This document shows positions 1 through 64,000 of a stretch of 64,000 bases of DNA, in pieces. Under the pieces are notes generated by a model that was given only the letters and a program-made list of their open reading frames with translations, was not told where the DNA came from and did not search any database. The stretch covers positions 310,001-374,000 of the forward strand of contig NZ_AP017422.1 in assembly GCF_002355595.1 (NCBI RefSeq), written 5' to 3'. Each line of letters opens with the position of its first letter. Position 1 is the stretch's first letter. Origin of the DNA: Filimonas lacunae. Lineage in GTDB: Bacteria > Bacteroidota > Bacteroidia > Chitinophagales > Chitinophagaceae. The position numbers and the translations under genes are program-made.

Positions 1-2645
<2,645 letters not shown>

Positions 2646-2808
2646 TAATTTTTTTAATATCGCTCGAAAGCAATGGAGAGTAAATAGATATTAATACTCT
2701 TTAGTTGAGCTTCCCAATATGTATCTTATTACGGTTGAGAGATTGTAGTGCAAGTCAGTGAATAGAGTAACTGATAAGAAACGACTACGAACTAACAATC
2801 TAAGATCT

Positions 2809-2919
2809 TATGGTGATTATGCCGAGGGTGTTCACCTCTTCCCTTACCGAACAGAGAAGTTAAGCCCCTCATGGCCGATGGTACTGCAAAGAAATGCGGG
2901 AGAGTAGGTAGTTGCCATA
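2809..2919 (+). rRNA. rrf: 5S ribosomal RNA
   Basis: A 111-nt segment whose two ends pair (TATGG at the start, CCATA at the end), with the 5S-typical block CCGAACAGAGAAGTTAAGCCC in the middle and GGGAGAGTAGGTAGTTGCC near the 3' end. It follows the 23S gene directly and precedes a terminator, as the last gene of an rRNA operon should. The ends are good to within 2-3 nt. Confidence 0.93.
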
Positions 2920-2930
2920 TTTATTAAAAG

Positions 2931-2960
2931 CGCCTCACTGGAAACAGTTGAGGCGTTTTT
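2931..2960 (+). terminator. Intrinsic terminator of the rRNA operon
   Basis: The arms CGCCTCACTG and CAGTTGAGGCG pair around a GAAA tetraloop with one bulged T, and TTTTT follows. It lies 11 nt after the 5S gene. Confidence 0.85.
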
Positions 2961-2966
2961 GTTTTG

Positions 2967-3334
2967 TATACCTTCCCAGAATAAAAGCAAGGGCATGATT
3001 ATTTCACCTTTACCTTGTGTGCTTGCGATACACTAACTACTTAAGGGCGCATACACCTTTTTTCGCACATAAAAATCAGTGTTTTAACGGGTAGGCCAGC
3101 CGGTTCACCTACCCTACCTTTATCTTCACAATGCAGAACCAGGTGATCGACGACAACTCCTATGAAAATACCTGTCATTATCACCAGGCATCTACATTAA
3201 CAACATAAGGTTGTTGCTATATTCTATAAATCGTGCCTTATGAATACAGAATCGGTCAAAAATATTGGTCTTTCAGGTGTTTACTCCGGGCATTAAAAAC
3301 ATTACACACAAGACCCTTTGAACAGTTATGTTAC
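2967..3334. other. Gene-free stretch, possible small-RNA gene
   Basis: About 370 bases between the rRNA terminator and an unassigned plus-strand terminator. No convincing open frame or tRNA-like fold was seen. Because a good plus-strand terminator closes it (3335-3360) with no gene to serve, a short non-coding transcript may end there. No clear TAnnTTTG promoter box was found for it. Confidence 0.3.
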
Positions 3335-3360
3335 GGGTACCAGCAATGGTGCCCTTTTTT
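3335..3360 (+). terminator. Intrinsic terminator with no assigned gene
   Basis: The arms GGGTACCA and TGGTGCCC (8 bp, one T-G wobble) close a GCAA loop of the stable GNRA type, directly followed by six Ts on the plus strand. The nearest plus-strand gene upstream is the 5S gene, which already has its own terminator. Confidence 0.7.
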
Positions 3361-3402
3361 GCGTTTACTAACAAACAGCGTTTAACTGGAAAATAGGGGC
3401 AT

Positions 3403-3430
3403 AAAAAAAGCCGTTCTTAAAAAGAACGGC
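3403..3430 (-). terminator. Intrinsic terminator of the RRM gene
   Basis: Read on the minus strand, the arms GCCGTTCTT and AAGAACGGC form a 9-bp hairpin with a 4-nt loop, followed by seven Ts. It lies 24 nt beyond the stop of the RNA-binding-protein gene. Confidence 0.85.
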
Positions 3431-3454
3431 CTGGATAATAGAGTTTGATGTGTA

Positions 3455-3868
3455 CTAGTAGCGATTGTAGCCACCGCCACCACCACCTTCGCCACGGTTA
3501 CGGTTGTAACCACCGCCGCCACCGCCGCGGTTGAAACCACCACCACCGCCGCCGCCACGGTTGAAGCCACCGCCTCCACCGCCGCCGAAGCTTTTCTTCT
3601 TGTAACCGCCACCTTCACCTTCTGCACGAGGTGCTGATTCGTTTACAACGATTTTACGGCCGTCGATATCAGTTTCGTTTAATTGGCTGATAGCGGTACG
3701 GGCAGCTTCATTATCCGGCATTTCAACGAAACCAAAGCCTTTGCTACGGTTGTTGTTGAATTTGTCGGTGATAATTTTAGCAGAAGCAACCTCGCCGAAT
3801 GGTGAAAAAAGATTGTACAGTTCGTCACTGGTCATGCTCCAGTTCAGGTTTCCAACGTAAATGTTCAT
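3455..3868 (-). CDS. Glycine-rich RRM RNA-binding protein
   Basis: A 137-residue single-RRM protein that binds single-stranded RNA, of the small family that in Bacteroidota and cyanobacteria is often cold-induced and thought to act as an RNA chaperone. RNP2 is IYVGNL (residues 3-8) and RNP1 is KGFGFVEM (43-50); both carry the expected aromatic residues. After about residue 83 the tail is low-complexity, made of glycine runs broken by FNR and YNR units, like an RGG-type auxiliary RNA-binding tail. The start at 3868 is chosen because RNP2 begins at the second residue; an in-frame ATG 14 codons upstream would add a non-conserved leader. A promoter-like box about 105 nt upstream would give a long 5' leader, as is common in cold-regulated genes. 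The glycine codon runs are prone to slippage. Confidence 0.93.
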   Translation of the reverse strand: MNIYVGNLNWSMTSDELYNLFSPFGEVASAKIITDKFNNNRSKGFGFVEMPDNEAARTAISQLNETDIDGRKIVVNESAPRAEGEGGGYKKKSFGGGGGGGFNRGGGGGGGFNRGGGGGGYNRNRGEGGGGGGYNRY

Positions 3869-3972
3869 TTGAAAAGAATTAAAAAAATTAATACCCAATA
3901 CAGTAACCAAAAAACTAAAAGCATTTACGCCGAAACGTCTTAGAGAAATGGAAGAACTGTACCAATAGCAAG

Positions 3973-3980
3973 CAAATGTA
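3973..3980 (-). promoter_or_regulatory. Candidate -7 box for the RRM gene
   Basis: On the minus strand this reads TACATTTG, an exact match to the Bacteroidota TAnnTTTG consensus. No TTTG box is visible 19-20 nt further upstream, so support is partial. A start about 8 nt downstream would give a leader of nearly 100 nt. Confidence 0.35.
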
Positions 3981-4023
3981 GATAATTAATTAATTGGTTG
4001 GAGATTAAAATTTCGCTACGTGA

Positions 4024-4052
4024 ATGCCTTAACTTGCACCGGGTTAAGGCAT
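4024..4052. promoter_or_regulatory. Perfect 10-bp inverted repeat before pepP
   Basis: ATGCCTTAAC and GTTAAGGCAT are perfect arms separated by nine bases, ending 28 nt before the pepP start. No T tract follows, so it is not an ordinary terminator. It could be an operator in the divergent pepP/RRM promoter region or a hairpin in the pepP leader. Confidence 0.5.
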
Positions 4053-4080
4053 AATCAGTTATTATAAAAAAATACCATGA

Positions 4081-5373
4081 ATGAAAAATCTGCCTATTAA
4101 TAATCAATTGTTTATTGAAAACCGGAAGCGTTTTATTGCCGAGATGTTACCGGGAAGCATTGCCATATTTAACAGTAACGACGAGGTGCCCAGCAACGGG
4201 GATGCTATTTACCGGTTTATTCAAAACAGTGATTTATACTGGCTTACAGGAATAGAGCAGGAAGACACCATGGTGATTCTTTACCCTGACAACCCAGATC
4301 CCAAATACCGTGAAGTTTTGGTACTGGTTCGTCCAAACGAATTGAAAGAGAAGTGGGATGGACGCAGATTGCGGGCTGCGGATGGTACCGCTGTTTCTGG
4401 CATCAGCACCATTGTATGGCTGGATAACCTGGATGCTTTATTACAGGTTTGGATTCACCAGGCCGACAATATTTACCTGAATACCAACGAAAACGACCGA
4501 AGAGGCGTAGGAGTAGAAACAAGGGATTATCGCTATGCACGTACCCTGATGCAGCGTTTTCCGCTTCACCGGTATCAACGCTCTGCAGTCATCATGCGTA
4601 AACTCAGGGCTGTAAAAAGTAGCTATGAGGTAGACGTATTACAACAGGCAATAGATATTACCGATAAAACGTTCAGGCGTTTGCTGAAGTTTATTAAGCC
4701 CGGTGTAATGGAGTATGAAATAGAAGCCGAGATTATGCACGAGTTTTTAAGAAACCGTGCCAGAGGGGAGGCATACGGAAGCATTATTGCCAGTGGCGAC
4801 AGGGCCCGTACTTTACATTATGTGTTTAACAACGAAGTATGTAAAGATGGCGAACTGATATTAATGGATTTTGGCGCTAATTACGGTGGTTATGCAGCAG
4901 ATTTAACACGCACGATACCTGTAAATGGCAAGTTTACCAAACGCCAGAAAGAAGTATACAATGGCTGCCTGCATTTGCATAACTACTGCAAAGGCATTTT
5001 AAAACCAGGCATTACTTTACTGGATTATACCGATAAGGTGGGAGACGAGGCTACTGTGGTGTTTGAGAAACTGGGCTTATTGTCTAAATCTGATATTAAA
5101 AACGAAAGTCGCGAAAACAGGGCTTACCGCAAATACCTGTATCATGGCATTTCACATCACCTGGGTATTGATGTGCATGACCTGGGAACGAAAAACGAGC
5201 CTTTGGTACCAGGCATGTTGTTAACCATTGAACCAGGCATTTATATCGAAGAAGAGGCAATGGGCATTCGTATTGAAAATAACGTATGGCTTACTGAAAC
5301 GGGAAGTATAGACTTAATGAAGAATATTCCCATCACAGCAGAGGACATTGAATCATTGATGAAACAGAAATAA
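4081..5373 (+). CDS. pepP: Xaa-Pro aminopeptidase (M24B)
   Basis: A cytosolic metallopeptidase that removes the N-terminal residue from peptides with proline in second position. The 430 residues show an N-terminal creatinase-like domain (about 1-170) and a C-terminal pita-bread catalytic domain. The five metal ligands can be read as D263 (LMDFGANYGG), D274 (ADLTRT), H359 (GISHHLGIDVHD), E384 (TIEPGIYIEEE) and E399 (GIRIENN). Length and spacing agree with bacterial PepP. An ATG 4 nt upstream is in another frame, so 4081 is the start. It is followed after one base by pssA and then rsmI, so the three are likely cotranscribed. Confidence 0.95.
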   Translation: MKNLPINNQLFIENRKRFIAEMLPGSIAIFNSNDEVPSNGDAIYRFIQNSDLYWLTGIEQEDTMVILYPDNPDPKYREVLVLVRPNELKEKWDGRRLRAADGTAVSGISTIVWLDNLDALLQVWIHQADNIYLNTNENDRRGVGVETRDYRYARTLMQRFPLHRYQRSAVIMRKLRAVKSSYEVDVLQQAIDITDKTFRRLLKFIKPGVMEYEIEAEIMHEFLRNRARGEAYGSIIASGDRARTLHYVFNNEVCKDGELILMDFGANYGGYAADLTRTIPVNGKFTKRQKEVYNGCLHLHNYCKGILKPGITLLDYTDKVGDEATVVFEKLGLLSKSDIKNESRENRAYRKYLYHGISHHLGIDVHDLGTKNEPLVPGMLLTIEPGIYIEEEAMGIRIENNVWLTETGSIDLMKNIPITAEDIESLMKQK

Positions 5374-5374
5374 G

Positions 5375-6136
5375 ATGAACCGGCTTATCCCCAATATTTT
5401 TACCCTTTTGAACCTGTTTTTAGGCTGCATGGCCATTGTAGAAGTAATGCAGCCTGGCTTAGTAATGAGCAATGATGGCAGCGGTGTGGTAACCGTTCCT
5501 GAAAGAATATATATAGCCAGTATTTATATTGGCTGCGCTGCTGTGGTTGATTTTTTAGACGGCTTTGTTGCCAGGTTATTAAAAACCCCTTCAGAGTTAG
5601 GTAAACAGCTGGATTCGCTGGCTGATGTGGTAAGCTTTGGTGTGGTGCCGGGGTTAATAGCTTACCAGTTTTTACGCTTATCCTATGCGGCCTCCAACGA
5701 TGGTTTAGATACCAGCATGGCTTGTTTAATGCCTGCCTTTTTAATTCCTTGTGCCGGTGCATTCAGGCTGGCGCGTTTTAACATCGATACCTCACAGTCA
5801 TACGGCTTTAAAGGGGTGCCCATCCCGGCAGCAGGACTGTTAGTAGCTTCTTTCCCTTTAATATACTGGTATTCCAATGAAAGCTGGGCCATTAACCTGA
5901 TGGTGAATAAATGGTTCTGGTATGCTGTGATAATAGTGATCAGCTCTTTAATGATAAGTACTTTGCCCATGATGGCGCTGAAGTTTAAAAGCGCAGGCAT
6001 CAAAGACAACTGGCCTAAACTACTGCTGGTGGCTATTGCTATAGTGACCGCACTAATGTTGCACTGGCTGGCAGTGCCACTGGTGTTTGTTGTATATGTT
6101 ATTTTATCTTTGTCGCTTAAACAAAAAGAGAATTAG
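5375..6136 (+). CDS. pssA: CDP-diacylglycerol-serine O-phosphatidyltransferase
   Basis: An inner-membrane enzyme that makes phosphatidylserine from CDP-diacylglycerol and serine, the first step towards phosphatidylethanolamine. The CDP-alcohol phosphatidyltransferase signature D-x2-DG-x2-AR-x8-G-x3-D-x3-D is complete (DFLDGFVAR ... LGKQLDSLAD, about residues 61-87). Several hydrophobic segments surround it, as expected for this polytopic family. The start lies one base after the pepP stop. At 253 residues it has the usual bacterial length. Confidence 0.94.
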   Translation: MNRLIPNIFTLLNLFLGCMAIVEVMQPGLVMSNDGSGVVTVPERIYIASIYIGCAAVVDFLDGFVARLLKTPSELGKQLDSLADVVSFGVVPGLIAYQFLRLSYAASNDGLDTSMACLMPAFLIPCAGAFRLARFNIDTSQSYGFKGVPIPAAGLLVASFPLIYWYSNESWAINLMVNKWFWYAVIIVISSLMISTLPMMALKFKSAGIKDNWPKLLLVAIAIVTALMLHWLAVPLVFVVYVILSLSLKQKEN

Positions 6137-6798
6137 TGCTTTATCTTGTACCTACACCATTAGGCAATCTGAAAGATATTACCCTGCGTGCTATTGAAGT
6201 GTTGCAGAGTGTAGATGTGATCCTGTGTGAGGATACAAGAACATCGTCTAAATTGTTAACCCATTATAATATCCACAAACCACTTTCTCCCTATCACCAG
6301 CATAATGAGCATAAGGTGTTGCAGCACCTGGTTGATCAGCTGGCTGCCGGTAAAACGATGGCCCTGATAACGGATGCCGGTACGCCCGGAATCTCCGACC
6401 CCGCTTTTTTGCTGGTAAGAGAATGTGCCAGGCAGAATATAAAAGTAGAATGCCTGCCTGGCGCCACCGCTTTTGTGCCCGCGCTGGTAAACAGTGCTTT
6501 ACCTACCACCAGGTTTGCATTTGAAGGTTTTTTGCCACCTAAAAAAGGCCGGCATACCTTGCTTACCAAATTGGCCACTGAAGAGCGTACTATTGTTTTT
6601 TATGAAAGCCCCTTGCGTTTAGTAAAAACCCTGCAGGAAATAAGCACCTATTTTGGCGAAGACCGTCAATGCAGTGTAAGCAGGGAAATCACAAAGATGT
6701 TTGAAGAAACCACCCGCGGAACCCTGAAAGAGGTAAGTGAGTATTATACCGCTAAACCTCCCAAAGGCGAAATTGTAGTGGTAATATCCCCACCTTAA
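6136..6798 (+). CDS. rsmI: 16S rRNA 2'-O-methyltransferase RsmI
   Basis: Methylates the 2'-O of C1402 in 16S rRNA in the ribosomal P site using SAM. The start of the family is clear (LYLVPTPLGNLKDITLRAIEVL, then ILCEDTRTSSKLL), followed by ALITDAGTPGISDPA and LPGATAFVPALVNSALP of the tetrapyrrole-methylase fold. The start is GTG, sharing one base with the pssA stop codon, which indicates translational coupling. At 220 residues it lacks the short C-terminal extension found in some longer RsmI proteins. Confidence 0.95.
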   Translation: MLYLVPTPLGNLKDITLRAIEVLQSVDVILCEDTRTSSKLLTHYNIHKPLSPYHQHNEHKVLQHLVDQLAAGKTMALITDAGTPGISDPAFLLVRECARQNIKVECLPGATAFVPALVNSALPTTRFAFEGFLPPKKGRHTLLTKLATEERTIVFYESPLRLVKTLQEISTYFGEDRQCSVSREITKMFEETTRGTLKEVSEYYTAKPPKGEIVVVISPP

Positions 6799-6834
6799 GA
6801 GTAGTAATTGTTAGTGTATTTTAAAACCTTTTGA

Positions 6835-7287
6835 ATGATGAAAAACCTGCTTTTATGCGTTGTGTTGTGTACAGGTATGGTGAGCCTTGGACACGCACAA
6901 TTCAGAAAAATTCCTAATGATGTTCAGGATGCATTTTATGAAAAATATCCTGATGCAGAGGAAGCAGCCTGGAAAAACAAAGAGAAAATATACCAGGTAT
7001 CTTTTCTGTTAATGGGAATAAAGTTTACAGCCGATTTTGATGACAAAGGATTTTGGTTACAATGCGCCCAGGAAATTAAACCGGAAGGCATTCCACAGAA
7101 GGTGCAGCGAAGCCTTACTAAATCTCTTTACAAAGATTGGCTGATTAAGGAGGCTTTTTTTGTAATAGGACCAGATGAAAGAACAGAATTCAGGATTTTA
7201 GTGTCCAGAAGTGAAGTGCAGCAGCGGTATATATCCTTTGATCCGGAAGGTAAAATGTTAGAGGACAAAGACCGCCGTAAAGTGTAA
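6835..7287 (+). CDS. Secreted PepSY-like (DUF2874-type) protein
   Basis: A 150-residue protein with a signal peptide (residues 1-22, ending GHAQ), so exported, probably periplasmic. The mature part has the pattern of small PepSY-like or beta-lactamase-inhibitor-like domains common in Bacteroidota: IPNDVQDAFYEKYPDAEEAAW, then a strand-rich stretch with YQVSFLLMGIKFTADFDDKGFW. Function is unknown; such domains are usually thought to bind or inhibit other proteins. Two ATGs occur in tandem at the start. It ends 5 nt before the M1 peptidase gene, so the two are likely cotranscribed, and it might act on that peptidase; this link is inferred only from position. Confidence 0.75.
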   Translation: MMKNLLLCVVLCTGMVSLGHAQFRKIPNDVQDAFYEKYPDAEEAAWKNKEKIYQVSFLLMGIKFTADFDDKGFWLQCAQEIKPEGIPQKVQRSLTKSLYKDWLIKEAFFVIGPDERTEFRILVSRSEVQQRYISFDPEGKMLEDKDRRKV

Positions 7288-7292
7288 GTAGT

Positions 7293-9164
7293 ATGAACCA
7301 AATGAGAATAGCAATGCTGGCTATAGCTGCCTGTTGTACGGCAACAGTGGCCAGTGCACAATCTGACAGATGGCAACAGCGTGTGAAATACGCGATTAAC
7401 GTAAACATGGATGTGGCCACGAATCGTTTTGCAGGCGTAGAAAAAGTAGATTACTGGAACAATTCACCAGATACTTTACAACGCATTTTTATTCATCTGT
7501 ACTGGAATGCTTTTCAGCCTAACAGTATGATGGATGTTCGTAGCCGCACGCTGGGTAAAGTATTGTTGGGCTATGATAAACAGAACAAAGAAGTATACGA
7601 CTGGGATGGCCGTGTAAAAGACAGGATCAGTAAACTGGCTCCGGAAGAAATCGGGTATCAGAAAGTGCAGTATGTAAAAATTGCCGGTAAAGAACAAAAG
7701 TTGACCGAGCACGAAACCATATTGGAGGTAAAGCTGGAGAAGCCTTTACTACCTAAAACCAAAACCACTTTTGATATCGGATTTAACGCACAGGTTCCCT
7801 TGCAGGTGCGCAGAAGTGGTCGCGATAATAAAGAAGGTATCCGCTATAGCATGAGCCAGTGGTATCCTAAAATTGCAGAATATGATTACCAGGGCTGGAA
7901 TGCCAACCCATATATTTCGCGGGAGTTTTATGGCGTTTGGGGTGATTATGATGTAAACATAACTATCGATAAAAATTATTTACTGGCAGGTTCAGGCACT
8001 ATTCAGAATCCTAATGAGGTAGGACATGGATATGAAGTGGCAGGATCGCCTTTAGCAAAATCATCTAACTCATTATTAACCTGGCGCTTTAGCGCACAAA
8101 ATGTGCATGATTTTGTGTGGGCGGCTGATACAGCTTATAGCATTATCAAAAAGCAGATTCCTGGCGGGCCGTTATTATATGTAGTGCATAAAAAGGTAGA
8201 CTCGGCACAGGTAGCATGGCAAAATGTAGCGGATACCGCCGCTATAGCCTATCCATACATTGCTAAAACATTTGGCCCCTATCCCTACAAAAACTACTCT
8301 TTTATACAGGGTGGAGACGGAGGGATGGAATACCCCATGGCAACACTTGTCAAAGGCCCTGGTATAGGAACTGCGCTGCATGAGTGGATGCACAGTTGGT
8401 ACCAGGGAATGATGGGTACAAATGAAAGCTTGTATCCATGGATGGATGAAGGCTTTACTTCCTATGCAGAAAGCCGGGTTGCCGGATTTATTCGTAATGA
8501 TAAAGGTTTCTGGTGGGAAGGTGACTATGCTGCTTATTACCGGTTGGTGCAAAGCCGCAGAGAAGAGCCTATGAGCACACATGCCGATCATTTTAATACA
8601 AACTATGCCTATAGTAATGCAGCGTATGCAAAGGGGGCTGTGTTTATGGAGCAGCTGGCGTACATTGTTGGTAATGATATTCTGGATAAAATTTTACTCG
8701 AATATTATAAAGAATGGAGGTATAAACACCCCAATCCTAACGATTTTATTCGTGTTGCCGAAAAGGTAAGCGGGATGGAGTTGCAGTGGTATAAAGAATA
8801 TTGGGTATATACCACGAAGTATATTGATTATGCTATAGGATACGTTGACTATATAGATGGTAAAAGTGTTATTACCCTGAAAAAGATTGGAGATATGCCT
8901 ATGCCTTTAGACGTGCTGGTTACTTATAAAGATGGAACAAAAGAGATGCACTATATTCCGATGAACCTGGTATTTGGAAGTAAGATGCCTGAAAATACAG
9001 ATAACAGGTTTGTGATTCATGATGAATGGAAGTGGACACATCCTGAATATCAGTTATTGATAGACAGAAACATCAAAGACATTAAATCAATTGAAATTGA
9101 TCCAAGTTTAAGAATGGCAGACATCAACAAGGTCAATAATACCTTGATAGTGCCTGGAAACTAA
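7293..9164 (+). CDS. Exported M1-family metallopeptidase
   Basis: A 623-residue zinc aminopeptidase-like protein with a signal peptide (residues 1-23). The gluzincin signature is complete: H363-E-W-M-H367, then exactly 18 residues to E386 in WMDEGFTSYAE. The upstream exopeptidase-type motif is GGMEYP (residues 343-348), a variant of the GxMEN motif that binds the free amino end of substrates, so aminopeptidase activity is plausible but not certain. An N-terminal beta-rich domain (about 25-250) and C-terminal extension fit the family. A strong hairpin terminator follows after 17 nt. Confidence 0.9.
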   Translation: MNQMRIAMLAIAACCTATVASAQSDRWQQRVKYAINVNMDVATNRFAGVEKVDYWNNSPDTLQRIFIHLYWNAFQPNSMMDVRSRTLGKVLLGYDKQNKEVYDWDGRVKDRISKLAPEEIGYQKVQYVKIAGKEQKLTEHETILEVKLEKPLLPKTKTTFDIGFNAQVPLQVRRSGRDNKEGIRYSMSQWYPKIAEYDYQGWNANPYISREFYGVWGDYDVNITIDKNYLLAGSGTIQNPNEVGHGYEVAGSPLAKSSNSLLTWRFSAQNVHDFVWAADTAYSIIKKQIPGGPLLYVVHKKVDSAQVAWQNVADTAAIAYPYIAKTFGPYPYKNYSFIQGGDGGMEYPMATLVKGPGIGTALHEWMHSWYQGMMGTNESLYPWMDEGFTSYAESRVAGFIRNDKGFWWEGDYAAYYRLVQSRREEPMSTHADHFNTNYAYSNAAYAKGAVFMEQLAYIVGNDILDKILLEYYKEWRYKHPNPNDFIRVAEKVSGMELQWYKEYWVYTTKYIDYAIGYVDYIDGKSVITLKKIGDMPMPLDVLVTYKDGTKEMHYIPMNLVFGSKMPENTDNRFVIHDEWKWTHPEYQLLIDRNIKDIKSIEIDPSLRMADINKVNNTLIVPGN

Positions 9165-9181
9165 TCTATAAAATAGAACAT

Positions 9182-9220
9182 AAAAAAGAGCGGCTGTAAT
9201 CACTACAGCCGCTCTTTTTT
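9182..9220. terminator. Bidirectional intrinsic terminator
   Basis: A perfect 17-bp stem (AAAAAAGAGCGGCTGTA and its complement) around a 5-nt loop, giving an A tract before and a T tract after on either strand. It lies between the converging M1 peptidase and outer-membrane-protein genes. Confidence 0.92.
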
Positions 9221-9228
9221 ATGTTCTG

Positions 9229-9759
9229 CTAATTGAAGTTAAAACCGTAACCTATACCCAATGCAATAAAGGAATAATCCGCGTATTTATTATTGGATAG
9301 TATTTTCTGATACTTTAAAGATAAATCCAGCTTATCATTGATGAGAAAGCCTATTGATGGAGCAATAGCAGGGTTTATTAATTTAGTAGTGACAGCGGAA
9401 ACACCTGCATCCCCTTGTATATAAAATGAGTTATAGTCAGACAGTGGATTTAAATAAATTCTATAGCCAACAAACACGCTGGCAGCCTTTGCCAATGCAG
9501 CCTTTTTCTTGGTATTACCAACAGTGTAATTTTTACCGGGAAATGCGGCAAGATTAGCAGTGATAAACACATCGCTACGGATGCCGGATGGAATTCTGAC
9601 TTTCGCAGAACCGCCTGCACCGAATGAATTAGTTTTGGATAACGGACCAGATGGAATGGCAGCTTCAGCGCTTAAAACAAGGGATGTAGAGGCATCATAG
9701 AATTGTGAAATGCCGGGTAATCCAAGCGCACAAAGCATGACAATAAGAATTAGTCGCAT
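9229..9759 (-). CDS. Small outer-membrane beta-barrel-like protein
   Basis: 176 residues with a signal peptide (MRLILIVMLCALGLPGISQ). The mature part alternates polar and hydrophobic residues in many short strands and ends YGFNFN, the aromatic-terminated strand expected of a barrel inserted by BamA. No specific family is recognised. It is monocistronic, closed by the bidirectional terminator at 9182-9220. Function unknown; a small OmpW- or OmpA-barrel-like porin or a surface structural protein are both possible. Confidence 0.65.
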   Translation of the reverse strand: MRLILIVMLCALGLPGISQFYDASTSLVLSAEAAIPSGPLSKTNSFGAGGSAKVRIPSGIRSDVFITANLAAFPGKNYTVGNTKKKAALAKAASVFVGYRIYLNPLSDYNSFYIQGDAGVSAVTTKLINPAIAPSIGFLINDKLDLSLKYQKILSNNKYADYSFIALGIGYGFNFN

Positions 9760-9857
9760 AATATAGATTATTGGATTTTCAAGCTAAAAGTACAATTTTC
9801 ACACCGTTATAGCTTTTTTTTTGAAAAGGTTGGGAAAAAATTTTATATAAGGTGGTG

Positions 9858-9888
9858 TTCTGATTATTGACCAAAAAAGCTATGTTTG
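9858..9888 (+). promoter_or_regulatory. Candidate promoter of the exopolysaccharide operon
   Basis: TATGTTTG at 9881-9888 matches the Bacteroidota TAnnTTTG box exactly. A weak -33 element, TTCTG, lies about 19 nt upstream. Start of transcription near 9895 would give a leader of about 225 nt before the first gene. Confidence 0.5.
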
Positions 9889-10053
9889 TTGGGAGATCAA
9901 ATATCCATATATGAAGCCAACTTACAATTTGTTCGTACCGATCAAACGTCCCATGCTATTCCGTTAACCTATTATCGTTATTCACAGCGATTTATAAGGG
10001 TATTTTCTTTCTTCCAAACCACGCTTTATTGCCATCTGAAATGTGTATGCCCT

Positions 10054-10079
10054 ATGTGGCTCACATGGCGAAGCCGTGT
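10054..10079 (+). promoter_or_regulatory. Two overlapping, mutually exclusive leader hairpins
   Basis: Hairpin A is ATGTG-GCT-CACAT (10054-10066). Hairpin B is ACATGGC-GAA-GCCGTGT (10063-10079), 7 bp with one T-G wobble. They share bases 10063-10066, so only one can form. B ends 41 nt before the first start codon. No T tract follows, so they would act on translation or RNA stability, or bind a factor, rather than terminate. Confidence 0.4.
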
Positions 10080-10120
10080 CTGAACCTAATTACAACTTGA
10101 ATAGGAGTGAAATTGAAATT

Positions 10121-10933
10121 ATGAAAAAGATTCATATAAAAAGAATACTGGCAGGATTTTTAGTAATAATTATTTCCTGTAACCTTATGTCCTGTCACGT
10201 CAACAAAAAACTAGCTTATTTTAAAGATGTGCCGGATTCATTGGTGGTGCCAAAGAGTGTTGAAGCTGCTAAATTCACAGATCCTAAAATACAACCTAAT
10301 GATATTGTGCAGGTATCTATTATCACTTTGGATCCTGCTATAAATACCATGTTAAATTCGGACAATACCACGTCATTTGCAGTATCGCCTGGAGCTGCAA
10401 GCGCTCCGGTTGCTAGCCAGCCTGTCAATGGCTTTTTAGTAGATAAAGAAGGAAATATAGAATTACCCATTATAGGTAAAGTGAAAATATCAGGCCTTAC
10501 CACAGCTGAGGCACGTGACTCTATACACAATAAAGTTGCGATTTACTATAAGCAACCTGTTGTAAATGTTAGATTTACAAATTTCACTATTACTGTTTTA
10601 GGAGAGGTGGTTAAACCATCTACTTATATTGTGCCTAACGAAAAAGTAAGTATACTGGATGCTTTAGGTATGGCAGGAGATCTTACTATTTTCGGGCGAA
10701 GGGAAAATGTGTTACTGATAAGAGATTCTGTTGGGCAGAAGAAGTTTGTGCGTTTTGATTTAAACTCTTCCAAAATAATCAACTCGCCTTATTTCTATTT
10801 GCAGCAGGGAGATATGGTTTATGTAGAGCCTAACAGAGCCAAAGCTGCATCTACAGATGCTATCAGAACACGCAACTTTGCCTTGATCGCATCTCTTATC
10901 ACAGTATTTGTAACTATCGTATCTAAGTTATAA
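10121..10933 (+). CDS. Wza-like polysaccharide export lipoprotein
   Basis: Outer-membrane lipoprotein of the polysaccharide export family, forming or contributing to the channel for the exopolysaccharide. The lipobox is LMSC with the lipidated cysteine at residue 25. The mature protein has the Poly_export region (IQPNDIVQVSIITLDPAIN, then DKEGNIELPIIGKVKISGLTTAEARD) and an SLBB-like repeat (FTITVLGEVVKPSTYIVPNEKVSILDALGMAGDLT, given here as separate strands). It ends in a hydrophobic helix (NFALIASLITVFVTIVSKL). The start at 10121 is chosen because the signal peptide begins there; the open frame extends 26 codons further up without homology. AGGAG lies 13 nt upstream. First gene of the locus, 17 nt before the Wzc-like gene. 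Confidence 0.9.
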   Translation: MKKIHIKRILAGFLVIIISCNLMSCHVNKKLAYFKDVPDSLVVPKSVEAAKFTDPKIQPNDIVQVSIITLDPAINTMLNSDNTTSFAVSPGAASAPVASQPVNGFLVDKEGNIELPIIGKVKISGLTTAEARDSIHNKVAIYYKQPVVNVRFTNFTITVLGEVVKPSTYIVPNEKVSILDALGMAGDLTIFGRRENVLLIRDSVGQKKFVRFDLNSSKIINSPYFYLQQGDMVYVEPNRAKAASTDAIRTRNFALIASLITVFVTIVSKL

Positions 10934-10950
10934 ACATCTTTTGAAGCTTT

Positions 10951-13284
10951 ATGCAGCACGAATTTGTAATTGAACAAGTGGAACCTGACCAGGAGAATGA
11001 GTTTTTCAAAAAGCTTGGTGGGCAGTTTCTTATCTTATGGCCATGGCTTATTGCTTCAATCGTGGTTTGCGTGGCTTTATCGTATTTGTATTTAAAATAC
11101 CAGACTCCTGAGTACAGAATCAGAGCCTCCATTTTAATACAGGATGATAAAAACAGCACTGCCAATGTAGGCATACTGGAAGAATTTGGACTATTAAAGG
11201 GCACCAGTAGTGTTGATAACGAAGCTGAAATATTTAAAAGCTACGCTTTGATGAAAGATGTAGTTGTTAATAACCAGCTTTTTATTAAGTATTATTATTC
11301 TGGCCAGTTAAAGGCTACCGAGCTATATCTGAACAGACCTATCACAATGAGGTATGTAAATCCCAATTCAGATAGTTCTATTAATTATGGCGAGTACCTG
11401 GTAGCATTTGATGCCAAAGACATTAATAAGTTTACCGTTACAGTACTGGATAAAAAGTATGTGGGTAAGTTTGGTGAAATTGTGCATTTACCTACCGGTG
11501 ATATAATTATTAATACAAGTGATGCTTTTGTTAAGTGGCGTAAAGAGGAGCCTGTTACTGTTTTTGCGCTTCCAGTGAACAGATCTGTAGCGGAATATAT
11601 GTCACGTTTAGGGGTGGCTATTCCTAACAAACAGGTAAGTATTATCAGTTTAAGTTTAAAAGAAATTATTCCGCAAAAAGGAGAAATAATATTAAATTCT
11701 TTAATTAATACTTACCTCCAGGCAAATGTAAATGACGCCAACCAGATTGCCGATAGCACCATACGTTTTATAGATGACAGGCTTCAGTTGGTGTTTAAAG
11801 AGCTGTCTGGTATTGAAAAGGATATTGAAGGATTTAAAAAAGAGAACAGGCTTACAGATATTACAGAACAATCACGCTTATTACTGGAAAACACCAGTGA
11901 CTATTCCAAACAGTTAACAGAAAAGGAAGTACAGTTGGCTGTGATTGAAGCATTGGAAGAATTTTTAATTAGCAGTAAGAATGAGACCCGCGTGGTGCCG
12001 TCTTCGCTGGTAATGCAAGACCCTGTTTTTATATCACTTATCCAGCGTTACAACGAAGTTCAGCTGGTTCGTGATAAAATGCTAATGAGTACTACCGAAA
12101 CTCACCCTTCTGTTCAAACAATCAATGAGCAGCTGCTTAATTTGCGCGGGGAATTGTTAAGCAGTATTGCCTCTGTAAAAAGAGGAGTACAGATAGGGGT
12201 CAATGAGTTGAGAAAAAGAACAGGTGCTATTGAATCACAGGTGTCAAAAGTGCCTGGAAAAGAAAGAATCTGGCTTGACTTTTCCCGTCAGCAGGCTATT
12301 AAACAGGAGCTGTATCTGTTTTTATTGAAAAAACGTGAGGAAACTGCTATTTCAAAATCATCTACCCTGGCCAATGCAAGGGTAATAGACGCGGCCAAGG
12401 CAGATGACTTTCCTTTTAAACCCAACAGAAAATCTTTTCTGCTACTGGGGTTTGTGCTGGGATTGGCTATTCCTTTCGCTTTTTATTACATAAAAGAGCT
12501 ATTGAACAGTAAGGTTTCTTCTTCAAAAGACATTAAGAACTACACGAGCGCCCCCATTCTGGCAGAAATAGGGCACAATGGAAATGATGAAGAAGTAGTG
12601 GCATTGGCAGCAAGAAGTCTTATTTCTGAACAGTTCAGATCGTTAAGAACTAATGTTAAGTTTTTGATGGCAAATGAAGATGAGAAGGTGATTTTGATTA
12701 CTTCCAGCATGGGAGGAGAAGGGAAATCCTTTCTTTCTATTAACCTGGCAGCCACATTAGCCCTCACTGATAAAAAAGTAATATTACTGGAATTGGATCT
12801 GCGAAAGCCCAGAATTACAGATATATTAAAATTACGTAGAATAGGTATCAGCAACTACCTGGTAGATAGTAATGCCAATTGGAAGGAATTACTTCAGTTT
12901 TATGGTGCTGATAATAAGTTTGATATATTATCTTCGGGCCCGCTACCACCCAATCCGGCAGAATTACTGATGCTTCCCAAAATGAGTGCTCTCGTTAAAA
13001 CATTGAAGGAGCATTATGATTATGTTGTGATTGATAGCGCATCAGTGGGTTTGGTTACAGATGCTGAAGTACTGGCCGTACTGGCTGATGTAACATTATA
13101 TGTTGTAAGACATGCGTTTACACATAAACAACAAATTAACTGGTTAAACAAGCTGTATCTGAAGAAAACGTTACCTAAGCTCAATATCATTATTAATGAT
13201 GTGCAGTTAAAGAAATCGGGGTATAGTTATGAAGGTTATGGGTATGCGTATGGATACGGGTTGTATGGAGAGAAAAACAGTTAA
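10951..13284 (+). CDS. Wzc-like chain-length regulator with tyrosine kinase domain
   Basis: Inner-membrane BY-kinase/co-polymerase that controls polymer length and links to the Wza channel. Residues 27-48 and about 495-515 are membrane segments flanking a large periplasmic Wzz/GNVR region with coiled-coil potential. The cytosolic kinase has Walker A GGEGKS (K592), Walker A' ELDLRKP (D616) and Walker B VVID (D695). The tail, from about residue 758, carries seven tyrosines spaced by glycines (YSYEGYGYAYGYGLYG), the usual autophosphorylation cluster. Kinase and membrane domains are fused, as in Proteobacteria. No partner phosphatase gene of the Wzb or PHP type was found in the locus. Confidence 0.93.
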   Translation: MQHEFVIEQVEPDQENEFFKKLGGQFLILWPWLIASIVVCVALSYLYLKYQTPEYRIRASILIQDDKNSTANVGILEEFGLLKGTSSVDNEAEIFKSYALMKDVVVNNQLFIKYYYSGQLKATELYLNRPITMRYVNPNSDSSINYGEYLVAFDAKDINKFTVTVLDKKYVGKFGEIVHLPTGDIIINTSDAFVKWRKEEPVTVFALPVNRSVAEYMSRLGVAIPNKQVSIISLSLKEIIPQKGEIILNSLINTYLQANVNDANQIADSTIRFIDDRLQLVFKELSGIEKDIEGFKKENRLTDITEQSRLLLENTSDYSKQLTEKEVQLAVIEALEEFLISSKNETRVVPSSLVMQDPVFISLIQRYNEVQLVRDKMLMSTTETHPSVQTINEQLLNLRGELLSSIASVKRGVQIGVNELRKRTGAIESQVSKVPGKERIWLDFSRQQAIKQELYLFLLKKREETAISKSSTLANARVIDAAKADDFPFKPNRKSFLLLGFVLGLAIPFAFYYIKELLNSKVSSSKDIKNYTSAPILAEIGHNGNDEEVVALAARSLISEQFRSLRTNVKFLMANEDEKVILITSSMGGEGKSFLSINLAATLALTDKKVILLELDLRKPRITDILKLRRIGISNYLVDSNANWKELLQFYGADNKFDILSSGPLPPNPAELLMLPKMSALVKTLKEHYDYVVIDSASVGLVTDAEVLAVLADVTLYVVRHAFTHKQQINWLNKLYLKKTLPKLNIIINDVQLKKSGYSYEGYGYAYGYGLYGEKNS

Positions 13285-13299
13285 GCGCCAGATATTATT

Positions 13300-14226
13300 A
13301 TGGAAAAGGAAAGCAAGATATACATAGCCGGCCATAGGGGAATGGTTGGCGGAGCTATTCTAAGGCATTTAAAAGAACAGGGGTATTCTAATATAGTCGT
13401 TAAAACATCGAAAGAGCTGGACCTGCGCAATCAGGCAGCGGTTAACGATTTTTTTGATGCGGAAAAACCTGAATATGTTTTTTTGGCGGCAGCTAAAGTA
13501 GGAGGCATTTTAGCAAATAATACCTACAGGGCTGAGTTTATATATGACAACCTTATCATGGAAGCTAATGTTATACATGCTTCCTATTGTGTAGGAGTAA
13601 AAAAGTTGATGTTTTTAGGCAGCTCCTGTATTTATCCGAAAATGGCCCCCCAGCCTTTGAAGGAAGAATATTTATTAACTGGCCCATTAGAGTATACGAA
13701 TGAGCCCTACGCAATAGCTAAAATTACAGGTATTAAATTATGTGAATCGTACAGAGATCAGTACGGATGTAATTTTATAAGTGTAATGCCTACCAATTTA
13801 TATGGCATTGGTGATAATTATCATCCTCAGAATTCACATGTATTACCTGCTTTAATAAGGCGCTTTCATGAAGCCAAAGAAAGTAATGCATCTGATGTTA
13901 CTGTTTGGGGATCGGGAAGTCCTAAGCGTGAATTTTTATATGCAGATGACCTGGCTGAAGCTTGTATTTTTTTAATGGAAAAGTACAACGAGAAAGAATT
14001 GGTGAACGTAGGAACAGGTTCGGATCTGACCATTAAAGAATTGGCCGAAATGGTGAAAGAAGTGGTTGGTTATGAGGGAGGCCTGATATTCGATGCATCT
14101 AAACCAGACGGAACTCCCAGAAAGTTGATGGATGTATCTAAATTGAATTCGTTTGGCTGGAAATATAAAACTGAGCTAAAAGAGGGCTTAACTAAAGCCT
14201 ATGAAGATTTTTTGAAAAACAAATAA
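13300..14226 (+). CDS. fcl: GDP-L-fucose synthase
   Basis: Converts GDP-4-keto-6-deoxy-mannose to GDP-L-fucose with NADPH (epimerase and reductase steps). Short-chain dehydrogenase fold: the nucleotide-binding loop is GHRGMVG near the N terminus; the catalytic residues S108/S109 (GSSCIYP), Y137 and K141 (YAIAK) sit at positions nearly identical to the E. coli enzyme (S107, Y136, K140). Length of 308 residues is typical. It lies 15 nt after the wzc-like gene and just before gmd, so the GDP-fucose pathway from GDP-mannose is complete here, in the reverse of the common gmd-fcl order. Confidence 0.95.
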
Positions 14227-14256
14227 TTTGCGTTGATTAAAAATAATACATCCGCT

Positions 14257-15369
14257 ATGAAAAAAGCGCTTATTACAGGTATTACAGGGCAGGACGGGGC
14301 ATACTTGTCTGAACTATTGCTTTCTAAAGGATATGAAGTTCATGGGTTGAAAAGAAGAAGTTCTTTGTTCAATACAGATAGAATAGATCATCTTTACCAG
14401 GACCCGCATGAAAAAAATGTAAGGTTTAAGTTGCATTATGGCGATTTAAATGACAGCACCAACCTGATCAGAATTATCCAGGAAGTGCAGCCTGATGAAA
14501 TTTATAACCTGGGTGCAATGAGCCACGTGAAAGTGAGCTTTGATACTCCGGAGTACACTGCAAATGCAGATGGTATAGGTACTTTGCGCATTCTGGAGGC
14601 AGTTCGCATACTTGGTTTATGCGAAAAAACCAGAATTTATCAGGCTTCTACTTCTGAGTTATATGGTCTGGTGCAAGCTGTACCACAATCAGAAACCACT
14701 CCTTTTTATCCACGTTCTCCCTATGCAGTAGCTAAGTTGTATGCTTACTGGATTACAGTAAACTACAGAGAAGCTTATAAAATGTATGCTTGTAATGGTA
14801 TTTTATTTAACCATGAAAGCCCTTTACGTGGTGAAACTTTTGTAACCCGTAAAGTAACCCGTGCAGTGGCTAAAATTGCATTGGGTTTACAGGATAAACT
14901 GTATATGGGCAACATTGATGCCCGTAGAGACTGGGGACATGCAAAGGATTATGTAGAAGCAATGTGGTTGATTCTGCAGCAGGAAAAACCGGAAGATTAT
15001 GTAATAGCTACAGGAGTTACTACCACTATCCGTGATTTCATTAAAATGGCTTTTGCTGAAGTGGGCATTGATATTGAGTTTCGTGGCGAAGGCGTAGACG
15101 AAAAAGGATATGTAGCCGCTTGCAGAAATAACGAATACCAGATTGAAGTAGGGAAAGAAGTACTTGCTATTGATCCTAAATATTTCAGGCCTACAGAGGT
15201 GGAATTGTTAATAGGAGATCCTACCAAAGCAAATACTCAACTAGGCTGGAAGCCCAAATATGATCTGGCAGGCCTGGTGAAAGAAATGGTAGAATCGGAT
15301 GTGAACTTGTTTAAACGTGATAGTTTGTTGAAGACTCACGGTTATGAAATAAAAAATCAGTTCGAATAA
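14257..15369 (+). CDS. gmd: GDP-mannose 4,6-dehydratase
   Basis: Produces GDP-4-keto-6-deoxy-D-mannose, the substrate of the neighbouring fucose synthase. The NADP loop [15 protein letters not shown] is at the N terminus; catalytic residues T132, E134 (STSELYG) and Y156-x3-K160 (YAVAK) match the family; the motif [15 protein letters not shown] is also characteristic. The start is taken as ATG 14257, which begins MKKALITG; a TTG eight codons upstream is less likely. A 17-bp hairpin follows the stop, so the wza-wzc-fcl-gmd group may form one transcript. Confidence 0.95.
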
Positions 15370-15384
15370 TCCATATCGATTCAA

Positions 15385-15422
15385 AAATGAAAAGAGTAGT
15401 TCACCAACTACTCTTTTCATTT
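15385..15422. terminator. Hairpin terminator after gmd
   Basis: A perfect 17-bp stem (AAATGAAAAGAGTAGTT and complement) with a CACC loop, with the T-rich part inside the 3' arm. It could separate the export/fucose genes from the assembly genes, or act as a partial terminator. Confidence 0.75.
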
Positions 15423-15466
15423 AACATATATAACCCTAAACATTCATCTGCGAAGTTGTCAGATTC

Positions 15467-16498
15467 ATGAGTAAGAGGATACTTGAGCTAGATGCCTTAA
15501 GAGGATTTGCTGCGTTAATGGTGGTGTTGTTTCATCTTACAACCCTTGGCAACCATAGCAGCGTGATTTTTAATTTAGGATGTACCGGGGTTGATCTGTT
15601 TTTTATTATCAGCGGCTTCGTAATATTAATGACCCTGGAAAGGTGCAAAAGCTGGAAAGATTTTCTGATCAGCCGTTTTGCCCGGTTATATCCTGCTTAC
15701 TGGACTGCCGTAACTTTTACAGCTTTACTGATTGTAATAACAGTAGTATGTAACCTGCCACATCTTAATTACGGAATTTCAGTAAAACAATACCTTGTTA
15801 ACATGACCATGCTACAGCACTGGTTTAAAGTGCGAAATGTAGATGGCCCTTATTGGACACTGACTATTGAGTTGGTATTCTACTTCCTGATGTTACTGGT
15901 TTTTATCAGCGGAAGGCTTAAGAACATTGAATTAATAGGTATTCCTTTTTTACTGCTTTCTTTTTGTTATGGCCTGTTTGAAACGGTTTTCAATAGTAAC
16001 GCCCTGTTACATGTAATCAGTGTAGCGTTTCCATTGATAGCTTATTTTCCTTTGTTTTATGCAGGTATTATCATGTATAAGATAAAACAGGAAACGGCAT
16101 CGCCTTTTCGCATACTGATGCTTTTGCTGTGTATGGGAACACAGATCTATTTGTTTGATAAATTTCATCATAACCATACCGCTATATCTGTAACTCAATA
16201 TGGAAGCATGCTGGTGGCTTATTTTATCATCTTTCTTCTTTTCGTGTACGAAAAGCTGGACTTTATTGCCATTAAGCCATCTTTATTTTATGGAAGAATT
16301 TCTTATAGCCTTTATCTGATTCATCAGTTTTTAAGTGCAGGAGTTTTACTGCCTTTATTAACAGGTAGCTGGCATCTTAATTTTTGGCTGGCAGTGATCA
16401 TTATTTTAGCTGTTAACACGCTGATTGCTTATCTTATTAACAGGTATATTGAAAATGTAAGTCTTCATTTTATAAAGAACAGGTATTCGAAAAAATAG
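15467..16498 (+). CDS. Acyltransferase-3 family membrane protein (1 of 4)
   Basis: A 343-residue polytopic acyltransferase of the OafA/WecH type, which moves acyl groups (often acetyl) across or at the inner membrane onto sugars. The N terminus reads LELDALRGFAALMVVLFHL, with the family arginine and histidine, followed by GVDLFFIISGFVI, RFARLYPAYW and several membrane helices. It is the first gene after the hairpin at 15385 and is the first of two adjacent acyltransferase genes. Probable role: O-acylation of the exopolysaccharide repeat; the exact acceptor cannot be read from sequence. Confidence 0.85.
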   Translation: MSKRILELDALRGFAALMVVLFHLTTLGNHSSVIFNLGCTGVDLFFIISGFVILMTLERCKSWKDFLISRFARLYPAYWTAVTFTALLIVITVVCNLPHLNYGISVKQYLVNMTMLQHWFKVRNVDGPYWTLTIELVFYFLMLLVFISGRLKNIELIGIPFLLLSFCYGLFETVFNSNALLHVISVAFPLIAYFPLFYAGIIMYKIKQETASPFRILMLLLCMGTQIYLFDKFHHNHTAISVTQYGSMLVAYFIIFLLFVYEKLDFIAIKPSLFYGRISYSLYLIHQFLSAGVLLPLLTGSWHLNFWLAVIIILAVNTLIAYLINRYIENVSLHFIKNRYSKK

Positions 16499-16508
16499 TG
16501 ATGTGCTC

Positions 16509-17642
16509 ATGAAAAATCCAACTACTGATATCCTAAAAACACAAACACTATACTTCACTCGTTTTCTCGCATCATATGGGGTACTGCTCTTTCACTTTTA
16601 TCCTAAAGCACTTTTAACCGATGCTTCTTTATCGTGGCGTTTAGGCGAAGCAGTAAACTATTTCTTTTTTATTTCCGGTTTTGTAATGCTGGTATCCAAT
16701 AAAAGGCATTTATCGGATACTCATGTGCTGGAAACCTTTTCCCGTAAGGATTACTGGGTAAGAAGGCTGGCACGTATTTATCCGCTATATTTACTGGCAT
16801 TACTTATTTGTGTAGGGTTTCATTACGGTGTTAAGAATTACGATAACAGTATTCCGCATCGCTTTCCGCTGGAAGCAGCAGGCTTGCAACGGTGGATATA
16901 CCCGGGTTCAATCAACTTTCCCGGCTGGTCGGTTTCGTGCGAGTTCTTCTTCTACTTTCTCTTCCCTTTTATACTGGAAATAATAGTAAGCTGGTCATGG
17001 CGCAAGCTTACCATAGTAACTACCGTTATGTTTGTAGTAAGCTTATTGGTTACTGCACTTACCTCTGGCAACTGGCTTCCTGTTCATCTGCGATTTATTC
17101 CGGCTATAGATTTTATCAACGGCACCTTACATAATCATCCGGTATTTAAACTGGGTGTGTTTGTTGCAGGTTGCTTATGTGGGTTATTTTATGTAAAAAA
17201 GCCGGAGCTCGTTAACAGGTATTTTGGCGGTATAGCTGCTACTATATCTGCAGTTATCATCTTTGCGGTATTGCTGGGATTGCCTAAGGGGAATGATTTT
17301 ATAGAAGGAGGGGGCTTAACCCCGGTTTATTTTGTATTTGTACTTTCTATCTGTAACCTGGGGGCTACAGCAAGCAGGTATTTATCTAACAAGCTATTCA
17401 TATTCCTGGGCGAAATAAGTTTTGGGGTATATATTTTGCAGTTCCCTGTTTTTCTGTTCTACACCTACTGCTTTAACAACGGAAACAAGCTAACCACTGG
17501 CATTCAGTTTCTGTTGTATACGCTGGTACTGGTTGCAGTATCCATTGTATGTTATTATCTCTATGAAAAGCCTTTACAAAAAGCCATCATCAGGTATTTT
17601 AAAGAGCAGGATAAAAAGTTGATGTTTAAAAACGTTATATGA
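16509..17642 (+). CDS. Acyltransferase-3 family membrane protein (2 of 4)
   Basis: A 377-residue polytopic acyltransferase. Family features: FTRFLASYGVLLFHFYP, NYFFFISGFVML, WVRRLARIYPLYLLALL and FPGWSVSCEFFFYFLFPF, the last being the conserved W-S-x-E region. ATG 16509 is chosen; a GTG two codons upstream is possible. It lies 10 nt after the previous acyltransferase, and its stop overlaps the next start (ATGA at 17639-17642), suggesting coupled translation. Not a close duplicate of its neighbour. Confidence 0.85.
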   Translation: MKNPTTDILKTQTLYFTRFLASYGVLLFHFYPKALLTDASLSWRLGEAVNYFFFISGFVMLVSNKRHLSDTHVLETFSRKDYWVRRLARIYPLYLLALLICVGFHYGVKNYDNSIPHRFPLEAAGLQRWIYPGSINFPGWSVSCEFFFYFLFPFILEIIVSWSWRKLTIVTTVMFVVSLLVTALTSGNWLPVHLRFIPAIDFINGTLHNHPVFKLGVFVAGCLCGLFYVKKPELVNRYFGGIAATISAVIIFAVLLGLPKGNDFIEGGGLTPVYFVFVLSICNLGATASRYLSNKLFIFLGEISFGVYILQFPVFLFYTYCFNNGNKLTTGIQFLLYTLVLVAVSIVCYYLYEKPLQKAIIRYFKEQDKKLMFKNVI

Positions 17643-18646
17643 GAATTCTTTATATTACTAACCCGCATGAAGACTACCTGGCTGATGCTGTTTTTCATGG
17701 TTTCAGAACTTTATTTGGCAGTGATTGTGTAGATTTTCCCAGGTGCGACGTGATGTATAAAAACTGCCCGGATTACGTGAAGAAAAATGTAAGAGGCAAT
17801 GGCTTTAGCTTATACTCTGGTTTACTCGACGATATTGAAGTGGACAGGTTTAACATACCGGAAAAGGTGCGGAATAATTATTTCGATTTAATTGTGTTCA
17901 GTAATATCCAGCGGCAGTTTGGTTTATTTTATCAGTTTCGTCCTTATCTCCACAAAAAGAATACGGTTATACTGGATGGTGATGATACCATACATCCTTT
18001 TCCGGCCAGGGGGTTCTGGTGGAGAAGGCCGTACTATTGGATGATACCGAAAGCGCATAAACAGTTTTTGTATTTTAAAAGAGAATGGACTCCTGATACC
18101 CGATTTTCTTTACTGGCCCAGAAGTTACCTGCTTTCATTAAAAAGAGGGTGCCACAGTCTGCCAACTTAAGAAGGGTATCGTTTGGTTTTCCGGAAGAAA
18201 AAATAGTAACTACTTTGCCGGCTAAGCAAAAAGATTTTCCTGTACATGTAGTGGATAGTGAATTGTCGGCAAGGCTACCCAATACACATACCTCTTATGC
18301 CTTTGAATCGGAAAAAGAATATTATAACGATTTACAGCAATCCCGTTTTGGCATTACTACCAAACGCGGCGGCTGGGATTGTTTAAGGCATTACGAAATT
18401 GCAGCGAATGGCGCTGTGATGTGTTTTAAGCAGTTACAGGCAAAGCCTGCAAACTGTGCTCCTCATGGGTTAACAGGAAGTAATACCATCCATTATTCCC
18501 ATGCAGATGATTTGCTGGGCAAAGTGGCAGCTTTATCTGAACAGGAGTATACACAGCTACAATTGAATTCACTGGAGTGGATAAAGACTAAGACCACGGT
18601 TAAAATTGCGGAAGGTATTCTGGAAGAGATTAAGAAGATAAAATAA
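17639..18646 (+). CDS. Probable glycosyltransferase, exostosin/CgeB-like
   Basis: A 335-residue soluble protein with no signal peptide or clear membrane segment. The opening MRILYITNPHEDYLADAVFHG and the phrase FDLIVFSNIQRQFGL suggest a Rossmann-like N-terminal domain. The C-terminal part, YYNDLQQSRFGITTKRGG then CLRHYEIAANGAVMCF, resembles the nucleotide-sugar-binding part of exostosin or CgeB-type GT-B enzymes. It is translationally coupled to the acyltransferase before it and is 5 nt before the flippase gene. Assignment to a glycosyltransferase is an inference; no family was recognised with certainty. Confidence 0.55.
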   Translation: MRILYITNPHEDYLADAVFHGFRTLFGSDCVDFPRCDVMYKNCPDYVKKNVRGNGFSLYSGLLDDIEVDRFNIPEKVRNNYFDLIVFSNIQRQFGLFYQFRPYLHKKNTVILDGDDTIHPFPARGFWWRRPYYWMIPKAHKQFLYFKREWTPDTRFSLLAQKLPAFIKKRVPQSANLRRVSFGFPEEKIVTTLPAKQKDFPVHVVDSELSARLPNTHTSYAFESEKEYYNDLQQSRFGITTKRGGWDCLRHYEIAANGAVMCFKQLQAKPANCAPHGLTGSNTIHYSHADDLLGKVAALSEQEYTQLQLNSLEWIKTKTTVKIAEGILEEIKKIK

Positions 18647-18651
18647 TGTAA

Positions 18652-20196
18652 ATGTCTAGTACATCGCGGATAATATCAGGGAGTTTGGCTTCATGGGTGA
18701 GAATAGGAATTACCATAATTTCTCAAATGGCGCTTATCCCCATTTACCTGTCACATTGGTCGGTAAATGTATATGGAATATGGTTGGCTATCCAGGCTTT
18801 GGTGACCGTACTTTCTACATTAGACAAGGGGCATCAGAATTACCTGGGGTTTGAGTTCTTGAAAATTGGTGCAGACAAGAAAAAAGAATTATCTATCAAC
18901 CTGTGGTCCAGTATAGAAGTAGGGCTGTGGACAGGTTTGCTGGAAGTGCTGGTGATTGCGGGTATCGTGTATTCAGGCCTTTTAATGCCAATGCTGGGCG
19001 AAACTTCGGCAGATAACAGCCAGCTGGTGAAAGATGCAGGTATTGTATTGTTATTGCAAGGGATTATATGGTGGATTACAGGTAGTATCGGAGGCATATT
19101 GGTGCGCTCCTTATCACCATTTGGATACTATGCACGTATGAGTTGGTGGGGAGTATGGTCGGCCGTCATTACCTCAATAGCTCCACTGATCCCTGTAATA
19201 ATGGGCAAAGGTTTACTGGAAGCAGGTATTGCCATGGCTGTGGCAACTGTTGTATATAACATCCCCATGTTTTTTGATATGTTCCGGTTATTAAAGAAAG
19301 AGGGGGTAAGCATCAGCTTCAGTCAAAAATCATCCAAACTGGGCTGGCGTAACTTTTTTCATTCCCTGGCTTTGTCTGGTAAGGATTTACTGGAAAACTT
19401 AAGACAACAAGGGATACGGGTAATATTGGCCCCTCTTTCCGGAGCTACTGCTATGGCTGCTTTTTCTACCATACGCACGGGCGCTAATATTGCATTGCAA
19501 GGTTTAGGTACATTAACCAACCCGCTGATGCCGGAGTTAATGCGTTTTTTAAATCAGCGGGATCAGGAAAGAATGGAGGCTTCTTTTGGCACGGTATGGA
19601 TGGTGTTGATTGCGATATTAACACCTGGTGTATTGATTTTACAGGCTTTTGCCCCTGCACTTTTCCATGTATGGACCAAAGGGAAGATTACATTTGATCC
19701 GTTGCTTTTTGCCATACTATCCCTGGGGGTATTAGTATATGCGCAGGCGCAGCCGGCTATGACAATTATGAGAGGTAACAACCTGTTACGTTCACAATTG
19801 ATCATTTCTATTCTATCAGCATTAGTGGTGCTGGCAGGTATGTTTACGCTGGTGCCAATGGTAGGCATAGTAGGCGCTGGTATTGCATTGCTTGCTTCTG
19901 AGCTGGTGGCAACACAGGGGTATAAAATGGTGGCGCATAAATGGCTGGTTCAGCATGGGCTGAAATGGCCTGCGCAAGCTTCCCGGATAGCCCATTTGTC
20001 GGTGTTAATAGCTACTGTATTTTCTACATTAATGGTGTTGTTTCCGCAACATGCATACATCATTCTGGTAGTTTCCTTAATTGCAGTAGGCATCAATGTG
20101 CGTTGGTACTGGAAAAGGCTGCCGGTATTGGTTATTCAAAAAACAAACGGATTGCTTAAAAAAATACCGGTAATGGGCAAATTGATAAAAGCCTGA
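18652..20196 (+). CDS. Wzx-like polysaccharide flippase
   Basis: A 514-residue polytopic membrane protein of the polysaccharide-biosynthesis/MATE superfamily with about 12-14 predicted helices. The N-terminal half begins RIISGSLASWVRIGITIISQMALIPIYL, typical of Wzx proteins, and the centre has the conserved stretch AAFSTIRTGANIALQGLGTL (given up to 20 residues). Expected role: flipping the undecaprenyl-diphosphate-linked repeat unit from cytosol to periplasm. It is the only flippase candidate in the locus. Confidence 0.85.
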   Translation: MSSTSRIISGSLASWVRIGITIISQMALIPIYLSHWSVNVYGIWLAIQALVTVLSTLDKGHQNYLGFEFLKIGADKKKELSINLWSSIEVGLWTGLLEVLVIAGIVYSGLLMPMLGETSADNSQLVKDAGIVLLLQGIIWWITGSIGGILVRSLSPFGYYARMSWWGVWSAVITSIAPLIPVIMGKGLLEAGIAMAVATVVYNIPMFFDMFRLLKKEGVSISFSQKSSKLGWRNFFHSLALSGKDLLENLRQQGIRVILAPLSGATAMAAFSTIRTGANIALQGLGTLTNPLMPELMRFLNQRDQERMEASFGTVWMVLIAILTPGVLILQAFAPALFHVWTKGKITFDPLLFAILSLGVLVYAQAQPAMTIMRGNNLLRSQLIISILSALVVLAGMFTLVPMVGIVGAGIALLASELVATQGYKMVAHKWLVQHGLKWPAQASRIAHLSVLIATVFSTLMVLFPQHAYIILVVSLIAVGINVRWYWKRLPVLVIQKTNGLLKKIPVMGKLIKA

Positions 20197-20233
20197 TTGT
20201 TCCTCATCATTTAAAGTTTCTATAGCAGCGTTT

Positions 20234-21388
20234 ATGAGTTCACAAAACAAAGGATCTTACAGGCTCCATACCCTAGACTCTTTACGGGGCATTGCTTCTT
20301 TCCAGGTATTAATGCACCACTGTTTAATTATGTCGGCTTTGTTCTACGGTGCATTTACTACTCATGCAAAGGATGCAGGCCCTATGGTAAAACTATTGAC
20401 CAATTCCGTATTGCATGTGCTTTGGGCCGGGCATGAAGCGGTAATTCTTTTCTTTGTAATGAGTGGCTTTGTACTGGCCATTCCCTATTACAATGAAAAG
20501 AATGGCAGTTATCTTTCTTTTTTCATAAAAAGAATCTTCAGAATTTATCTGCCTTACCTTATTGCATTGGGCATAGGCATAGTGTTAAACCTTTATTTTA
20601 GCAGCGCACCGCGTATTGAACATTTAAGCGAGTGGTTTAATGGTTTTTATGATAAGCCAGTCACCGGTTCAGATGTTGCTGGATTTATGTTTCCCATGCA
20701 AGGACGTTTTCATAATGTAGTAACTTCTTTATGGAGCCTGCCCATTGAATTGAAAGTATCCCTGTTATTTCCTTTTATAGCTATTTTATTCAAGCGTTTG
20801 TCAATATCGGCATGTATTGCTGTTACAGCGGCTAACCTGGTGTTTTACCATATAGGCAAACACTTTGGTTTCCAATCGCATTGGAAAGATTTTGGGCTGT
20901 TCTATTACCTTACCTTTTTTCTGGTAGGAGCTCTCTTATCTAAATACCATCAGCAGATACTGGCTTATTTTGAAAAGCTGAGTAAATGGCAAACCGTAAT
21001 AGTGTTGCTGATAGCCATTGTACTGTATACCTATAAATGGCTGATTCCGGTGTTGCCGGCACCTTTATTAAAAGTGGCAGCTAAGATTCCGGCTGATTAT
21101 GTGGTTTGTATGGCATCTGTGCTATTGCTGGTGTTATCTATCAGCAGCAGTGCGTCGGCATTGTTAAATCATAAATATCTTATAGAGTTAGGTAAGGTTT
21201 CTTTTAGCTTGTATCTGTTACATCCTATTGTTATTGGCGTGGTTGGGTTTACACTGGCAAATTATTTGCCTGTATATCTCTTGATCATTTTATCTGTGCT
21301 GCTTTCATTAGTAATATCAGTGCCATTCCATTATTATGTAGAATGGCCTATTCAGAAACTAGGCCGAAAATTTGCTGATAAAATTTAA
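20234..21388 (+). CDS. Acyltransferase-3 family membrane protein (3 of 4)
   Basis: 384 residues, polytopic. N-terminal LHTLDSLRGIASFQVLMHHC has the family R and H; AVILFFVMSGFVLAIPYY, RIFRIYLPYLIALG and SLWSLPIELKVSLLFPF follow, as in OafA-like enzymes. Likely O-acylates sugars of the exopolysaccharide or another glycan. It sits 37 nt after the flippase gene and 17 nt before a GT2 gene. Confidence 0.85.
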   Translation: MSSQNKGSYRLHTLDSLRGIASFQVLMHHCLIMSALFYGAFTTHAKDAGPMVKLLTNSVLHVLWAGHEAVILFFVMSGFVLAIPYYNEKNGSYLSFFIKRIFRIYLPYLIALGIGIVLNLYFSSAPRIEHLSEWFNGFYDKPVTGSDVAGFMFPMQGRFHNVVTSLWSLPIELKVSLLFPFIAILFKRLSISACIAVTAANLVFYHIGKHFGFQSHWKDFGLFYYLTFFLVGALLSKYHQQILAYFEKLSKWQTVIVLLIAIVLYTYKWLIPVLPAPLLKVAAKIPADYVVCMASVLLLVLSISSSASALLNHKYLIELGKVSFSLYLLHPIVIGVVGFTLANYLPVYLLIILSVLLSLVISVPFHYYVEWPIQKLGRKFADKI

Positions 21389-21405
21389 CTGGAAAAAATC
21401 TGACA

Positions 21406-22371
21406 ATGCAACCTGAGATATCCATTATTACAATCGTATACAATGGTCTTCCGTTTTTGAAAGAATGTGTGGAATCGGTACTAAAGCAACAATTTCAGAA
21501 CTGGGAGTTGCTGATTAGTGACGATGTAAGTACAGACGGATCGCGAGAATACCTGACTGCTTTAAATGATCCCAGGATAAAATTATTTGCACAGGAGAAG
21601 AACCTGGGCATCTTTGGCAATCTGAACTTTTTATTTCAGCAGGCGGCTGCTCCTGTTTGCCAGATCCTTTGCCAGGATGATTATTTCCTGTCGGAGACTT
21701 CGCTGCAACAGGTAGTAAATTACTGGAACACGGCTGCGCCTGAAACCGGTTTTGCCCGGTTTAATCATGAATCAGTTACAGGAAAGCACTTGCTGGAATA
21801 TCAAAAATCATCAGTTCCTGCTTTAATAAAGGCAGGAAAAGCAGACATCTGGTTTTATATATTCGGCAACCTGCCCGGTAACCTGTCGAATGTATCGTTA
21901 CGCACCAGTCTTTTTGCAAAGGCAGGATGGTTTGATCAAAGCTTGCCTTACGCGGGTGATTTTGAATTTTGGAGCAGGGCAGCAAGGTTTGTTGATTTTG
22001 GTGTAGTAGATACTTCTGTTACCTATATCAGAAGACATCCTAATGTAGCTTCCAACTACCTGAATAAGAAAGGGGAACTGATCAGGCAAAAACACATTAT
22101 TGTAGAAAGATTGTATAATGCCGTGCAGGAACAATATCCCGGAAATACCTTCTTTGTGAAGTTGCATGGAACATTGCAGTACGACTCATTACAGCGCGAT
22201 GCAGCTATTAAATTTTACCTGAAGGGGAATAAAAATTTCTTTAAAGAGCTGAACGGGTTAAAATCGGGATACGCGTTTTCTTCGTTGGGTAAATGGCTGT
22301 TGTATATTATTTCTGCAGGAGGAAGATGTGGTAGAATTTTTTCCGCTAAAAGATTACTGAAGGGGGTATAA
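21406..22371 (+). CDS. GT2 family glycosyltransferase
   Basis: 321 residues, GT-A fold. The N terminus ISIITIVYNGLPFLKECVES, followed by VLKQQFQNWELLISDDVSTDGS, is classic for family 2; a DxD-like element falls at CQDDYF (about residues 88-93), and YAGDFEFWSRAARF supplies the acceptor-side ED-like region. It probably adds one sugar to the lipid-linked repeat unit at the inner face of the membrane. Its stop shares one base with the next start codon. Confidence 0.88.
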   Translation: MQPEISIITIVYNGLPFLKECVESVLKQQFQNWELLISDDVSTDGSREYLTALNDPRIKLFAQEKNLGIFGNLNFLFQQAAAPVCQILCQDDYFLSETSLQQVVNYWNTAAPETGFARFNHESVTGKHLLEYQKSSVPALIKAGKADIWFYIFGNLPGNLSNVSLRTSLFAKAGWFDQSLPYAGDFEFWSRAARFVDFGVVDTSVTYIRRHPNVASNYLNKKGELIRQKHIIVERLYNAVQEQYPGNTFFVKLHGTLQYDSLQRDAAIKFYLKGNKNFFKELNGLKSGYAFSSLGKWLLYIISAGGRCGRIFSAKRLLKGV

Positions 22372-23990
22372 TGAATATGATGGCAATGACAAATCAAAGT
22401 AGACAGCTGGATGCTCAGAAGTTGAAGAAATTTAACTTCCTGGCATTGTTTAATAGATGGACTACTATCCTTTTGGCTGTTGCTGCTGTATTTCAAATGG
22501 TATTCTTTCCTTCTGTAGCCAATTTTTTTGCGGTTGTAACCTGTATGTTTGGCTGGTGGGTTACGGTAAGGTCTATATTGCTGAGGTCGATAGTGGAACG
22601 TTACCCGTTATCTACCTTAACGGTCATGTCTTATTCTCTCAGGCAGTTTCACTTTCCTATGATGTTTACTTTACTGGATGCACATCCGGTTATTTACAAC
22701 CTGAACACGCCTTACGAAGTTTTTACGCATTCATTAATAGGAATTTTTGTTTTATCACTGGCACATTTAACTTACCGGTTTTTGTTAGAGAGATATACCT
22801 ATTTCTTTAACAGGATACAAAGGGCTATGGTGTGGGCCAGGCTTTTTGATAGCCCCAGCAACCAGCAGGTATGGCTTATTGGTATGGGGGGACTTATGGC
22901 CATGTTTTATGTATACTTTTATTCACCCTCGGTAGGCAATGAGGTGTCCGGAGCGGGAAATAAGTTTATTCAGGGCTTAATTCCTTTTACCTATGCTCCT
23001 TTCTATATTCTACTCAACCATCTGCACGGTAGTGATAGAAAAGTAACGAAGAAAAACGTTATTCATCTTACATTGTTTACTATCGCTTTGTTTCTGGTAA
23101 GCCTGGGCCGGAATAGTCGTGGCGCATTTATGTTCGGGTTTACTGCGTTAGGGTTTGGATATTTCATGGGGTTATTAATGGGGGTATATATACCTAAGTT
23201 TTTTACCCGGCGCAATATCATGATAGGCTTTGTAGTATTGTGGCTGTTAACAGGGCCCCTGGCTGACATTGCCACAGCCATGGTAGTGGTGCGAAAATAT
23301 CGCCATGATATTGACAGGTTGGAACTGCTGAAGCTTACTTACGAAACTTTCCTGGATAAAGAGCAGCTGGAAGAATATGAGAATATGTCGGCGGCGCCCA
23401 AGCCGGTAGGGGGGTGGGACGAACATTACCTTGACAACATTTTTTTGTCCAGGTTTTGTAACATGAAAATGAATGACGCCAGTCTGGAGATAGCTGATAA
23501 ATTGGGTGGAATAGATCCGGTAGTTACACAATATGCTATAGAACGGCCTATGGCAGTCTTTCCCGATCCTATCATGAAGGCATTACACATCAATATTAAT
23601 AAAGAAGTGGTCAATTCCTATTCCTCCGGAGATTTTTTATATGATCGTGTGGGAGGGGCGAATGCGCTTGGCGGCTTCAGGGTAGGGCACTTTGCGGGCT
23701 TTGGAATGGCCTCTTTCGGGTGGTGGTATTTGTTATTATTATACATTGTGATTATTCCGGCCTTCTTTCTCTGGGATACCTTTGTGATACGAACGCGTAA
23801 CTCACAGTTTAAGTCTATTTTTAGTTTTATAGCATTGATCTCCCTGACCACCATTTTCCTTTATATCAGTTTTGAGAATGTATTGTATGTGGTGGTTTTT
23901 GTGATTAGAGGATGGATACAAATGGTGCTGCTGTACCTGTTTTTTTTCCATGCTTCCAGGTTAATTACCCGAATTCTAAAGAACAGTTAG
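22371..23990 (+). CDS. Polytopic membrane protein, candidate Wzy polymerase
   Basis: 539 residues with about 11-12 hydrophobic segments and a long polar stretch at about residues 310-430, compatible with the large periplasmic loop of O-antigen/exopolysaccharide polymerases. No named family is recognised. It is the only polymerase-like candidate in a locus that otherwise has all Wzx/Wzy components, so a polymerase role is inferred from topology and context. Short motifs such as SLGRNSRGAFMFGF are suggestive of Wzy-like charged periplasmic segments but not decisive. It overlaps the GT2 stop by one base and is followed after 3 nt by another glycosyltransferase. Confidence 0.6.
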   Translation: MNMMAMTNQSRQLDAQKLKKFNFLALFNRWTTILLAVAAVFQMVFFPSVANFFAVVTCMFGWWVTVRSILLRSIVERYPLSTLTVMSYSLRQFHFPMMFTLLDAHPVIYNLNTPYEVFTHSLIGIFVLSLAHLTYRFLLERYTYFFNRIQRAMVWARLFDSPSNQQVWLIGMGGLMAMFYVYFYSPSVGNEVSGAGNKFIQGLIPFTYAPFYILLNHLHGSDRKVTKKNVIHLTLFTIALFLVSLGRNSRGAFMFGFTALGFGYFMGLLMGVYIPKFFTRRNIMIGFVVLWLLTGPLADIATAMVVVRKYRHDIDRLELLKLTYETFLDKEQLEEYENMSAAPKPVGGWDEHYLDNIFLSRFCNMKMNDASLEIADKLGGIDPVVTQYAIERPMAVFPDPIMKALHININKEVVNSYSSGDFLYDRVGGANALGGFRVGHFAGFGMASFGWWYLLLLYIVIIPAFFLWDTFVIRTRNSQFKSIFSFIALISLTTIFLYISFENVLYVVVFVIRGWIQMVLLYLFFFHASRLITRILKNS

Positions 23991-23993
23991 CAC

Positions 23994-25034
23994 ATGAACA
24001 TATTGTATATAGGCGAGGATAATATTCATTCCACTTCCAGGCACAGAATGGAAGCATTGGTAAGGTTAAACCATGCTGTTACCATTATTAACCCGAGGTT
24101 AGCTGTAAAAAAATATTTAACCAATGCCATTTTAAACAAGTTGCATTATTCAACAGGATATGCTTTTTTGCAACCTGTAGTAGCCAAATGGTTAACAGCG
24201 CAATTATCAGTTTTACCAAAACCCGATCTTATCTGGGTAAATAGCGGCGAGCTGATAGGCAGGCAGGCAGCGCTGGTATTAAAAGCTGTGGGATGTCCCA
24301 TGGTGTTATACAACAATGATGATCCTACCGGTAAAAGAGATGGTAACCGTTTTAAAAGCCTGCTTAAAGGCTTGCGTTATTATGATCTTTGTGTAGTTCG
24401 CTATGAAAAGGAAGAAGCGGAATTAAAGAAATATGGTGCGCAAAAAGTGATGAAGGTATTTATGTCTTACGATGAAGTAATACATACTTCTCCTTATAAC
24501 AGCCGTGAGCAGGTGCCATCGCAATTTCAATCAGAAGTGGCTTTTATTGGCACATGGATTCCGCATGAAAACAGAGATTTATTTTTTAAAGAGTTGATTG
24601 AAGAAGGTGTACCTGTTAGTATATGGGGCGATGGCTGGGAACGAAGTGCCCATTACGAAAGTATTCAATCTCATATGCGCGGTAAATCAATACACAATAC
24701 TGATTATATGACTGCCATACAGGGTGCTAAAATTTGTATAGGGTTATTATCAAAAGGTAATCGCGATTTGCACACAAGGAGATCGGTAGAAGTGCCCTAT
24801 GTTGGTGGGCTGTTATGTGCTGAAAGAACAAGTGTGCACCAGAAAATGTATGAAGAAGGCGTGGAAGCGGTATTCTGGAGCAATGCAAAAGAGTGTGCTG
24901 CTATTTGTAAAGAGTTACTCAGCGACGACGCAAAAAGAGAAAGTATAAGGATAAAGGGTATGGAAAAAGTGCGCAGGCTACAAGTAGGGAATGAAGATAT
25001 TTGCACCGCAATATTGAAAAATATGGGTTTGTAG
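23994..25034 (+). CDS. CgeB-like glycosyltransferase
   Basis: 346 residues without membrane segments. The opening MNILYIGEDNIHSTSRHRMEAL, with the rest of the N-terminal domain, is GT-B-like; the C-terminal portion (VAFIGTWIPHENRDLF, SIWGDGW, AKICIGLLSKGNRDLHTRRS, VEVPYVGGLL) fits the CgeB/Glyco_trans_1_2 group, which uses a nucleotide sugar bound between the domains. Probable step: one sugar transfer in repeat-unit assembly. Located directly after the candidate polymerase. Confidence 0.75.
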   Translation: MNILYIGEDNIHSTSRHRMEALVRLNHAVTIINPRLAVKKYLTNAILNKLHYSTGYAFLQPVVAKWLTAQLSVLPKPDLIWVNSGELIGRQAALVLKAVGCPMVLYNNDDPTGKRDGNRFKSLLKGLRYYDLCVVRYEKEEAELKKYGAQKVMKVFMSYDEVIHTSPYNSREQVPSQFQSEVAFIGTWIPHENRDLFFKELIEEGVPVSIWGDGWERSAHYESIQSHMRGKSIHNTDYMTAIQGAKICIGLLSKGNRDLHTRRSVEVPYVGGLLCAERTSVHQKMYEEGVEAVFWSNAKECAAICKELLSDDAKRESIRIKGMEKVRRLQVGNEDICTAILKNMGL

Positions 25035-25085
25035 TTTTTCTGGTTTACAGAGGTATTGTATCAACTTTATGAAATAACGGGATTT

Positions 25086-26069
25086 ATGAAGGTTACCTAT
25101 TATTATCGACCCAAAGCCCCTTCGGCATTTAGCATTGAAGGCGTGTTTAGTTTAATCAGAGAAGCGTTGGCGGGAAAAATTCAGATGGCTGAATATTATT
25201 GCACCGAGAAATGGAAACGTTTATACTCCCTGTTGGAAGCGCCTAAGGTACAAGGCGACATTAATCATATTACTGGCGATGTTCAGTTTCTGGCCCTGGT
25301 TTTAAAGGGAAAGAAAACGATATTAACCATTCATGATGTTGGACATTATGAAAGAACGCTGACAGGAATAAAGAAAAAAATATTTAAATTATTCTGGCTT
25401 GATTTGCCTTTGTCGAGGGTTGCTGCGGTAACCACTATTTCTGAGTTTACCAAAAGCAGAATTTTAGCGCATACCAATGTTCCGGCCAGTAAGGTGCACG
25501 TTATCTATAATCCTGCCCCTGCCGATTTTACTTACAGCCCTAAAACGTTTGACGAATCATGTCCTGCTATACTCCAGGTAGGGGGCGGACTGAATAAAAA
25601 CATTCACCGGTTAATAGAAGCAATAGAAGGCCATAGCTTTCGTTTAATACTGGTTCGTAAAAGAGATGCGCAACTGGAAGAATTACTGATAGCAAAAGGG
25701 ATAGCCTATGAATGGCATGAGCGAATTCCCAGGGAGGAACTGGTAGAATGCTATAGAAAATGTGATATTCTTTTTTTTGCATCAGAGTATGAAGGTTTTG
25801 GAGTTCCTATTATAGAAGCCAATGCCACCGGCAGGGTAGTGATTACCGGTAATGTAGCCAGCATGCCGGAAATCGCCGCCGATGCTGCTGTGCTGGTAAA
25901 TCCTTTTGATGTGAATGAAATACGGGTGGCTTTACTGAAGTTAAAAAATGACAGCAGTTACCGCGAGGTGCTGATACAAAACGGACTAAAGAACCTGGAG
26001 CGTTTTGCACCTGAAAGAGTTGCTCAGGAATACTTCGATCTTTATGAAAAAACTATAAAGAACCAATAA
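25086..26069 (+). CDS. GT4 family glycosyltransferase
   Basis: 327 residues, GT-B fold. Family 4 features in the C-terminal half: AILQVGGGLNKNIHRLIEAI and the E-x7-E motif region in FFASEYEGFGVPIIEANATG. The N-terminal acceptor domain has ITGDVQFLALVLKGKKTILT then IHDVGHYERT. The start is taken as ATG 25086 (MKVTYYYRP); a TTG ten codons upstream is in frame but unlikely. Nine bases separate it from the next GT4 gene. Confidence 0.88.
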   Translation: MKVTYYYRPKAPSAFSIEGVFSLIREALAGKIQMAEYYCTEKWKRLYSLLEAPKVQGDINHITGDVQFLALVLKGKKTILTIHDVGHYERTLTGIKKKIFKLFWLDLPLSRVAAVTTISEFTKSRILAHTNVPASKVHVIYNPAPADFTYSPKTFDESCPAILQVGGGLNKNIHRLIEAIEGHSFRLILVRKRDAQLEELLIAKGIAYEWHERIPREELVECYRKCDILFFASEYEGFGVPIIEANATGRVVITGNVASMPEIAADAAVLVNPFDVNEIRVALLKLKNDSSYREVLIQNGLKNLERFAPERVAQEYFDLYEKTIKNQ

Positions 26070-26078
26070 CCCCGCTTT

Positions 26079-27212
26079 ATGAAATTATTTTTTTGGCAGA
26101 ATACCAATAGTATTCACCAATCTGCATTTTTTAATGCGCTTGCCAATGTAAATGGTTACGAGGTTACACTGATTATCACAGAAGCATTGTCGGCTAAAAG
26201 AGTGAGCATGGGCTGGAAAGAGCCTGTGCTTACCGGGGTAAAAGTGGTGAGTGCGGCCGATTTTGTAAATAACTGGCAAAGCATTATTGATGCAAACAGC
26301 GGTGTTGATTGCATACATGTTTTTTCAGGAATAGCGGCGTTTCCCGGCGTTCACCAGGCATTTAAATACGCTGTAGCCCGTAAATGCATTATCGGGGTTC
26401 TTTCTGAGCCTATGGATGAAAGAGGCTGGAAAGGGAAGTTAAGAATGCTGCGGGGGTACGTGCATAAAATGCAATATGGAAAAAAAATTGCTTTTCTCCT
26501 GGGCATAGGGGGGCAGGCTGTACGCCAATACCAACAATGGGGATATGCTCCCCGCCAGATTTTCCATTGGGCCTATACTATAGAAAGGCTTGCCGGTAAA
26601 CAGCAGGAAAGACCGGCTAATCAGTTATTCAAACTGGCTTTTGTAGGATCAATGATTCACCGGAAAGGTTACGACCTGTTAATACAGGCGTTGGAATCTA
26701 TAGGGAATGATGCTGCATTTTCAGCTGACTTTTATTGCGTTGAGCAGGCGAATAAAGAGCAGGCGCTGGCTGTACAAAATGCCTCCTCTTTAAAGGAGAA
26801 GTTACGGTTACTTGACTTTTTGCCTAATGAAGTGATGCGCGAAAGGATAGCTGCATACGACTTGCTTGTTTTGCCCAGCAGACATGACGGTTGGGGGGCA
26901 GTGATCAGCGAGGCTTTAATGGCTGGTACACCCGTGCTGGTGAGTAAATTCTGTGGATCTTCTGTATTTATTAATAAGAACGCGGCATTTTTAGGAGAGG
27001 TAATAGAGGATTGTTCGGTTGCCGGCATTGCCAGTCTGCTGCAAAACTGTATGAAACAAGGTACAGTAACAGATGAGCAAAGGCAACTTATTAAAAACTG
27101 GGCCGGGGCTAATATCTCCGGAGAAGCAATGGCCGGTTATTTTTCTCAAATAGTGCATTACGTCCATAGCACAGATCATAATAATAAACCTTATACAGCT
27201 TGGAGCAAATGA
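26079..27212 (+). CDS. GT4-like glycosyltransferase
   Basis: 377 residues, GT-B fold. The C-terminal donor domain is recognisable in KLAFVGSMIHRKGYDLLIQA and in LLVLPSRHDGWGAVISEALM, which holds the family E-x7-E region in slightly altered form. The N-terminal half is poorly conserved, as usual for the acceptor side. The stop overlaps the next start by four bases (ATGA), so expression is coupled to the following glycosyltransferase. Confidence 0.83.
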   Translation: MKLFFWQNTNSIHQSAFFNALANVNGYEVTLIITEALSAKRVSMGWKEPVLTGVKVVSAADFVNNWQSIIDANSGVDCIHVFSGIAAFPGVHQAFKYAVARKCIIGVLSEPMDERGWKGKLRMLRGYVHKMQYGKKIAFLLGIGGQAVRQYQQWGYAPRQIFHWAYTIERLAGKQQERPANQLFKLAFVGSMIHRKGYDLLIQALESIGNDAAFSADFYCVEQANKEQALAVQNASSLKEKLRLLDFLPNEVMRERIAAYDLLVLPSRHDGWGAVISEALMAGTPVLVSKFCGSSVFINKNAAFLGEVIEDCSVAGIASLLQNCMKQGTVTDEQRQLIKNWAGANISGEAMAGYFSQIVHYVHSTDHNNKPYTAWSK

Positions 27213-28387
27213 AGATACTGCGTGTAATTTCCACGATGGATCCTAAAAACGGAGGGCCTTGCCAGGGGATCCGGAATAGTATACCGGCTTTAAAAGCTAT
27301 TGGTGTGGAGAATGAAGTATTATGTTTTGATGTTCCGGGTGCTGCTTACCTGGGAAAAGATCCTTTTACCATTCACACAATAGGGCCTGCAAAAGGTCCT
27401 TACGCTTATTGCAGCAATCTGCATTCCTGGCTGGAGCAACATATAGCAGCATATGATATTATTATCATCCATGGTTTATGGCTATACAATTCTTATGGAG
27501 TATACAGTTTCTGGAAAAAGTATAAGCAGAAGAATGGCACAGCGCCCAGGTTGTATGTGATGCCACACGGTATGCTGGATCCCTGGTTTCAGCGGGCAAA
27601 AGAGCGTAGAGTAAAGGCTATCCGGAATTCTGTGTTCTGGCATTTAATTGAAAAATATGTTATCAATGGGGCAGATGGTATTTTGTTCACCTGTGAGCAG
27701 GAGCTGTTGCTGGCCAGAGAAACATTTAATGGATATAAACCTCAGCGGGAATTGAATATCGGGTACGGCATATCCAAACCACCAGCTTTTCGTAAAGAAA
27801 TGACCGAAGCGTTTGAGGCACTGAGTGCCGGGTTGAATAGCCAGCCTTACCTGTTGTTTTTGAGCAGGGTAGATTCAAAGAAAGGAGTTGACCTGTTGGT
27901 GACTGCTTACCTGGCTGTAGAAAAAAAAGGGCATAAGCTGCCGGCTTTGGTAATTGCCGGTCCGGGAATGGAAAGTGAGTATGGCAAACAATTACAGGAG
28001 TTGGCTAAAGGTGCACATAATATACTTTTTACAGGTATGTTGGGGGGAGATGCAAAGTGGGGTGCTTTTTATGGCTGCGAATGTTTTGTACTGCCAAGCC
28101 ACCAGGAGAATTTTGGTATTGCAGTAGTGGAGGCTATGGCTTGTGGTAAACCGGTTTTAATTTCTAACCAGGTAAATATCTGGAAAGAAATCAGCGCGGC
28201 CAAAGCGGGACTGGTAGCTAATGATAATGCAGAAGGGGTGAAAGAGTTATTGGAAAAGTGGATAGCATTTTCCAATGAGGAAAAGCAGGTTATGGGAAGC
28301 AATGCCCAAAATGCTTATCAAACTTATTATGATGTAGAGCAGGCGGCATTAGCAATGAAACAAGTATTAACGAATAAAAATAGTTAA
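27209..28387 (+). CDS. GT4 family glycosyltransferase
   Basis: 392 residues. Opening MKILRVISTMDPKNGGPCQG is typical of family 4 with the glycine-rich GGP loop; the donor domain shows PYLLFLSRVDSKKGVDLLVT and CFVLPSHQENFGIAVVEAMA, including the E-x7-E motif. The ATG at 27209 is chosen over a TTG three codons upstream because it begins the conserved strand and gives a four-base overlap with the preceding gene. It precedes a WcaF-like acetyltransferase. Confidence 0.9.
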   Translation: MKILRVISTMDPKNGGPCQGIRNSIPALKAIGVENEVLCFDVPGAAYLGKDPFTIHTIGPAKGPYAYCSNLHSWLEQHIAAYDIIIIHGLWLYNSYGVYSFWKKYKQKNGTAPRLYVMPHGMLDPWFQRAKERRVKAIRNSVFWHLIEKYVINGADGILFTCEQELLLARETFNGYKPQRELNIGYGISKPPAFRKEMTEAFEALSAGLNSQPYLLFLSRVDSKKGVDLLVTAYLAVEKKGHKLPALVIAGPGMESEYGKQLQELAKGAHNILFTGMLGGDAKWGAFYGCECFVLPSHQENFGIAVVEAMACGKPVLISNQVNIWKEISAAKAGLVANDNAEGVKELLEKWIAFSNEEKQVMGSNAQNAYQTYYDVEQAALAMKQVLTNKNS

Positions 28388-28399
28388 CCCTTCCTTTTT

Positions 28400-28945
28400 A
28401 TGGTAAACAGTGACACACACACAGGTGCATCTTTTTCCTTATCAAACAGGATTCAAAGAGTGATCTGGAGCGTTTTTTATGTTGTTTTTTTCAAGTATTC
28501 GCCTAAGCCTCTTCATGCCTGGAGAGCCTTTATATTAAAATGTTTCGGGGCCAAAGTGGGTAAAGGGGTACACGTGTATCCTAAGGTTACTATATGGGCG
28601 CCCTGGAACCTGGAACTGGATGATGAATGTGGTATAGCCAATGGCGTTGAGTTGTATAGCCAGGGTAAAATATTTCTCGGCAAAAGAGCCATTATTTCAC
28701 AAGGATCCAACATTTGTACTGGATCGCACGATTACACAAAAAAGGGACATCCCTTATATACTCAGCCTATTCATATAGGTAATATGGCGTGGATAGCAGC
28801 AGAAGTATTTATTCATCCTGGTATTACCATTGGTGATGGTGCTGTTATTGGTGCACGTTCGGTGGTAACTAAAGATATGCCTGCATGGATGGTTTGTGCA
28901 GGGCACCCATGTAAGCCGCTGAAAGAAAGAGTAATAACTGATTAA
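28400..28945 (+). CDS. WcaF-like hexapeptide-repeat O-acetyltransferase
   Basis: 181 residues. After a short amphipathic or membrane-associated N terminus comes a left-handed beta-helix of hexapeptide repeats (VHVYPKVTIWAPWNLELDDE, IFLGKRAIISQGSNICTG, IHIGNMAWIAAEVFIHPGIT, IGDGAVIGARSVVTKDMPAW). The SHDY segment supplies the probable catalytic histidine. Similar proteins are annotated as colanic-acid acetyltransferase WcaF; an acetyl-CoA-dependent acetylation of a sugar in the repeat unit is likely. Position between two glycosyltransferase genes supports this. Confidence 0.85.
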   Translation: MVNSDTHTGASFSLSNRIQRVIWSVFYVVFFKYSPKPLHAWRAFILKCFGAKVGKGVHVYPKVTIWAPWNLELDDECGIANGVELYSQGKIFLGKRAIISQGSNICTGSHDYTKKGHPLYTQPIHIGNMAWIAAEVFIHPGITIGDGAVIGARSVVTKDMPAWMVCAGHPCKPLKERVITD

Positions 28946-28969
28946 TTATCCGGGTAAAAATTAAATACA

Positions 28970-29803
28970 ATGGTGTCTGTTCTGATATTGACTAAGAATG
29001 AAGAGCAAGATATTGCTGATTGTCTTAAGTCAGTGGCATGGTGCGATGATGTGCATGTTTTTGATTCCTTTAGCGATGACAAAACTTTGGATATCGCCCA
29101 ATCGTTTGGTGCAAAAATCAGCCAACGGAAATTTGATGGGTATGCAAGTCAGCGGAATGCTGCATTAACCACATTGAATTATTTACATGACTGGATATTT
29201 ATCCTGGATGCAGATGAGCGTATACCTGCCGACCTGGTAAGTGAAATAAGACAGGTGTTGCCGGTTACTACTCCTGGTACAGCTGGCTTCAGAATACGGA
29301 GAAGGGATTTTTTAGGCAAGAGGTGGTTAAAGCATGCGCAGATATCTCCTTTTTATATCCGGCTGGTACGAAAAGGAAAAGCATCTTATCACAGAGAAAT
29401 TAATGAGGTGATAGAAGTAGAAGGAGAAGTGAAAGATTTGAATTATTACTTTGACCACTATCCCTTTTCTAAGGGATATGCTCACTGGCTTCATAAGCAC
29501 AATCAATATTCTTCAATGGAAGCGGCGCGATGGATAGAAGAACACAAGGGCAACTTTAATTTTTCATGGAAAAAAGCCCTGTTGAGTAAAGACTTTTCTG
29601 AAAAGCGCTATCATCAGAAAGGCATTTTTTATAAAATGCCTTTCCGGCCCTTTATTAAGTGGATGTATATGGTTGTGGCGCGGCGTTCTTTTCTTGATGG
29701 CAAAGAGGGTATAACATATGCTACTTTACAATCCATCTATGAATACTTTATTGTTTTAAAAACAAAAGAACAAATGCAGGTAGAAAATAATGGCAGGGTT
29801 TAG
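28970..29803 (+). CDS. GT2 family glycosyltransferase, WaaE/KdtX-like
   Basis: 277 residues, GT-A fold. The N terminus VSVLILTKNEEQDIADCLKS, then CDDVHVFDSFSDDKTLDIA and WIFILDADERIPADLV, carries the DxD element (DADE) of the group related to lipopolysaccharide beta-1,4-glucosyltransferases. The middle RDFLGKRWLKHAQISPFYIR is also characteristic. The protein has no clear transmembrane helix. Likely adds a sugar in the exopolysaccharide repeat. A 68-nt gap follows before the WcaI-like gene. Confidence 0.87.
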   Translation: MVSVLILTKNEEQDIADCLKSVAWCDDVHVFDSFSDDKTLDIAQSFGAKISQRKFDGYASQRNAALTTLNYLHDWIFILDADERIPADLVSEIRQVLPVTTPGTAGFRIRRRDFLGKRWLKHAQISPFYIRLVRKGKASYHREINEVIEVEGEVKDLNYYFDHYPFSKGYAHWLHKHNQYSSMEAARWIEEHKGNFNFSWKKALLSKDFSEKRYHQKGIFYKMPFRPFIKWMYMVVARRSFLDGKEGITYATLQSIYEYFIVLKTKEQMQVENNGRV

Positions 29804-29871
29804 GTAATAATATCAAGTTCTGTTAAGCATCATGTAATATTGCTAATATTTAGTACGATTTCCAATCTCCT

Positions 29872-31116
29872 ATGTCTAAAAAACGAATTTTACTCGTTGG
29901 CGGTAACTTTTATCCTGAAACCACCGGTATTGGTAAATACAATGGTGAAATGATAGACTGGCTTGCTGCCAAGGGTTTTGAATGCACCGTTATCACTACT
30001 TATCCCTACTACCCCCACTGGCAGGTTCAGCATCCTTATCATAAGCGCTGGTTCTGGTATAAAACAGAAATAAAAGAAGCGGTTACAGAAGGGGGCAATC
30101 ATATAAAAATATACCGCTGTCCACATTATGTACCCAAAACGCCTTCCGGGTTAAAGCGTATTATGCTGGATTTTTCATTCAGCATGTCGTGCTTTGTAAA
30201 GATTTTACAATTAATTCCTGCTAAAAAATTTGATGTTGTTATTACAGTAGTGCCTCCGTTTCACCTGGGACTACTGGCTGTATTATATAAGAAGATACGT
30301 AAGGCTAAGTTTTTTTATCATATACAGGATTTGCAGATCGAGGCTGCCCGCGACTTACAGATGATAAAGTCGGAAAAGGTGATTAAAACCTTATTTGGTC
30401 TGGAAAAGTATATCATTCAGCATGCTGATACTGTTAGTAGTATTTCTGATGGAATGATAGAAAAGATCAAAGCCAAGGCGGGCAAAGAAGTTACCTTTTT
30501 TCCTAACTGGGTGGATGTGAATGTGTTTCATCCATTGAATGATAAAGAGCAGTTGAAAGAGGAGTTTGGGTTTGCGCCCACCGATAAGATTGTTTTATAC
30601 TCCGGTGCCATTGGCGAAAAACAGGGATTAGAGGCAATTATACATACTGCTGATAAGCTAAGGGAAAAAAAGGATATTAAATTTCTTATTTGTGGTTCGG
30701 GACCTTATAAAGAAAAACTAAAAGCGATAGCTGAGGCTTTAAAACTGGGAAATGTGGTTTTTTATCCACTTCAGCCATTTGAAAAGTTCAATAAGTTTTT
30801 AAATATGGCCGATCTGCATCTGGTAATTCAAAAAGCTAAAGCCAGTGATTTGGTAATGCCTTCAAAACTAACAACCATTCTTGCTGTGGGGGGAGTAGCT
30901 GTAATTACGGCTAATCCGGGTTCTTCCTTGTACGATCTGGTGAAAAAATACGGCATTGGAATTCTGGTAGAAGCTGAGAATCAAGACTCCTTAACTAAGG
31001 GGATCGAGAATGCAATAATGAGTAGTAATTTAGATGTTGCAACTCATGCCCGGGCTTATGCAGAGAATAATTTGTCTATTGATAATGTTTTAAGCAGGTA
31101 TATAGGTGATGTATAA
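29872..31116 (+). CDS. WcaI-like GT4 glycosyltransferase
   Basis: 414 residues. The N terminus reads LLVGGNFYPETTGIGKYNGE then MIDWLAAKGFECTVITTYPY and YPHWQV, which corresponds closely to colanic-acid glycosyltransferase WcaI. The donor domain has IVLYSGAIGEKQGLEAIIHT and a degenerate E-x7-E region (ADLHLVIQKAKASDLVMPSK), in which the acidic residues are not obvious, as in other WcaI proteins. It probably adds a sugar during repeat-unit assembly. Confidence 0.87.
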   Translation: MSKKRILLVGGNFYPETTGIGKYNGEMIDWLAAKGFECTVITTYPYYPHWQVQHPYHKRWFWYKTEIKEAVTEGGNHIKIYRCPHYVPKTPSGLKRIMLDFSFSMSCFVKILQLIPAKKFDVVITVVPPFHLGLLAVLYKKIRKAKFFYHIQDLQIEAARDLQMIKSEKVIKTLFGLEKYIIQHADTVSSISDGMIEKIKAKAGKEVTFFPNWVDVNVFHPLNDKEQLKEEFGFAPTDKIVLYSGAIGEKQGLEAIIHTADKLREKKDIKFLICGSGPYKEKLKAIAEALKLGNVVFYPLQPFEKFNKFLNMADLHLVIQKAKASDLVMPSKLTTILAVGGVAVITANPGSSLYDLVKKYGIGILVEAENQDSLTKGIENAIMSSNLDVATHARAYAENNLSIDNVLSRYIGDV

Positions 31117-31124
31117 GGGTTTTG

Positions 31125-31155
31125 TTGTAAAAAATTAGATAAAAATGTAATTTTA
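31125..31155 (+). promoter_or_regulatory. Candidate promoter before the WcaJ-like gene
   Basis: TTG at 31125-31127, 20 nt, then TAATTTTA at 31148-31155, one base off the TAnnTTTG box. It lies in the 133-nt gap before the initiating transferase gene. Confidence 0.35.
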
Positions 31156-31249
31156 GCATGGCTTTTGTATTTCCCCTTATAAGAGATATTGCTACTGCCA
31201 TTTGAAAATGCTAAGAGTATGTTTAATATCCATTTAAAACCAGTATCTC

Positions 31250-32647
31250 ATGGGAACCCGTTTCCAGTATCTTTTAAGAGTAACGCTATTAACAAGCGAT
31301 TTCATCATTGTGAATGGATCGTGGCTTATATCTTATTTTATACTTCAAAATATTAATAATTCACTGGGAACACAGTACAGTCCCTTAAATCTATTTGCTT
31401 TTAATTTATGCTGGCTGCTGGCTGCGGGTTTATTAGGTTTATATCAGTATGTTACTTTAGCCAAGTTAGAAACAACTTTCCGTCAAACAGTTAAAACGAT
31501 ATTGGTACATATCTGTTTTTTTGCTGTGTTTTTGATGTATAGAGATCAGGCTGAGTTTTATAAAAGCTTTGTGCTGGTGAGCCTTATTTTGCAGAGTGTG
31601 TTTTTTACTATCAGTCGCTTTTTCCTTACGTTTGTAGTAGAGTTTATTATAGATAAAGCCAGATTACAGCAGAAAACGGCTATTATCGGATATAATGAAA
31701 TGGGTATGAAGCTGGCCAACTACTTTGAAGGCAAGCAAAAAATGTATTCATTTGAAGGCTTTTTTGATATAGATGATAGTGGAGGGTATGCAATTAACGA
31801 GGATGGAAGAATTGTTGGTGCCATTGATCAGTGTATCGATTTTGCTATTAAAAATGAGATCCGGGAAGTTTATTCCACACTATTGCCTGGGCAACACGAA
31901 AAGGTAACAGAGTTACTGGAAGTTGCTGAACGTAACTGTATCCGTGTAAAATTTGTAGGGGAATTTCAACCAGGTGCCTATGCTGCGCATCATGTGGAAT
32001 ACCTCGATACTTTACCCGTGATCAGCCTACGGGCAGAGCCGCTTCAGGATGTAAGCAGCCGTGTTAAGAAAAGATTTTTTGATATTTTTATCAGTTCAAT
32101 AGTAATTATACTCATTCTATCATGGCTTATTCCCATTCTGGCAATTCTTGTTAAATTAGAATCTAAGGGGGCAGCATTCTTTCGCCAGCTACGCTCAGGA
32201 AAAAATAATGAACCTTTCTGGTGTTATAAGTTCAGAAGCATGAGAGAAAATAAGGAAGGTGATTTGCTTCAGGCTTCTAAAGGAGATAAAAGAATTACTA
32301 AAATAGGTGCCTTTTTACGTAAAACAAGTCTTGATGAATTTCCACAGTTCTGGAATGTATTTATCGGCGATATGAGTATTGTTGGCCCGAGGCCGCACAT
32401 GTTAAAGCATACCGAACAATACAGTGCCATTATTAAAAAGTATATGGTGCGTCAGTTTCTGAAACCTGGCATTACCGGTTGGGCACAGGTAAATGGGTAT
32501 AGGGGGGAAACAAAAGATACAGAGCTGATGGAGAAAAGGGTGGAATATGATATCTGGTATATGGAAAACTGGTCGCTGATGCTGGATGTAAAAATTATAT
32601 TCATGACCGTGATAAATATTTTTAAGGGCGAAGAACAGGCTTACTGA
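31250..32647 (+). CDS. Undecaprenyl-phosphate sugar-1-phosphate transferase, WcaJ-like
   Basis: 465-residue polyisoprenyl-phosphate hexose-1-phosphate transferase that starts repeat-unit assembly by loading the first sugar phosphate (usually glucose) on undecaprenyl phosphate. Four membrane helices lie in the N-terminal part, then a Rossmann-like CoA-binding-type domain ([19 protein letters not shown]), another helix (about residues 280-305), and the conserved catalytic domain: [60 protein letters not shown] and SIVGPRPH. The DE pair in TSLDEFPQ is the probable catalytic acid pair. A strong terminator follows. Confidence 0.93.
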
Positions 32648-32673
32648 TTCTCCTGCATTCCTGATATTCTTCT

Positions 32674-32709
32674 AACTGCGTCCATTGAATGCGAGGGTGC
32701 AGTTTTTTT
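32674..32709 (+). terminator. Intrinsic terminator after the WcaJ-like gene
   Basis: The arms AACTGCGTCC and GGGTGCAGTT form a 10-bp stem with two wobble pairs and a loop of about 11 nt, followed by seven Ts. Confidence 0.75.
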
Positions 32710-32812
32710 ATACTTTCCGCTAATTTATTTATTGATATTCTTAACGTATGCAGTGCAAATGTGATAATAGCATGGCAGCCTGTATTTATATAAACTAAAA
32801 GAGACTCAAGTA

Positions 32813-34114
32813 ATGAAACTGACAGTAGTTGGTACTGGTTATGTAGGTTTAGTAACAGGTACCTGTTTCGCTGAAACCGGAAATTATGTAACATGCGTAG
32901 ATATAGACGCGAACAAAGTTGCAAAGCTTTCCGGCGGGGAAATCACAATTTTTGAACCCGGACTGGAAGTATTATTTGCCCGTAACCTTAAAGAAGGGCG
33001 TTTAACGTTTACAACAGATCTGGCGGCGGGTTTGGCTGATGCTGAAGTGGTATTTCTGGCATTGCCTACACCGCCCGGAGAAGATGGAAGTGCCGATTTA
33101 AGCTATATTCTGGGCGTATCTGACCAGATTGGTAAATTGCTGAAAGATTATAAAGTTATTATTGATAAAAGCACGGTACCGGTAGGAACTGCCGGAAAGG
33201 TGCATGCTGCCATTGCTAAAAATTATTCGGGCGATTTTGATGTTGTAAGTAACCCGGAGTTTTTACGTGAAGGTGTAGCTGTGGATGATTTTATGAAGCC
33301 TGACCGTGTAGTAATTGGTACTACTTCTGAAAGAGCGCAAAAACTGATGAAAGATTTGTATGCGCCTTTTGTTCGCCAGGGAAATCCTATCATCTTTATG
33401 GATGAGAAAAGCGCTGAATTAACCAAGTATGCGGCTAACTCTTTTCTGGCTACCAAAATTTCATTTATGAATGAGATTGCCCGGCTTTGTGAAAAACTGG
33501 GAGCTGATGTTGATATGGTACGCAAAGGTATTGGAACAGATGAGCGTATTGGAAAGCGTTTTCTGTTTCCTGGTATTGGTTACGGTGGCAGCTGTTTTCC
33601 TAAAGATGTAAAAGCGTTGATTAAATCGTCTACCGAAGTAGCCTACGATTTTAAAATACTGAATGCGGTAGAAGAAGTGAATGAATTGCAGAAGCTGCAC
33701 CTGGTGAGCCAGATTAAAGCATATTATAACGACTCGCTGAAGGGTAAACACTTTGCGTTGTGGGGGCTTGCTTTTAAACCTAATACGGATGACATTCGTG
33801 AAGCGCCGGCTTTATATATTATTGATGCATTGCTGGCAGCAGGTGCTACTGTAACTGCTTTTGATCCGGAAGCCATGAAAAATGTAAAACGTTTATTGGG
33901 CGACAGTATTGCTTTTGCAGAAGATCCATACAGTGCTTTGCAAAATGCAGACGCGTTGATTATTGCTACAGAGTGGAACGAATTCAGAACACCCGTGTTT
34001 GAACAAATTGCTTCTCTACTGAAAACGAAGACGATTTTTGATGGTCGTAACCTGTTTGAAGTAGAACAGGTGAGAGGGCTGGGATTCCATTATCAAAGTA
34101 TTGGTCGTCCGTAA
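32813..34114 (+). CDS. ugd: UDP-glucose 6-dehydrogenase
   Basis: Oxidises UDP-glucose to UDP-glucuronate in two NAD-dependent steps, giving an acidic sugar donor. NAD loop VVGTGYVGLVTGTCFAE at the N terminus; catalytic cysteine C261 in GYGGSCFPKD; lysine and asparagine of the conserved TKYAANSFLATKISFMNEIA segment present; the C-terminal domain has LWGLAFKPNTDDIREAPA. 433 residues, the normal size. It stands alone between two terminators, next to the exopolysaccharide genes, so glucuronic acid is a likely component of the polymer. Confidence 0.95.
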   Translation: MKLTVVGTGYVGLVTGTCFAETGNYVTCVDIDANKVAKLSGGEITIFEPGLEVLFARNLKEGRLTFTTDLAAGLADAEVVFLALPTPPGEDGSADLSYILGVSDQIGKLLKDYKVIIDKSTVPVGTAGKVHAAIAKNYSGDFDVVSNPEFLREGVAVDDFMKPDRVVIGTTSERAQKLMKDLYAPFVRQGNPIIFMDEKSAELTKYAANSFLATKISFMNEIARLCEKLGADVDMVRKGIGTDERIGKRFLFPGIGYGGSCFPKDVKALIKSSTEVAYDFKILNAVEEVNELQKLHLVSQIKAYYNDSLKGKHFALWGLAFKPNTDDIREAPALYIIDALLAAGATVTAFDPEAMKNVKRLLGDSIAFAEDPYSALQNADALIIATEWNEFRTPVFEQIASLLKTKTIFDGRNLFEVEQVRGLGFHYQSIGRP

Positions 34115-34159
34115 TTGATAAGGCTCGTTTTCCTGTTTACTACCATACCATCTTAGTTG

Positions 34160-34192
34160 AAAAATGCATATTACCTGTAATGTGCATTTTTT
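34160..34192 (+). terminator. Intrinsic terminator after ugd
   Basis: AAAAATGCATATTAC pairs with GTAATGTGCATTTTT (one T-G wobble), leaving a tiny loop, and the T run continues after the stem. Confidence 0.8.
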
Positions 34193-34212
34193 ACTTTAAT
34201 CCCATTTGAATA

Positions 34213-35217
34213 ATGAAGAAGTTACATATCCTTGAATCTTTAAGAGGAGCCGCCAGTATTTACGTTGCAATAGGACACTGGATACTTAGTTCGGCCAGTC
34301 TTTCGGGTTTGCTACGCCTGCCATTCAGGTTTGGGCAGGAAGCGGTTATTATTTTTTTTATATTATCGGGGCTGGTGATATTTTACTCATATGAAAAGGG
34401 GAGTGATAAAACATTGCGAACCTATTTTGTTAAAAGAGCAAGACGAATTTACTTCCCGTTAATTTGCGCCTTGCTGGTATCTGTGATTTTTGTGAGCCAT
34501 ACTTTTTCTGTAAAAGAGCTCATTGGTAATCTGTTAATGCTACAGGATTTTGAAACGGGAAAGCCCGGAAATATAGTGAACTCTTTTTTAGGAAATGCAC
34601 CGCTTTGGTCGCTTTCTTATGAATGGATGTTTTACCTGTTGTTTCCTTTTGTTTACCCGGTGATAAAAGATAAACCTTCCAGAATACATGTTATTGGCTT
34701 ATTCAGTGTTGTGAACATGGTGATCTATATCCTCTTCCCTAATCATATTTTCCTGGTGCTCTCTTACTTTCTGATATGGTGGGGCGGACTGGAAGTGGGG
34801 GAATATTTCCTGGGCGACAGAAAGAAAAGCAGGCCAGACTTATTGGTAAAGTACCTGTTACTGATTATAGGGATATTAATGGTGAAAACTGCTATTTTCT
34901 ATACCGGCAATCATAATGTGCAGGTAGGTATATACCCTTACCTGGTACTGCGGCATTTTGGCTTTGCCTTACTTTGCCTGGCAGGTATCATATATCTTAC
35001 CAATATCACCAAAGCGTTGGTAAACGTGATAAAGCCTTTTTATCTGATAGCACCTATCTCTTATGGAATTTATGTGCTGCATTATCCCATTTGGGTGCAG
35101 TCCCATTTTGAAATGAACCCGGTTTTGGAAATTGTTACCAAAATAGCCCTGGTGGCAGGATTGGCGTATATCATTGAGATGAAGTTGCAGCCATTGGTCA
35201 ATAAACTGTTTAAATAG
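34213..35217 (+). CDS. Acyltransferase-3 family membrane protein (4 of 4)
   Basis: 334 residues, polytopic. HILESLRGAASIYVAIGHWI has the family R and H; AVIIFFILSGLVIFYSYE, RARRIYFPLICALL and APLWSLSYEWMFYLLFPF follow. It comes after the ugd terminator, at the downstream border of the exopolysaccharide locus, so it may acylate the polymer or act elsewhere. It is the last gene that plausibly belongs to the locus. Confidence 0.83.
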   Translation: MKKLHILESLRGAASIYVAIGHWILSSASLSGLLRLPFRFGQEAVIIFFILSGLVIFYSYEKGSDKTLRTYFVKRARRIYFPLICALLVSVIFVSHTFSVKELIGNLLMLQDFETGKPGNIVNSFLGNAPLWSLSYEWMFYLLFPFVYPVIKDKPSRIHVIGLFSVVNMVIYILFPNHIFLVLSYFLIWWGGLEVGEYFLGDRKKSRPDLLVKYLLLIIGILMVKTAIFYTGNHNVQVGIYPYLVLRHFGFALLCLAGIIYLTNITKALVNVIKPFYLIAPISYGIYVLHYPIWVQSHFEMNPVLEIVTKIALVAGLAYIIEMKLQPLVNKLFK

Positions 35218-35260
35218 GCTATTTAAAGGGCTTTTTAGGGAGAATGGCAGGAGAATTATG

Positions 35261-35290
35261 TTTGTTCATCGTTTTTTAGCATGTAATTTG
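35261..35290 (+). promoter_or_regulatory. Candidate promoter of the small lipoprotein gene
   Basis: TTTG at 35261-35264, 19 nt, then TAATTTG at 35284-35290 (one base shorter than the TAnnTTTG consensus), 28 nt before the start codon. TATGTTTG, which overlaps the upstream box, is an alternative -7 element. Confidence 0.4.
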
Positions 35291-35318
35291 CATTAAAGCA
35301 CACAATTAAACTTGGATT

Positions 35319-35741
35319 ATGAAGAAGCTATTTATTCTACCCTTACTGGCCCTTTTGGTCTTTTTTTCCAGCTGTAAAAAAGAGTATATCACACAGGTAA
35401 CTCCCAGTAAAACTATTTATCAGGACATAAAAATCACTGACTGGGTTTATGACGCCACTGATAAAACCTACTACACCAAAAACATTGACCTTACCAACGA
35501 TATCAATACGGTGGAGTATGCTGACGGTGCTATTTCGGTAGCAGTGGATTTTAATGGCGCCACTCATAATTACGAAGCTTTACCACAGGTGTATAATGGC
35601 TACTCGTACACGTATTTCTATTATAATGGTATTTTAAAGCTTGGTGTGGGAGATGCTTACAATCAATCCATACCAGGTTTGCCTTTTTCAGGCACTATTA
35701 CCGCAAAAATTACGCTTATTCCGGCTACTTACGTACCATAA
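35319..35741 (+). CDS. Small lipoprotein of unknown function
   Basis: 140 residues. The signal peptide MKKLFILPLLALLVFFSSC ends in a lipobox with the lipidated cysteine at residue 19, followed by KKEY. The mature part is strand-rich with many tyrosines (YSYTYFYYNG) and looks like a single beta-sandwich domain. No family recognised. It is a single-gene unit, with its own candidate promoter and a perfect palindromic terminator. Confidence 0.75.
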   Translation: MKKLFILPLLALLVFFSSCKKEYITQVTPSKTIYQDIKITDWVYDATDKTYYTKNIDLTNDINTVEYADGAISVAVDFNGATHNYEALPQVYNGYSYTYFYYNGILKLGVGDAYNQSIPGLPFSGTITAKITLIPATYVP

Positions 35742-35747
35742 GTGAAA

Positions 35748-35799
35748 CATATAAACAGAAAAGCCGGTTCAACGTTGAACCGGCTTTTCTGTTTATATG
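35748..35799. terminator. Perfect 52-bp palindrome, bidirectional terminator
   Basis: Two 26-bp arms (starting CATATAAACAGAAAAGCCGG) are exact inverted copies with no spacer, the centre being AACGTT. Each arm has AAAAG before the GC-rich part, so TTTT follows on both strands. It lies between the converging lipoprotein and PAP2-like genes. Confidence 0.85.
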
Positions 35800-35804
35800 C
35801 TATT

Positions 35805-36461
35805 TTAAAATGTCCCTTCTCTTAACGCCAGCTTTTTACCCATTTTAAAACACCACCAGGTAAACACGGGGGCTGCCAGTACATCACAGGTGTAGTGTAC
35901 ATGTTGTATCAGCACCAGGCAACCCATTAATATGCTTACTGCAAGGGCTATACGTTTATCCCATTTCTTATCCAGGCATAAAAATAGCAGGAACATGGTA
36001 GAAGTATGTCCGCTGAAAAAAAGGTCTTTGGTAATATACTTCTTGCCATAGCAGAGATTGCTGAGCGGGTCGGCCAACTCTATCAAACCATGTGGCGGAT
36101 TTAAAGGCACCAGTGATATGGTTACTATGCGCATGATGCACAGTATTAAGTAACAATAACAAAACGTAAGAAGCAGGGCAGGCGTTTGTATAATACGAAC
36201 CACAAACAAAAAGAACATACCCCACAGCAATATAAAAATAGGTACAGATACATTGGTTGGAGGAACATACTGCAACACAATATCGTGCAATACTATGCCT
36301 TCCCGTTTTTCGATCAGCTGAAAGAAATGAGGAAAAATGAACAGTATCAGCACGACAGCCAATATGCCAGTAACCATCCTTTTCATAAAAAGCAGTTCCT
36401 GTATGGCACATTTCCAGCCTGCCGGTGCAAGTGCTATCGGTGGTTTGCTACTTGGGGGCAT
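35805..36461 (-). CDS. PAP2_C/sphingomyelin-synthase-like membrane phosphatase or transferase
   Basis: 218 residues with about five to six hydrophobic helices. The motif pair DLFFSGHTSTMFLL and HVHYTCDVLAAPVF matches the PAP2_C group that includes sphingomyelin/inositol-phosphorylceramide synthases: the two histidines and aspartate (SGHT...HYTxD) form the catalytic triad. Bacteroidota make sphingolipids, so lipid headgroup transfer or removal is possible, but substrate cannot be told from sequence. The start may instead be the methionine at 36386 (MKRMVTG), which would drop a 25-residue hydrophilic leader. Confidence 0.75.
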   Translation of the reverse strand: MPPSSKPPIALAPAGWKCAIQELLFMKRMVTGILAVVLILFIFPHFFQLIEKREGIVLHDIVLQYVPPTNVSVPIFILLWGMFFLFVVRIIQTPALLLTFCYCYLILCIMRIVTISLVPLNPPHGLIELADPLSNLCYGKKYITKDLFFSGHTSTMFLLFLCLDKKWDKRIALAVSILMGCLVLIQHVHYTCDVLAAPVFTWWCFKMGKKLALREGTF

Positions 36462-36520
36462 TCAGTGAAGTTCGGATAAAACCCGGTAGTTTATGATGAG
36501 TTAAGTATATTTTAAGAATC

Positions 36521-37144
36521 TTATCGCGCTACGTGCAGCAGGTATTTGTCTTCAAAACCTTCCTCCGGAAAAATATCTCTTACAGGGATCATCCTGGGGC
36601 GGGCATTGCTTTCAGATATTTCCTGGGCCAGGTCGCCGCCTTTTAAGCATATTAAACCGTTGGCCAGCTCCTGCGTCCCCCCTTTCTTTAACAATGGGTT
36701 ACTCCATTGCAGCAGGTCTTTTAAAGGAGCTACCGCACGGGAAACGGCAAAGTCAAACTTGCGGCCTTTAATTTCTTCAGCACGGGTATGTTGTACGGTA
36801 ACGTTGGTTAAGCCAGCGCCTTCTGCTACCGCTTGTACTACCTTCAGTTTTTTGGCAATACTATCTACCAGGTGAAACTGTACTTCGGGAAAGAAAATAG
36901 CCAGAGGGATGCCCGGAAAACCGCCACCTGTGCCTATGTCTATAATCTGAGAGCCTGGCCGGAAATCTATCACCGCTGCAATGGTCAATGAGTGCAGCAC
37001 ATGCTTCAGATACAGACTATCAATGTCTTTGCGGGAAATCACATTTATTTTCTCATTCCACTCTGTATATAACTCTTTCAATGCAGTCAGCTGTTCCAAC
37101 TGCTTCTCCGTAAACTCTGTAAAATATTTTAAAACTACCTCCAT
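36521..37144 (-). CDS. rsmG: 16S rRNA (guanine-527 N7) methyltransferase
   Basis: SAM-dependent methyltransferase that modifies G527 of 16S rRNA; loss gives low-level streptomycin resistance in other bacteria. SAM-binding loop IIDIGTGGGFPGIPLA, then VDSIAKKLKVVQAVAEGAGL and FDFAVSRAVAPLKDLLQW, are all typical; WNEKINVISRKD and LYLKHVLHSL near the N terminus are also signature. Start: AAGGAGG lies 9 nt before the ATG at 37144, while an ATG three codons further up abuts it, so 37144 is preferred. 207 residues. Confidence 0.95.
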   Translation of the reverse strand: MEVVLKYFTEFTEKQLEQLTALKELYTEWNEKINVISRKDIDSLYLKHVLHSLTIAAVIDFRPGSQIIDIGTGGGFPGIPLAIFFPEVQFHLVDSIAKKLKVVQAVAEGAGLTNVTVQHTRAEEIKGRKFDFAVSRAVAPLKDLLQWSNPLLKKGGTQELANGLICLKGGDLAQEISESNARPRMIPVRDIFPEEGFEDKYLLHVAR

Positions 37145-37186
37145 GGTAAACATCCTCCTTTTTAGTAAACACTCAATTTGTTGTTA

Positions 37187-38308
37187 TTAATTCCAATGTT
37201 GCTTAGGCTTTTTCCATAAAGCGGGCACAAACAGGAAATAGTATACAAACATCCAGATATCGAACAACAGGAACATGGGCCACAGATCCACCTCCTGCAA
37301 TTTCTTCATGCTCTTGTACCAGATAAACGATTGTAACAGTAAACGCACGCCGTATACCGATAAAGCTATCCACCAGTTATAAAACAACGCTACTATCAGC
37401 AAGGGATATAGCATAGCGTGTGTTAAAGAATACAATCCCAATAAAAACTTATGCTTGGGTTTATAATAACGCGCTGCTGAATAATGCCTGTTTTTTTGAC
37501 GCCACCATTCTTTCCAGGTTTTCTTGGGGCTGCTAAGGGTGTAGGTTTCGGGGTCTATTACAATTGCTGTATTCTTTTTGTTGGCCACCATGTTAATAAA
37601 CAGGTCATCATCGCCACCAGGAATCTGGTTAATAGATGAAAAGCCTTTGTTATTAAAGAATAATGCTTTTTTATAAGAGAGGTTGCGACCCACGCCCATA
37701 TAAGGAAGGCCGGCCAGTGCAAATGAAAAGTACTGTAAGGCTGAATGGAAGGTTTCAAAGCGGATCAGCTTATTTAAGATACCCGGCATTTTATGATAAG
37801 CGCCGTAACCCAGCACAATATCAATGCCTGGTTGATAAGCATCCTGCATTTTCTGCAGCCAGAATTCGCTGGCCGGCATACAATCCGCATCGGTTAACAA
37901 CACTATTTCGTAGCGTGCTGTTTTAATGCCCATAGATAACGGGAATTTTTTACCTGGTATGAGTTTGGCTTCCTGTGACAGTTGCACAGGAATCAGGTTT
38001 TTGAATGATTTTTTGAATTCGTCCAGTAAGTATTTTGATTCGTCTTTGGAATTGTCGTTTACCACAATAATCTCGTGGCTGGTGCGGTAGCCCTGTACCA
38101 GGATGCCCGGCAGGTTTTTAGCCAGGTTGTGCGCTTCGTCACGGGCGCAAATGATGATAGAAACAGGATATTCCTGGGTTTCAGCCTTTTGTGAAGGTTT
38201 GTAGGCAGCTAGTCTTCTAAAGAAAAACAGGTAATAAAACACCTGCACCGCCACTATTGTACAAAATAGCGCAAATAGCGACAGCAGAACCGAAGGCAAT
38301 ATATTCAT
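37187..38308 (-). CDS. Membrane-anchored GT2 glycosyltransferase
   Basis: 373 residues. An N-terminal membrane helix (about 5-30), then a GT-A domain: VSIIICARDEAHNLAKNLPG, HEIIVVNDNSKDES, IVLLTDADCMPAS with the DxD motif, PGGDDDLFINMVA, and a Q/RxxRW-like stretch WWRQKNRHYSAARYY. Two or three C-terminal helices follow. The layout resembles processive-type family 2 enzymes, but the target glycan is unknown. It is oriented with rsmG (42 nt apart) and is divergent from tgt. Confidence 0.87.
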   Translation of the reverse strand: MNILPSVLLSLFALFCTIVAVQVFYYLFFFRRLAAYKPSQKAETQEYPVSIIICARDEAHNLAKNLPGILVQGYRTSHEIIVVNDNSKDESKYLLDEFKKSFKNLIPVQLSQEAKLIPGKKFPLSMGIKTARYEIVLLTDADCMPASEFWLQKMQDAYQPGIDIVLGYGAYHKMPGILNKLIRFETFHSALQYFSFALAGLPYMGVGRNLSYKKALFFNNKGFSSINQIPGGDDDLFINMVANKKNTAIVIDPETYTLSSPKKTWKEWWRQKNRHYSAARYYKPKHKFLLGLYSLTHAMLYPLLIVALFYNWWIALSVYGVRLLLQSFIWYKSMKKLQEVDLWPMFLLFDIWMFVYYFLFVPALWKKPKQHWN

Positions 38309-38367
38309 CCGGCAAAAATAGTTGTTAGGTTGAATAGTTGAGGGGGTTGTTAGTACTTTTGCCGGCT

Positions 38368-39507
38368 ATGGCAGCATTATCATTCGAATTAGCGGGAGTT
38401 GACAGCAACAGCAAAGCCCGTGCAGGGGTAATCACCACCGATCATGGTGTAATACAAACACCCATTTTTATGCCGGTAGGCACCGTGGGAAGCGTGAAAG
38501 CCGTAACCCAACAGCAGTTGTACAGTGAAATCAATGCACAGATTATACTGGGTAATACCTATCATTTATACCTGCGCCCGGGTGTGGACGTGCTGGAAGC
38601 AGCCGGAGGACTCCATCATTTTAATGGATGGCACCGTCCTATACTTACCGATAGCGGTGGTTACCAGGTATTTTCGCTGGCCGAAAACCGGAAAATTACC
38701 GAGCAGGGCGTATTGTTTCAGTCACATATAGATGGTAGCCGCCATTTGTTTACTCCCGAAAGTGTAATGGATATTCAACGTAGTATTGGCGCGGATATTA
38801 TCATGGCCTTTGATGAATGCCCGCCTTATCCCAGTGAGTATACCTATGCCCGTAAAAGCATGGAGTTAACACACCGCTGGCTGGACCGTTGTTTTGCCCG
38901 CCTGGCCGAAACGCCTGATAAGTATGGTTACACGCAAAACCTGTTTCCTATTATACAGGGCAGCACTTTCCCGGATTTGCGCAGGGCATCGAGCGAATAC
39001 ATTGCTTCCTGCAACGCAACCGGTAATGCCATTGGTGGCCTGAGTGTAGGGGAGCCGGAAGAAATGATGTATGAATACACGGCGCTTTGCTGCGATATAT
39101 TGCCAGCAGATAAACCCCGTTACCTGATGGGCGTAGGCACGCCGTGGAATATTCTGGAAGGTATTTCGCTGGGTGTAGATATGTTTGATTGTGTAATGCC
39201 TACCCGTAACGGACGCAACGGCATGTTGTTCACTACCCAAGGAGTTGTTAATATTCGTAATAAAAAATGGGCTACCGACTTCTCGGTAATTGACCCTTCA
39301 CTGGATTGTGAAACCAGCCGTTACTATACCAAAGCCTACCTGCGCCATCTGTTTGTGGCCAATGAAATACTGGCTTTGCAAATAGCCAGCATTCATAACC
39401 TTGCTTTTTACCTGTGGCTGGTAAAGGAAGCGCGTTTGCGTATTCTGGCAGGCGACTTTGATAGTTGGAAGAAAAACATAATACCGGTATTAAAGCAAAG
39501 ATTGTAG
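38368..39507 (+). CDS. tgt: tRNA-guanine (queuine) transglycosylase, zinc ligands altered
   Basis: Exchanges the wobble guanine of GUN-anticodon tRNAs for the queuosine precursor. Catalytic residues are kept: D95 in LTDSGGYQVFSL and the nucleophile D274 in DMFDCVMPTRNGRNG. The zinc site is not: the usual C-x-C-x2-C ... H pattern is here L312-x-C314-x2-S317 ... H343, with exact spacing (26 from the third position to the histidine), so two of three cysteines are replaced. The start is ATG 38368; the frame is open 10 codons further from a TTG. 379 residues. The LptF/G-like gene follows after 32 nt. Confidence 0.93.
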   Translation: MAALSFELAGVDSNSKARAGVITTDHGVIQTPIFMPVGTVGSVKAVTQQQLYSEINAQIILGNTYHLYLRPGVDVLEAAGGLHHFNGWHRPILTDSGGYQVFSLAENRKITEQGVLFQSHIDGSRHLFTPESVMDIQRSIGADIIMAFDECPPYPSEYTYARKSMELTHRWLDRCFARLAETPDKYGYTQNLFPIIQGSTFPDLRRASSEYIASCNATGNAIGGLSVGEPEEMMYEYTALCCDILPADKPRYLMGVGTPWNILEGISLGVDMFDCVMPTRNGRNGMLFTTQGVVNIRNKKWATDFSVIDPSLDCETSRYYTKAYLRHLFVANEILALQIASIHNLAFYLWLVKEARLRILAGDFDSWKKNIIPVLKQRL

Positions 39508-39539
39508 TATTTAAAAATTCCATTTTACATTTAGGGGGT

Positions 39540-40640
39540 ATGAAGAAGCTCGACTGGTACATTATCAAAAAATTTCTTACTACTTTTTTCTTTGCTATTT
39601 TCTTATTCGCCATTATTTCGGTGGTGGTGGATGTGGGCGAAAAAACAGACGACTTTGTAAAAAGTGGCTGGAGCTTTTCTAAAATAGTGGTGGACTATTA
39701 TCTGGCCTTCATTCCCCATATTATAGCGCTGCTGTTTCCGCTGTTCGTGTTTATTGCGGTGATCTTCTTCACTTCTAAAATGGCGGGTAAAAGTGAAATT
39801 GTGGCTATACTGGCCAGTGGCGTGCATTTCAGAAGGGTGTTACAGCCTTACCTGTTAGCGGGTATTTTTCTGGGAGCTATATTATGGTATGCCAACGGGT
39901 ATGTGATTCCACGTGCCGAAGTGAAGCGTACTTATTTTGAAGACGTATATGTAAATGGTAACTCTACCTACAACCCCCTGGTGCAAGGCAGTAATAACCT
40001 GTATTTCAGAATAGACTCTTTTACCTATGCAGGGGTGCATTATTATGATACCGTGCGCAAACAGGGCGGCCCGTTTTTCTTACACCGCGTAAGCAAAGCC
40101 AAACCTCATGAGGTGTCGTTTAACCTGCGTGCCGAAACCATACGCTGGGACACGGCCACTAAAAAATGGGCACTGGACCAGGTAGTGGAAAGAGAGATAG
40201 ATGGACTGAAAGAAAAAACTACGTTAACAGCCACCAAGCAAATGAAGTTCACTTTTGAGCCACGCGATTTACGAAAGGATGATTTTGCCAAAGATAAAAT
40301 GACCACTCCCGAACTCGTTCACCGAATAAAACTGGAAGAGCTTAGGGGAACAGAAGGAGTAAAGGCACTTCAGATAGAAAGGTACAGAAGGGATGCTACG
40401 CCGATAGCGGTTATTATATTAACGTTAATTGGTGCTATCATTGGCAGTAAGAAAGTAAGAGGCGGAAGCGGTGTACACCTGGCTATGGGCTTCATTATCG
40501 CTGCCTTGTTTATATTAATGGACAGGTTTTCTACTATTTTTTCAACGAAAGGAAACTTACCGCCGTTAGTAGCAGCCTGGATACCCAACCTGGTGTTTTC
40601 ATGCGTGGCTTATTATATATATAAGAAGTCACCTAAATAA
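39540..40640 (+). CDS. LptF/LptG-type permease of lipopolysaccharide export
   Basis: 366-residue YjgP/YjgQ family protein, an inner-membrane component of the Lpt transporter that extracts lipopolysaccharide. Begins MKKLDWYIIKKFLTTFFFAI, with three helices near the N terminus (IISVVVDVGEKTDDF between the first two), a periplasmic beta-jellyroll (about 130-270), and three C-terminal helices ending with PLVAAWIPNLVFSCVAYYIY. The start at 39540 is preferred to an in-frame TTG inside tgt. Very likely cotranscribed with tgt. A single permease gene here means its partner is encoded elsewhere. Confidence 0.9.
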   Translation: MKKLDWYIIKKFLTTFFFAIFLFAIISVVVDVGEKTDDFVKSGWSFSKIVVDYYLAFIPHIIALLFPLFVFIAVIFFTSKMAGKSEIVAILASGVHFRRVLQPYLLAGIFLGAILWYANGYVIPRAEVKRTYFEDVYVNGNSTYNPLVQGSNNLYFRIDSFTYAGVHYYDTVRKQGGPFFLHRVSKAKPHEVSFNLRAETIRWDTATKKWALDQVVEREIDGLKEKTTLTATKQMKFTFEPRDLRKDDFAKDKMTTPELVHRIKLEELRGTEGVKALQIERYRRDATPIAVIILTLIGAIIGSKKVRGGSGVHLAMGFIIAALFILMDRFSTIFSTKGNLPPLVAAWIPNLVFSCVAYYIYKKSPK

Positions 40641-40669
40641 GGGTGGAGTTTTCATTTCTTTCAAAAACT

Positions 40670-40701
40670 TTTGTGTTGATAAGCATGTTGACTTACCTTT
40701 A
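40670..40701 (+). promoter_or_regulatory. Candidate promoter of citrate synthase
   Basis: TTTG at 40670-40673, a 20-nt spacer, then TACCTTTA at 40694-40701, one base from the TAnnTTTG box. Transcription would start about 60 nt before the start codon. Confidence 0.5.
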
Positions 40702-40768
40702 ACCTTTATTAAAAAAGCAGGTAAAAAAGGTCAATTGTCGTAGCCTATATTTAAAAATTTTTGCAGTC

Positions 40769-42094
40769 ATGGAAGTAATCAAGGAAAGGTTCAAAGCGAA
40801 AGCAGAAGCCGCTGGTGCAGAGATAAAAGATTTGTTGAAAGAGCATGGTTCTAAAAAAATAGGGGAGGTAACCCTATCGCAAATTTACCAGGGTATGCGT
40901 GGCATAACAGGCATGGTAACCGAAACCAGCTTGCTGGACCCTAAAGAAGGTATCCGCTTCCGTGGATACTCCATCCCCGAGTTACAACAGTTATTACCTA
41001 AAGCTCCAGGCGGTGACGAACCTTTACCGGAAGGCATCTTTTACCTGATGCTGATAGGTGAAATTCCAACTGAAGAAGATGTTCAGTTATTAACTTCCGT
41101 ATGGCAGCGCAGAAGTCACGTTCCTAACCACGTATTTGATGTAATTGATGCGTTTCCTATAAGTGCACACCCGATGACTATGTTTGTTGCTGCTATCATG
41201 GCTATGCAAACAGAAAGTCATTTTGCAAAAGCATACGCAAAAGGCATTAACAAGAAAGATTACTGGGGTTACATTTTTGAAGACTCTATGGATCTGATTG
41301 CCCGCCTGCCCCGTGTTGCTGCTTATGTGTATCGCCGTAAATATAAAAACAACGAGCATATCCAGCCGGATGGCCTGTTAGACTGGGCTGGTAACCTGGC
41401 TCACATGATGGGTTACGAAGACAAGAGCTTTTTTGAACTGATGCGTTTATACATGACCATTCATGCCGATCATGAAGGTGGAAACGTATCTGCACACACT
41501 ACCCACCTGGTAGGTTCTTCCCTGAGCGATCCTTACCTGTGCTTTGCAGCAGGTATGAACGGTTTGGCTGGTCCTTTACATGGCCTGGCTAACCAGGAAG
41601 TGATCAAGTGGATTTTTGAAATGCGCGAAGAGCTGAACACTGCTAAACCTACTCCTGAGCAAATTGCAGAGTATGTAAACAATACCCTGGCTTCCGGTAA
41701 AGTAGTACCTGGTTACGGTCACGCTGTATTGCGTAAAACCGACCCACGTTTTACTGCACAAATGGAGTTTGGTAAAAAGCACATGCCTAACGATCCATTA
41801 GTACAAACTGTATGGAACATTTACGATACTGTACCTCCTATTTTAACTGCTTTAGGCAAGGTGAAAAACCCATGGCCTAACGTAGATGCGCATAGCGGTG
41901 CATTGTTGGTACACTACGGCATGAACGAATATGAGTTTTACACCGTGTTGTTTGGTGTAAGCCGTGCCCTGGGTGTATTAGCCAGCCTGTGTTGGGATAG
42001 AGCATTAGGATTTGCGATCGAGCGTCCAAAGTCTGTAACCACCGATTCTGTAAAAGCCTGGTTAAAAGGCGAAGGCGAAATCTGGGGCGAATAA
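40769..42094 (+). CDS. gltA: Citrate synthase, mitochondrial-like type
   Basis: Condenses acetyl-CoA and oxaloacetate to citrate. The 441-residue protein reads like the eukaryotic mitochondrial enzyme rather than the usual bacterial Glt[61 protein letters not shown] and [20 protein letters not shown]. The catalytic residues H271, H318 and D373 are at almost the same numbers as in the pig heart enzyme (H274, H320, D375). Monocistronic, with its own candidate promoter and terminator. Confidence 0.95.
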
Positions 42095-42125
42095 TTACCA
42101 GCGTAATCCACCTATTTATATTTAG

Positions 42126-42156
42126 AAAGAGTTCCTGTTTACGGGAGCTCTTTTTT
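42126..42156 (+). terminator. Intrinsic terminator after citrate synthase
   Basis: AAAGAGTTCC pairs with GGAGCTCTTT (10 bp, one wobble) around an 8-nt loop, and the T run extends to six. Confidence 0.85.
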
Positions 42157-42182
42157 ATTTGGATAAAAAGATGAGATTAAAT

Positions 42183-42214
42183 TTTGTCTGAATCAAATGT
42201 ATCCTATACATTTG
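42183..42214 (+). promoter_or_regulatory. Promoter of tRNA-Ala
   Basis: TTTG at 42183-42186, a 20-nt spacer, then TACATTTG at 42207-42214, an exact match to the Bacteroidota consensus, 10 nt before the tRNA. The -7 box is one arm of a palindrome, CAAATGTAT-CCT-ATACATTTG (42194-42214). Confidence 0.8.
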
Positions 42215-42224
42215 CAACCTCTTC

Positions 42225-42298
42225 GGGGGTTTAGCTCAGTTGGCTAGAGCGTTTGCATGGCATGCAAAAGGTCACCGGTTCGACTCCGGTAACCTCCA
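42225..42298 (+). tRNA. tRNA-Ala, anticodon GGC
   Basis: A 74-nt cloverleaf. The acceptor arms GGGGGTT and AACCTCC pair (one G-T), with discriminator A. The D stem GCTC/GAGC, the anticodon stem TTTGC/GCAAA enclosing ATGGCAT (anticodon GGC), and the T arm ACCGG-TTCGACT-CCGGT are all intact. CCA is not encoded. It has its own promoter and terminator. Confidence 0.96.
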
Positions 42299-42308
42299 CG
42301 AAAAGGAA

Positions 42309-42336
42309 GCCCTGATAGTAATATCGGGGCTTTTTT
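42309..42336 (+). terminator. Intrinsic terminator after tRNA-Ala
   Basis: GCCCTGATA pairs with TATCGGGGC (9 bp, one wobble) around a GTAA tetraloop, followed by six Ts. Confidence 0.9.
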
Positions 42337-42433
42337 ATTGCCGATAACTGAACCTAACCTTATCAATGTTGATAAAACAATGGCTCTGTCAAAACAAACA
42401 GGGCCTTTCTGAAAGGTTGTAGATGCATAAGCT

Positions 42434-42772
42434 ATGTTAGTGTGCCTGATAAAAGAAAATTCCCGGATGGCAAGGTATGCAGCCCGCAAAATGAAAGCTT
42501 CCGCTATTGCCATGGTGGTGCGCCGTACTATTTATTTGCATGGGGTAACTGCTGAAGAGTTTTTGCGGGATAGCGAGTGGGTACGACACGAGGTATGCCA
42601 TGTGAGACAATATCAGCGCATGACTGTATTGCTGTTCCTACCTGTTTACCTGTGGTATTGCCTTCGATATGGTTATTATAATAACCCGCTGGAAATAGAA
42701 GCAAGGGCGGAAGAAAAGAATCCTGCTATCATGAATGATACTATGCTGGTGCCTGTTAAAAACAAGAAATAA
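42434..42772 (+). CDS. Small HExxH-motif membrane-associated protein
   Basis: 112 residues. The motif RHEVCHVRQYQ (about residues 51-61) gives HExxH, as in DUF4157-like and related minimal zinc-peptidase folds that are common small proteins in Bacteroidota. It is followed by a hydrophobic segment (MTVLLFLPVYLWYCLRYGYY) and NPLEIEARAEE, whose glutamates could provide a third metal ligand. Substrate and role are unknown. ATG 42434 is used because the conserved KENSRMARYAARKM stretch begins near it. Single gene. Confidence 0.7.
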   Translation: MLVCLIKENSRMARYAARKMKASAIAMVVRRTIYLHGVTAEEFLRDSEWVRHEVCHVRQYQRMTVLLFLPVYLWYCLRYGYYNNPLEIEARAEEKNPAIMNDTMLVPVKNKK

Positions 42773-42934
42773 CAGCAGTGTTGCTGAGTGTCTTTATCTC
42801 TATATAAAATTAACCCTTTTTATCTTTTGTATAGTAGTATATATGACTTGTAATAGCAGCAGGTAAAACGTGGTTTGGTAAAGAAAAGGTAAACATATAA
42901 TATAAAAATGGCAGGATAATGGTGGTAAAATAAT

Positions 42935-43624
42935 ATGCAAAAATTAGTATTGATTCGCCACGGCGAAAGCATATGGAATAAAGAAAACCGCTTTACTGGT
43001 TGGACAGATGTGGATTTGTCGGAAGAAGGTGTGCGACAGGCGCATCAGGCAGGACAACTATTAAAGAAGCATGGGTTTACTTTTGATATAGGGTTTACTT
43101 CGGTGCTAAAGCGTTCCATTAAAACCCTGCATTTTGTGCTGGAAGAAATGGATCAGCTATGGATACCGGTAAAGAAATCGTGGCGGCTGAATGAGCGCTT
43201 TTATGGTGCTTTGCAGGGACTGAACAAGGCTGAGATTGTGCAACAGTATGGTGAAGAGCAGGTGCACCAATGGCGTCGTGATCCGCATGCGCACCCACCT
43301 GCCATTACAGAAAATGATGAGCGCTTTCCCGGACACTACCTGCGTTACAACGATCTTACGTATCGCGAATTGCCGCTGACAGAAAACCTGAGCGAAACCA
43401 TGACGCGTGCCCTTCCTTTCTGGCATGAAAGCATTATCCCTGCATTGAAGCAAAATCAGAAAGTGATTATCAGTGCACATGGCAATAGCTTGCGGGCACT
43501 GGTGCAATACATTGAAAACCTTTCCGATGAACAGGTAACACAGCTGGATATACCTACAGCCACTCCCTGGGTGTATGAACTGGATGACAGGCTAAACAGC
43601 ATCAGGCATTATTATCTTGACTAA
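42935..43624 (+). CDS. gpmA: 2,3-bisphosphoglycerate-dependent phosphoglycerate mutase
   Basis: Interconverts 3- and 2-phosphoglycerate in glycolysis and gluconeogenesis through a phosphohistidine. The catalytic RHG motif is [20 protein letters not shown] (H9), the second histidine is in [14 protein letters not shown], and [11 protein letters not shown] supplies the glutamate. Close to family length at 229 residues. The usual WRRSYD segment is [10 protein letters not shown] here, a small departure in the substrate loop. Confidence 0.93.
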
Positions 43625-43863
43625 CAGGGAATGCAAGTGGTGCAATCCTGTTTGCTATCAGTTCCATTCATACTATTTGTAAGCATTTTGTGCGAAGTAT
43701 GCAGAACATGTTATACAATGGCAACAAGCACGCCATGTTACTACCAGCTTCAATGTAACAGAGTCTGTAGCAAACAGACCAGAAAAACCTTTCATTCATA
43801 TATGAAATTTATTATGCTATCCATAAAGAGGGTATGGTGCTGTCTGGTAAAGGTTGCAAATAA

Positions 43864-44037
43864 ATGAATCAATGTGTATGTTGTTATCGGTTAATAGATG
43901 GTTTACTGTCTTTTACAATGGAGGAAGGTGCGCATTCAGATAAAGTGCTACTGCAATTATTAAAGCTGTCAGGGGTAAATATTATGTTCAATCCTGACAA
44001 AGTAAAACGGTATCGTTCACGCACAAAGGTTTCGTAG
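43864..44037 (+). CDS. Possible 57-residue protein of unknown function
   Basis: An open frame beginning MNQCVCCYRLIDGLLSFTME and ending KVKRYRSRTKVS. Its composition is protein-like (an acidic then leucine-rich middle, basic C terminus), unlike the neighbouring chance frames, and it fills part of a long gap. No clear ribosome-binding site or homologous family was recognised. It may equally be chance or a gene remnant. Confidence 0.2.
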   Translation: MNQCVCCYRLIDGLLSFTMEEGAHSDKVLLQLLKLSGVNIMFNPDKVKRYRSRTKVS

Positions 44038-44139
44038 CCAGTCGCTTACCTGTGTTTTGGTTGCTGTTTCAGTAAAGTCTACACAGATGGCCCGGCTGCA
44101 GTTACCCTAACAGGAAAGGGTATAGGATTTCAGTATATA

Positions 44140-44170
44140 TTTGTCATTGTCGAATCTTTTAATAGTTTAG
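44140..44170 (+). promoter_or_regulatory. Candidate promoter of the GT2/DUF2304 operon
   Basis: TTTG at 44140-44143, a 19-nt spacer, then TAGTTTAG at 44163-44170, one base from consensus, 23 nt before the start codon. Confidence 0.5.
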
Positions 44171-44193
44171 TTGACAAATAGTCCTGCTCCAAC

Positions 44194-44907
44194 ATGCCAA
44201 TTGCCAAAACTGTACTTGTAGTAATACCTTGTTTTAACGAAGGGGAAGCGTTGCCTGCTTTGCTGCAACAATTGCGACAAGTAACCATTCCCGGGTACGA
44301 TTTATCCATAGCGGTAGTAAACGATGCTTCTGCTGATAATACTGCCGCAATTGCCAGAAAAGAAGGGGTGGTGGTATTGGATTTGCCTGTAAACTTAGGT
44401 ATTGGCGGGGCTGTGCAAACCGGTTTCCGGTACGCCCATAGATATGGGTTTGATTTTGCTTTGCAGGTAGATGGAGATGGGCAGCATCCTCCGGAAGAAA
44501 TTGTGCGGTTGCTTCAATGCCAGGAGGCAACGGGCGCGCATGTGGTTATTGGTTCCCGTTTCCTGGTGAAGGAAGGGTTTCAGTCGTCAGCGCTACGGCG
44601 TACCGGTATCAGGTATTTTCACTGGTTAAATAAAGTATTTACCGGAAATGCTATTTACGATAGCACTTCCGGGTTTCGTTTGTTGAATAAAACTGCCATA
44701 GCCATGGCTTCGGCGTACTATCCTGATGAATACCCCGAACCGGAATCACTGGTGTTTTTCGCCCGGCAGGGGCTGGAAATTGCGGAAACTCCTGTAGTAA
44801 TGCGCGAAAGGGCAGGCGGTAAATCTTCTATCAGAAATTTTGCTACCTTTTATTATTGCACCAAAGTAACCATCTCCATGTTCTTCTCTTATATACGTCA
44901 TTTTTAA
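44194..44907 (+). CDS. Polyprenyl-phosphate sugar synthase-like GT2 enzyme
   Basis: 237 residues of the DPM1/GtrB type, which transfers a hexose from a nucleotide sugar to polyprenyl phosphate, supplying lipid-linked sugar to GT-C enzymes outside the membrane. VLVVIPCFNEGEALPALLQQ, LSIAVVNDASADNTAAIARK, NLGIGGAVQTGFRYAHRYGF and LQVDGDGQHPPEEI (with DGDGQ as the DxD motif) are all characteristic. It has no transmembrane helices, as in DPM1; the small membrane protein encoded 11 nt downstream could anchor it. The region also encodes a GT-C enzyme that could use its product. Confidence 0.87.
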   Translation: MPIAKTVLVVIPCFNEGEALPALLQQLRQVTIPGYDLSIAVVNDASADNTAAIARKEGVVVLDLPVNLGIGGAVQTGFRYAHRYGFDFALQVDGDGQHPPEEIVRLLQCQEATGAHVVIGSRFLVKEGFQSSALRRTGIRYFHWLNKVFTGNAIYDSTSGFRLLNKTAIAMASAYYPDEYPEPESLVFFARQGLEIAETPVVMRERAGGKSSIRNFATFYYCTKVTISMFFSYIRHF

Positions 44908-44918
44908 ACCTATCAGTA

Positions 44919-45260
44919 ATGGCCAGAATACAGCTTATCACTATTATAGTTGACTTTTTGTTTGTGCTTTACATCTCCCGTTTAATTGTAAAAGGCAAAC
45001 TACGCGAAGAGTATGCCGTAGTGTGGATTGCCTGTACTGCATTGCTTACTCTGTTCTCGCTATGGCGTGATGGATTGGAAGTGTTGGCAAAGTTGTTTGG
45101 GGTGTATGCTGCCCCTAACCTTGTATTTACCGTATTAATATTTCTGATATTGATATACCTGCTGCATTTATCTGTCGTAAACTCTAAGCTGCAGAAAAAT
45201 GTAACAAGGCTAACGCAGGAGATGGCCTTGTTACAGGAGAAGCTGGAAAAGGAAAAATAA
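44919..45260 (+). CDS. DUF2304 small membrane protein
   Basis: 113 residues with three hydrophobic helices (about 3-20, 34-50, 66-88) and a C-terminal coiled-coil-like tail rich in L, Q and E. The phrase KGKLREEYAVVWI is diagnostic of DUF2304, which is repeatedly found beside DPM1-like glycosyltransferases and is thought to help them at the membrane. The start at 44919 (MARIQL) is chosen; the upstream frame overlaps the glycosyltransferase. Its stop codon directly abuts the stop codon of the convergent next gene with no bases between. Confidence 0.85.
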   Translation: MARIQLITIIVDFLFVLYISRLIVKGKLREEYAVVWIACTALLTLFSLWRDGLEVLAKLFGVYAAPNLVFTVLIFLILIYLLHLSVVNSKLQKNVTRLTQEMALLQEKLEKEK

Positions 45261-47207
45261 TTACTGATTTTTCAGTTTGTAAGCTTCGGCCAGGTTTCCT
45301 TTCAGGTAAATATTGTTATTGTTAAAACGTAAACCCTGGTTGGCAGCTTCAATAGCTTTATCGTATTGCTTTAGCCTGTTATAAGCAGCACATATATTGT
45401 TATAAGCTATGTCGTAACCCGGATGTAATTTCAAGGCTTCTTGTGCGGCTTCAATACATTGCAGGTAGTTGCCGTTGTTATAAGCCTTTAAGCTAATGTT
45501 GATATAGTCTTCTGGTGTTTTAGCGTGTGCTGGTTGGGCTGGGGCTTTATTGGCTGAAGTGTGCGTGCTCTGTACAAGGGCGGCAGTGTTTGCTTCTTTA
45601 GTTTTTAGTAATACTTCATCGTGAGGGCTAAGTGCTAATCCCTGGCTGATAAGAACATCAGCATCTGAAAACCTGCCTTGCATGGTTAAAAATCTGGCAT
45701 ACAAGCCATAGGTAGAAGGCACACGGTTATCTAAAGAAATAGCTTTTTTAAAATAAGCTTCTGCTTCGGCAGGTGCATTGCTATACTGCTTTACTATACC
45801 CAGGTTTGTATAAGCACGGGAATAATATGGCCAGAGTTGTGTAGTTTTTATAAAACAGTATTCTGCGGTATGAAAATCGCCCTTTGACATTAAAGCTACT
45901 CCATAATTCATCCAGCCACGTCCATTGCCAGGGGCTTTTACTGTATTCTCCTTCCATAACGATTCTTCGGTAGCCCATACTTTATTGCGTTCCCTGGTAG
46001 CAAATGCATGTAATGTAAGCGCCAGCATACAGGCCGCAAGCGCTACCCATTTACGGGCAGGATATTGTGTTTGCATCAATGCCGGTAATGTTTGCTGTGC
46101 CAGCGCTGCACAGGCTAAAAACAGGCCTATGTAGGGGAAAAATGTACGGTGATCGTTTAATACTTCTGCAAAGGGCAGCAGGCTGGTAGGTGCTAACGCC
46201 AGTAAAAACCATGCTATACCAAAAGCGATAGGGCGTGTGGTTGTTTTAACCGATGTTTTAATGATAAGCATTACCAGTACCAACACAAACAATGTCCCTG
46301 CAATTACCCTGTCATCACTATAGCTATTGATAACAGTCCAGTCGGTATCTGCTACCAGGTTAACGGGGAATAGGAAGTTGTAGCAGTAATGGAATATTAC
46401 AAAAGGCTGTGTAAGAATGTATTGCCATTTATTAGCTCCCCCGGGGGTCCAGGTGCTGGAGGTCATGTGGCGTACAAATAAAAACACAATTACTGTAACG
46501 GTAACAGGAACCAGGTTTTTAAATACCACATTTATAACCTGCTTTCTGCCTTTCCACCAGCTGTTAACAGGAAGGTTTTGTTCAAATAATAATTTGTATA
46601 GCAAAAACAAAGGAATAAACATGACAGCCTGTTCTTTAGAGAGCAGTCCCAGTAATACCGGAACCAGGTATAAATAATATTTTCTGCAAATGGCTGAATA
46701 TACGTAACAAATAAAGGCAGCTATAATAAATAAGGTTGACATGATGTCCGACCGGGCTATGATATAGTTCACAGTTTCGGCATTGGCAGCATGAAGCAGA
46801 AACCATCCTGTTGTGATTACTGCTACCCACTTATTCAGCGCATGCTGTTGCGCCTGGTTTAAGAAAAATATTAGAAAAGCATAAAGCAATATGCCTATTA
46901 ATGAAAACAAAATAAAATTGGTGATATGGAACATGTACGGATCGGGTGAAGGCTTGCCACCCAGATAAAAGTCTATAGCAGTGGAAGTGGTAAGCAATGG
47001 GCGGTACGACTGGTTAGAAGGTAACGTGCTCATAGTAGTGGCATCTGTAAAGAAAGAAGGGATGTTTTGTAACCTTCTGATACTAAGATTGTTTTCTATC
47101 GTATGGCTGTCGTCAAAATGAAAACTATTGTGAAAATGATTTGCGTAGGTGAGTATAGCGGCAAAAAGGACAATAATTAACGGAAAACAGGGATATATTC
47201 TTTTCAT
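45261..47207 (-). CDS. TMTC-like membrane glycosyltransferase with TPR repeats
   Basis: 648 residues. About ten membrane helices in the first 400 residues, then soluble tetratricopeptide repeats (for example AYTNLGIVKQYSNAPAEAEA, YFKKAISLDNRVPS and AYNNICAAYNRLKQYDKAIE). The first external loop has HFHNSFHFDDSHTIENN, the double-acid motif of GT-C enzymes, and QSYRPLL, as in the eukaryotic TMTC O-mannosyltransferases and their bacterial relatives. Likely transfers a sugar from a polyprenyl-phosphate carrier to exported proteins. The start is ATG 47207 (MKRIYPCFP); 24 more in-frame codons lie upstream. The gene upstream is divergent and codes for a T9SS cargo. Confidence 0.72.
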   Translation of the reverse strand: MKRIYPCFPLIIVLFAAILTYANHFHNSFHFDDSHTIENNLSIRRLQNIPSFFTDATTMSTLPSNQSYRPLLTTSTAIDFYLGGKPSPDPYMFHITNFILFSLIGILLYAFLIFFLNQAQQHALNKWVAVITTGWFLLHAANAETVNYIIARSDIMSTLFIIAAFICYVYSAICRKYYLYLVPVLLGLLSKEQAVMFIPLFLLYKLLFEQNLPVNSWWKGRKQVINVVFKNLVPVTVTVIVFLFVRHMTSSTWTPGGANKWQYILTQPFVIFHYCYNFLFPVNLVADTDWTVINSYSDDRVIAGTLFVLVLVMLIIKTSVKTTTRPIAFGIAWFLLALAPTSLLPFAEVLNDHRTFFPYIGLFLACAALAQQTLPALMQTQYPARKWVALAACMLALTLHAFATRERNKVWATEESLWKENTVKAPGNGRGWMNYGVALMSKGDFHTAEYCFIKTTQLWPYYSRAYTNLGIVKQYSNAPAEAEAYFKKAISLDNRVPSTYGLYARFLTMQGRFSDADVLISQGLALSPHDEVLLKTKEANTAALVQSTHTSANKAPAQPAHAKTPEDYINISLKAYNNGNYLQCIEAAQEALKLHPGYDIAYNNICAAYNRLKQYDKAIEAANQGLRFNNNNIYLKGNLAEAYKLKNQ

Positions 47208-47327
47208 AACAAATCGATCTTTGCAGAGGATATAAATGGCTGTAATGATACAGGAAAAAAAAGAAATATTTATATACAAAAAAAGAAGTTATTTTTATCG
47301 GAATAACCAATTGCAAACACGCATAAA

Positions 47328-48707
47328 ATGCAACCCAAGCTGTTCTTAACATCCCTGCCTTTAATGGCAGCTATTGCCATTTCTAAACCGGCTTCTTCAC
47401 AGGGGCTGATTATTAGCAATGGTGGCTACCTGGTAGCCAATACCGCTCATATCGTGATTAATGAAGGTAGCCTTGTCAACTCCGGCACCTTCGCTGCCGG
47501 TGGCGGAACTGTAGATTTTACCGGTGCTTTGCCTGCTTCTGTATCAGGTACATCTTCCACATCCTTTAACAATATTGTTCTAAGCAAAGCGGGTAATACC
47601 CTTACACTGTTACAACATATCTATGTAGCAGGTTCAGTAGGCCTGGGCAGTGGCAATATTGATTTAAATGGATACAACCTGGATTTGGGACCTACAGGCG
47701 TATTAAATGGTGAAACTGCCAGTTCCCGTGTATTGGGGTCTAACGGCGGATTTATTATGAGGTCGGCTGAGATCACTGCTTCCGGTAGCAGCGTTAATCC
47801 AGGAAACCTGGGTATGTTGTTTACACCTGCTTCTAATTTAGGGCACACCGTTATTAAACGTGGACATCAATCGCAACAGTTGGGTGGTGCCTTTGGCATT
47901 AACCGCTTTTTTGATGTTACCGCAACTAATGGCACAACGGCTAAAGAAGATGTTACATTCCGGTATTTTGATGATGAACTCAATGGGGTGGCAGAGAAAG
48001 AGCTGGGCGTGTACTATGTAACGGCTGCCAATACAGCAGGTACTTTACAAACGCAAAAAGCTTTTGATTCAGTGGCTAATACCATTGAAATCAATAATGC
48101 TGCTTTTGCTGGTAAGTATGTGCTGGCCAGTAATATTTCTGATCCAGCACGTGCTACAGATCTGGTAGCAACTTTAATTGGTAACAAGGCTGATCTTACC
48201 TGGACTACCTTATATGAAATCAATACTGATCACTTTGAGTTGGAACGCATAGTTGATAAAGGTTTTTTTCAGTATATAGGCAGCTTACCTGCAGCCACAA
48301 CAGCTACCTCAGCTACCAATTATTACTTTACCGATCCGCAACCTGTTGAGGGGCCTTATACTTATCCTAGCCCGAGGTATTACCGCTATAAAGTATTTTT
48401 TAAAGATGGCAGTTACCGTTATTCAAATACGGCTTCTGTTGCGCCCGTAGGATATCCTAATTCTGTATTGCAGGTAAATCCTAATCCTACTACCGGCCCT
48501 GTAAATGTGAAGTTCAGCAGCTTTATACAGCAGAAGGTGTACCTGGAAGTAGTGAGCAATGCTGGTGTGATAGTAGCCCGCCAGGAAATGAATGCTGTGG
48601 TGGGACCAAACAGTATCTCCTGTGATATTAGTCATGTAACGCCGGGAGTTTATTATGTGCGCATGGTGAACATTTCCAGAACTGCCTATATGATAGTAAA
48701 ACAATAA
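47328..48707 (+). CDS. Secreted protein with T9SS type A sorting domain
   Basis: 459 residues. Signal peptide MQPKLFLTSLPLMAAIAISKPASSQ. The body is beta-rich (repeated short strands such as GGYLVANTAHIVINEGSLVN) with a fibronectin-like segment (PARATDLVATLIGNKADLTW then TTLYEINTDHFELER) and ends in the type IX C-terminal target domain: VNPNPTTGPVNVKF ... GVYYVRMVNISRTAYMIVKQ. Such proteins cross the outer membrane by type IX secretion and are attached to the surface or released. No enzymatic domain recognised. Followed after 31 nt by the collagen-like gene, probably in one transcript. Confidence 0.82.
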   Translation: MQPKLFLTSLPLMAAIAISKPASSQGLIISNGGYLVANTAHIVINEGSLVNSGTFAAGGGTVDFTGALPASVSGTSSTSFNNIVLSKAGNTLTLLQHIYVAGSVGLGSGNIDLNGYNLDLGPTGVLNGETASSRVLGSNGGFIMRSAEITASGSSVNPGNLGMLFTPASNLGHTVIKRGHQSQQLGGAFGINRFFDVTATNGTTAKEDVTFRYFDDELNGVAEKELGVYYVTAANTAGTLQTQKAFDSVANTIEINNAAFAGKYVLASNISDPARATDLVATLIGNKADLTWTTLYEINTDHFELERIVDKGFFQYIGSLPAATTATSATNYYFTDPQPVEGPYTYPSPRYYRYKVFFKDGSYRYSNTASVAPVGYPNSVLQVNPNPTTGPVNVKFSSFIQQKVYLEVVSNAGVIVARQEMNAVVGPNSISCDISHVTPGVYYVRMVNISRTAYMIVKQ

Positions 48708-48738
48708 TCTTTAATACTCAATCATTTATTAAACAACC

Positions 48739-50976
48739 ATGCGACTTAAAAGACTCATTCTAGGCTTTTTACTGGCATGCACGTTACAGGTTTCTGCGCA
48801 AAACGTAGGTGTTAATGCCGATGGTTCGCTGCCTGATAATAGTGCTATGCTGGATGTAAAAAGCACGGTAAAAGGTATACTGATACCGAGAATGCTTGCT
48901 ACGCAAAGACTTGCTATAGTAAGCCCCGCAACCGGCTTATTGGTGTTTCAGACAGATGGCACCAGTGGCTTTTATTTTAACAAGGGAACCACCGTTGCTC
49001 CTGATTGGAGTTACCTGGGTGCGCTAGGCCCTGCAGGCACCAACGGCTCAAACGCCTTGGTGAAAACATCATCAGAAGCTGCTGGTGCTAATTGCGCTAC
49101 AGGTGGTTCAAAAATTGAAGTTGGTAACGACTCCAATAACAATGGAGTGTTAGATGCCACTGAAATTAATATTACACTTACCATTTACATATGTAACGGA
49201 GCCGTAGGCCCAACCGGGCCTACGGGAGCCACAGGTGCTACCGGCGCTACTGGAGCCACAGGTCCGCAAGGTATTCAAGGTGTTCAGGGTGTTCAGGGTG
49301 TAACCGGCGCAACCGGCGCTACTGGTGCAATAGGTGCTACGGGAGCCACAGGTGCTACCGGTCCGCAAGGTATCCAAGGCATTCAGGGAGTAACCGGCGC
49401 AACCGGCGCTACTGGTGCAATAGGTGTTACCGGAGCCACAGGTGCTACCGGTCCGCAAGGTATCCAAGGCATTCAGGGAGTAACCGGTGCAACCGGCGCT
49501 ACTGGTCCAACCGGTGCTATTGGCGCAACAGGTGCTACCGGTCCGCAAGGTATCCAAGGCATTCAGGGAGTAACCGGCGCAACCGGCGCTACTGGTGCAA
49601 TAGGTGCTACCGGGGCAACAGGTGCTACCGGACCGCAAGGTATCCAAGGCATTCAGGGAGTAACCGGCGCAACCGGCGCTACTGGTGCAATAGGGGCTAC
49701 CGGGGCAACAGGTGCTACCGGACCGCAAGGTATCCAAGGCATTCAGGGAGTAACCGGTGCAACCGGCGCTACTGGTGCAATAGGTGTTACCGGTGCAACA
49801 GGTGCTACTGGCCCGCAAGGTATTCAGGGCATTCAGGGAGTAACCGGCGCAACGGGTGATACTGGTCCAACCGGTGCTATTGGCGCAGCTGGCCCAACTG
49901 GTCCACAAGGCCCGCAAGGTATTCAGGGGGTAACTGGAAGCACAGGTTCTATTGGTCTCACTGGTCCAACTGGTGCTACTGGGCCTGCCGGTCCTATTGG
50001 TCCCCAGGGGCCACAGGGCATTCAGGGAGTAACCGGCGATACAGGTGCTACTGGTCCTCAGGGTATTCAAGGCATTCAGGGGGTACCTGGTGCTACCGGA
50101 CCGATTGGCGCCACAGGTGCTACCGGTCCGCAAGGTATACAAGGTGTTCAGGGTGTTACGGGGGCAACTGGGCCTACCGGTCCTGCGGGAGCCACTGGTC
50201 CTACTGGAGCACAAGGTGTTGCAGGCCCAACTGGTCCTGCCGGAGCCACCGGAGCTACAGGTGATGGCTTTTCCAACGGAACCACAGGCGGCCAGATGAT
50301 TTTAACAATGAGTACTGCTCCCTATGCTCCAGGTGTACCGGTTTCGATGACTGGGGACGCTTCACTTACAAGCACTGGTGTAATTACCATCGGAAGCAGT
50401 AAAATCACCACCACAAAAATTGCAGATAATAGTGTTACAGTAGGAAAAATTTCTACCACAAGTGGAACAGCCAGCTCTACTACTTTTTTAAGAGGGGATG
50501 GTACCTGGTCTACGCCAAGTGGTGGTGGAAGTGGTGTAATAGGTGTTATTGCTGCCAATACAAATTCTCAGAATGTAGCTGTTGCTTCTACCAGTTCTTT
50601 TGGTAGCTTAACATTCAATAGCTATGGTGCACCTGGTACCGGGTCTTTTGACGGGTCAACTTATACAGCGGCACTTGCAGGTGTATATATGATAACTGTT
50701 AACTTAACTACCACCTATACTGCTACTGGCATTGCCCGGCCGGGAGTAAACTACACACCATCCGGTGGTTCAGCTACTGTTATAGCATGGGGAGTGGGCG
50801 GACCTTTTAGTAACGTTAATTTTCCGGCAACAAGTACTTCTACAGGTATGGTTACTACTGTATATTCACTGGCAGTGGGCGATAAAATTAATATTGTTAC
50901 TGCCAATAACGTTGCCAATCAGTTACCAGTATCTACAGATGGTACAACAAGACTTTCTATTATCAAGCTGTTTTAA
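48739..50976 (+). CDS. Collagen-like triple-helix surface protein with C1q/TNF-like head
   Basis: 745 residues. Signal peptide to about residue 21 (QVSAQN); a head region typical of Bacteroidota fibre proteins ([20 protein letters not shown]); a DUF7151-like segment ([18 protein letters not shown], then [14 protein letters not shown]); then uninterrupted Gly-X-Y from about 154 to 508, roughly 118 triplets, mostly GAT, GPQ, GIQ and GVT. The last 150 residues, after [11 protein letters not shown], form a jelly-roll of C1q/TNF/BclA type ([20 protein letters not shown]). Threonine in the Y position, as in BclA, is a possible O-glycosylation site. No T9SS tail. Expected to form trimeric fibres at the surface. 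Repeats are also strong in DNA (see 49291-49830). Confidence 0.88.
49291..49830 (+). repeat. Six 90-bp tandem repeats inside the collagen-like gene
   Basis: Units of exactly 90 bp begin at 49291, 49381, 49471, 49561, 49651 and 49741, each starting ATTCAGGGAGTAACCGG (the first GTTCAGGGTGTAACCGG) and coding ten Gly-X-Y triplets. Further, diverged copies extend to about 50270. Copies differ at few bases, so recent duplication or homogenisation is likely, and copy number could vary between strains. Confidence 0.95.
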
Positions 50977-50993
50977 GTAATAAGCATAGATAC

Positions 50994-51031
50994 AATAAAA
51001 AAGCATGGCTGAATGGCCATGCTTTTTTATT
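50994..51031. terminator. Bidirectional intrinsic terminator
   Basis: A perfect 16-bp stem (AATAAAAAAGCATGGC and complement) with a 6-nt loop, between the converging collagen-like and tail-collar genes. Confidence 0.92.
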
Positions 51032-51044
51032 ACTATAAATGAGT

Positions 51045-51650
51045 TTAATTCCTGGAAGGGAACACTCCATACACACACACTATATAATTGACAGCAGTGT
51101 ATGGTTGCATGTTATCATGCGGCAGTGAATTCCCGAAGACGGATAGTGTTATAGTAGGGTTAGGTCCTGCAAAACCGGTAACAGGTACACTGCTCGCTGC
51201 CAGCGGCACTCTGGTGCCGGCAGTGGCAGTAGCGTAAAAGGCTGTAGCGGCATCCGTTCCCAGGTTGTTGTTAACAGGGGTAGTGGCCCCCGCGGTGGTG
51301 GCAGCTTTCATGGAAACTGACGCACCTACTGCTGTGTTGTTTAAGGTAAAGGTAGGTGTATGTGAGTGCTGCGGCAGGTTGGCCGTTGTTAGTGTTACCT
51401 GTTCAGTACCCATTACCTGGCCTATAACAACATTGGCCCCACCTGGTCTTTGTCCAGTTCCTATAGGTACGCGACCGCCTAAAGCAGGCAGTAAAAATGA
51501 GTTGACGCCATCGCCGCCAAATGTGGTGCCCATGACAGCGTATACTGTTTGAAAGTCATTCAGGTTCAGTTGCTGTCCCTGGCAAAGCATCCAGCCAGTC
51601 GGGGCAAAAGTGCCGCCAAACATGCGTATTTCTCCAATAGTTCCTTGCAT
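51045..51650 (-). CDS. Phage-tail-collar domain protein 1 (MDP family)
   Basis: 201 residues. A small tail-collar domain at the N terminus, MQGTIGEIRMFGGTFAPTGW then MLCQGQQLNLNDFQTVYAVM and GTTFGGDGVNSFLLPALGGR, as in microcystin-dependent-protein (MDP) family members. A threonine/alanine-rich central segment is followed by HDNMQPYTAVNYIVCVYGVF and the terminal PSRN. No signal peptide. Last of three paralogous genes on this strand; closed by the terminator at 50994-51031. Role unknown; related proteins are called tail fibre proteins, but there are no other phage genes nearby. Confidence 0.87.
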   Translation of the reverse strand: MQGTIGEIRMFGGTFAPTGWMLCQGQQLNLNDFQTVYAVMGTTFGGDGVNSFLLPALGGRVPIGTGQRPGGANVVIGQVMGTEQVTLTTANLPQHSHTPTFTLNNTAVGASVSMKAATTAGATTPVNNNLGTDAATAFYATATAGTRVPLAASSVPVTGFAGPNPTITLSVFGNSLPHDNMQPYTAVNYIVCVYGVFPSRN

Positions 51651-51680
51651 AAAAATATCTTTTAAGAAGTGAGTGTTAAT

Positions 51681-52304
51681 TTAGTTTCTGGATGGAAATA
51701 CTCCATACATGCAAATAATATAATTCATGCCCAATACCGGCTGTATGTTGGAGTGTGCGGTAGTGCTACCTACAGAGGCTACTGTAACACTGGGGGTGCC
51801 GGGCGTAAGGTTACTGATAGTAACTGCATCGCTGGCCAACGTTTTGAAAACAAGCGACGGGCTAGGTGCCACATAGATTTGTGCTGAAAAAGAACCATCA
51901 TCAGCAGCCAGTAAGGCACCGGAAGGATTGGTAATTGTGCCCGCCTCTCCTGTACCATTAACAGAATAATTTATAGTACCGCTGGCAGAAGAAGCGGTAA
52001 CCGTAGCGGCATGGTTGTGTATAGGCATTTCGTCAAGAATAAGCGTGTGCGTTGGTTCGCCACCTACTTGCCCCAATGTATAATTACCACCATCTGCAGT
52101 GCTGGTGCCAGTACCCACCGGAATACGTCCTCTTAAATCGGGTAAGGCAAAATTGGTGGTGCCATTACCACCATAGGTGGTTCCCAGTAACGCAAAAAGC
52201 GCCTGGTTGGTAGATATATTCAGTAGTTGTCCTAAACAAAGTGCCCATGTTTTTGGGGCAAAATTGCCTGTGAAGCAGCGTATTTCAGCCATTGTTCCGT
52301 CCAT
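51681..52304 (-). CDS. Phage-tail-collar domain protein 2 (MDP family)
   Basis: 207 residues with the same plan as its neighbours: MDGTMAEIRCFTGNFAPKTW, LCLGQLLNISTNQALFALLG and TTYGGNGTTNFALPDLRGRI, a variable TASSASG-rich middle, and HSNIQPVLGMNYIICMYGVF ending PSRN. The start is ATG 52304, aligning with MDGT of paralogue 3; 20 further in-frame codons upstream are excluded. It has 30 nt to paralogue 1 and 37 nt to paralogue 3. No signal peptide. Confidence 0.87.
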   Translation of the reverse strand: MDGTMAEIRCFTGNFAPKTWALCLGQLLNISTNQALFALLGTTYGGNGTTNFALPDLRGRIPVGTGTSTADGGNYTLGQVGGEPTHTLILDEMPIHNHAATVTASSASGTINYSVNGTGEAGTITNPSGALLAADDGSFSAQIYVAPSPSLVFKTLASDAVTISNLTPGTPSVTVASVGSTTAHSNIQPVLGMNYIICMYGVFPSRN

Positions 52305-52341
52305 AGATATTGAATGTAGGGTGAGTGAATGTGGTGAGCAA

Positions 52342-52944
52342 TTAGTTTCGTGCAGGGAAATCACCTGACAGGCAGATGATTACATTCAGCGCCAGGTAAG
52401 GTTGCATGTTGTTATGTGGCAAAGATCTGCCGGCTGTTGCCAGTGTTACTCCGTTAATCTGCGGTGCTGTAACATTGGAAACAGTGATGGTGTCTTGCGC
52501 CATCGCTGCAACTGGTGCAGTGGCTGGGGCATAAAAACTGATAGAAGAATCTGTACCCAGGTAATTATTTTCCGGAGTCAGGCTGTTGGCGCTGTTCACG
52601 GCATTGATGGTAATGGTGGCCGATCCTGGTGTGGAATGTCCGGCTGTTGTTACATGGGTGTGTAAAGGAGTAGTGCTGGCGTCCAGCGTTACATTTACTG
52701 AACCGGCTTGCTCGCCTAGTACATATGTTTGTGTGCCTGGCGATGCGCCTGCACCCACAGGGGTTCTTCCTGCCAGGTTAGGTAGCGCAAAGGTACTTGA
52801 TCCGTTGCCCCCATAAATACTCCCAATAAGTGAGAATAATGCAGTGTAGCGACTAACCGGCATCACCTGGCCCTGGCAAAATGCCCAGCTGCGAGGTGCA
52901 AAGCTTCCGGCAAATAACCTGATTTCACCGACTGTTCCGTCCAT
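52342..52944 (-). CDS. Phage-tail-collar domain protein 3 (MDP family)
   Basis: 200 residues: MDGTVGEIRLFAGSFAPRSW, AFCQGQVMPVSRYTALFSLI and GSIYGGNGSSTFALPNLAGR, then VPV-type glycine-rich strands, and HNNMQPYLALNVIICLSGDF ending PARN. The first of the three in transcription order, 33 nt after the formyltransferase gene. Differs from the other two over most of its middle, so the three are old duplicates, not a recent triplication. No signal peptide. Confidence 0.87.
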   Translation of the reverse strand: MDGTVGEIRLFAGSFAPRSWAFCQGQVMPVSRYTALFSLIGSIYGGNGSSTFALPNLAGRTPVGAGASPGTQTYVLGEQAGSVNVTLDASTTPLHTHVTTAGHSTPGSATITINAVNSANSLTPENNYLGTDSSISFYAPATAPVAAMAQDTITVSNVTAPQINGVTLATAGRSLPHNNMQPYLALNVIICLSGDFPARN

Positions 52945-52977
52945 AGATATTTGTTTTATGATGAAGAAATAAAATAA

Positions 52978-53907
52978 TTAATAAAATATTTCGCCGGCCT
53001 GCCATCCCATTTGAGATAGCTTGCTGCCGGATAAATACCCTTCACGTAGTTGCAAAATGGTAATGCGGATAAAAGTATTGTTGGCGCAAGCTGCTATAAT
53101 GCCATGCGTACTGTCTATGTGTACTATAGTGCCAGGCACTACCCTGTCCGGAGGATTGTTGATGTTGATGGGCAATACTTCCAGCAGGCTCACCTGTATA
53201 TCTCTAAAACGGGTGATGGCACCGCCATACCTGGGATTGGTGGCATTTACCAGTTGTATCATCTCATCGGCTGTTTGTTGTTCCCATTGAATGGTTAGGT
53301 CGGTAATGCCGGGTTTGGAAAAATACAGGGCCGGAGACGGCGTTTGTGGTGTAGCAGGTTGCTTTGGGTGTTGTAAGCTTTGCGATAACTTATTAAACAA
53401 AGTGGCCATCGCATGTCCTAACCGTTCACAATGAATGCCATAAGTTTCCAATGGCATCAGGGGTATTTCCTGTATACATACTACAGGGCCTGCGTCAATA
53501 TCACTGGTCATCACATGTATAGTAATGCCACCCTGTTTTTCGCCGTTACGCAATTGCCAGAACACCGGGTCGGCTCCCGCATATTGTGGAAGCAAGCCAA
53601 AATGTGCATTCAGGCATCCTTTGGAAGGGAGAGTAAGTATGCTGTCCGGTAGTTTCCAGGGAAAGGTAAGCGTGAGTAATAGCTCGGCCTGCAGGTTGGT
53701 GATTAATGTACTTACTGTATCGGCTAATTGCTTTTTACTGGTAACATATATCTTGTCGGGCGCAATCATAACTTGTGCCAGCGCATTTTGTAAAAAGGCT
53801 GCTGACTTGTCGGGAATAACCACCGCGCCTAACTGACCTGTTTGTTGCAGGTGCATAATAGTAGGGATAGCTAATGTGTCGGAGTTGCAAAGGATGATAG
53901 TAGTCAT
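52978..53907 (-). CDS. Formyltransferase-family enzyme, not housekeeping Fmt
   Basis: 309 residues with the formyl-THF transferase fold. The catalytic triad N100, H102 and D138 is present (LNAHFGLLPQYAGADPVFWQ and HVMTSDIDAGPV), as in Fmt, ArnA and GART. The N-terminal Rossmann part starts TTIILCNSDTLAIPTIMHLQ rather than with the usual Fmt opening, and a C-terminal OB-like domain follows after about 190. The acceptor is unknown: candidates are an amino sugar or another small amine, or a protein residue. One base separates it from the binding-protein-like gene upstream, which ties it to the tail-collar group. Confidence 0.8.
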   Translation of the reverse strand: MTTIILCNSDTLAIPTIMHLQQTGQLGAVVIPDKSAAFLQNALAQVMIAPDKIYVTSKKQLADTVSTLITNLQAELLLTLTFPWKLPDSILTLPSKGCLNAHFGLLPQYAGADPVFWQLRNGEKQGGITIHVMTSDIDAGPVVCIQEIPLMPLETYGIHCERLGHAMATLFNKLSQSLQHPKQPATPQTPSPALYFSKPGITDLTIQWEQQTADEMIQLVNATNPRYGGAITRFRDIQVSLLEVLPININNPPDRVVPGTIVHIDSTHGIIAACANNTFIRITILQLREGYLSGSKLSQMGWQAGEIFY

Positions 53908-53908
53908 G

Positions 53909-54994
53909 TTACACGCACAGGTATGGATTCATCCAACCAAAGTTTACTTCGTGAACTAATGATTTCATCGAATGGTATTCCATCTCAAATCCGGGCAGTG
54001 AGGCTATTTCCTGTACGTTATGTGTTGCCTGACCGGCTTTGATGTCATTACGCGTTATCACCATATCATAGTTGCCGGCCATAGTGGTTTGCTGCTCATT
54101 TGCCAACTTTAGCCCGGCATGGAACTGCTGCAATTGTTCGTTTAAATTTCCGCCGGCAGCGGCTGCTTTAGCCAGTAAAACACCAGTTTCATAGCCCAGG
54201 TGATAAAAGGCACGGTTGGCTTCTATGGCCGTGTTATTATAATGGGAGGCTGTAGTATGTATAGTAAAGTCGTCATGCAAGGTTTCCAGTGCGGAGGTTA
54301 AATAAGGAAGACCTATAAACTGCGTTTTTTTGTGCCATCCCCTTGCTATGCATTCATTGAGAAATAAAGTAGTTTCTGTGCCGCAGAAAGTGGCAAACAC
54401 AAAATCGGGCTGATAGCTTTCGAGATAGGGGAATATCACAGATACATCGGCTAATGAGCCGGATGGCGGCATCGGGGTTACTGAAAAAGACCATTGCGCA
54501 TTGGCATCGGCATGCATCATCCCCGTATGAAACATCTGTGAAAAAGCATAGCCAGAGTCATACACAGAGCTTACATACATTCCTTTCTTTCCAAAATTTT
54601 GTACGCCCCAGTTGCCAATGGCCCAGGCATGCTGCCATAAGTGCATGGAATTAACGTGGGTGTAGGTGCTCAGCTTGCCTACATTAGGGATATGTGAGCC
54701 CAGTTCATTGATGATAAAAGGTATTTTGTTTTTGTTAAACTGATCGGCAATGTCATCTGCTACTTTGTGCGATACCACGCCGGTTACGGCATCTACTTCG
54801 TGATAGTTGAAAAAACGGCTGCAGGCTTCTTCTGTTTGTTTTAAACTGCCTTGTCCTATAAACTCTTTCACCAGTTCAAGGGTAATATCTGTGTCTTGTG
54901 AACGGAAGCCTTCTTTTACACCCCGCTCAAAATCCTTGCTGACAGGAAGGATAGAAGAGGTAGGTAATAACAGACCCAGGGAGATGGTTTTCAT
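53909..54994 (-). CDS. Periplasmic-binding-protein-like protein without signal peptide
   Basis: 361 residues with type I binding-protein fold: ISLGLLLPTSSILPVSKDFE, DAVTGVVSHKVADDIADQFN, KIPFIINELGSHIPNV and GMYVSSVYDSGYAF resemble the branched-chain amino acid/urea/amide-binding group. The N terminus MKTISLGLL goes directly into the first beta-strand; there is no signal peptide or lipobox, so the protein should stay in the cytosol. No ABC transporter genes are nearby. It may bind a small ligand for the neighbouring enzymes or act as a sensor; function unknown. Confidence 0.75.
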   Translation of the reverse strand: MKTISLGLLLPTSSILPVSKDFERGVKEGFRSQDTDITLELVKEFIGQGSLKQTEEACSRFFNYHEVDAVTGVVSHKVADDIADQFNKNKIPFIINELGSHIPNVGKLSTYTHVNSMHLWQHAWAIGNWGVQNFGKKGMYVSSVYDSGYAFSQMFHTGMMHADANAQWSFSVTPMPPSGSLADVSVIFPYLESYQPDFVFATFCGTETTLFLNECIARGWHKKTQFIGLPYLTSALETLHDDFTIHTTASHYNNTAIEANRAFYHLGYETGVLLAKAAAAGGNLNEQLQQFHAGLKLANEQQTTMAGNYDMVITRNDIKAGQATHNVQEIASLPGFEMEYHSMKSLVHEVNFGWMNPYLCV

Positions 54995-55025
54995 CGAAAT
55001 ACTGTTTACTGATTTATGATTGGGG

Positions 55026-55068
55026 GTAACCTGTTTTTACTGTTAAGCTGAGTAGTAAAAACGGGTAC
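55026..55068. promoter_or_regulatory. Imperfect hairpin between binding-protein and sulfotransferase genes
   Basis: GTAACCTGTTTTTACT and AGTAAAAACGGGTAC pair over about 13 bases with one bulge and one mismatch, loop about 12 nt. It lies in the largest gap of the tail-collar operon (86 nt) and could set relative expression by attenuation or RNA processing. Confidence 0.4.
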
Positions 55069-55080
55069 TGGTTATAAGGG

Positions 55081-56034
55081 TTACATTCTTAGCTTTTCCA
55101 GCTGGTGATAGCCCTTAAAGGCTTTTGCCAGGTAGCCGGCAGTTTCATCAATTCCGGTAGCAGGAAGCGCGAATTTCTTTTCCGGCTCTTTTGCGTCAAA
55201 GCCGCATCGTTGCATAATATCCTGCTGTTCTTTTTCTGTAAAAGGGGTGTGGGTTAATTGATATACTTTTTCTGTTATAGCACCAAAGCCTTCATTATAA
55301 TTCACGAGATAAGCTAAAGGGTCTTTGGCGTGAATCTGCTGCATCCGCTGATAGTACTGTTCCAGTATGGCAGCTACATAAGCGTGCGTGCCTTCCTGGT
55401 AAGCAGGTAGCTGCCCCAGGTTAAAAATTTCACTTTCAATAACACCTGGTACCGCATGCATCCCTTTCTTTTTTTCCTGTGAAGCAACTACTTCATCAGG
55501 CCTTCTGTATAAAAGAATAAATGGTACATCCGGATAATGTGCCCGTATTTCTTCATAAAAGAACAGGTGCCAGCTATCTGCTTTTATAAACAGTCTTTCT
55601 TCTGTGCCCGTGCGCTTTTGTGCATAATAAGAAACCGCATGTGGCAGCAGGTGCGACAGGTCTTTGCCTCCCTGTTTATACCGGGCGCGCAACAGATCAT
55701 CAAAAAAAGGAACTTCTGCCAGTACTATATGGTTGGGGTTCAATCCCAGTAATTGTGACAGCAGGGTAGAACCACAGCGGGATACATGGAATATAATGGC
55801 TGCAGGTGGTAAAGCATTGTCAGGGGCCGACCATCCGGGTAAAACATCTACCGCACTGCTATAGCGTTTGCCAAAGCCGTTTTCAGGCAAGGATTTGCAT
55901 TTAGATATGGTTTCGTCAAAGAAAGGATCGGTATAAGGTAATGTGCCCGGATATATCCATCGGGCATCTGTTCCATTATACAACTGGTACGGCAACCAGC
56001 CGGCAAGCGTGGAAGGTTCGGTTATAGGCGTCAT
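55081..56034 (-). CDS. Sulfotransferase-family protein
   Basis: 317 residues. The PAPS 5'-phosphosulfate loop is SRCGSTLLSQLLG (about 85-97) and the 3'-phosphate binding motif is FILLYRRPDEVVASQEKKKG (about 172-191), in the order and spacing of sulfotransferases. Cytosolic, no signal peptide. Its substrate is unknown. It lies 11 nt after the hydroxylase gene and heads the tail-collar cluster with it. Sulfotransferase-fold proteins may bind PAPS or, rarely, other nucleotides, so activity should not be assumed. Confidence 0.8.
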   Translation of the reverse strand: MTPITEPSTLAGWLPYQLYNGTDARWIYPGTLPYTDPFFDETISKCKSLPENGFGKRYSSAVDVLPGWSAPDNALPPAAIIFHVSRCGSTLLSQLLGLNPNHIVLAEVPFFDDLLRARYKQGGKDLSHLLPHAVSYYAQKRTGTEERLFIKADSWHLFFYEEIRAHYPDVPFILLYRRPDEVVASQEKKKGMHAVPGVIESEIFNLGQLPAYQEGTHAYVAAILEQYYQRMQQIHAKDPLAYLVNYNEGFGAITEKVYQLTHTPFTEKEQQDIMQRCGFDAKEPEKKFALPATGIDETAGYLAKAFKGYHQLEKLRM

Positions 56035-56045
56035 AAATAAAATAA

Positions 56046-56735
56046 TTAGGAAAGCGATTTTAACTGCGCTTCCAATGCATTTGCCAATGCGTCTGTTTGT
56101 GCTGAGCGATGGGTTCTTAAAGCTGCAATAGTGGCTAAGGTGTTTTCGATACGGGAATTGTCTATGCCTTCACTTTTTTGCGCACGGGCAAACAGTTCCT
56201 TTATCCAGTCATTCACTACACAATCAATTACCAGGTGTATCCTGTCCGAAGGTCCATTGTTTTCAACGCTATGTGTCAGATTAGCGTTAATATACCAGCA
56301 CTGGCCTTCCTGCATGGGTATGATATCCTGCTCGCAATAAAAACAAACTTTATCATTAGTAAACACAGGTATGTGTAATCTTGCTTCACCGCTTTCAAAA
56401 CAAAGCTCATGATCGCGGTGAGGTTTTATAAGGGCGCCACTTTTTAAATTCAACAACCGCACTGACATCACACTGCACTGTAAAGAAGCTACAAAGCTGT
56501 GGATGGCCGGGCAGCTTTCCATTAAAGGTGTATCGGTGTATTCCTGCCCAACATGTGTAATATCGGCAATGATATTTTGAGCAGAACCACCCGGCGATCG
56601 AAGCGATACAACATTCCAGTCACCTACATAATGATAGGTGTTGTGATGGGGCTTCCATTGGGTAGCCAGCTTCAACACTTCCTGTTGAATCAGGTGTATG
56701 TCTGCCGGTAAGGGCACGTGGGCAAAACGAATCAT
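56046..56735 (-). CDS. Asp/Asn beta-hydroxylase-family 2-oxoglutarate oxygenase
   Basis: 229 residues. The Asp_Arg_Hydrox cupin: iron ligands H106-R-D108 (KPHRDHELCFESGEARLHIP) and H155 (GQCWYINANLTHSVENNG), with R165 (SDRIHLVIDCV) for 2-oxoglutarate. Family members hydroxylate aspartate, asparagine or arginine side chains in peptides or free amino acids. First gene of the group, preceded by a TAGATTTG box (56759-56766) and separated from the upstream NPP gene by its terminator. The C-terminal tail (about 175-229) is helical and without recognised motif. Confidence 0.85.
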   Translation of the reverse strand: MIRFAHVPLPADIHLIQQEVLKLATQWKPHHNTYHYVGDWNVVSLRSPGGSAQNIIADITHVGQEYTDTPLMESCPAIHSFVASLQCSVMSVRLLNLKSGALIKPHRDHELCFESGEARLHIPVFTNDKVCFYCEQDIIPMQEGQCWYINANLTHSVENNGPSDRIHLVIDCVVNDWIKELFARAQKSEGIDNSRIENTLATIAALRTHRSAQTDALANALEAQLKSLS

Positions 56736-56758
56736 AAATTATGCAAAAAAGGGTATTT

Positions 56759-56766
56759 CAAATCTA
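56759..56766 (-). promoter_or_regulatory. Candidate -7 box for the hydroxylase/tail-collar operon
   Basis: On the minus strand TAGATTTG, an exact TAnnTTTG match 24 nt before the hydroxylase start. No TTTG is seen at the -33 distance. Confidence 0.4.
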
Positions 56767-56818
56767 GGGCTTTATTTTTAATATAATGTCGTTATTTATA
56801 TCCCGGAAAACCGGTAAA

Positions 56819-56851
56819 AATAAAGCCGGCAGGGTAGCTGCCGGCTTTATT
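56819..56851 (-). terminator. Intrinsic terminator after the NPP gene
   Basis: A 14-bp perfect stem (AATAAAGCCGGCAG and complement), 5-nt loop, and TTTTT on the minus strand after it. Confidence 0.85.
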
Positions 56852-56870
56852 GGAAACGAGAGAAATAATA

Positions 56871-58226
56871 TTATTCAAAAAACGCTGCAGGATATTTACC
56901 ATCTGTTGGTGCAAACGGAATCTGCGCTGCCTTTACAATTACAGGAGCAACATCCATTAATTTCATTTTAGGAATAATAATACCTTTTTTCAATCCGGGG
57001 CCTACAGCCACAAAGCCGGTTTCTATTTCTTTATGGTCAGGGAAGAAACCGTGTGTACCTTTTACTGCTTTAAAAATATCTATCATCTTTTTGGTACCTG
57101 CGCCAAAAGTGGTGCCTTTTAAACCAGTTAACGCTAATGGTACATTAGGATCTGCTCCTATCTGTGTTAATAATTCTTTCTCAACAATAGTAAAGTATTG
57201 CCTGATAGAATCAGGCAGGTTTTTCAACAGGGTGCGTACGTGTTGCACAGTTTGCTGATCGTTGGCATCTTTCAGTTGTAAAAAGGCGGAACCACCCTGG
57301 CTGTGAAACTGCGCTTTCCAGTTACCGGTTTTTACATCAGTGATCAGGCCGTTTTGTTTCAGCAGGTAGTTGGGGCTAAGGCTGCGATAAATGTTTTCAA
57401 AGCCATGATCGCCTGTTACTATCACCAGCGTGCTATCAGTAATGCCTGCACGGTTCAATGCTTCCAGTATTGATTTTACACCTCTGTCGGCCCCGGCAAC
57501 TGCGGCCCTTACCATGTAGCTTTCACGGCCATCCTGATGTTCATAATGATCGGTACAGGCCAGGTGAACGGCCAGAAAGCCGGGCTTGTATTGCCTGATT
57601 AAATAAGAAGCAATGCGGGCAGCAGTTTCGTCCTGCACCAGTTCATTGTCATCTGCATTCAAATCCTGCGGGCGTAAGAAGCCGGTAGCGCTGTCCTGTA
57701 TTTCTTTCCATAGGCTGCGCGGGGTGGTGGCTGCTTCCATAGCCGGACGGGCATCCTTCATATTTTTATAATCCCAGTATTCAGGAAAGCAGTAATCAAT
57801 AGGGGCGTTCAGCGTTACGGGCCAGCGAACGCAGGCTGTTTTTCTGCCGGCTTTTTGCATGGCGCTCCACAGCGTTTCTGTTTTAATCAGGTTATAGTCC
57901 CATAGCCATTTGCCGGTTTGGCCTTCTGCTTCAAAAGGAGTGTTGTATACAATGCCATGTTTGGCGGGTGTTACGCCGGTTACCATAGTGGTATGGTCGG
58001 GATAGGTAACAGATGGGAATACAGGGTCTACACCTTTAGCGGCTACACCCTGCTGCATTAAATGGCGCACCGTGTGCATGCCATAGGTGCTATCCAGGTA
58101 AAATTCGGGACGGAACCCATCTACAGTAATCAATACCACATGGGTGGCTACTCTTTGTTGTGCCTGCACATTTATCGATGCCGTTAATAACAGCATACAG
58201 CTAAACAGTTTTGTTGCTTTTTTCAT
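56871..58226 (-). CDS. Exported NPP-type phosphodiesterase (alkaline phosphatase superfamily)
   Basis: 451 residues with a signal peptide (cleavage near VQAQ, residues 20-23). The catalytic core is VVLITVDGFRPEFYL (metal ligand D36), PVFPSVTYPDHTTMVTG with the nucleophile T74, and VIVTGDHGFENIYRS; these are the two-zinc site and nucleophile of nucleotide pyrophosphatase/phosphodiesterases. Likely cleaves nucleotide or phosphodiester substrates in the periplasm. The start is ATG 58226; an upstream ATG would add nine residues in front of the signal peptide. Single gene, closed by its own terminator. Confidence 0.88.
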   Translation of the reverse strand: MKKATKLFSCMLLLTASINVQAQQRVATHVVLITVDGFRPEFYLDSTYGMHTVRHLMQQGVAAKGVDPVFPSVTYPDHTTMVTGVTPAKHGIVYNTPFEAEGQTGKWLWDYNLIKTETLWSAMQKAGRKTACVRWPVTLNAPIDYCFPEYWDYKNMKDARPAMEAATTPRSLWKEIQDSATGFLRPQDLNADDNELVQDETAARIASYLIRQYKPGFLAVHLACTDHYEHQDGRESYMVRAAVAGADRGVKSILEALNRAGITDSTLVIVTGDHGFENIYRSLSPNYLLKQNGLITDVKTGNWKAQFHSQGGSAFLQLKDANDQQTVQHVRTLLKNLPDSIRQYFTIVEKELLTQIGADPNVPLALTGLKGTTFGAGTKKMIDIFKAVKGTHGFFPDHKEIETGFVAVGPGLKKGIIIPKMKLMDVAPVIVKAAQIPFAPTDGKYPAAFFE

Positions 58227-58371
58227 TCTCTGCTTACAGTTAAGAGCCTGCAAGCAACGTTAGCAATGTTAACTTAAGGTTATTGTTGGGGTGGTAAGGG
58301 TATGGTTAACAATAAGGTAGCGTTTTAGTAAAATAAGGGTAACATTTATTATTTAAACCTAATTCAAAACA

Positions 58372-58404
58372 AAAGGCCACACTGCGTTTGCGCAGGTGGC
58401 CTTT
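58372..58404 (-). terminator. Intrinsic terminator after the AsmA-like gene
   Basis: AAAGGCCAC pairs with GTGGCCTTT and CTGCG with CGCAG, with one bulged base and a TTTG loop. On the minus strand the run TTTTGTTTTG follows. Confidence 0.8.
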
Positions 58405-58425
58405 GATAAGATAAAACAGGTTATG

Positions 58426-61400
58426 TTACGATTTTTTGGCTTTGCCCAGGCCTATTTTATAGGCGTCTGGTGTGCCTGTTACTTTAATGTTCATAAAGCG
58501 TACCTTCTTGTTCATGTCGCGGTATTCAATGGCATCCACCTGATCGGGGTCCACTTCCTCCTGCTTTCTGCCAAACAACATGCGAAAACCTACCTGGGTA
58601 ACCATTTTTAAAGGAATGCGCATATAGTATTCCATTTGCATGTTCATGTACTGCTTACCCGAAATTTCCATAAAGCCCAGCGATGAGTTAATGTTCATAG
58701 CGGGAATGGTCAAAGCGCCGTCTTTAAAGGTGAGTTTGTTGCGCAGGGTATCAAAGCGTACCATGTTCAGGTTCTTATCTTTAAAGTAAGAAGCCATCGC
58801 CTGCATAGGGGCAAAATTAATCAGCACGCCATTGTGTATGTCTACTTCCAGCTGCGCTTCTGTATTTTCAATAATAGGGGTTAAGTCAGGGTGCATTTGC
58901 ACATGGCTTCTGATCAGTCCGTTTAAACGTCCTTTGATATTTTTATTAATCACATAATCCTGGCCAAAGTAGTCCAGCTTCAACATCATCTTTTCTATAT
59001 TCATGTCTTCCACCTTAATGCGGCTTCTGAAATAGATCTTCTTAGGATCGCTGCCGTTGAAATGTCCCCGCATACCCATTCTGCCTTCTGCAATTTCCAA
59101 CCGGAGCGTATCGAGATACAGGTGCTGATTGCTTAACATACGAACGTTACCGGCTATGTTCTTGATCCATAAACGGTGATACTTGATCTTGCCAATATTC
59201 ACGGAAGCTTTGAAGTCAATAAAAGGTATCTGGAAAATATTGAAAGCATCTGCATGCGCCGATGTGTTATGGGCCACGTTGGTTACTACCGGTGCAGAAG
59301 GCAGGGCAGGAGCATCTTCCTGGGCAGCGGTAAGCTGGTAATTGGTTAACTGGTCTACATCCAAAAAGCGGGAGGCAAAAGCCAGGTAGTTTTCTTTCTT
59401 CCTTTTAACGGTATCCTTTCCCGTGTACAGGCGCATGTTAATATCAAAATCACTTTTGCCTATTTTACCGGTAAGCGTATCAATTTTAATAAAATGATCC
59501 GCACCAATTTTCACCATACCCTTAATACTATCCAGCTCAAAAGCGTGCTTTTGCAGACTGCCCGATATATTGGCAATTTTAATTTTGGCAAAGCGGAAAG
59601 TGGAATCGTATTTCAATTCTGTTTTAGACCGCAGCCACAATTTATGGGCTACTTCATCATGATAATCTTTAGGTACAAAGTTGCGGCTGACAGGGCCGAG
59701 CAGATCATGTAAAGCCAACCGTTCCGATTTAAAATCGAAGGCTACGGTAGTGCGTCCGCGCATCACCTTATCAAACCAGAGGGCATAATTGTTTACACGG
59801 CCGCTGAAATGGATGTCGGTGCTGTCTATTTTGCCGGCAAAGTTGCGCAACATTACAGAAGTGTCTATAATAGTAAGCTCAGCGCCAAAATCATGAAACT
59901 TGTGCGGGTAGTGTTTAAAAGAAGCAAACAGGTTTTCCAGTTTAAATTTGCCTTTAGGCAGGGGGCTGGGATGTTGCAGTTCTTTTACCGAGGTTTCCAA
60001 AACGAGTCCTATATTAAAGCCATAGATCTCTTCTTTGGCTTTATTGCTTTTGGCGGTGTCAAAAGCCAGCAGTTCGCTCATCACCAGTTTATTGCTATGG
60101 GCCTTAAACGTTACCTGCACCGGCTTTTGCTGCTGGTGAAACAAAGCTGGTAAATCGCTTAACGAGCCTTTCAGTTGAAAATCGGAATGGCCGAGGCGGA
60201 AGGTCAGGGTATCCAGGCTTACAAAGCCATTTTTCATATTGGCATGTAAATCCAGGTTTTCAATATTGTGCGGGAAGTTGGGAATGCGGAAGGTAAGGTT
60301 AGATACTTTTAATTCACTTTGAATGCCCTGGGTAAGTTTACCCAGCGATTGCTCTGGGGCGCTTACATCTACCAGCTCTTTAAAGTTCATGCTAAGGCTA
60401 ATGTGTCCGGTAATGCGTTCTAAATCTTTAATACCCAGAAATGCGCCAATAAATTCCAGCTCCAGCTCTGATTGCAGCTGCATCAGAATTTTAGGATCGG
60501 TAAAATCACGCATAATAAAGTTACCTCTGAAAACTCCTTTGTCGGGGCGTGCATTCATGTTGGTCAGGCGCAGTTCAGATGTTTTTAAACTGCGGCTGGC
60601 ACCGTTGGTGTAATAGCCGGAAAATGCCAGGGAGTCCAGTTTCTTATTGGCTTCGGTATTATGTAACCAGGCATCTTTACAGGAGAACGAAAGGGTCATT
60701 AAAGGCATTTGACCATCACCTAGTTTGCCTTTTACGGTACCTTCAAAAGCCAGGTGGCCATCGTATTTAAAGTGCTTCAGCTCTTTTGCTACCTCCTCCG
60801 GGGCAAAAGAAAACAGCTGCTTAAAGTCTGGTTTGTCGCCGGAAAATTTCAAATCCACTTCTGGCTGTTTATCCAGGCAGGCAGTGCCGGTAATGTTAAA
60901 GCTGGCGTCTTCGAGTTTTATTTTGCCTACAGGCAGTTGTAGTGTTTTGCCGGCTTTATTATACGCTATCTTAATATCCGCTTCCAGTTTTTTATGACGG
61001 AATAAACTGGTGTCGGTAGTGGTAGTGAAATCTACTACGGAATTGCCTTGCAAATCAGCATAAACGTTGGCGCTATCGTTGCGTAAAGAAGACTTGATCT
61101 TTTCAATATGGGTGAAAAAATGGTTGCCACTGATATTATCCTGGAAGCTAATGTCCATGCCCTTTAATACAATCTTCTTTATATCCAGGTCCAGCCCGGT
61201 AGAATCGCTGGCAGGGGCCGCTGTAGAATCTGTTTGCATGCGGCTGGCTTCAATAATGTTCAGCTGGCCTTGTTTGTTCTGTACCAGGTTCAGGTGTCCG
61301 TTCTTTAACACTATGGCCTTTACCCGGTATTGTTGCTTTAATATGTCGGGCAGGCTAAATCCTACAAATATCTTCTCCGATTGGTAAATGGGAGTACCGG

Positions 61401-61656
61401 TTTTTTGCTTGTTCGCATAAAACTGTACCTGGTGCAAGGCAATAGATACATAGGGGTAGTTCTGGAAAGGCGTAATAGTACTACCTCCAATGACCAGCTC
61501 GCCTGGAAATTGTTTGTTCAGTTCCTGTACAGCCAGTTTTACCAAACGTTCCTGCTGGGTATATAATATGGCGGCAGCAATGCCTACCAGCACTATCAGC
61601 AAAACAATGGGTAATACTAAAAAACGAAACAGCCTTTTCTTTAATTTACTTGCCAT
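58426..61656 (-). CDS. Large AsmA-like membrane-anchored protein
   Basis: 1,076 residues. N-terminal membrane helix (FRFLVLPIVLLIVLVGIAAA, about 10-30), then long repeating beta-strand-rich sequence as in AsmA/TamB/YhdP proteins, which are thought to bridge the envelope and move phospholipids to the outer membrane. The first domain has the typical FPGELVIGGSTITPFQNYPY and VSIALHQVQFYA. The C-terminal part (INSSLGFMEISGKQYMNMQM) resembles the AsmA_2 region. The start is ATG 61656; nine more codons lie upstream. It is divergent from the sigma factor gene. Transport substrate not shown. Confidence 0.87.
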   Translation of the reverse strand: MASKLKKRLFRFLVLPIVLLIVLVGIAAAILYTQQERLVKLAVQELNKQFPGELVIGGSTITPFQNYPYVSIALHQVQFYANKQKTGTPIYQSEKIFVGFSLPDILKQQYRVKAIVLKNGHLNLVQNKQGQLNIIEASRMQTDSTAAPASDSTGLDLDIKKIVLKGMDISFQDNISGNHFFTHIEKIKSSLRNDSANVYADLQGNSVVDFTTTTDTSLFRHKKLEADIKIAYNKAGKTLQLPVGKIKLEDASFNITGTACLDKQPEVDLKFSGDKPDFKQLFSFAPEEVAKELKHFKYDGHLAFEGTVKGKLGDGQMPLMTLSFSCKDAWLHNTEANKKLDSLAFSGYYTNGASRSLKTSELRLTNMNARPDKGVFRGNFIMRDFTDPKILMQLQSELELEFIGAFLGIKDLERITGHISLSMNFKELVDVSAPEQSLGKLTQGIQSELKVSNLTFRIPNFPHNIENLDLHANMKNGFVSLDTLTFRLGHSDFQLKGSLSDLPALFHQQQKPVQVTFKAHSNKLVMSELLAFDTAKSNKAKEEIYGFNIGLVLETSVKELQHPSPLPKGKFKLENLFASFKHYPHKFHDFGAELTIIDTSVMLRNFAGKIDSTDIHFSGRVNNYALWFDKVMRGRTTVAFDFKSERLALHDLLGPVSRNFVPKDYHDEVAHKLWLRSKTELKYDSTFRFAKIKIANISGSLQKHAFELDSIKGMVKIGADHFIKIDTLTGKIGKSDFDINMRLYTGKDTVKRKKENYLAFASRFLDVDQLTNYQLTAAQEDAPALPSAPVVTNVAHNTSAHADAFNIFQIPFIDFKASVNIGKIKYHRLWIKNIAGNVRMLSNQHLYLDTLRLEIAEGRMGMRGHFNGSDPKKIYFRSRIKVEDMNIEKMMLKLDYFGQDYVINKNIKGRLNGLIRSHVQMHPDLTPIIENTEAQLEVDIHNGVLINFAPMQAMASYFKDKNLNMVRFDTLRNKLTFKDGALTIPAMNINSSLGFMEISGKQYMNMQMEYYMRIPLKMVTQVGFRMLFGRKQEEVDPDQVDAIEYRDMNKKVRFMNIKVTGTPDAYKIGLGKAKKS

Positions 61657-61815
61657 GGGTTGAATGTATCCGGAGTGAAACAATTACCGCAAAAATATAC
61701 CTGTTATTACTAATATAATGCAGGAAGAGGGGGCATTTTCGCCAGTACCCCTATAAACGCGTGTTCCTTATATTTTATGTTGCACCAAATGAAAATGTTG
61801 TTTCTTTGTTCCGAA

Positions 61816-61832
61816 ATCAGTGATGTACTGAT
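61816..61832. promoter_or_regulatory. Operator-like inverted repeat before the sigma factor gene
   Basis: ATCAGT and ACTGAT separated by five bases, 29 nt before the start codon, in the divergent promoter region. A weak signal, but a plausible regulator or sigma site. Confidence 0.25.
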
Positions 61833-61861
61833 ATTATAATGCACAGCCTCAGCCACTTGGG

Positions 61862-62437
61862 ATGACACATGATTTAGTAGCCATACAGAAGCGAATTGCT
61901 TTAGGTGAAGAGCAGGCGTTAGCCGAGCTTTGCCGCTTGCTGCAAACCAAATTGCAGCAGTTTGCGGTAACGTTGGTGCGTTCGAGGGAGCAGGCAGAGG
62001 AAATAGTAGAAGATGTGCTGGTAAAGCTTTGGTACAACCGCCAAAACATAGCGGCCATAGAAAATCTGACAGTTTATTTATACGTAGCCGTTAAAAACCA
62101 GTCGTTAAACGCCCTGTCGCATAAAGCCAAAGAACTCATCACCGCTTCTTACGATCAGCTCGATATTAATTTAACCCATACGGCTGTTTCGCCCCACGAT
62201 TTACTGGTAACTGCTGAAATGATGCAACGGATGCAGCAGGCAGTAGATGCATTACCACCCCGCTGTAAAATGATTTTTAAACTGGTGCGGGAAGATGGTT
62301 TGGCCTATAAAGAAGTGGCCGATATTCTCAACATTTCTATCAATACCATTGATGCTCAGATGGCTATTGCCGTAAAAAGAATTGCGGCTGCAGTGGCCGT
62401 TCAGAAGCCTTCTTTCCGAAATCCCTTCCTTTCTTAA
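61862..62437 (+). CDS. ECF RNA polymerase sigma factor
   Basis: 191 residues. Region 2: LQTKLQQFAVTLVRSREQAE then EIVEDVLVKLWYNRQNIA, with the -10-recognition helix; region 4: PPRCKMIFKLVREDGLAYKE then VADILNISINTIDAQMAIAV, a helix-turn-helix. It belongs to the class that pairs with FecR anti-sigma factors and SusC receptors in Bacteroidota. The gene is followed by the FecR gene after 102 nt and a receptor gene after that, so it very likely controls that receptor in response to a ligand. Confidence 0.93.
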   Translation: MTHDLVAIQKRIALGEEQALAELCRLLQTKLQQFAVTLVRSREQAEEIVEDVLVKLWYNRQNIAAIENLTVYLYVAVKNQSLNALSHKAKELITASYDQLDINLTHTAVSPHDLLVTAEMMQRMQQAVDALPPRCKMIFKLVREDGLAYKEVADILNISINTIDAQMAIAVKRIAAAVAVQKPSFRNPFLS

Positions 62438-62539
62438 CCAGCCGGGCATAATTTTTTTAACTTTTTTTTGATTTCCTTTAGTAGATGATTGCAAAAAGCC
62501 TGTCTATGGTAATGTTATGCTATAGACATAACTGGTCAT

Positions 62540-63649
62540 ATGAGTAATAATTCTAACCGGGTTTGGCTTTTAATGTCCCGTTGCTTGAACGGGGAAGCTT
62601 CTGCAGCTGATGAAAATGAGCTGGAGCTATTGATGCAGGCAGATGAAAGCGTGCGCCAGCAGTATAACACTATGCGTGCATTATGGCGTAGCACCGCGCC
62701 TGATACTTTCCAGGATAATATACACACAAGAGAAGAGGTAAATGTGGCCCGCATATTACAGCTGGCCAGGGTAGAAGAAGCGGTGGCAGCACCTGTTGTG
62801 CCTGCTAAACGCATTTGGTTAACCCCTCAACGTGTTGCCGTTATGGTAGCGGCCGCCAGTGTTCTGCTGATAGCAGCGTACTGGCAGCTGGTGTACCGTT
62901 CCGGCGATCGCAGGGTTCAGGTAATTGTAGCACAGAACGGAAGCCGCATGCAAAGCAAACTGCCCGATGGTTCCACTGTTTGGCTGAATGCGGGTAGCTC
63001 CATTTCTTATCCCGTCAACTTTACAGGATCGCAGCGTGAGGTGGAATTAAAAGGAGAAGGGTATTTTGATGTTGCCAAAAACGCCGGCAAGCCTTTTATT
63101 GTGCATACGGCAGGTATTGATATTAAGGTGTTGGGTACTGCTTTTAACGTGAAAGCATATGATACCGATAAAGAGGTAGAAACTACTTTAATCAGTGGTA
63201 TGGTGCAGATAAGCCGTTCCGGCAAAGGGCAACAGGCAACGCCTATTGTGCTGCATCCCGATGAAAAGCTGGTAATACCCCGTAAAAAGGTAATGGCTAC
63301 CGCACAAAAAAGTGCAGCCGTGGCCCCTGTTACTGAAGAAGACCTGCAACTGGCAGATTCTAAAATAATGCACATTAATACACAGCTACCATCGGCCGAA
63401 CTGGCCGAAACTGCCTGGATGCATAACAGGCTGGTGTTTAAAGGAGAAAGCTTTGGCGAGTTGGCTCCTAAACTGGAACGCTGGTATGATATAGCCATAG
63501 AATTTACTGCACCATCCCTGCAGGCATTGCGTTTTAATGGCTCTTTTGAAAATGAAACGGTGGAACAGGCTTTCGATGCTTTGGCAACGGCTGTTCCGTT
63601 CCGCTTTCAGATTCAGGGCCATAAAGTGCTGGTGATGGCAGATAAATAG
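62540..63649 (+). CDS. FecR-family anti-sigma factor
   Basis: 369 residues. An N-terminal cytosolic part (about 1-90) likely binds the sigma factor (MSRCLNGEASAADENELELL), a membrane helix at about 93-112 (VAVMVAAASVLLIAAYWQLV), then the periplasmic FecR domain (SRMQSKLPDGSTVWLNAGSS, VLGTAFNVKAYDTDKEVETT) and a C-terminal DUF4974-type region (LRFNGSFENETVEQAFDALA). It senses the occupied receptor from the periplasm and releases the sigma factor. Neighbour of both expected partners. Confidence 0.95.
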   Translation: MSNNSNRVWLLMSRCLNGEASAADENELELLMQADESVRQQYNTMRALWRSTAPDTFQDNIHTREEVNVARILQLARVEEAVAAPVVPAKRIWLTPQRVAVMVAAASVLLIAAYWQLVYRSGDRRVQVIVAQNGSRMQSKLPDGSTVWLNAGSSISYPVNFTGSQREVELKGEGYFDVAKNAGKPFIVHTAGIDIKVLGTAFNVKAYDTDKEVETTLISGMVQISRSGKGQQATPIVLHPDEKLVIPRKKVMATAQKSAAVAPVTEEDLQLADSKIMHINTQLPSAELAETAWMHNRLVFKGESFGELAPKLERWYDIAIEFTAPSLQALRFNGSFENETVEQAFDALATAVPFRFQIQGHKVLVMADK

Positions 63650-63667
63650 AGAAACGATATTGTTAAT

Positions 63668-63730
63668 ATGAAAAAAAGAAAACCCATGCGCTATTTACTG
63701 GGCTATTTAAAAAATCTACATCCCAAATAA
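63668..63730 (+). CDS. Possible 20-residue leader ORF before the SusC gene
   Basis: ATG to TAA, 21 codons (MKKRKPMRYLLGYLKNLHPK), basic and lysine-rich, 18 nt after the FecR stop. No ribosome-binding site is clear. It ends 12 nt before the first leader hairpin and could be a leader peptide or chance. Confidence 0.2.
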   Translation: MKKRKPMRYLLGYLKNLHPK

Positions 63731-63742
63731 GTACAAAAAAAA

Positions 63743-63766
63743 CGGAGAATGTTGGCGCATTCTCCG
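63743..63766. promoter_or_regulatory. Leader hairpin 1 of the SusC gene; minus-strand terminator
   Basis: A perfect 9-bp stem, CGGAGAATG and CATTCTCCG, with loop TTGGCG. Eight As precede it (63735-63742), so on the minus strand it is a hairpin plus T8, a good intrinsic terminator for an antisense transcript coming from the receptor gene. On the plus strand no T tract follows. Confidence 0.6.
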
Positions 63767-63800
63767 GAAAAAGCAGGTTAAAATATCCAATTAAGCGTAT

Positions 63801-63822
63801 CCCAGCCCTTGGCGGGGCTGGG
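63801..63822 (+). promoter_or_regulatory. Leader hairpin 2 of the SusC gene, same loop as hairpin 1
   Basis: A perfect 8-bp stem, CCCAGCCC and GGGCTGGG, with loop TTGGCG, 26 nt before the start codon. Its stem is unrelated to that of hairpin 1, yet the loop is identical. The loop begins UUGG, which fits the YUNR U-turn pattern of many antisense-RNA target loops. Confidence 0.6.
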
Positions 63823-63848
63823 TTTCATTAACCCACAATTCTAAAAGT

Positions 63849-64000
63849 ATGAAATCTCCGGTAACGGATGCCAAAAAAACTTTGGTAAAAAAGCTATTGC
63901 TTCTAATGAAACTGACAACAGTGTGTATGCTCGCTTTTGTAATGAGTGTGTCAGCAAAAGGTCTCGGGCAACGCAAAATCTCTATTCAGGCAAAAAATGC
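63849..64000 (+). CDS. SusC/RagA-like TonB-dependent receptor, 5' fragment
   Basis: Only the first 50 codons are in the window. A signal peptide (LLLMKLTTVCMLAFVMSVSA) is followed by KGLGQRKISIQAKNA, the usual start of the secretin/TonB N-terminal (STN) domain found in receptors paired with FecR/sigma regulators. The full protein would be an outer-membrane transporter of about 1,000 or more residues, probably for a glycan or chelate, with a SusD partner downstream. Substrate unknown. Confidence 0.82.
   Translation, partial: MKSPVTDAKKTLVKKLLLLMKLTTVCMLAFVMSVSAKGLGQRKISIQAKN

Follow-up and report, generated by a model that had tools for sequence, protein, structure and literature searches.

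A seven-gene cassette with three tail-collar genes

We analyzed a 64,000-nucleotide (nt) stretch of the Filimonas lacunae genome (hereafter, the window), in which seven open reading frames (ORFs) lie at positions 51045 to 56735, all on the minus strand and in the predicted order and coordinates. The first encodes a hydroxylase of the Fe/2-oxoglutarate type, of the Asp_Arg_Hydrox family (HYDX; 56046 to 56735; Pfam, 4.3e-18), and it is followed by genes for a sulfotransferase (SULT; 55081 to 56034; Pfam Sulfotransfer_3, 4.5e-08), a protein with a type-I binding-protein fold (PBP; 53909 to 54994; Pfam Peripla_BP_6, 1.9e-16), and an Fmt/ArnA-like formyltransferase (FMT; 52978 to 53907; Pfam Formyl_trans_N, 1.8e-19). 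Three tail-collar genes complete the set: COLL 1 (52342 to 52944; Pfam Collar, 2.3e-25), COLL 2 (51681 to 52304; 1.7e-26), and COLL 3 (51045 to 51650; 9.2e-21). COLL 2 starts at an ATG, and an alternative GTG at 52364 is likewise open. From HYDX to COLL 3, the intergenic gaps are 11, 86, 1, 33, 37, and 30 nt, and the ORFs bear out the first-pass annotation, which described seven genes on one strand separated by 1 to 86 nt.

Convergent with the cassette, on the plus strand, are a gene for a 745-amino-acid (aa) collagen-like protein (48739 to 50976; Pfam Collagen, 8.1e-54) and, adjoining it, a gene for a protein with a type IX secretion tail (47328 to 48707; Por_Secre_tail, 6.3e-08). Reading the sequence directly, we noted a hairpin with runs of A and T (50997 to 51028), a possible two-way terminator between the convergent units. 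This hairpin was absent from the output of our terminator scan, which counted 7 terminators versus 6.2 in shuffles, and we set promoter and terminator counts aside as evidence, since they equaled those of shuffled sequence.

The Collar domain (PF07484) was found in the three COLL proteins at 88.7, 92.4, and 74 bits, against a curated cutoff of 24, and the COLL sequence profile matched the fiber of cyanophage A-1(L) (2.1e-12) and T4 gp12 (2.2e-05). The COLL residues C23, H95, and H97 were unchanged in 88 of 88. An AF2 model of COLL 1 was partly confident (pLDDT, 71.7; pTM, 0.49), while folding from one sequence gave a pLDDT of 33. Against the PDB, TM-scores of the COLL 1 model were at most 0.38, and the phage fiber tips that took the first Foldseek ranks (T4 gp12 and the A-1(L) fiber) scored 0.32 to 0.38.

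Given these matches to phage tail families, the cassette might be a prophage remnant or recent phage cargo, and one report ascribes a collar-sulfotransferase-acetyltransferase island in a Pseudomonas to a phage (PMC2745422). However, ten larger ORFs flanking the cassette, between 40.0 and 63.6 kb, yielded zero structural families when compared with PHROGs, the phage relatives of COLL 1 were below 36% identity among the matches listed (346 places in 311 records), PBP had no phage match, and the COLL trio is present in nine phyla. We consider a phage remnant or cargo highly improbable, and the earlier statement that this is not a prophage remnant is supported.

The COLL trio might instead supply the fibers or tips of a contractile injection system whose other genes lie elsewhere on the genome. 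Sheath and tube genes were absent at the locus itself; the window's genome does carry such genes, near 2.47 and 3.18 Mb, the nearest about 2.1 Mb from the cassette. In Acaryochloris, the condition that induced COLL genes also induced a tail-sheath gene and a baseplate gene (PMC11633204), and comparing HYDX with sheath gave a p value of 0.043. On the other side, a sheath match (E, 1e-3) was present in 14 of 37 COLL genomes and, among the other genomes, in 17 of 80 (P = 0.073); of the 31 sheath genomes, only 14 passed the family cutoff. That leaves 23 of 37 COLL genomes, including both genus mates that have the full cassette, with no sheath match. We regard the injection-system reading as quite unlikely.

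A COLL-trio module recurs across phyla

Trios of tandem COLL genes, usually accompanied by an N-acyltransferase gene of the GNAT or FMT type, were found in at least nine phyla. We define the COLL-trio module here as three tandem COLL genes with a GNAT or FMT gene within four genes, and the window, in which FMT adjoins three tandem COLL genes, fits it. A PBP homologue is often present, as is a giant secreted repeat protein, and 22 of 128 loci lacked GNAT, FMT, and PBP within four genes of COLL.

The named loci were taken as the top 80 of at least 574 relatives, scored by similarity to a single GNAT-type COLL, and this set therefore favors GNAT-type COLL. Forty stretches from the window's family omit G033, G112, and one site in G006, and 40 phylum loci come from 38 genomes hand-picked among those listed. 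Duplicates were retained (L124 repeats L049, and L068 is a near copy of L062), L080 had no usable COLL frame, and genes were called as longest ORFs, which are rough in G+C-rich loci.

Within the window's family, the seven genes stood in the same order in 5 of 117 sampled genomes, including the window's own, which exceeds what chance would give. Two parts of the first-pass interpretation are supported, namely, a conserved gene group and the lack of any sign of a prophage. Its claim that the system is self-contained is unsupported: an ORF of at least 900 aa lay near COLL in 84 of 129 loci, the usual form elsewhere is three COLL genes with a GNAT acetyltransferase, and HYDX and SULT constitute a lineage-specific add-on.

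Across phyla, the COLL trio keeps three ancient paralogues in one order

Exactly three consecutive COLL genes occurred in 88 loci. On a COLL tree, from which three COLL outside 140 to 260 aa were omitted, position within the trio took 36 changes, compared to a shuffled mean of 123.5. COLL 1 and COLL 2 of the window each fell into a starred group with their positional counterparts from L020 to L023; the nearest tree rows of COLL 3 were likewise the COLL 3 proteins of these loci, without a starred group. When 69 cross-phylum loci were typed by a split-half procedure, 60 had the order A-B-C and 67 had one COLL of each type. We conclude that the three genes are distinct, old paralogues kept in fixed order across phyla, and this constant order suggests that their products may form a hetero-oligomer.

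The heteromer claim was unsupported within the window's family, where one COLL of each type was present in 7 of 19 test loci (chance, 6/27) and one of these seven, L049, copies training locus L124. The window's own trio was typed C-A-B, with margins of 14, 8, and 11 bits.

HYDX and SULT form a lineage-specific unit

The enzymes' active sites, previously described as intact, proved to be invariant among aligned homologues: H106, D108, and H155 in 10/10 hydroxylases, the loop SRCGST in 7/7 sulfotransferases, and N100, H102, and D138 in 16/16 formyltransferases. The SRCGST loop presumably binds PAPS; SULT had no solved-structure relative at 1e-3. The label "Asp/Asn hydroxylase" given to HYDX holds as a family name only; two solved relatives were found, namely, an L-proline cis-4-hydroxylase (4p7w; 1.6e-15) and a structure labeled proline oxidase (1e5r; 3.2e-11).

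Among the 117 genomes of the window's family, HYDX and SULT were found almost only in genomes that carry COLL (18 of 19 HYDX genomes and 13 of 14 SULT genomes, versus 37 of the full 117, without correction for kinship). The first-pass annotation would have counted enzyme genes lacking collar genes in related genomes as a refutation, and this outcome was not seen. HYDX and SULT are also a unit of their own: 13 of the 14 SULT genomes had HYDX as well, the two are fused in two genomes (L048 and L151), and an APS kinase gene lies beside them in L148 and L149. In three of the five same-order genomes, an APS-kinase-like gene sits between SULT and PBP on the opposite strand.

Alternatively, the seven genes could be neighbors without a joint function, for instance, in a shared island of surface genes; in favor of this, accessory genes differ between loci and partly follow lineage. 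Yet HYDX and SULT follow COLL from genome to genome even when unlinked or placed on other contigs, gene order and strand recur across phyla, and we find it very unlikely that the genes are neighbors only. We considered a collagen-like protein as the necessary substrate of HYDX and SULT and dropped this idea because such a protein was missing from the neighborhood at 9 of 14 HYDX/SULT loci.

Acyltransferase type and COLL N-termini

The closest relatives of GNAT are N-terminal acetyltransferases, and the solved relatives of FMT are 1fmt (5.8e-41) and 2bln (6.7e-38). GNAT was present in 71 and FMT in 21 of 128 loci, and the two never occurred together within four genes of COLL, either in these loci or in 40 further ones (168 in all); since FMT was encountered solely in Bacteroidota among the loci sampled, this exclusion is confounded by lineage. 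GNAT-type genes were 1 to 3 genes from COLL in 69 cases, 4 genes away in 2, and 5 to 10 genes away in 1.

Residue 2 of COLL was small in 184 of 200 proteins at GNAT loci versus 7 of 76 at FMT loci, where L042, L046, L180, L184, and L186 break the pattern. For this analysis, COLL starts were set by a script rule; 27 COLL proteins lacking an acceptable start were dropped, as were further rows later. This covariation fits an action of the enzymes on COLL, although it was nonsignificant once corrected for kinship (3 supported pairs; median P = 0.5). Residue 2 was also small in 15 of 30 proteins at loci with PBP but neither acyltransferase and in 29 of 47 at loci without GNAT, FMT, or PBP, and an adjacent GNAT is therefore not required for Ala N-termini. 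Herpetosiphon aurantiacus (L133) has Ala N-termini and PBP but lacks GNAT within four genes, whereas Flavobacterium phragmitis (L119) carries a GNAT form. In the Acaryochloris study, an acetyltransferase gene is coregulated with three "phage tail collar" genes (PMC11633204).

PBP and large secreted proteins

Among solved structures, PBP is related to ABC substrate-binding proteins (4evq; 4.4e-43) and, more weakly, to the amide sensor AmiC (1pea; 1.7e-07). PBP carries a C-terminal tail, GWxNPYLC, whose W354 and N356 were unchanged in 22 of 22 homologues. Judged by eye, the window's PBP has no signal peptide, nor do COLL and most Bacteroidota PBPs, which counts against an exported assembly. Unlike an ABC transporter locus, the seven genes include neither permease nor ATPase.

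These relatives could also point to a small-molecule or peptide pathway, in which HYDX, SULT, and an acyltransferase (FMT or GNAT) would build a modified amino acid or peptide for PBP to bind as a sensor or receptor and for the COLL proteins to carry or present. The nearest relatives of HYDX are proline hydroxylases, PBP retains the fold of solute-binding proteins and AmiC, and genes known from lasso peptide clusters adjoin some COLL trios (PqqD, B2, and AsnB-like in L164 and L066; PqqD and AsnB-like in L194; PqqD and B2 in L067). B2 of L066 and L067 passed the NCBIfam cutoff, while PqqD and the cyclase fell below it. Against this pathway, the seven genes include no transporter, gaps of at most 86 nt are too short for a separate precursor, and GNAT is closest to enzymes acting on protein N-termini; no lasso gene (PqqD, B2, cyclase, or precursor) was found among the window's seven. 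We consider it unlikely.

ORFs of at least 900 aa were 1 to 4 genes from COLL in 96 cases and 5 to 10 genes away in 4. The window has no same-strand gene of this size next to COLL and has the convergent collagen-like gene instead. A GXY-repeat protein adjoins the cassette in L021 to L024 and is absent in L020, and the Por-tail gene is kept adjacent to the collagen-like gene in L021, L022, and L024.

Proposed mechanism and comparison with known systems

From the gene content and order, the identity of the paralogues across phyla, the co-occurrence of the genes, and the conservation of their active sites, we infer substrates, export, and function as follows. The cassette would be a Bacteroidota form of a domesticated, nonviral phage-fiber module. 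For its COLL proteins, the likeliest arrangement would be a hetero-oligomer, probably trimeric and resembling the tip of the T4 short tail fiber, with the invariant His-x-His binding metal. A dedicated acyltransferase may block the COLL N-termini, GNAT acetylating the Ala or Ser exposed once Met is removed and the Fmt-like FMT formylating a retained Met. Together with a large secreted protein from a gene close by (the collagen-like protein in the window; giants with Ig, SprB, or similar repeats elsewhere), the COLL assembly could act at the cell surface as a tip or adhesin. In the window's lineage, HYDX may place a hydroxyl on this assembly or on the large partner protein for SULT to sulfate, while PBP might serve as a structural or ligand-gating partner.

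We tentatively favor the core of this proposal, a domesticated phage fiber-tip assembly with a large surface protein, N-terminally acylated and in some lineages hydroxylated and then sulfated, as a plausible reading that falls somewhat short of probable. More doubtful is its full extension to a phage-derived, chromosomal, tripartite fiber tip in at least nine phyla, with a dedicated N-terminal acyltransferase whose acetyl or formyl chemistry coevolved with the N-terminus and, in some lineages, peptidyl hydroxylation leading to O-sulfation.

All of the individual parts belong to families already known, and the mechanism is a proposal; it is the gene system as a whole that would be new. In the open-access literature searched, we found no description of the COLL-trio module as a system, although two papers list parts of it. 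The module links stand-alone collar proteins, a signal-less PBP with a fixed C-terminal tail, and orphan FMT, HYDX, and SULT enzymes. If our proposal is true, many bacterial "tail fiber protein" genes would be parts of a conserved cellular surface machine rather than phage debris, and this machine would include purpose-made N-terminal formylation of mature proteins, for which we know of no other bacterial system.

We take COLL to be the MdpB/COG4675 family, also named "microcystin-dependent protein." These are names of a protein family whose role is unassigned, whereas the COLL module is a multigene system; one report lists COG4675 among soil proteins (PMC5579227).

In phages, the tip of the T4 gp12 fiber (1ocy, 5iv5) and the A-1(L) fiber (8kec) share their collar region with COLL by sequence, and the HxH of the latter aligns with that of COLL. 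The T4 gp12 tip contains metal. Unlike these fiber tips, COLL proteins stand alone at about 170 to 230 aa, as three paralogues with their own acyltransferase and no phage genes.

A second likeness is to the SprB-type adhesins of gliding bacteria and type IX secretion. One of three scanned giants had SprB repeats over the cutoff and a Por tail, a second had a Por tail and a borderline SprB match, the third had a CHU_C tail, and in L038, a PorP/SprF gene follows a giant. To our knowledge, the SprB system has neither collar proteins nor these modifying enzymes. Finally, serine-rich-repeat adhesins are alike in principle, pairing a surface protein with dedicated glycosyl- and acetyltransferases, although their enzymes are different and they include no tail-fiber parts.

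The collar cassette belongs to a conserved module

The cassette (51045-56735, minus strand) is transcribed in the order hydroxylase (HYDX), sulfotransferase (SULT), binding-protein homologue (PBP), formyltransferase (FMT) and three tail-collar proteins (COLL 1, COLL 2 and COLL 3), with intergenic gaps of 11, 86, 1, 33, 37 and 30 nt. The seven ORFs, their order and their 1 to 86 nt spacing are thus as the first-pass annotation had described them, and its claim of intact active sites also held: the FMT triad N100/H102/D138 was invariant across 16 aligned relatives, the HYDX ligands H106/D108/H155 across 10 aligned rows, and the SULT loop across 7. Two genes converge on the cassette, one for a collagen-like protein and the other for a protein bearing a type IX secretion tail.

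Scanning named genomes yielded 80 loci (the best 80 of 574 relatives) from eight phyla, every phylum contributing one or more trios of tandem COLL genes, and plasmid records added Deinococcota as a further phylum. The commonest cross-phylum form was a giant secreted repeat protein, COLL types A, B and C, and an N-acyltransferase (GNAT), the giant sometimes lying at the other side. COLL occupied 157 places in 72 plasmid records, many with three per record, and 346 places in 311 phage records. For eight plasmid loci we read the deposited annotations, which gave "tail fiber protein" three times, consistent with the trio; six of these eight annotated trios lay beside GNAT and one beside FMT, and the annotation of Deinococcus QL22 (L067) gave neither. 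We are nearly certain that this is a conserved module spanning phyla.

Exactly three consecutive COLL genes occurred at 88 loci. Mapped on the COLL tree, gene position changed 36 times versus a shuffled mean of 123.5 (0 of 200 shuffles as low), a low count partly helped by near copies in the tree. With 69 cross-phylum loci split into a training and a test half, models of types A, B and C recovered the A-B-C order in 60 of 69 and one of each type in 67 of 69. The three consensus sequences differ throughout the chain, N-terminus included, and outside Chitinophagaceae-type loci COLL is probably a hetero-oligomer. In the family survey, one COLL of each type was found at 7 of 19 loci versus 22% by chance, and one of the seven (L049) duplicates a training locus (L124); the three members of family trios are diverged or shuffled. 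The window's trio reads C-A-B, with small margins.

Acyltransferases and COLL N-termini

Within four genes of COLL, 128 loci contained GNAT in 71 cases, FMT in 21, both in 0, PBP in 35, and none of the three in 22; the 41 family loci among them held FMT in 20, GNAT in 3 and both in 0. Another 40 Bacteroidota loci, from 38 genomes chosen by hand among the matches listed, had GNAT in 6, FMT in 9, both in 0, PBP alone in 5 and none in 20. Since FMT was found in Bacteroidota only, this mutual exclusion is confounded by lineage. As a distance control, GNAT lay 1-3 genes from COLL in 69 cases and 5-10 genes away in 1. The nearest relatives of GNAT are N-terminal acetyltransferases (a RimI match fell below cut-off), and those of FMT are methionyl-tRNA formyltransferase and ArnA.

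A small second residue (A, S, T, G, C, V or P) is expected to lead to removal of the initiator Met. Residue 2 of COLL was small in 184 of 200 proteins at GNAT loci versus 7 of 76 at FMT loci; PBP-only loci gave 15 of 30 and the remaining loci 29 of 47. Of the 184 GNAT rows in the first set, 14 deviated, 12 of them beginning MDPF. As a sequence trend, this fits GNAT acetylating Ala or Ser and FMT formylating Met. In a kinship-aware test the residue-2 covariation was not significant, with 3 supported independent pairs. N-terminal acylation of COLL is a tentative proposal, its chances slightly below even.

Hydroxylase and sulfotransferase form a unit

COLL was present in 37 of 117 family genomes, and the seven-gene order in 5 of the 117 (the window, L020, L021, L022 and L023); L024 has the cassette set with a single COLL and HYDX on the opposite strand. 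The first-pass annotation had made its reading depend on the enzyme genes accompanying COLL in related genomes, and they do: COLL was present in 18 of the 19 genomes with HYDX (Fisher p 4e-10) and in 13 of the 14 with SULT (p 6e-7), and 13 genomes had both enzymes (p 6e-12), all kinship-uncorrected. The exceptions were G097, with HYDX and no COLL, and G086, where SULT is present as fragments only. In 10 of the 19 genomes the distance between HYDX and COLL was at most about 9 kb; in 8, HYDX was distant or on another contig, where contig splits in draft assemblies may hide linkage. Outside the family, HYDX also neighbours COLL at L164, L178, L195 and the proteobacterial L145.

SULT and PBP are separated in L020-L022 by an APS-kinase-like gene (CysC; Pfam named the homologue in L148) on the opposite strand. 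Ten regions surrounding COLL-distant copies of HYDX or SULT included the order HYDX-CysC-SULT (L148, L149), CysC and SULT with another 2OG-type oxygenase (L156), a HYDX-SULT fusion (L151; a second is in L048), HYDX adjoining SULT (L152, and L150, whose HYDX was picked up by the family genome search only, in two frames), and HYDX without SULT (L153-L155, L157). These adjacencies and fusions support a predicted single pathway of hydroxylation followed by PAPS-dependent sulfation. We lean towards one group being modified by HYDX first and by SULT second; that their target is COLL or its large partner is conceivable, if a little less likely than not.

Binding proteins and giant partners

At E 1e-10, relatives of the window's PBP occurred in 13 of 117 family genomes, every one with COLL; at E 1e-5, they occurred in 13 of 296 genomes drawn from the phylum, all 13 carrying COLL, which was itself in 77 of that draw among the matches listed. 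This PBP is related to solved structures of ABC-transporter solute-binding proteins and, more weakly, of the amide sensor AmiC. The C-terminal tail GWxNPYLC is conserved (W354 and N356 invariant in 22 of 22 rows). A tail of the type SGWxNxYLC (53909-53941 in the window) likewise ends most of 48 other PBP ORFs, extending past the region matched by solved binding proteins. By eye, the window's PBP has no signal peptide, its N-terminus entering the first strand directly. PBPs of L060, L067, L093 and L178, which end in variants of the GWxNPYLC tail, carry twin-arginine-like N-terminal signals by eye, so PBP can, judging from these predicted signals, be exported in some loci.

A frequent family layout was one to three COLL, PBP, optionally FMT, then a large same-strand protein. 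ORFs of at least 900 aa lay within five genes of COLL at 84 of 129 loci, some clipped by contig ends. Three large proteins scanned had Big_2 or SprB repeats (one SprB match borderline) and CHU_C or Por tails, and at L038 a PorP/SprF gene follows a giant. The second COLL locus of the window's genome (L030; G000:C1:5173963-5175764, ~5.17 Mb) has one COLL and PBP, followed by a protein of 2627 aa that carries Big_2 repeats and ends in a CHU_C tail.

Giants upstream of COLL A in L082, L085, L089, L091, L101, L102 and L112 share, by eye, a C-terminal stretch from about LRQRQxTTVRLPGYxG to GGxxCPxP, a candidate domain for docking or sorting. A 400-590 aa protein adjoins the last COLL in L061, L062, L068, L077, L086, L087, L100 and L105, with FG-GAP and tectonin matches, below cut-offs, in L062 only. 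A small HEAGH-motif protein (c5), possibly a protease, recurs near COLL in L025, L033, L036, L041, L047, L048, L169 and L178.

Contractile systems and peptide modification

COLL may instead work in trans with a contractile injection system. In one study (PMC11633204), three Acaryochloris MBIC11017 genes named "phage tail collar" drop between light conditions together with a gene, called an acetyltransferase there, whose locus tag neighbours theirs; for strain MU13 the list contains the acetyltransferase, two of the three collar genes, a sheath gene and a baseplate gene. In the family, sheath genes (E 1e-3) occurred in 31 of 117 genomes, 14 of them over cut-off; 14 of the 31 had COLL (p 0.073), and HYDX and sheath co-occurred at p 0.043. 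No sheath match at E 1e-3 was found in 23 of 37 COLL genomes, including both genus mates, in the set, of the window's genome, whose own two sheath/tube sites (G000:C1:2467203 and 3176223) are separated from its COLL loci by roughly 2 Mb or more.

PqqD with B2 and/or AsnB-like genes adjoins COLL trios in three phyla: all three genes at L164 and L066, PqqD and B2 at L067, and PqqD and AsnB-like at L194, where a 138-aa ORF is B2-like by eye only. L164 combines the three with HYDX, SULT and FMT. A published Pseudomonas island, ascribed by its authors to a phage, combines a collar protein with an acetyltransferase, a sulfotransferase and a protein of 1618 aa (PMC2745422). Because modifying genes recur beside COLL, gene content would point to a protein or peptide, rather than a free metabolite, as what is modified.

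Structural relatives of COLL

The COLL model (73 sequences) was confident over residues 1-60, with pLDDT blocks of 88-95; its middle part was poor. Foldseek ranked T4 gp12 and the cyanophage A-1(L) fibre at the top, with whole-chain TM-scores of 0.32-0.38; one gp12 entry superposed at 1.5 A over 53 columns, and the sequence match to the A-1(L) fibre spans the HxH motif. Viral model matches included an Orpheovirus collagen-like protein with a collar domain and a Pithovirus collagen-repeat protein, paralleling the collagen-like gene that adjoins the COLL genes in the window.
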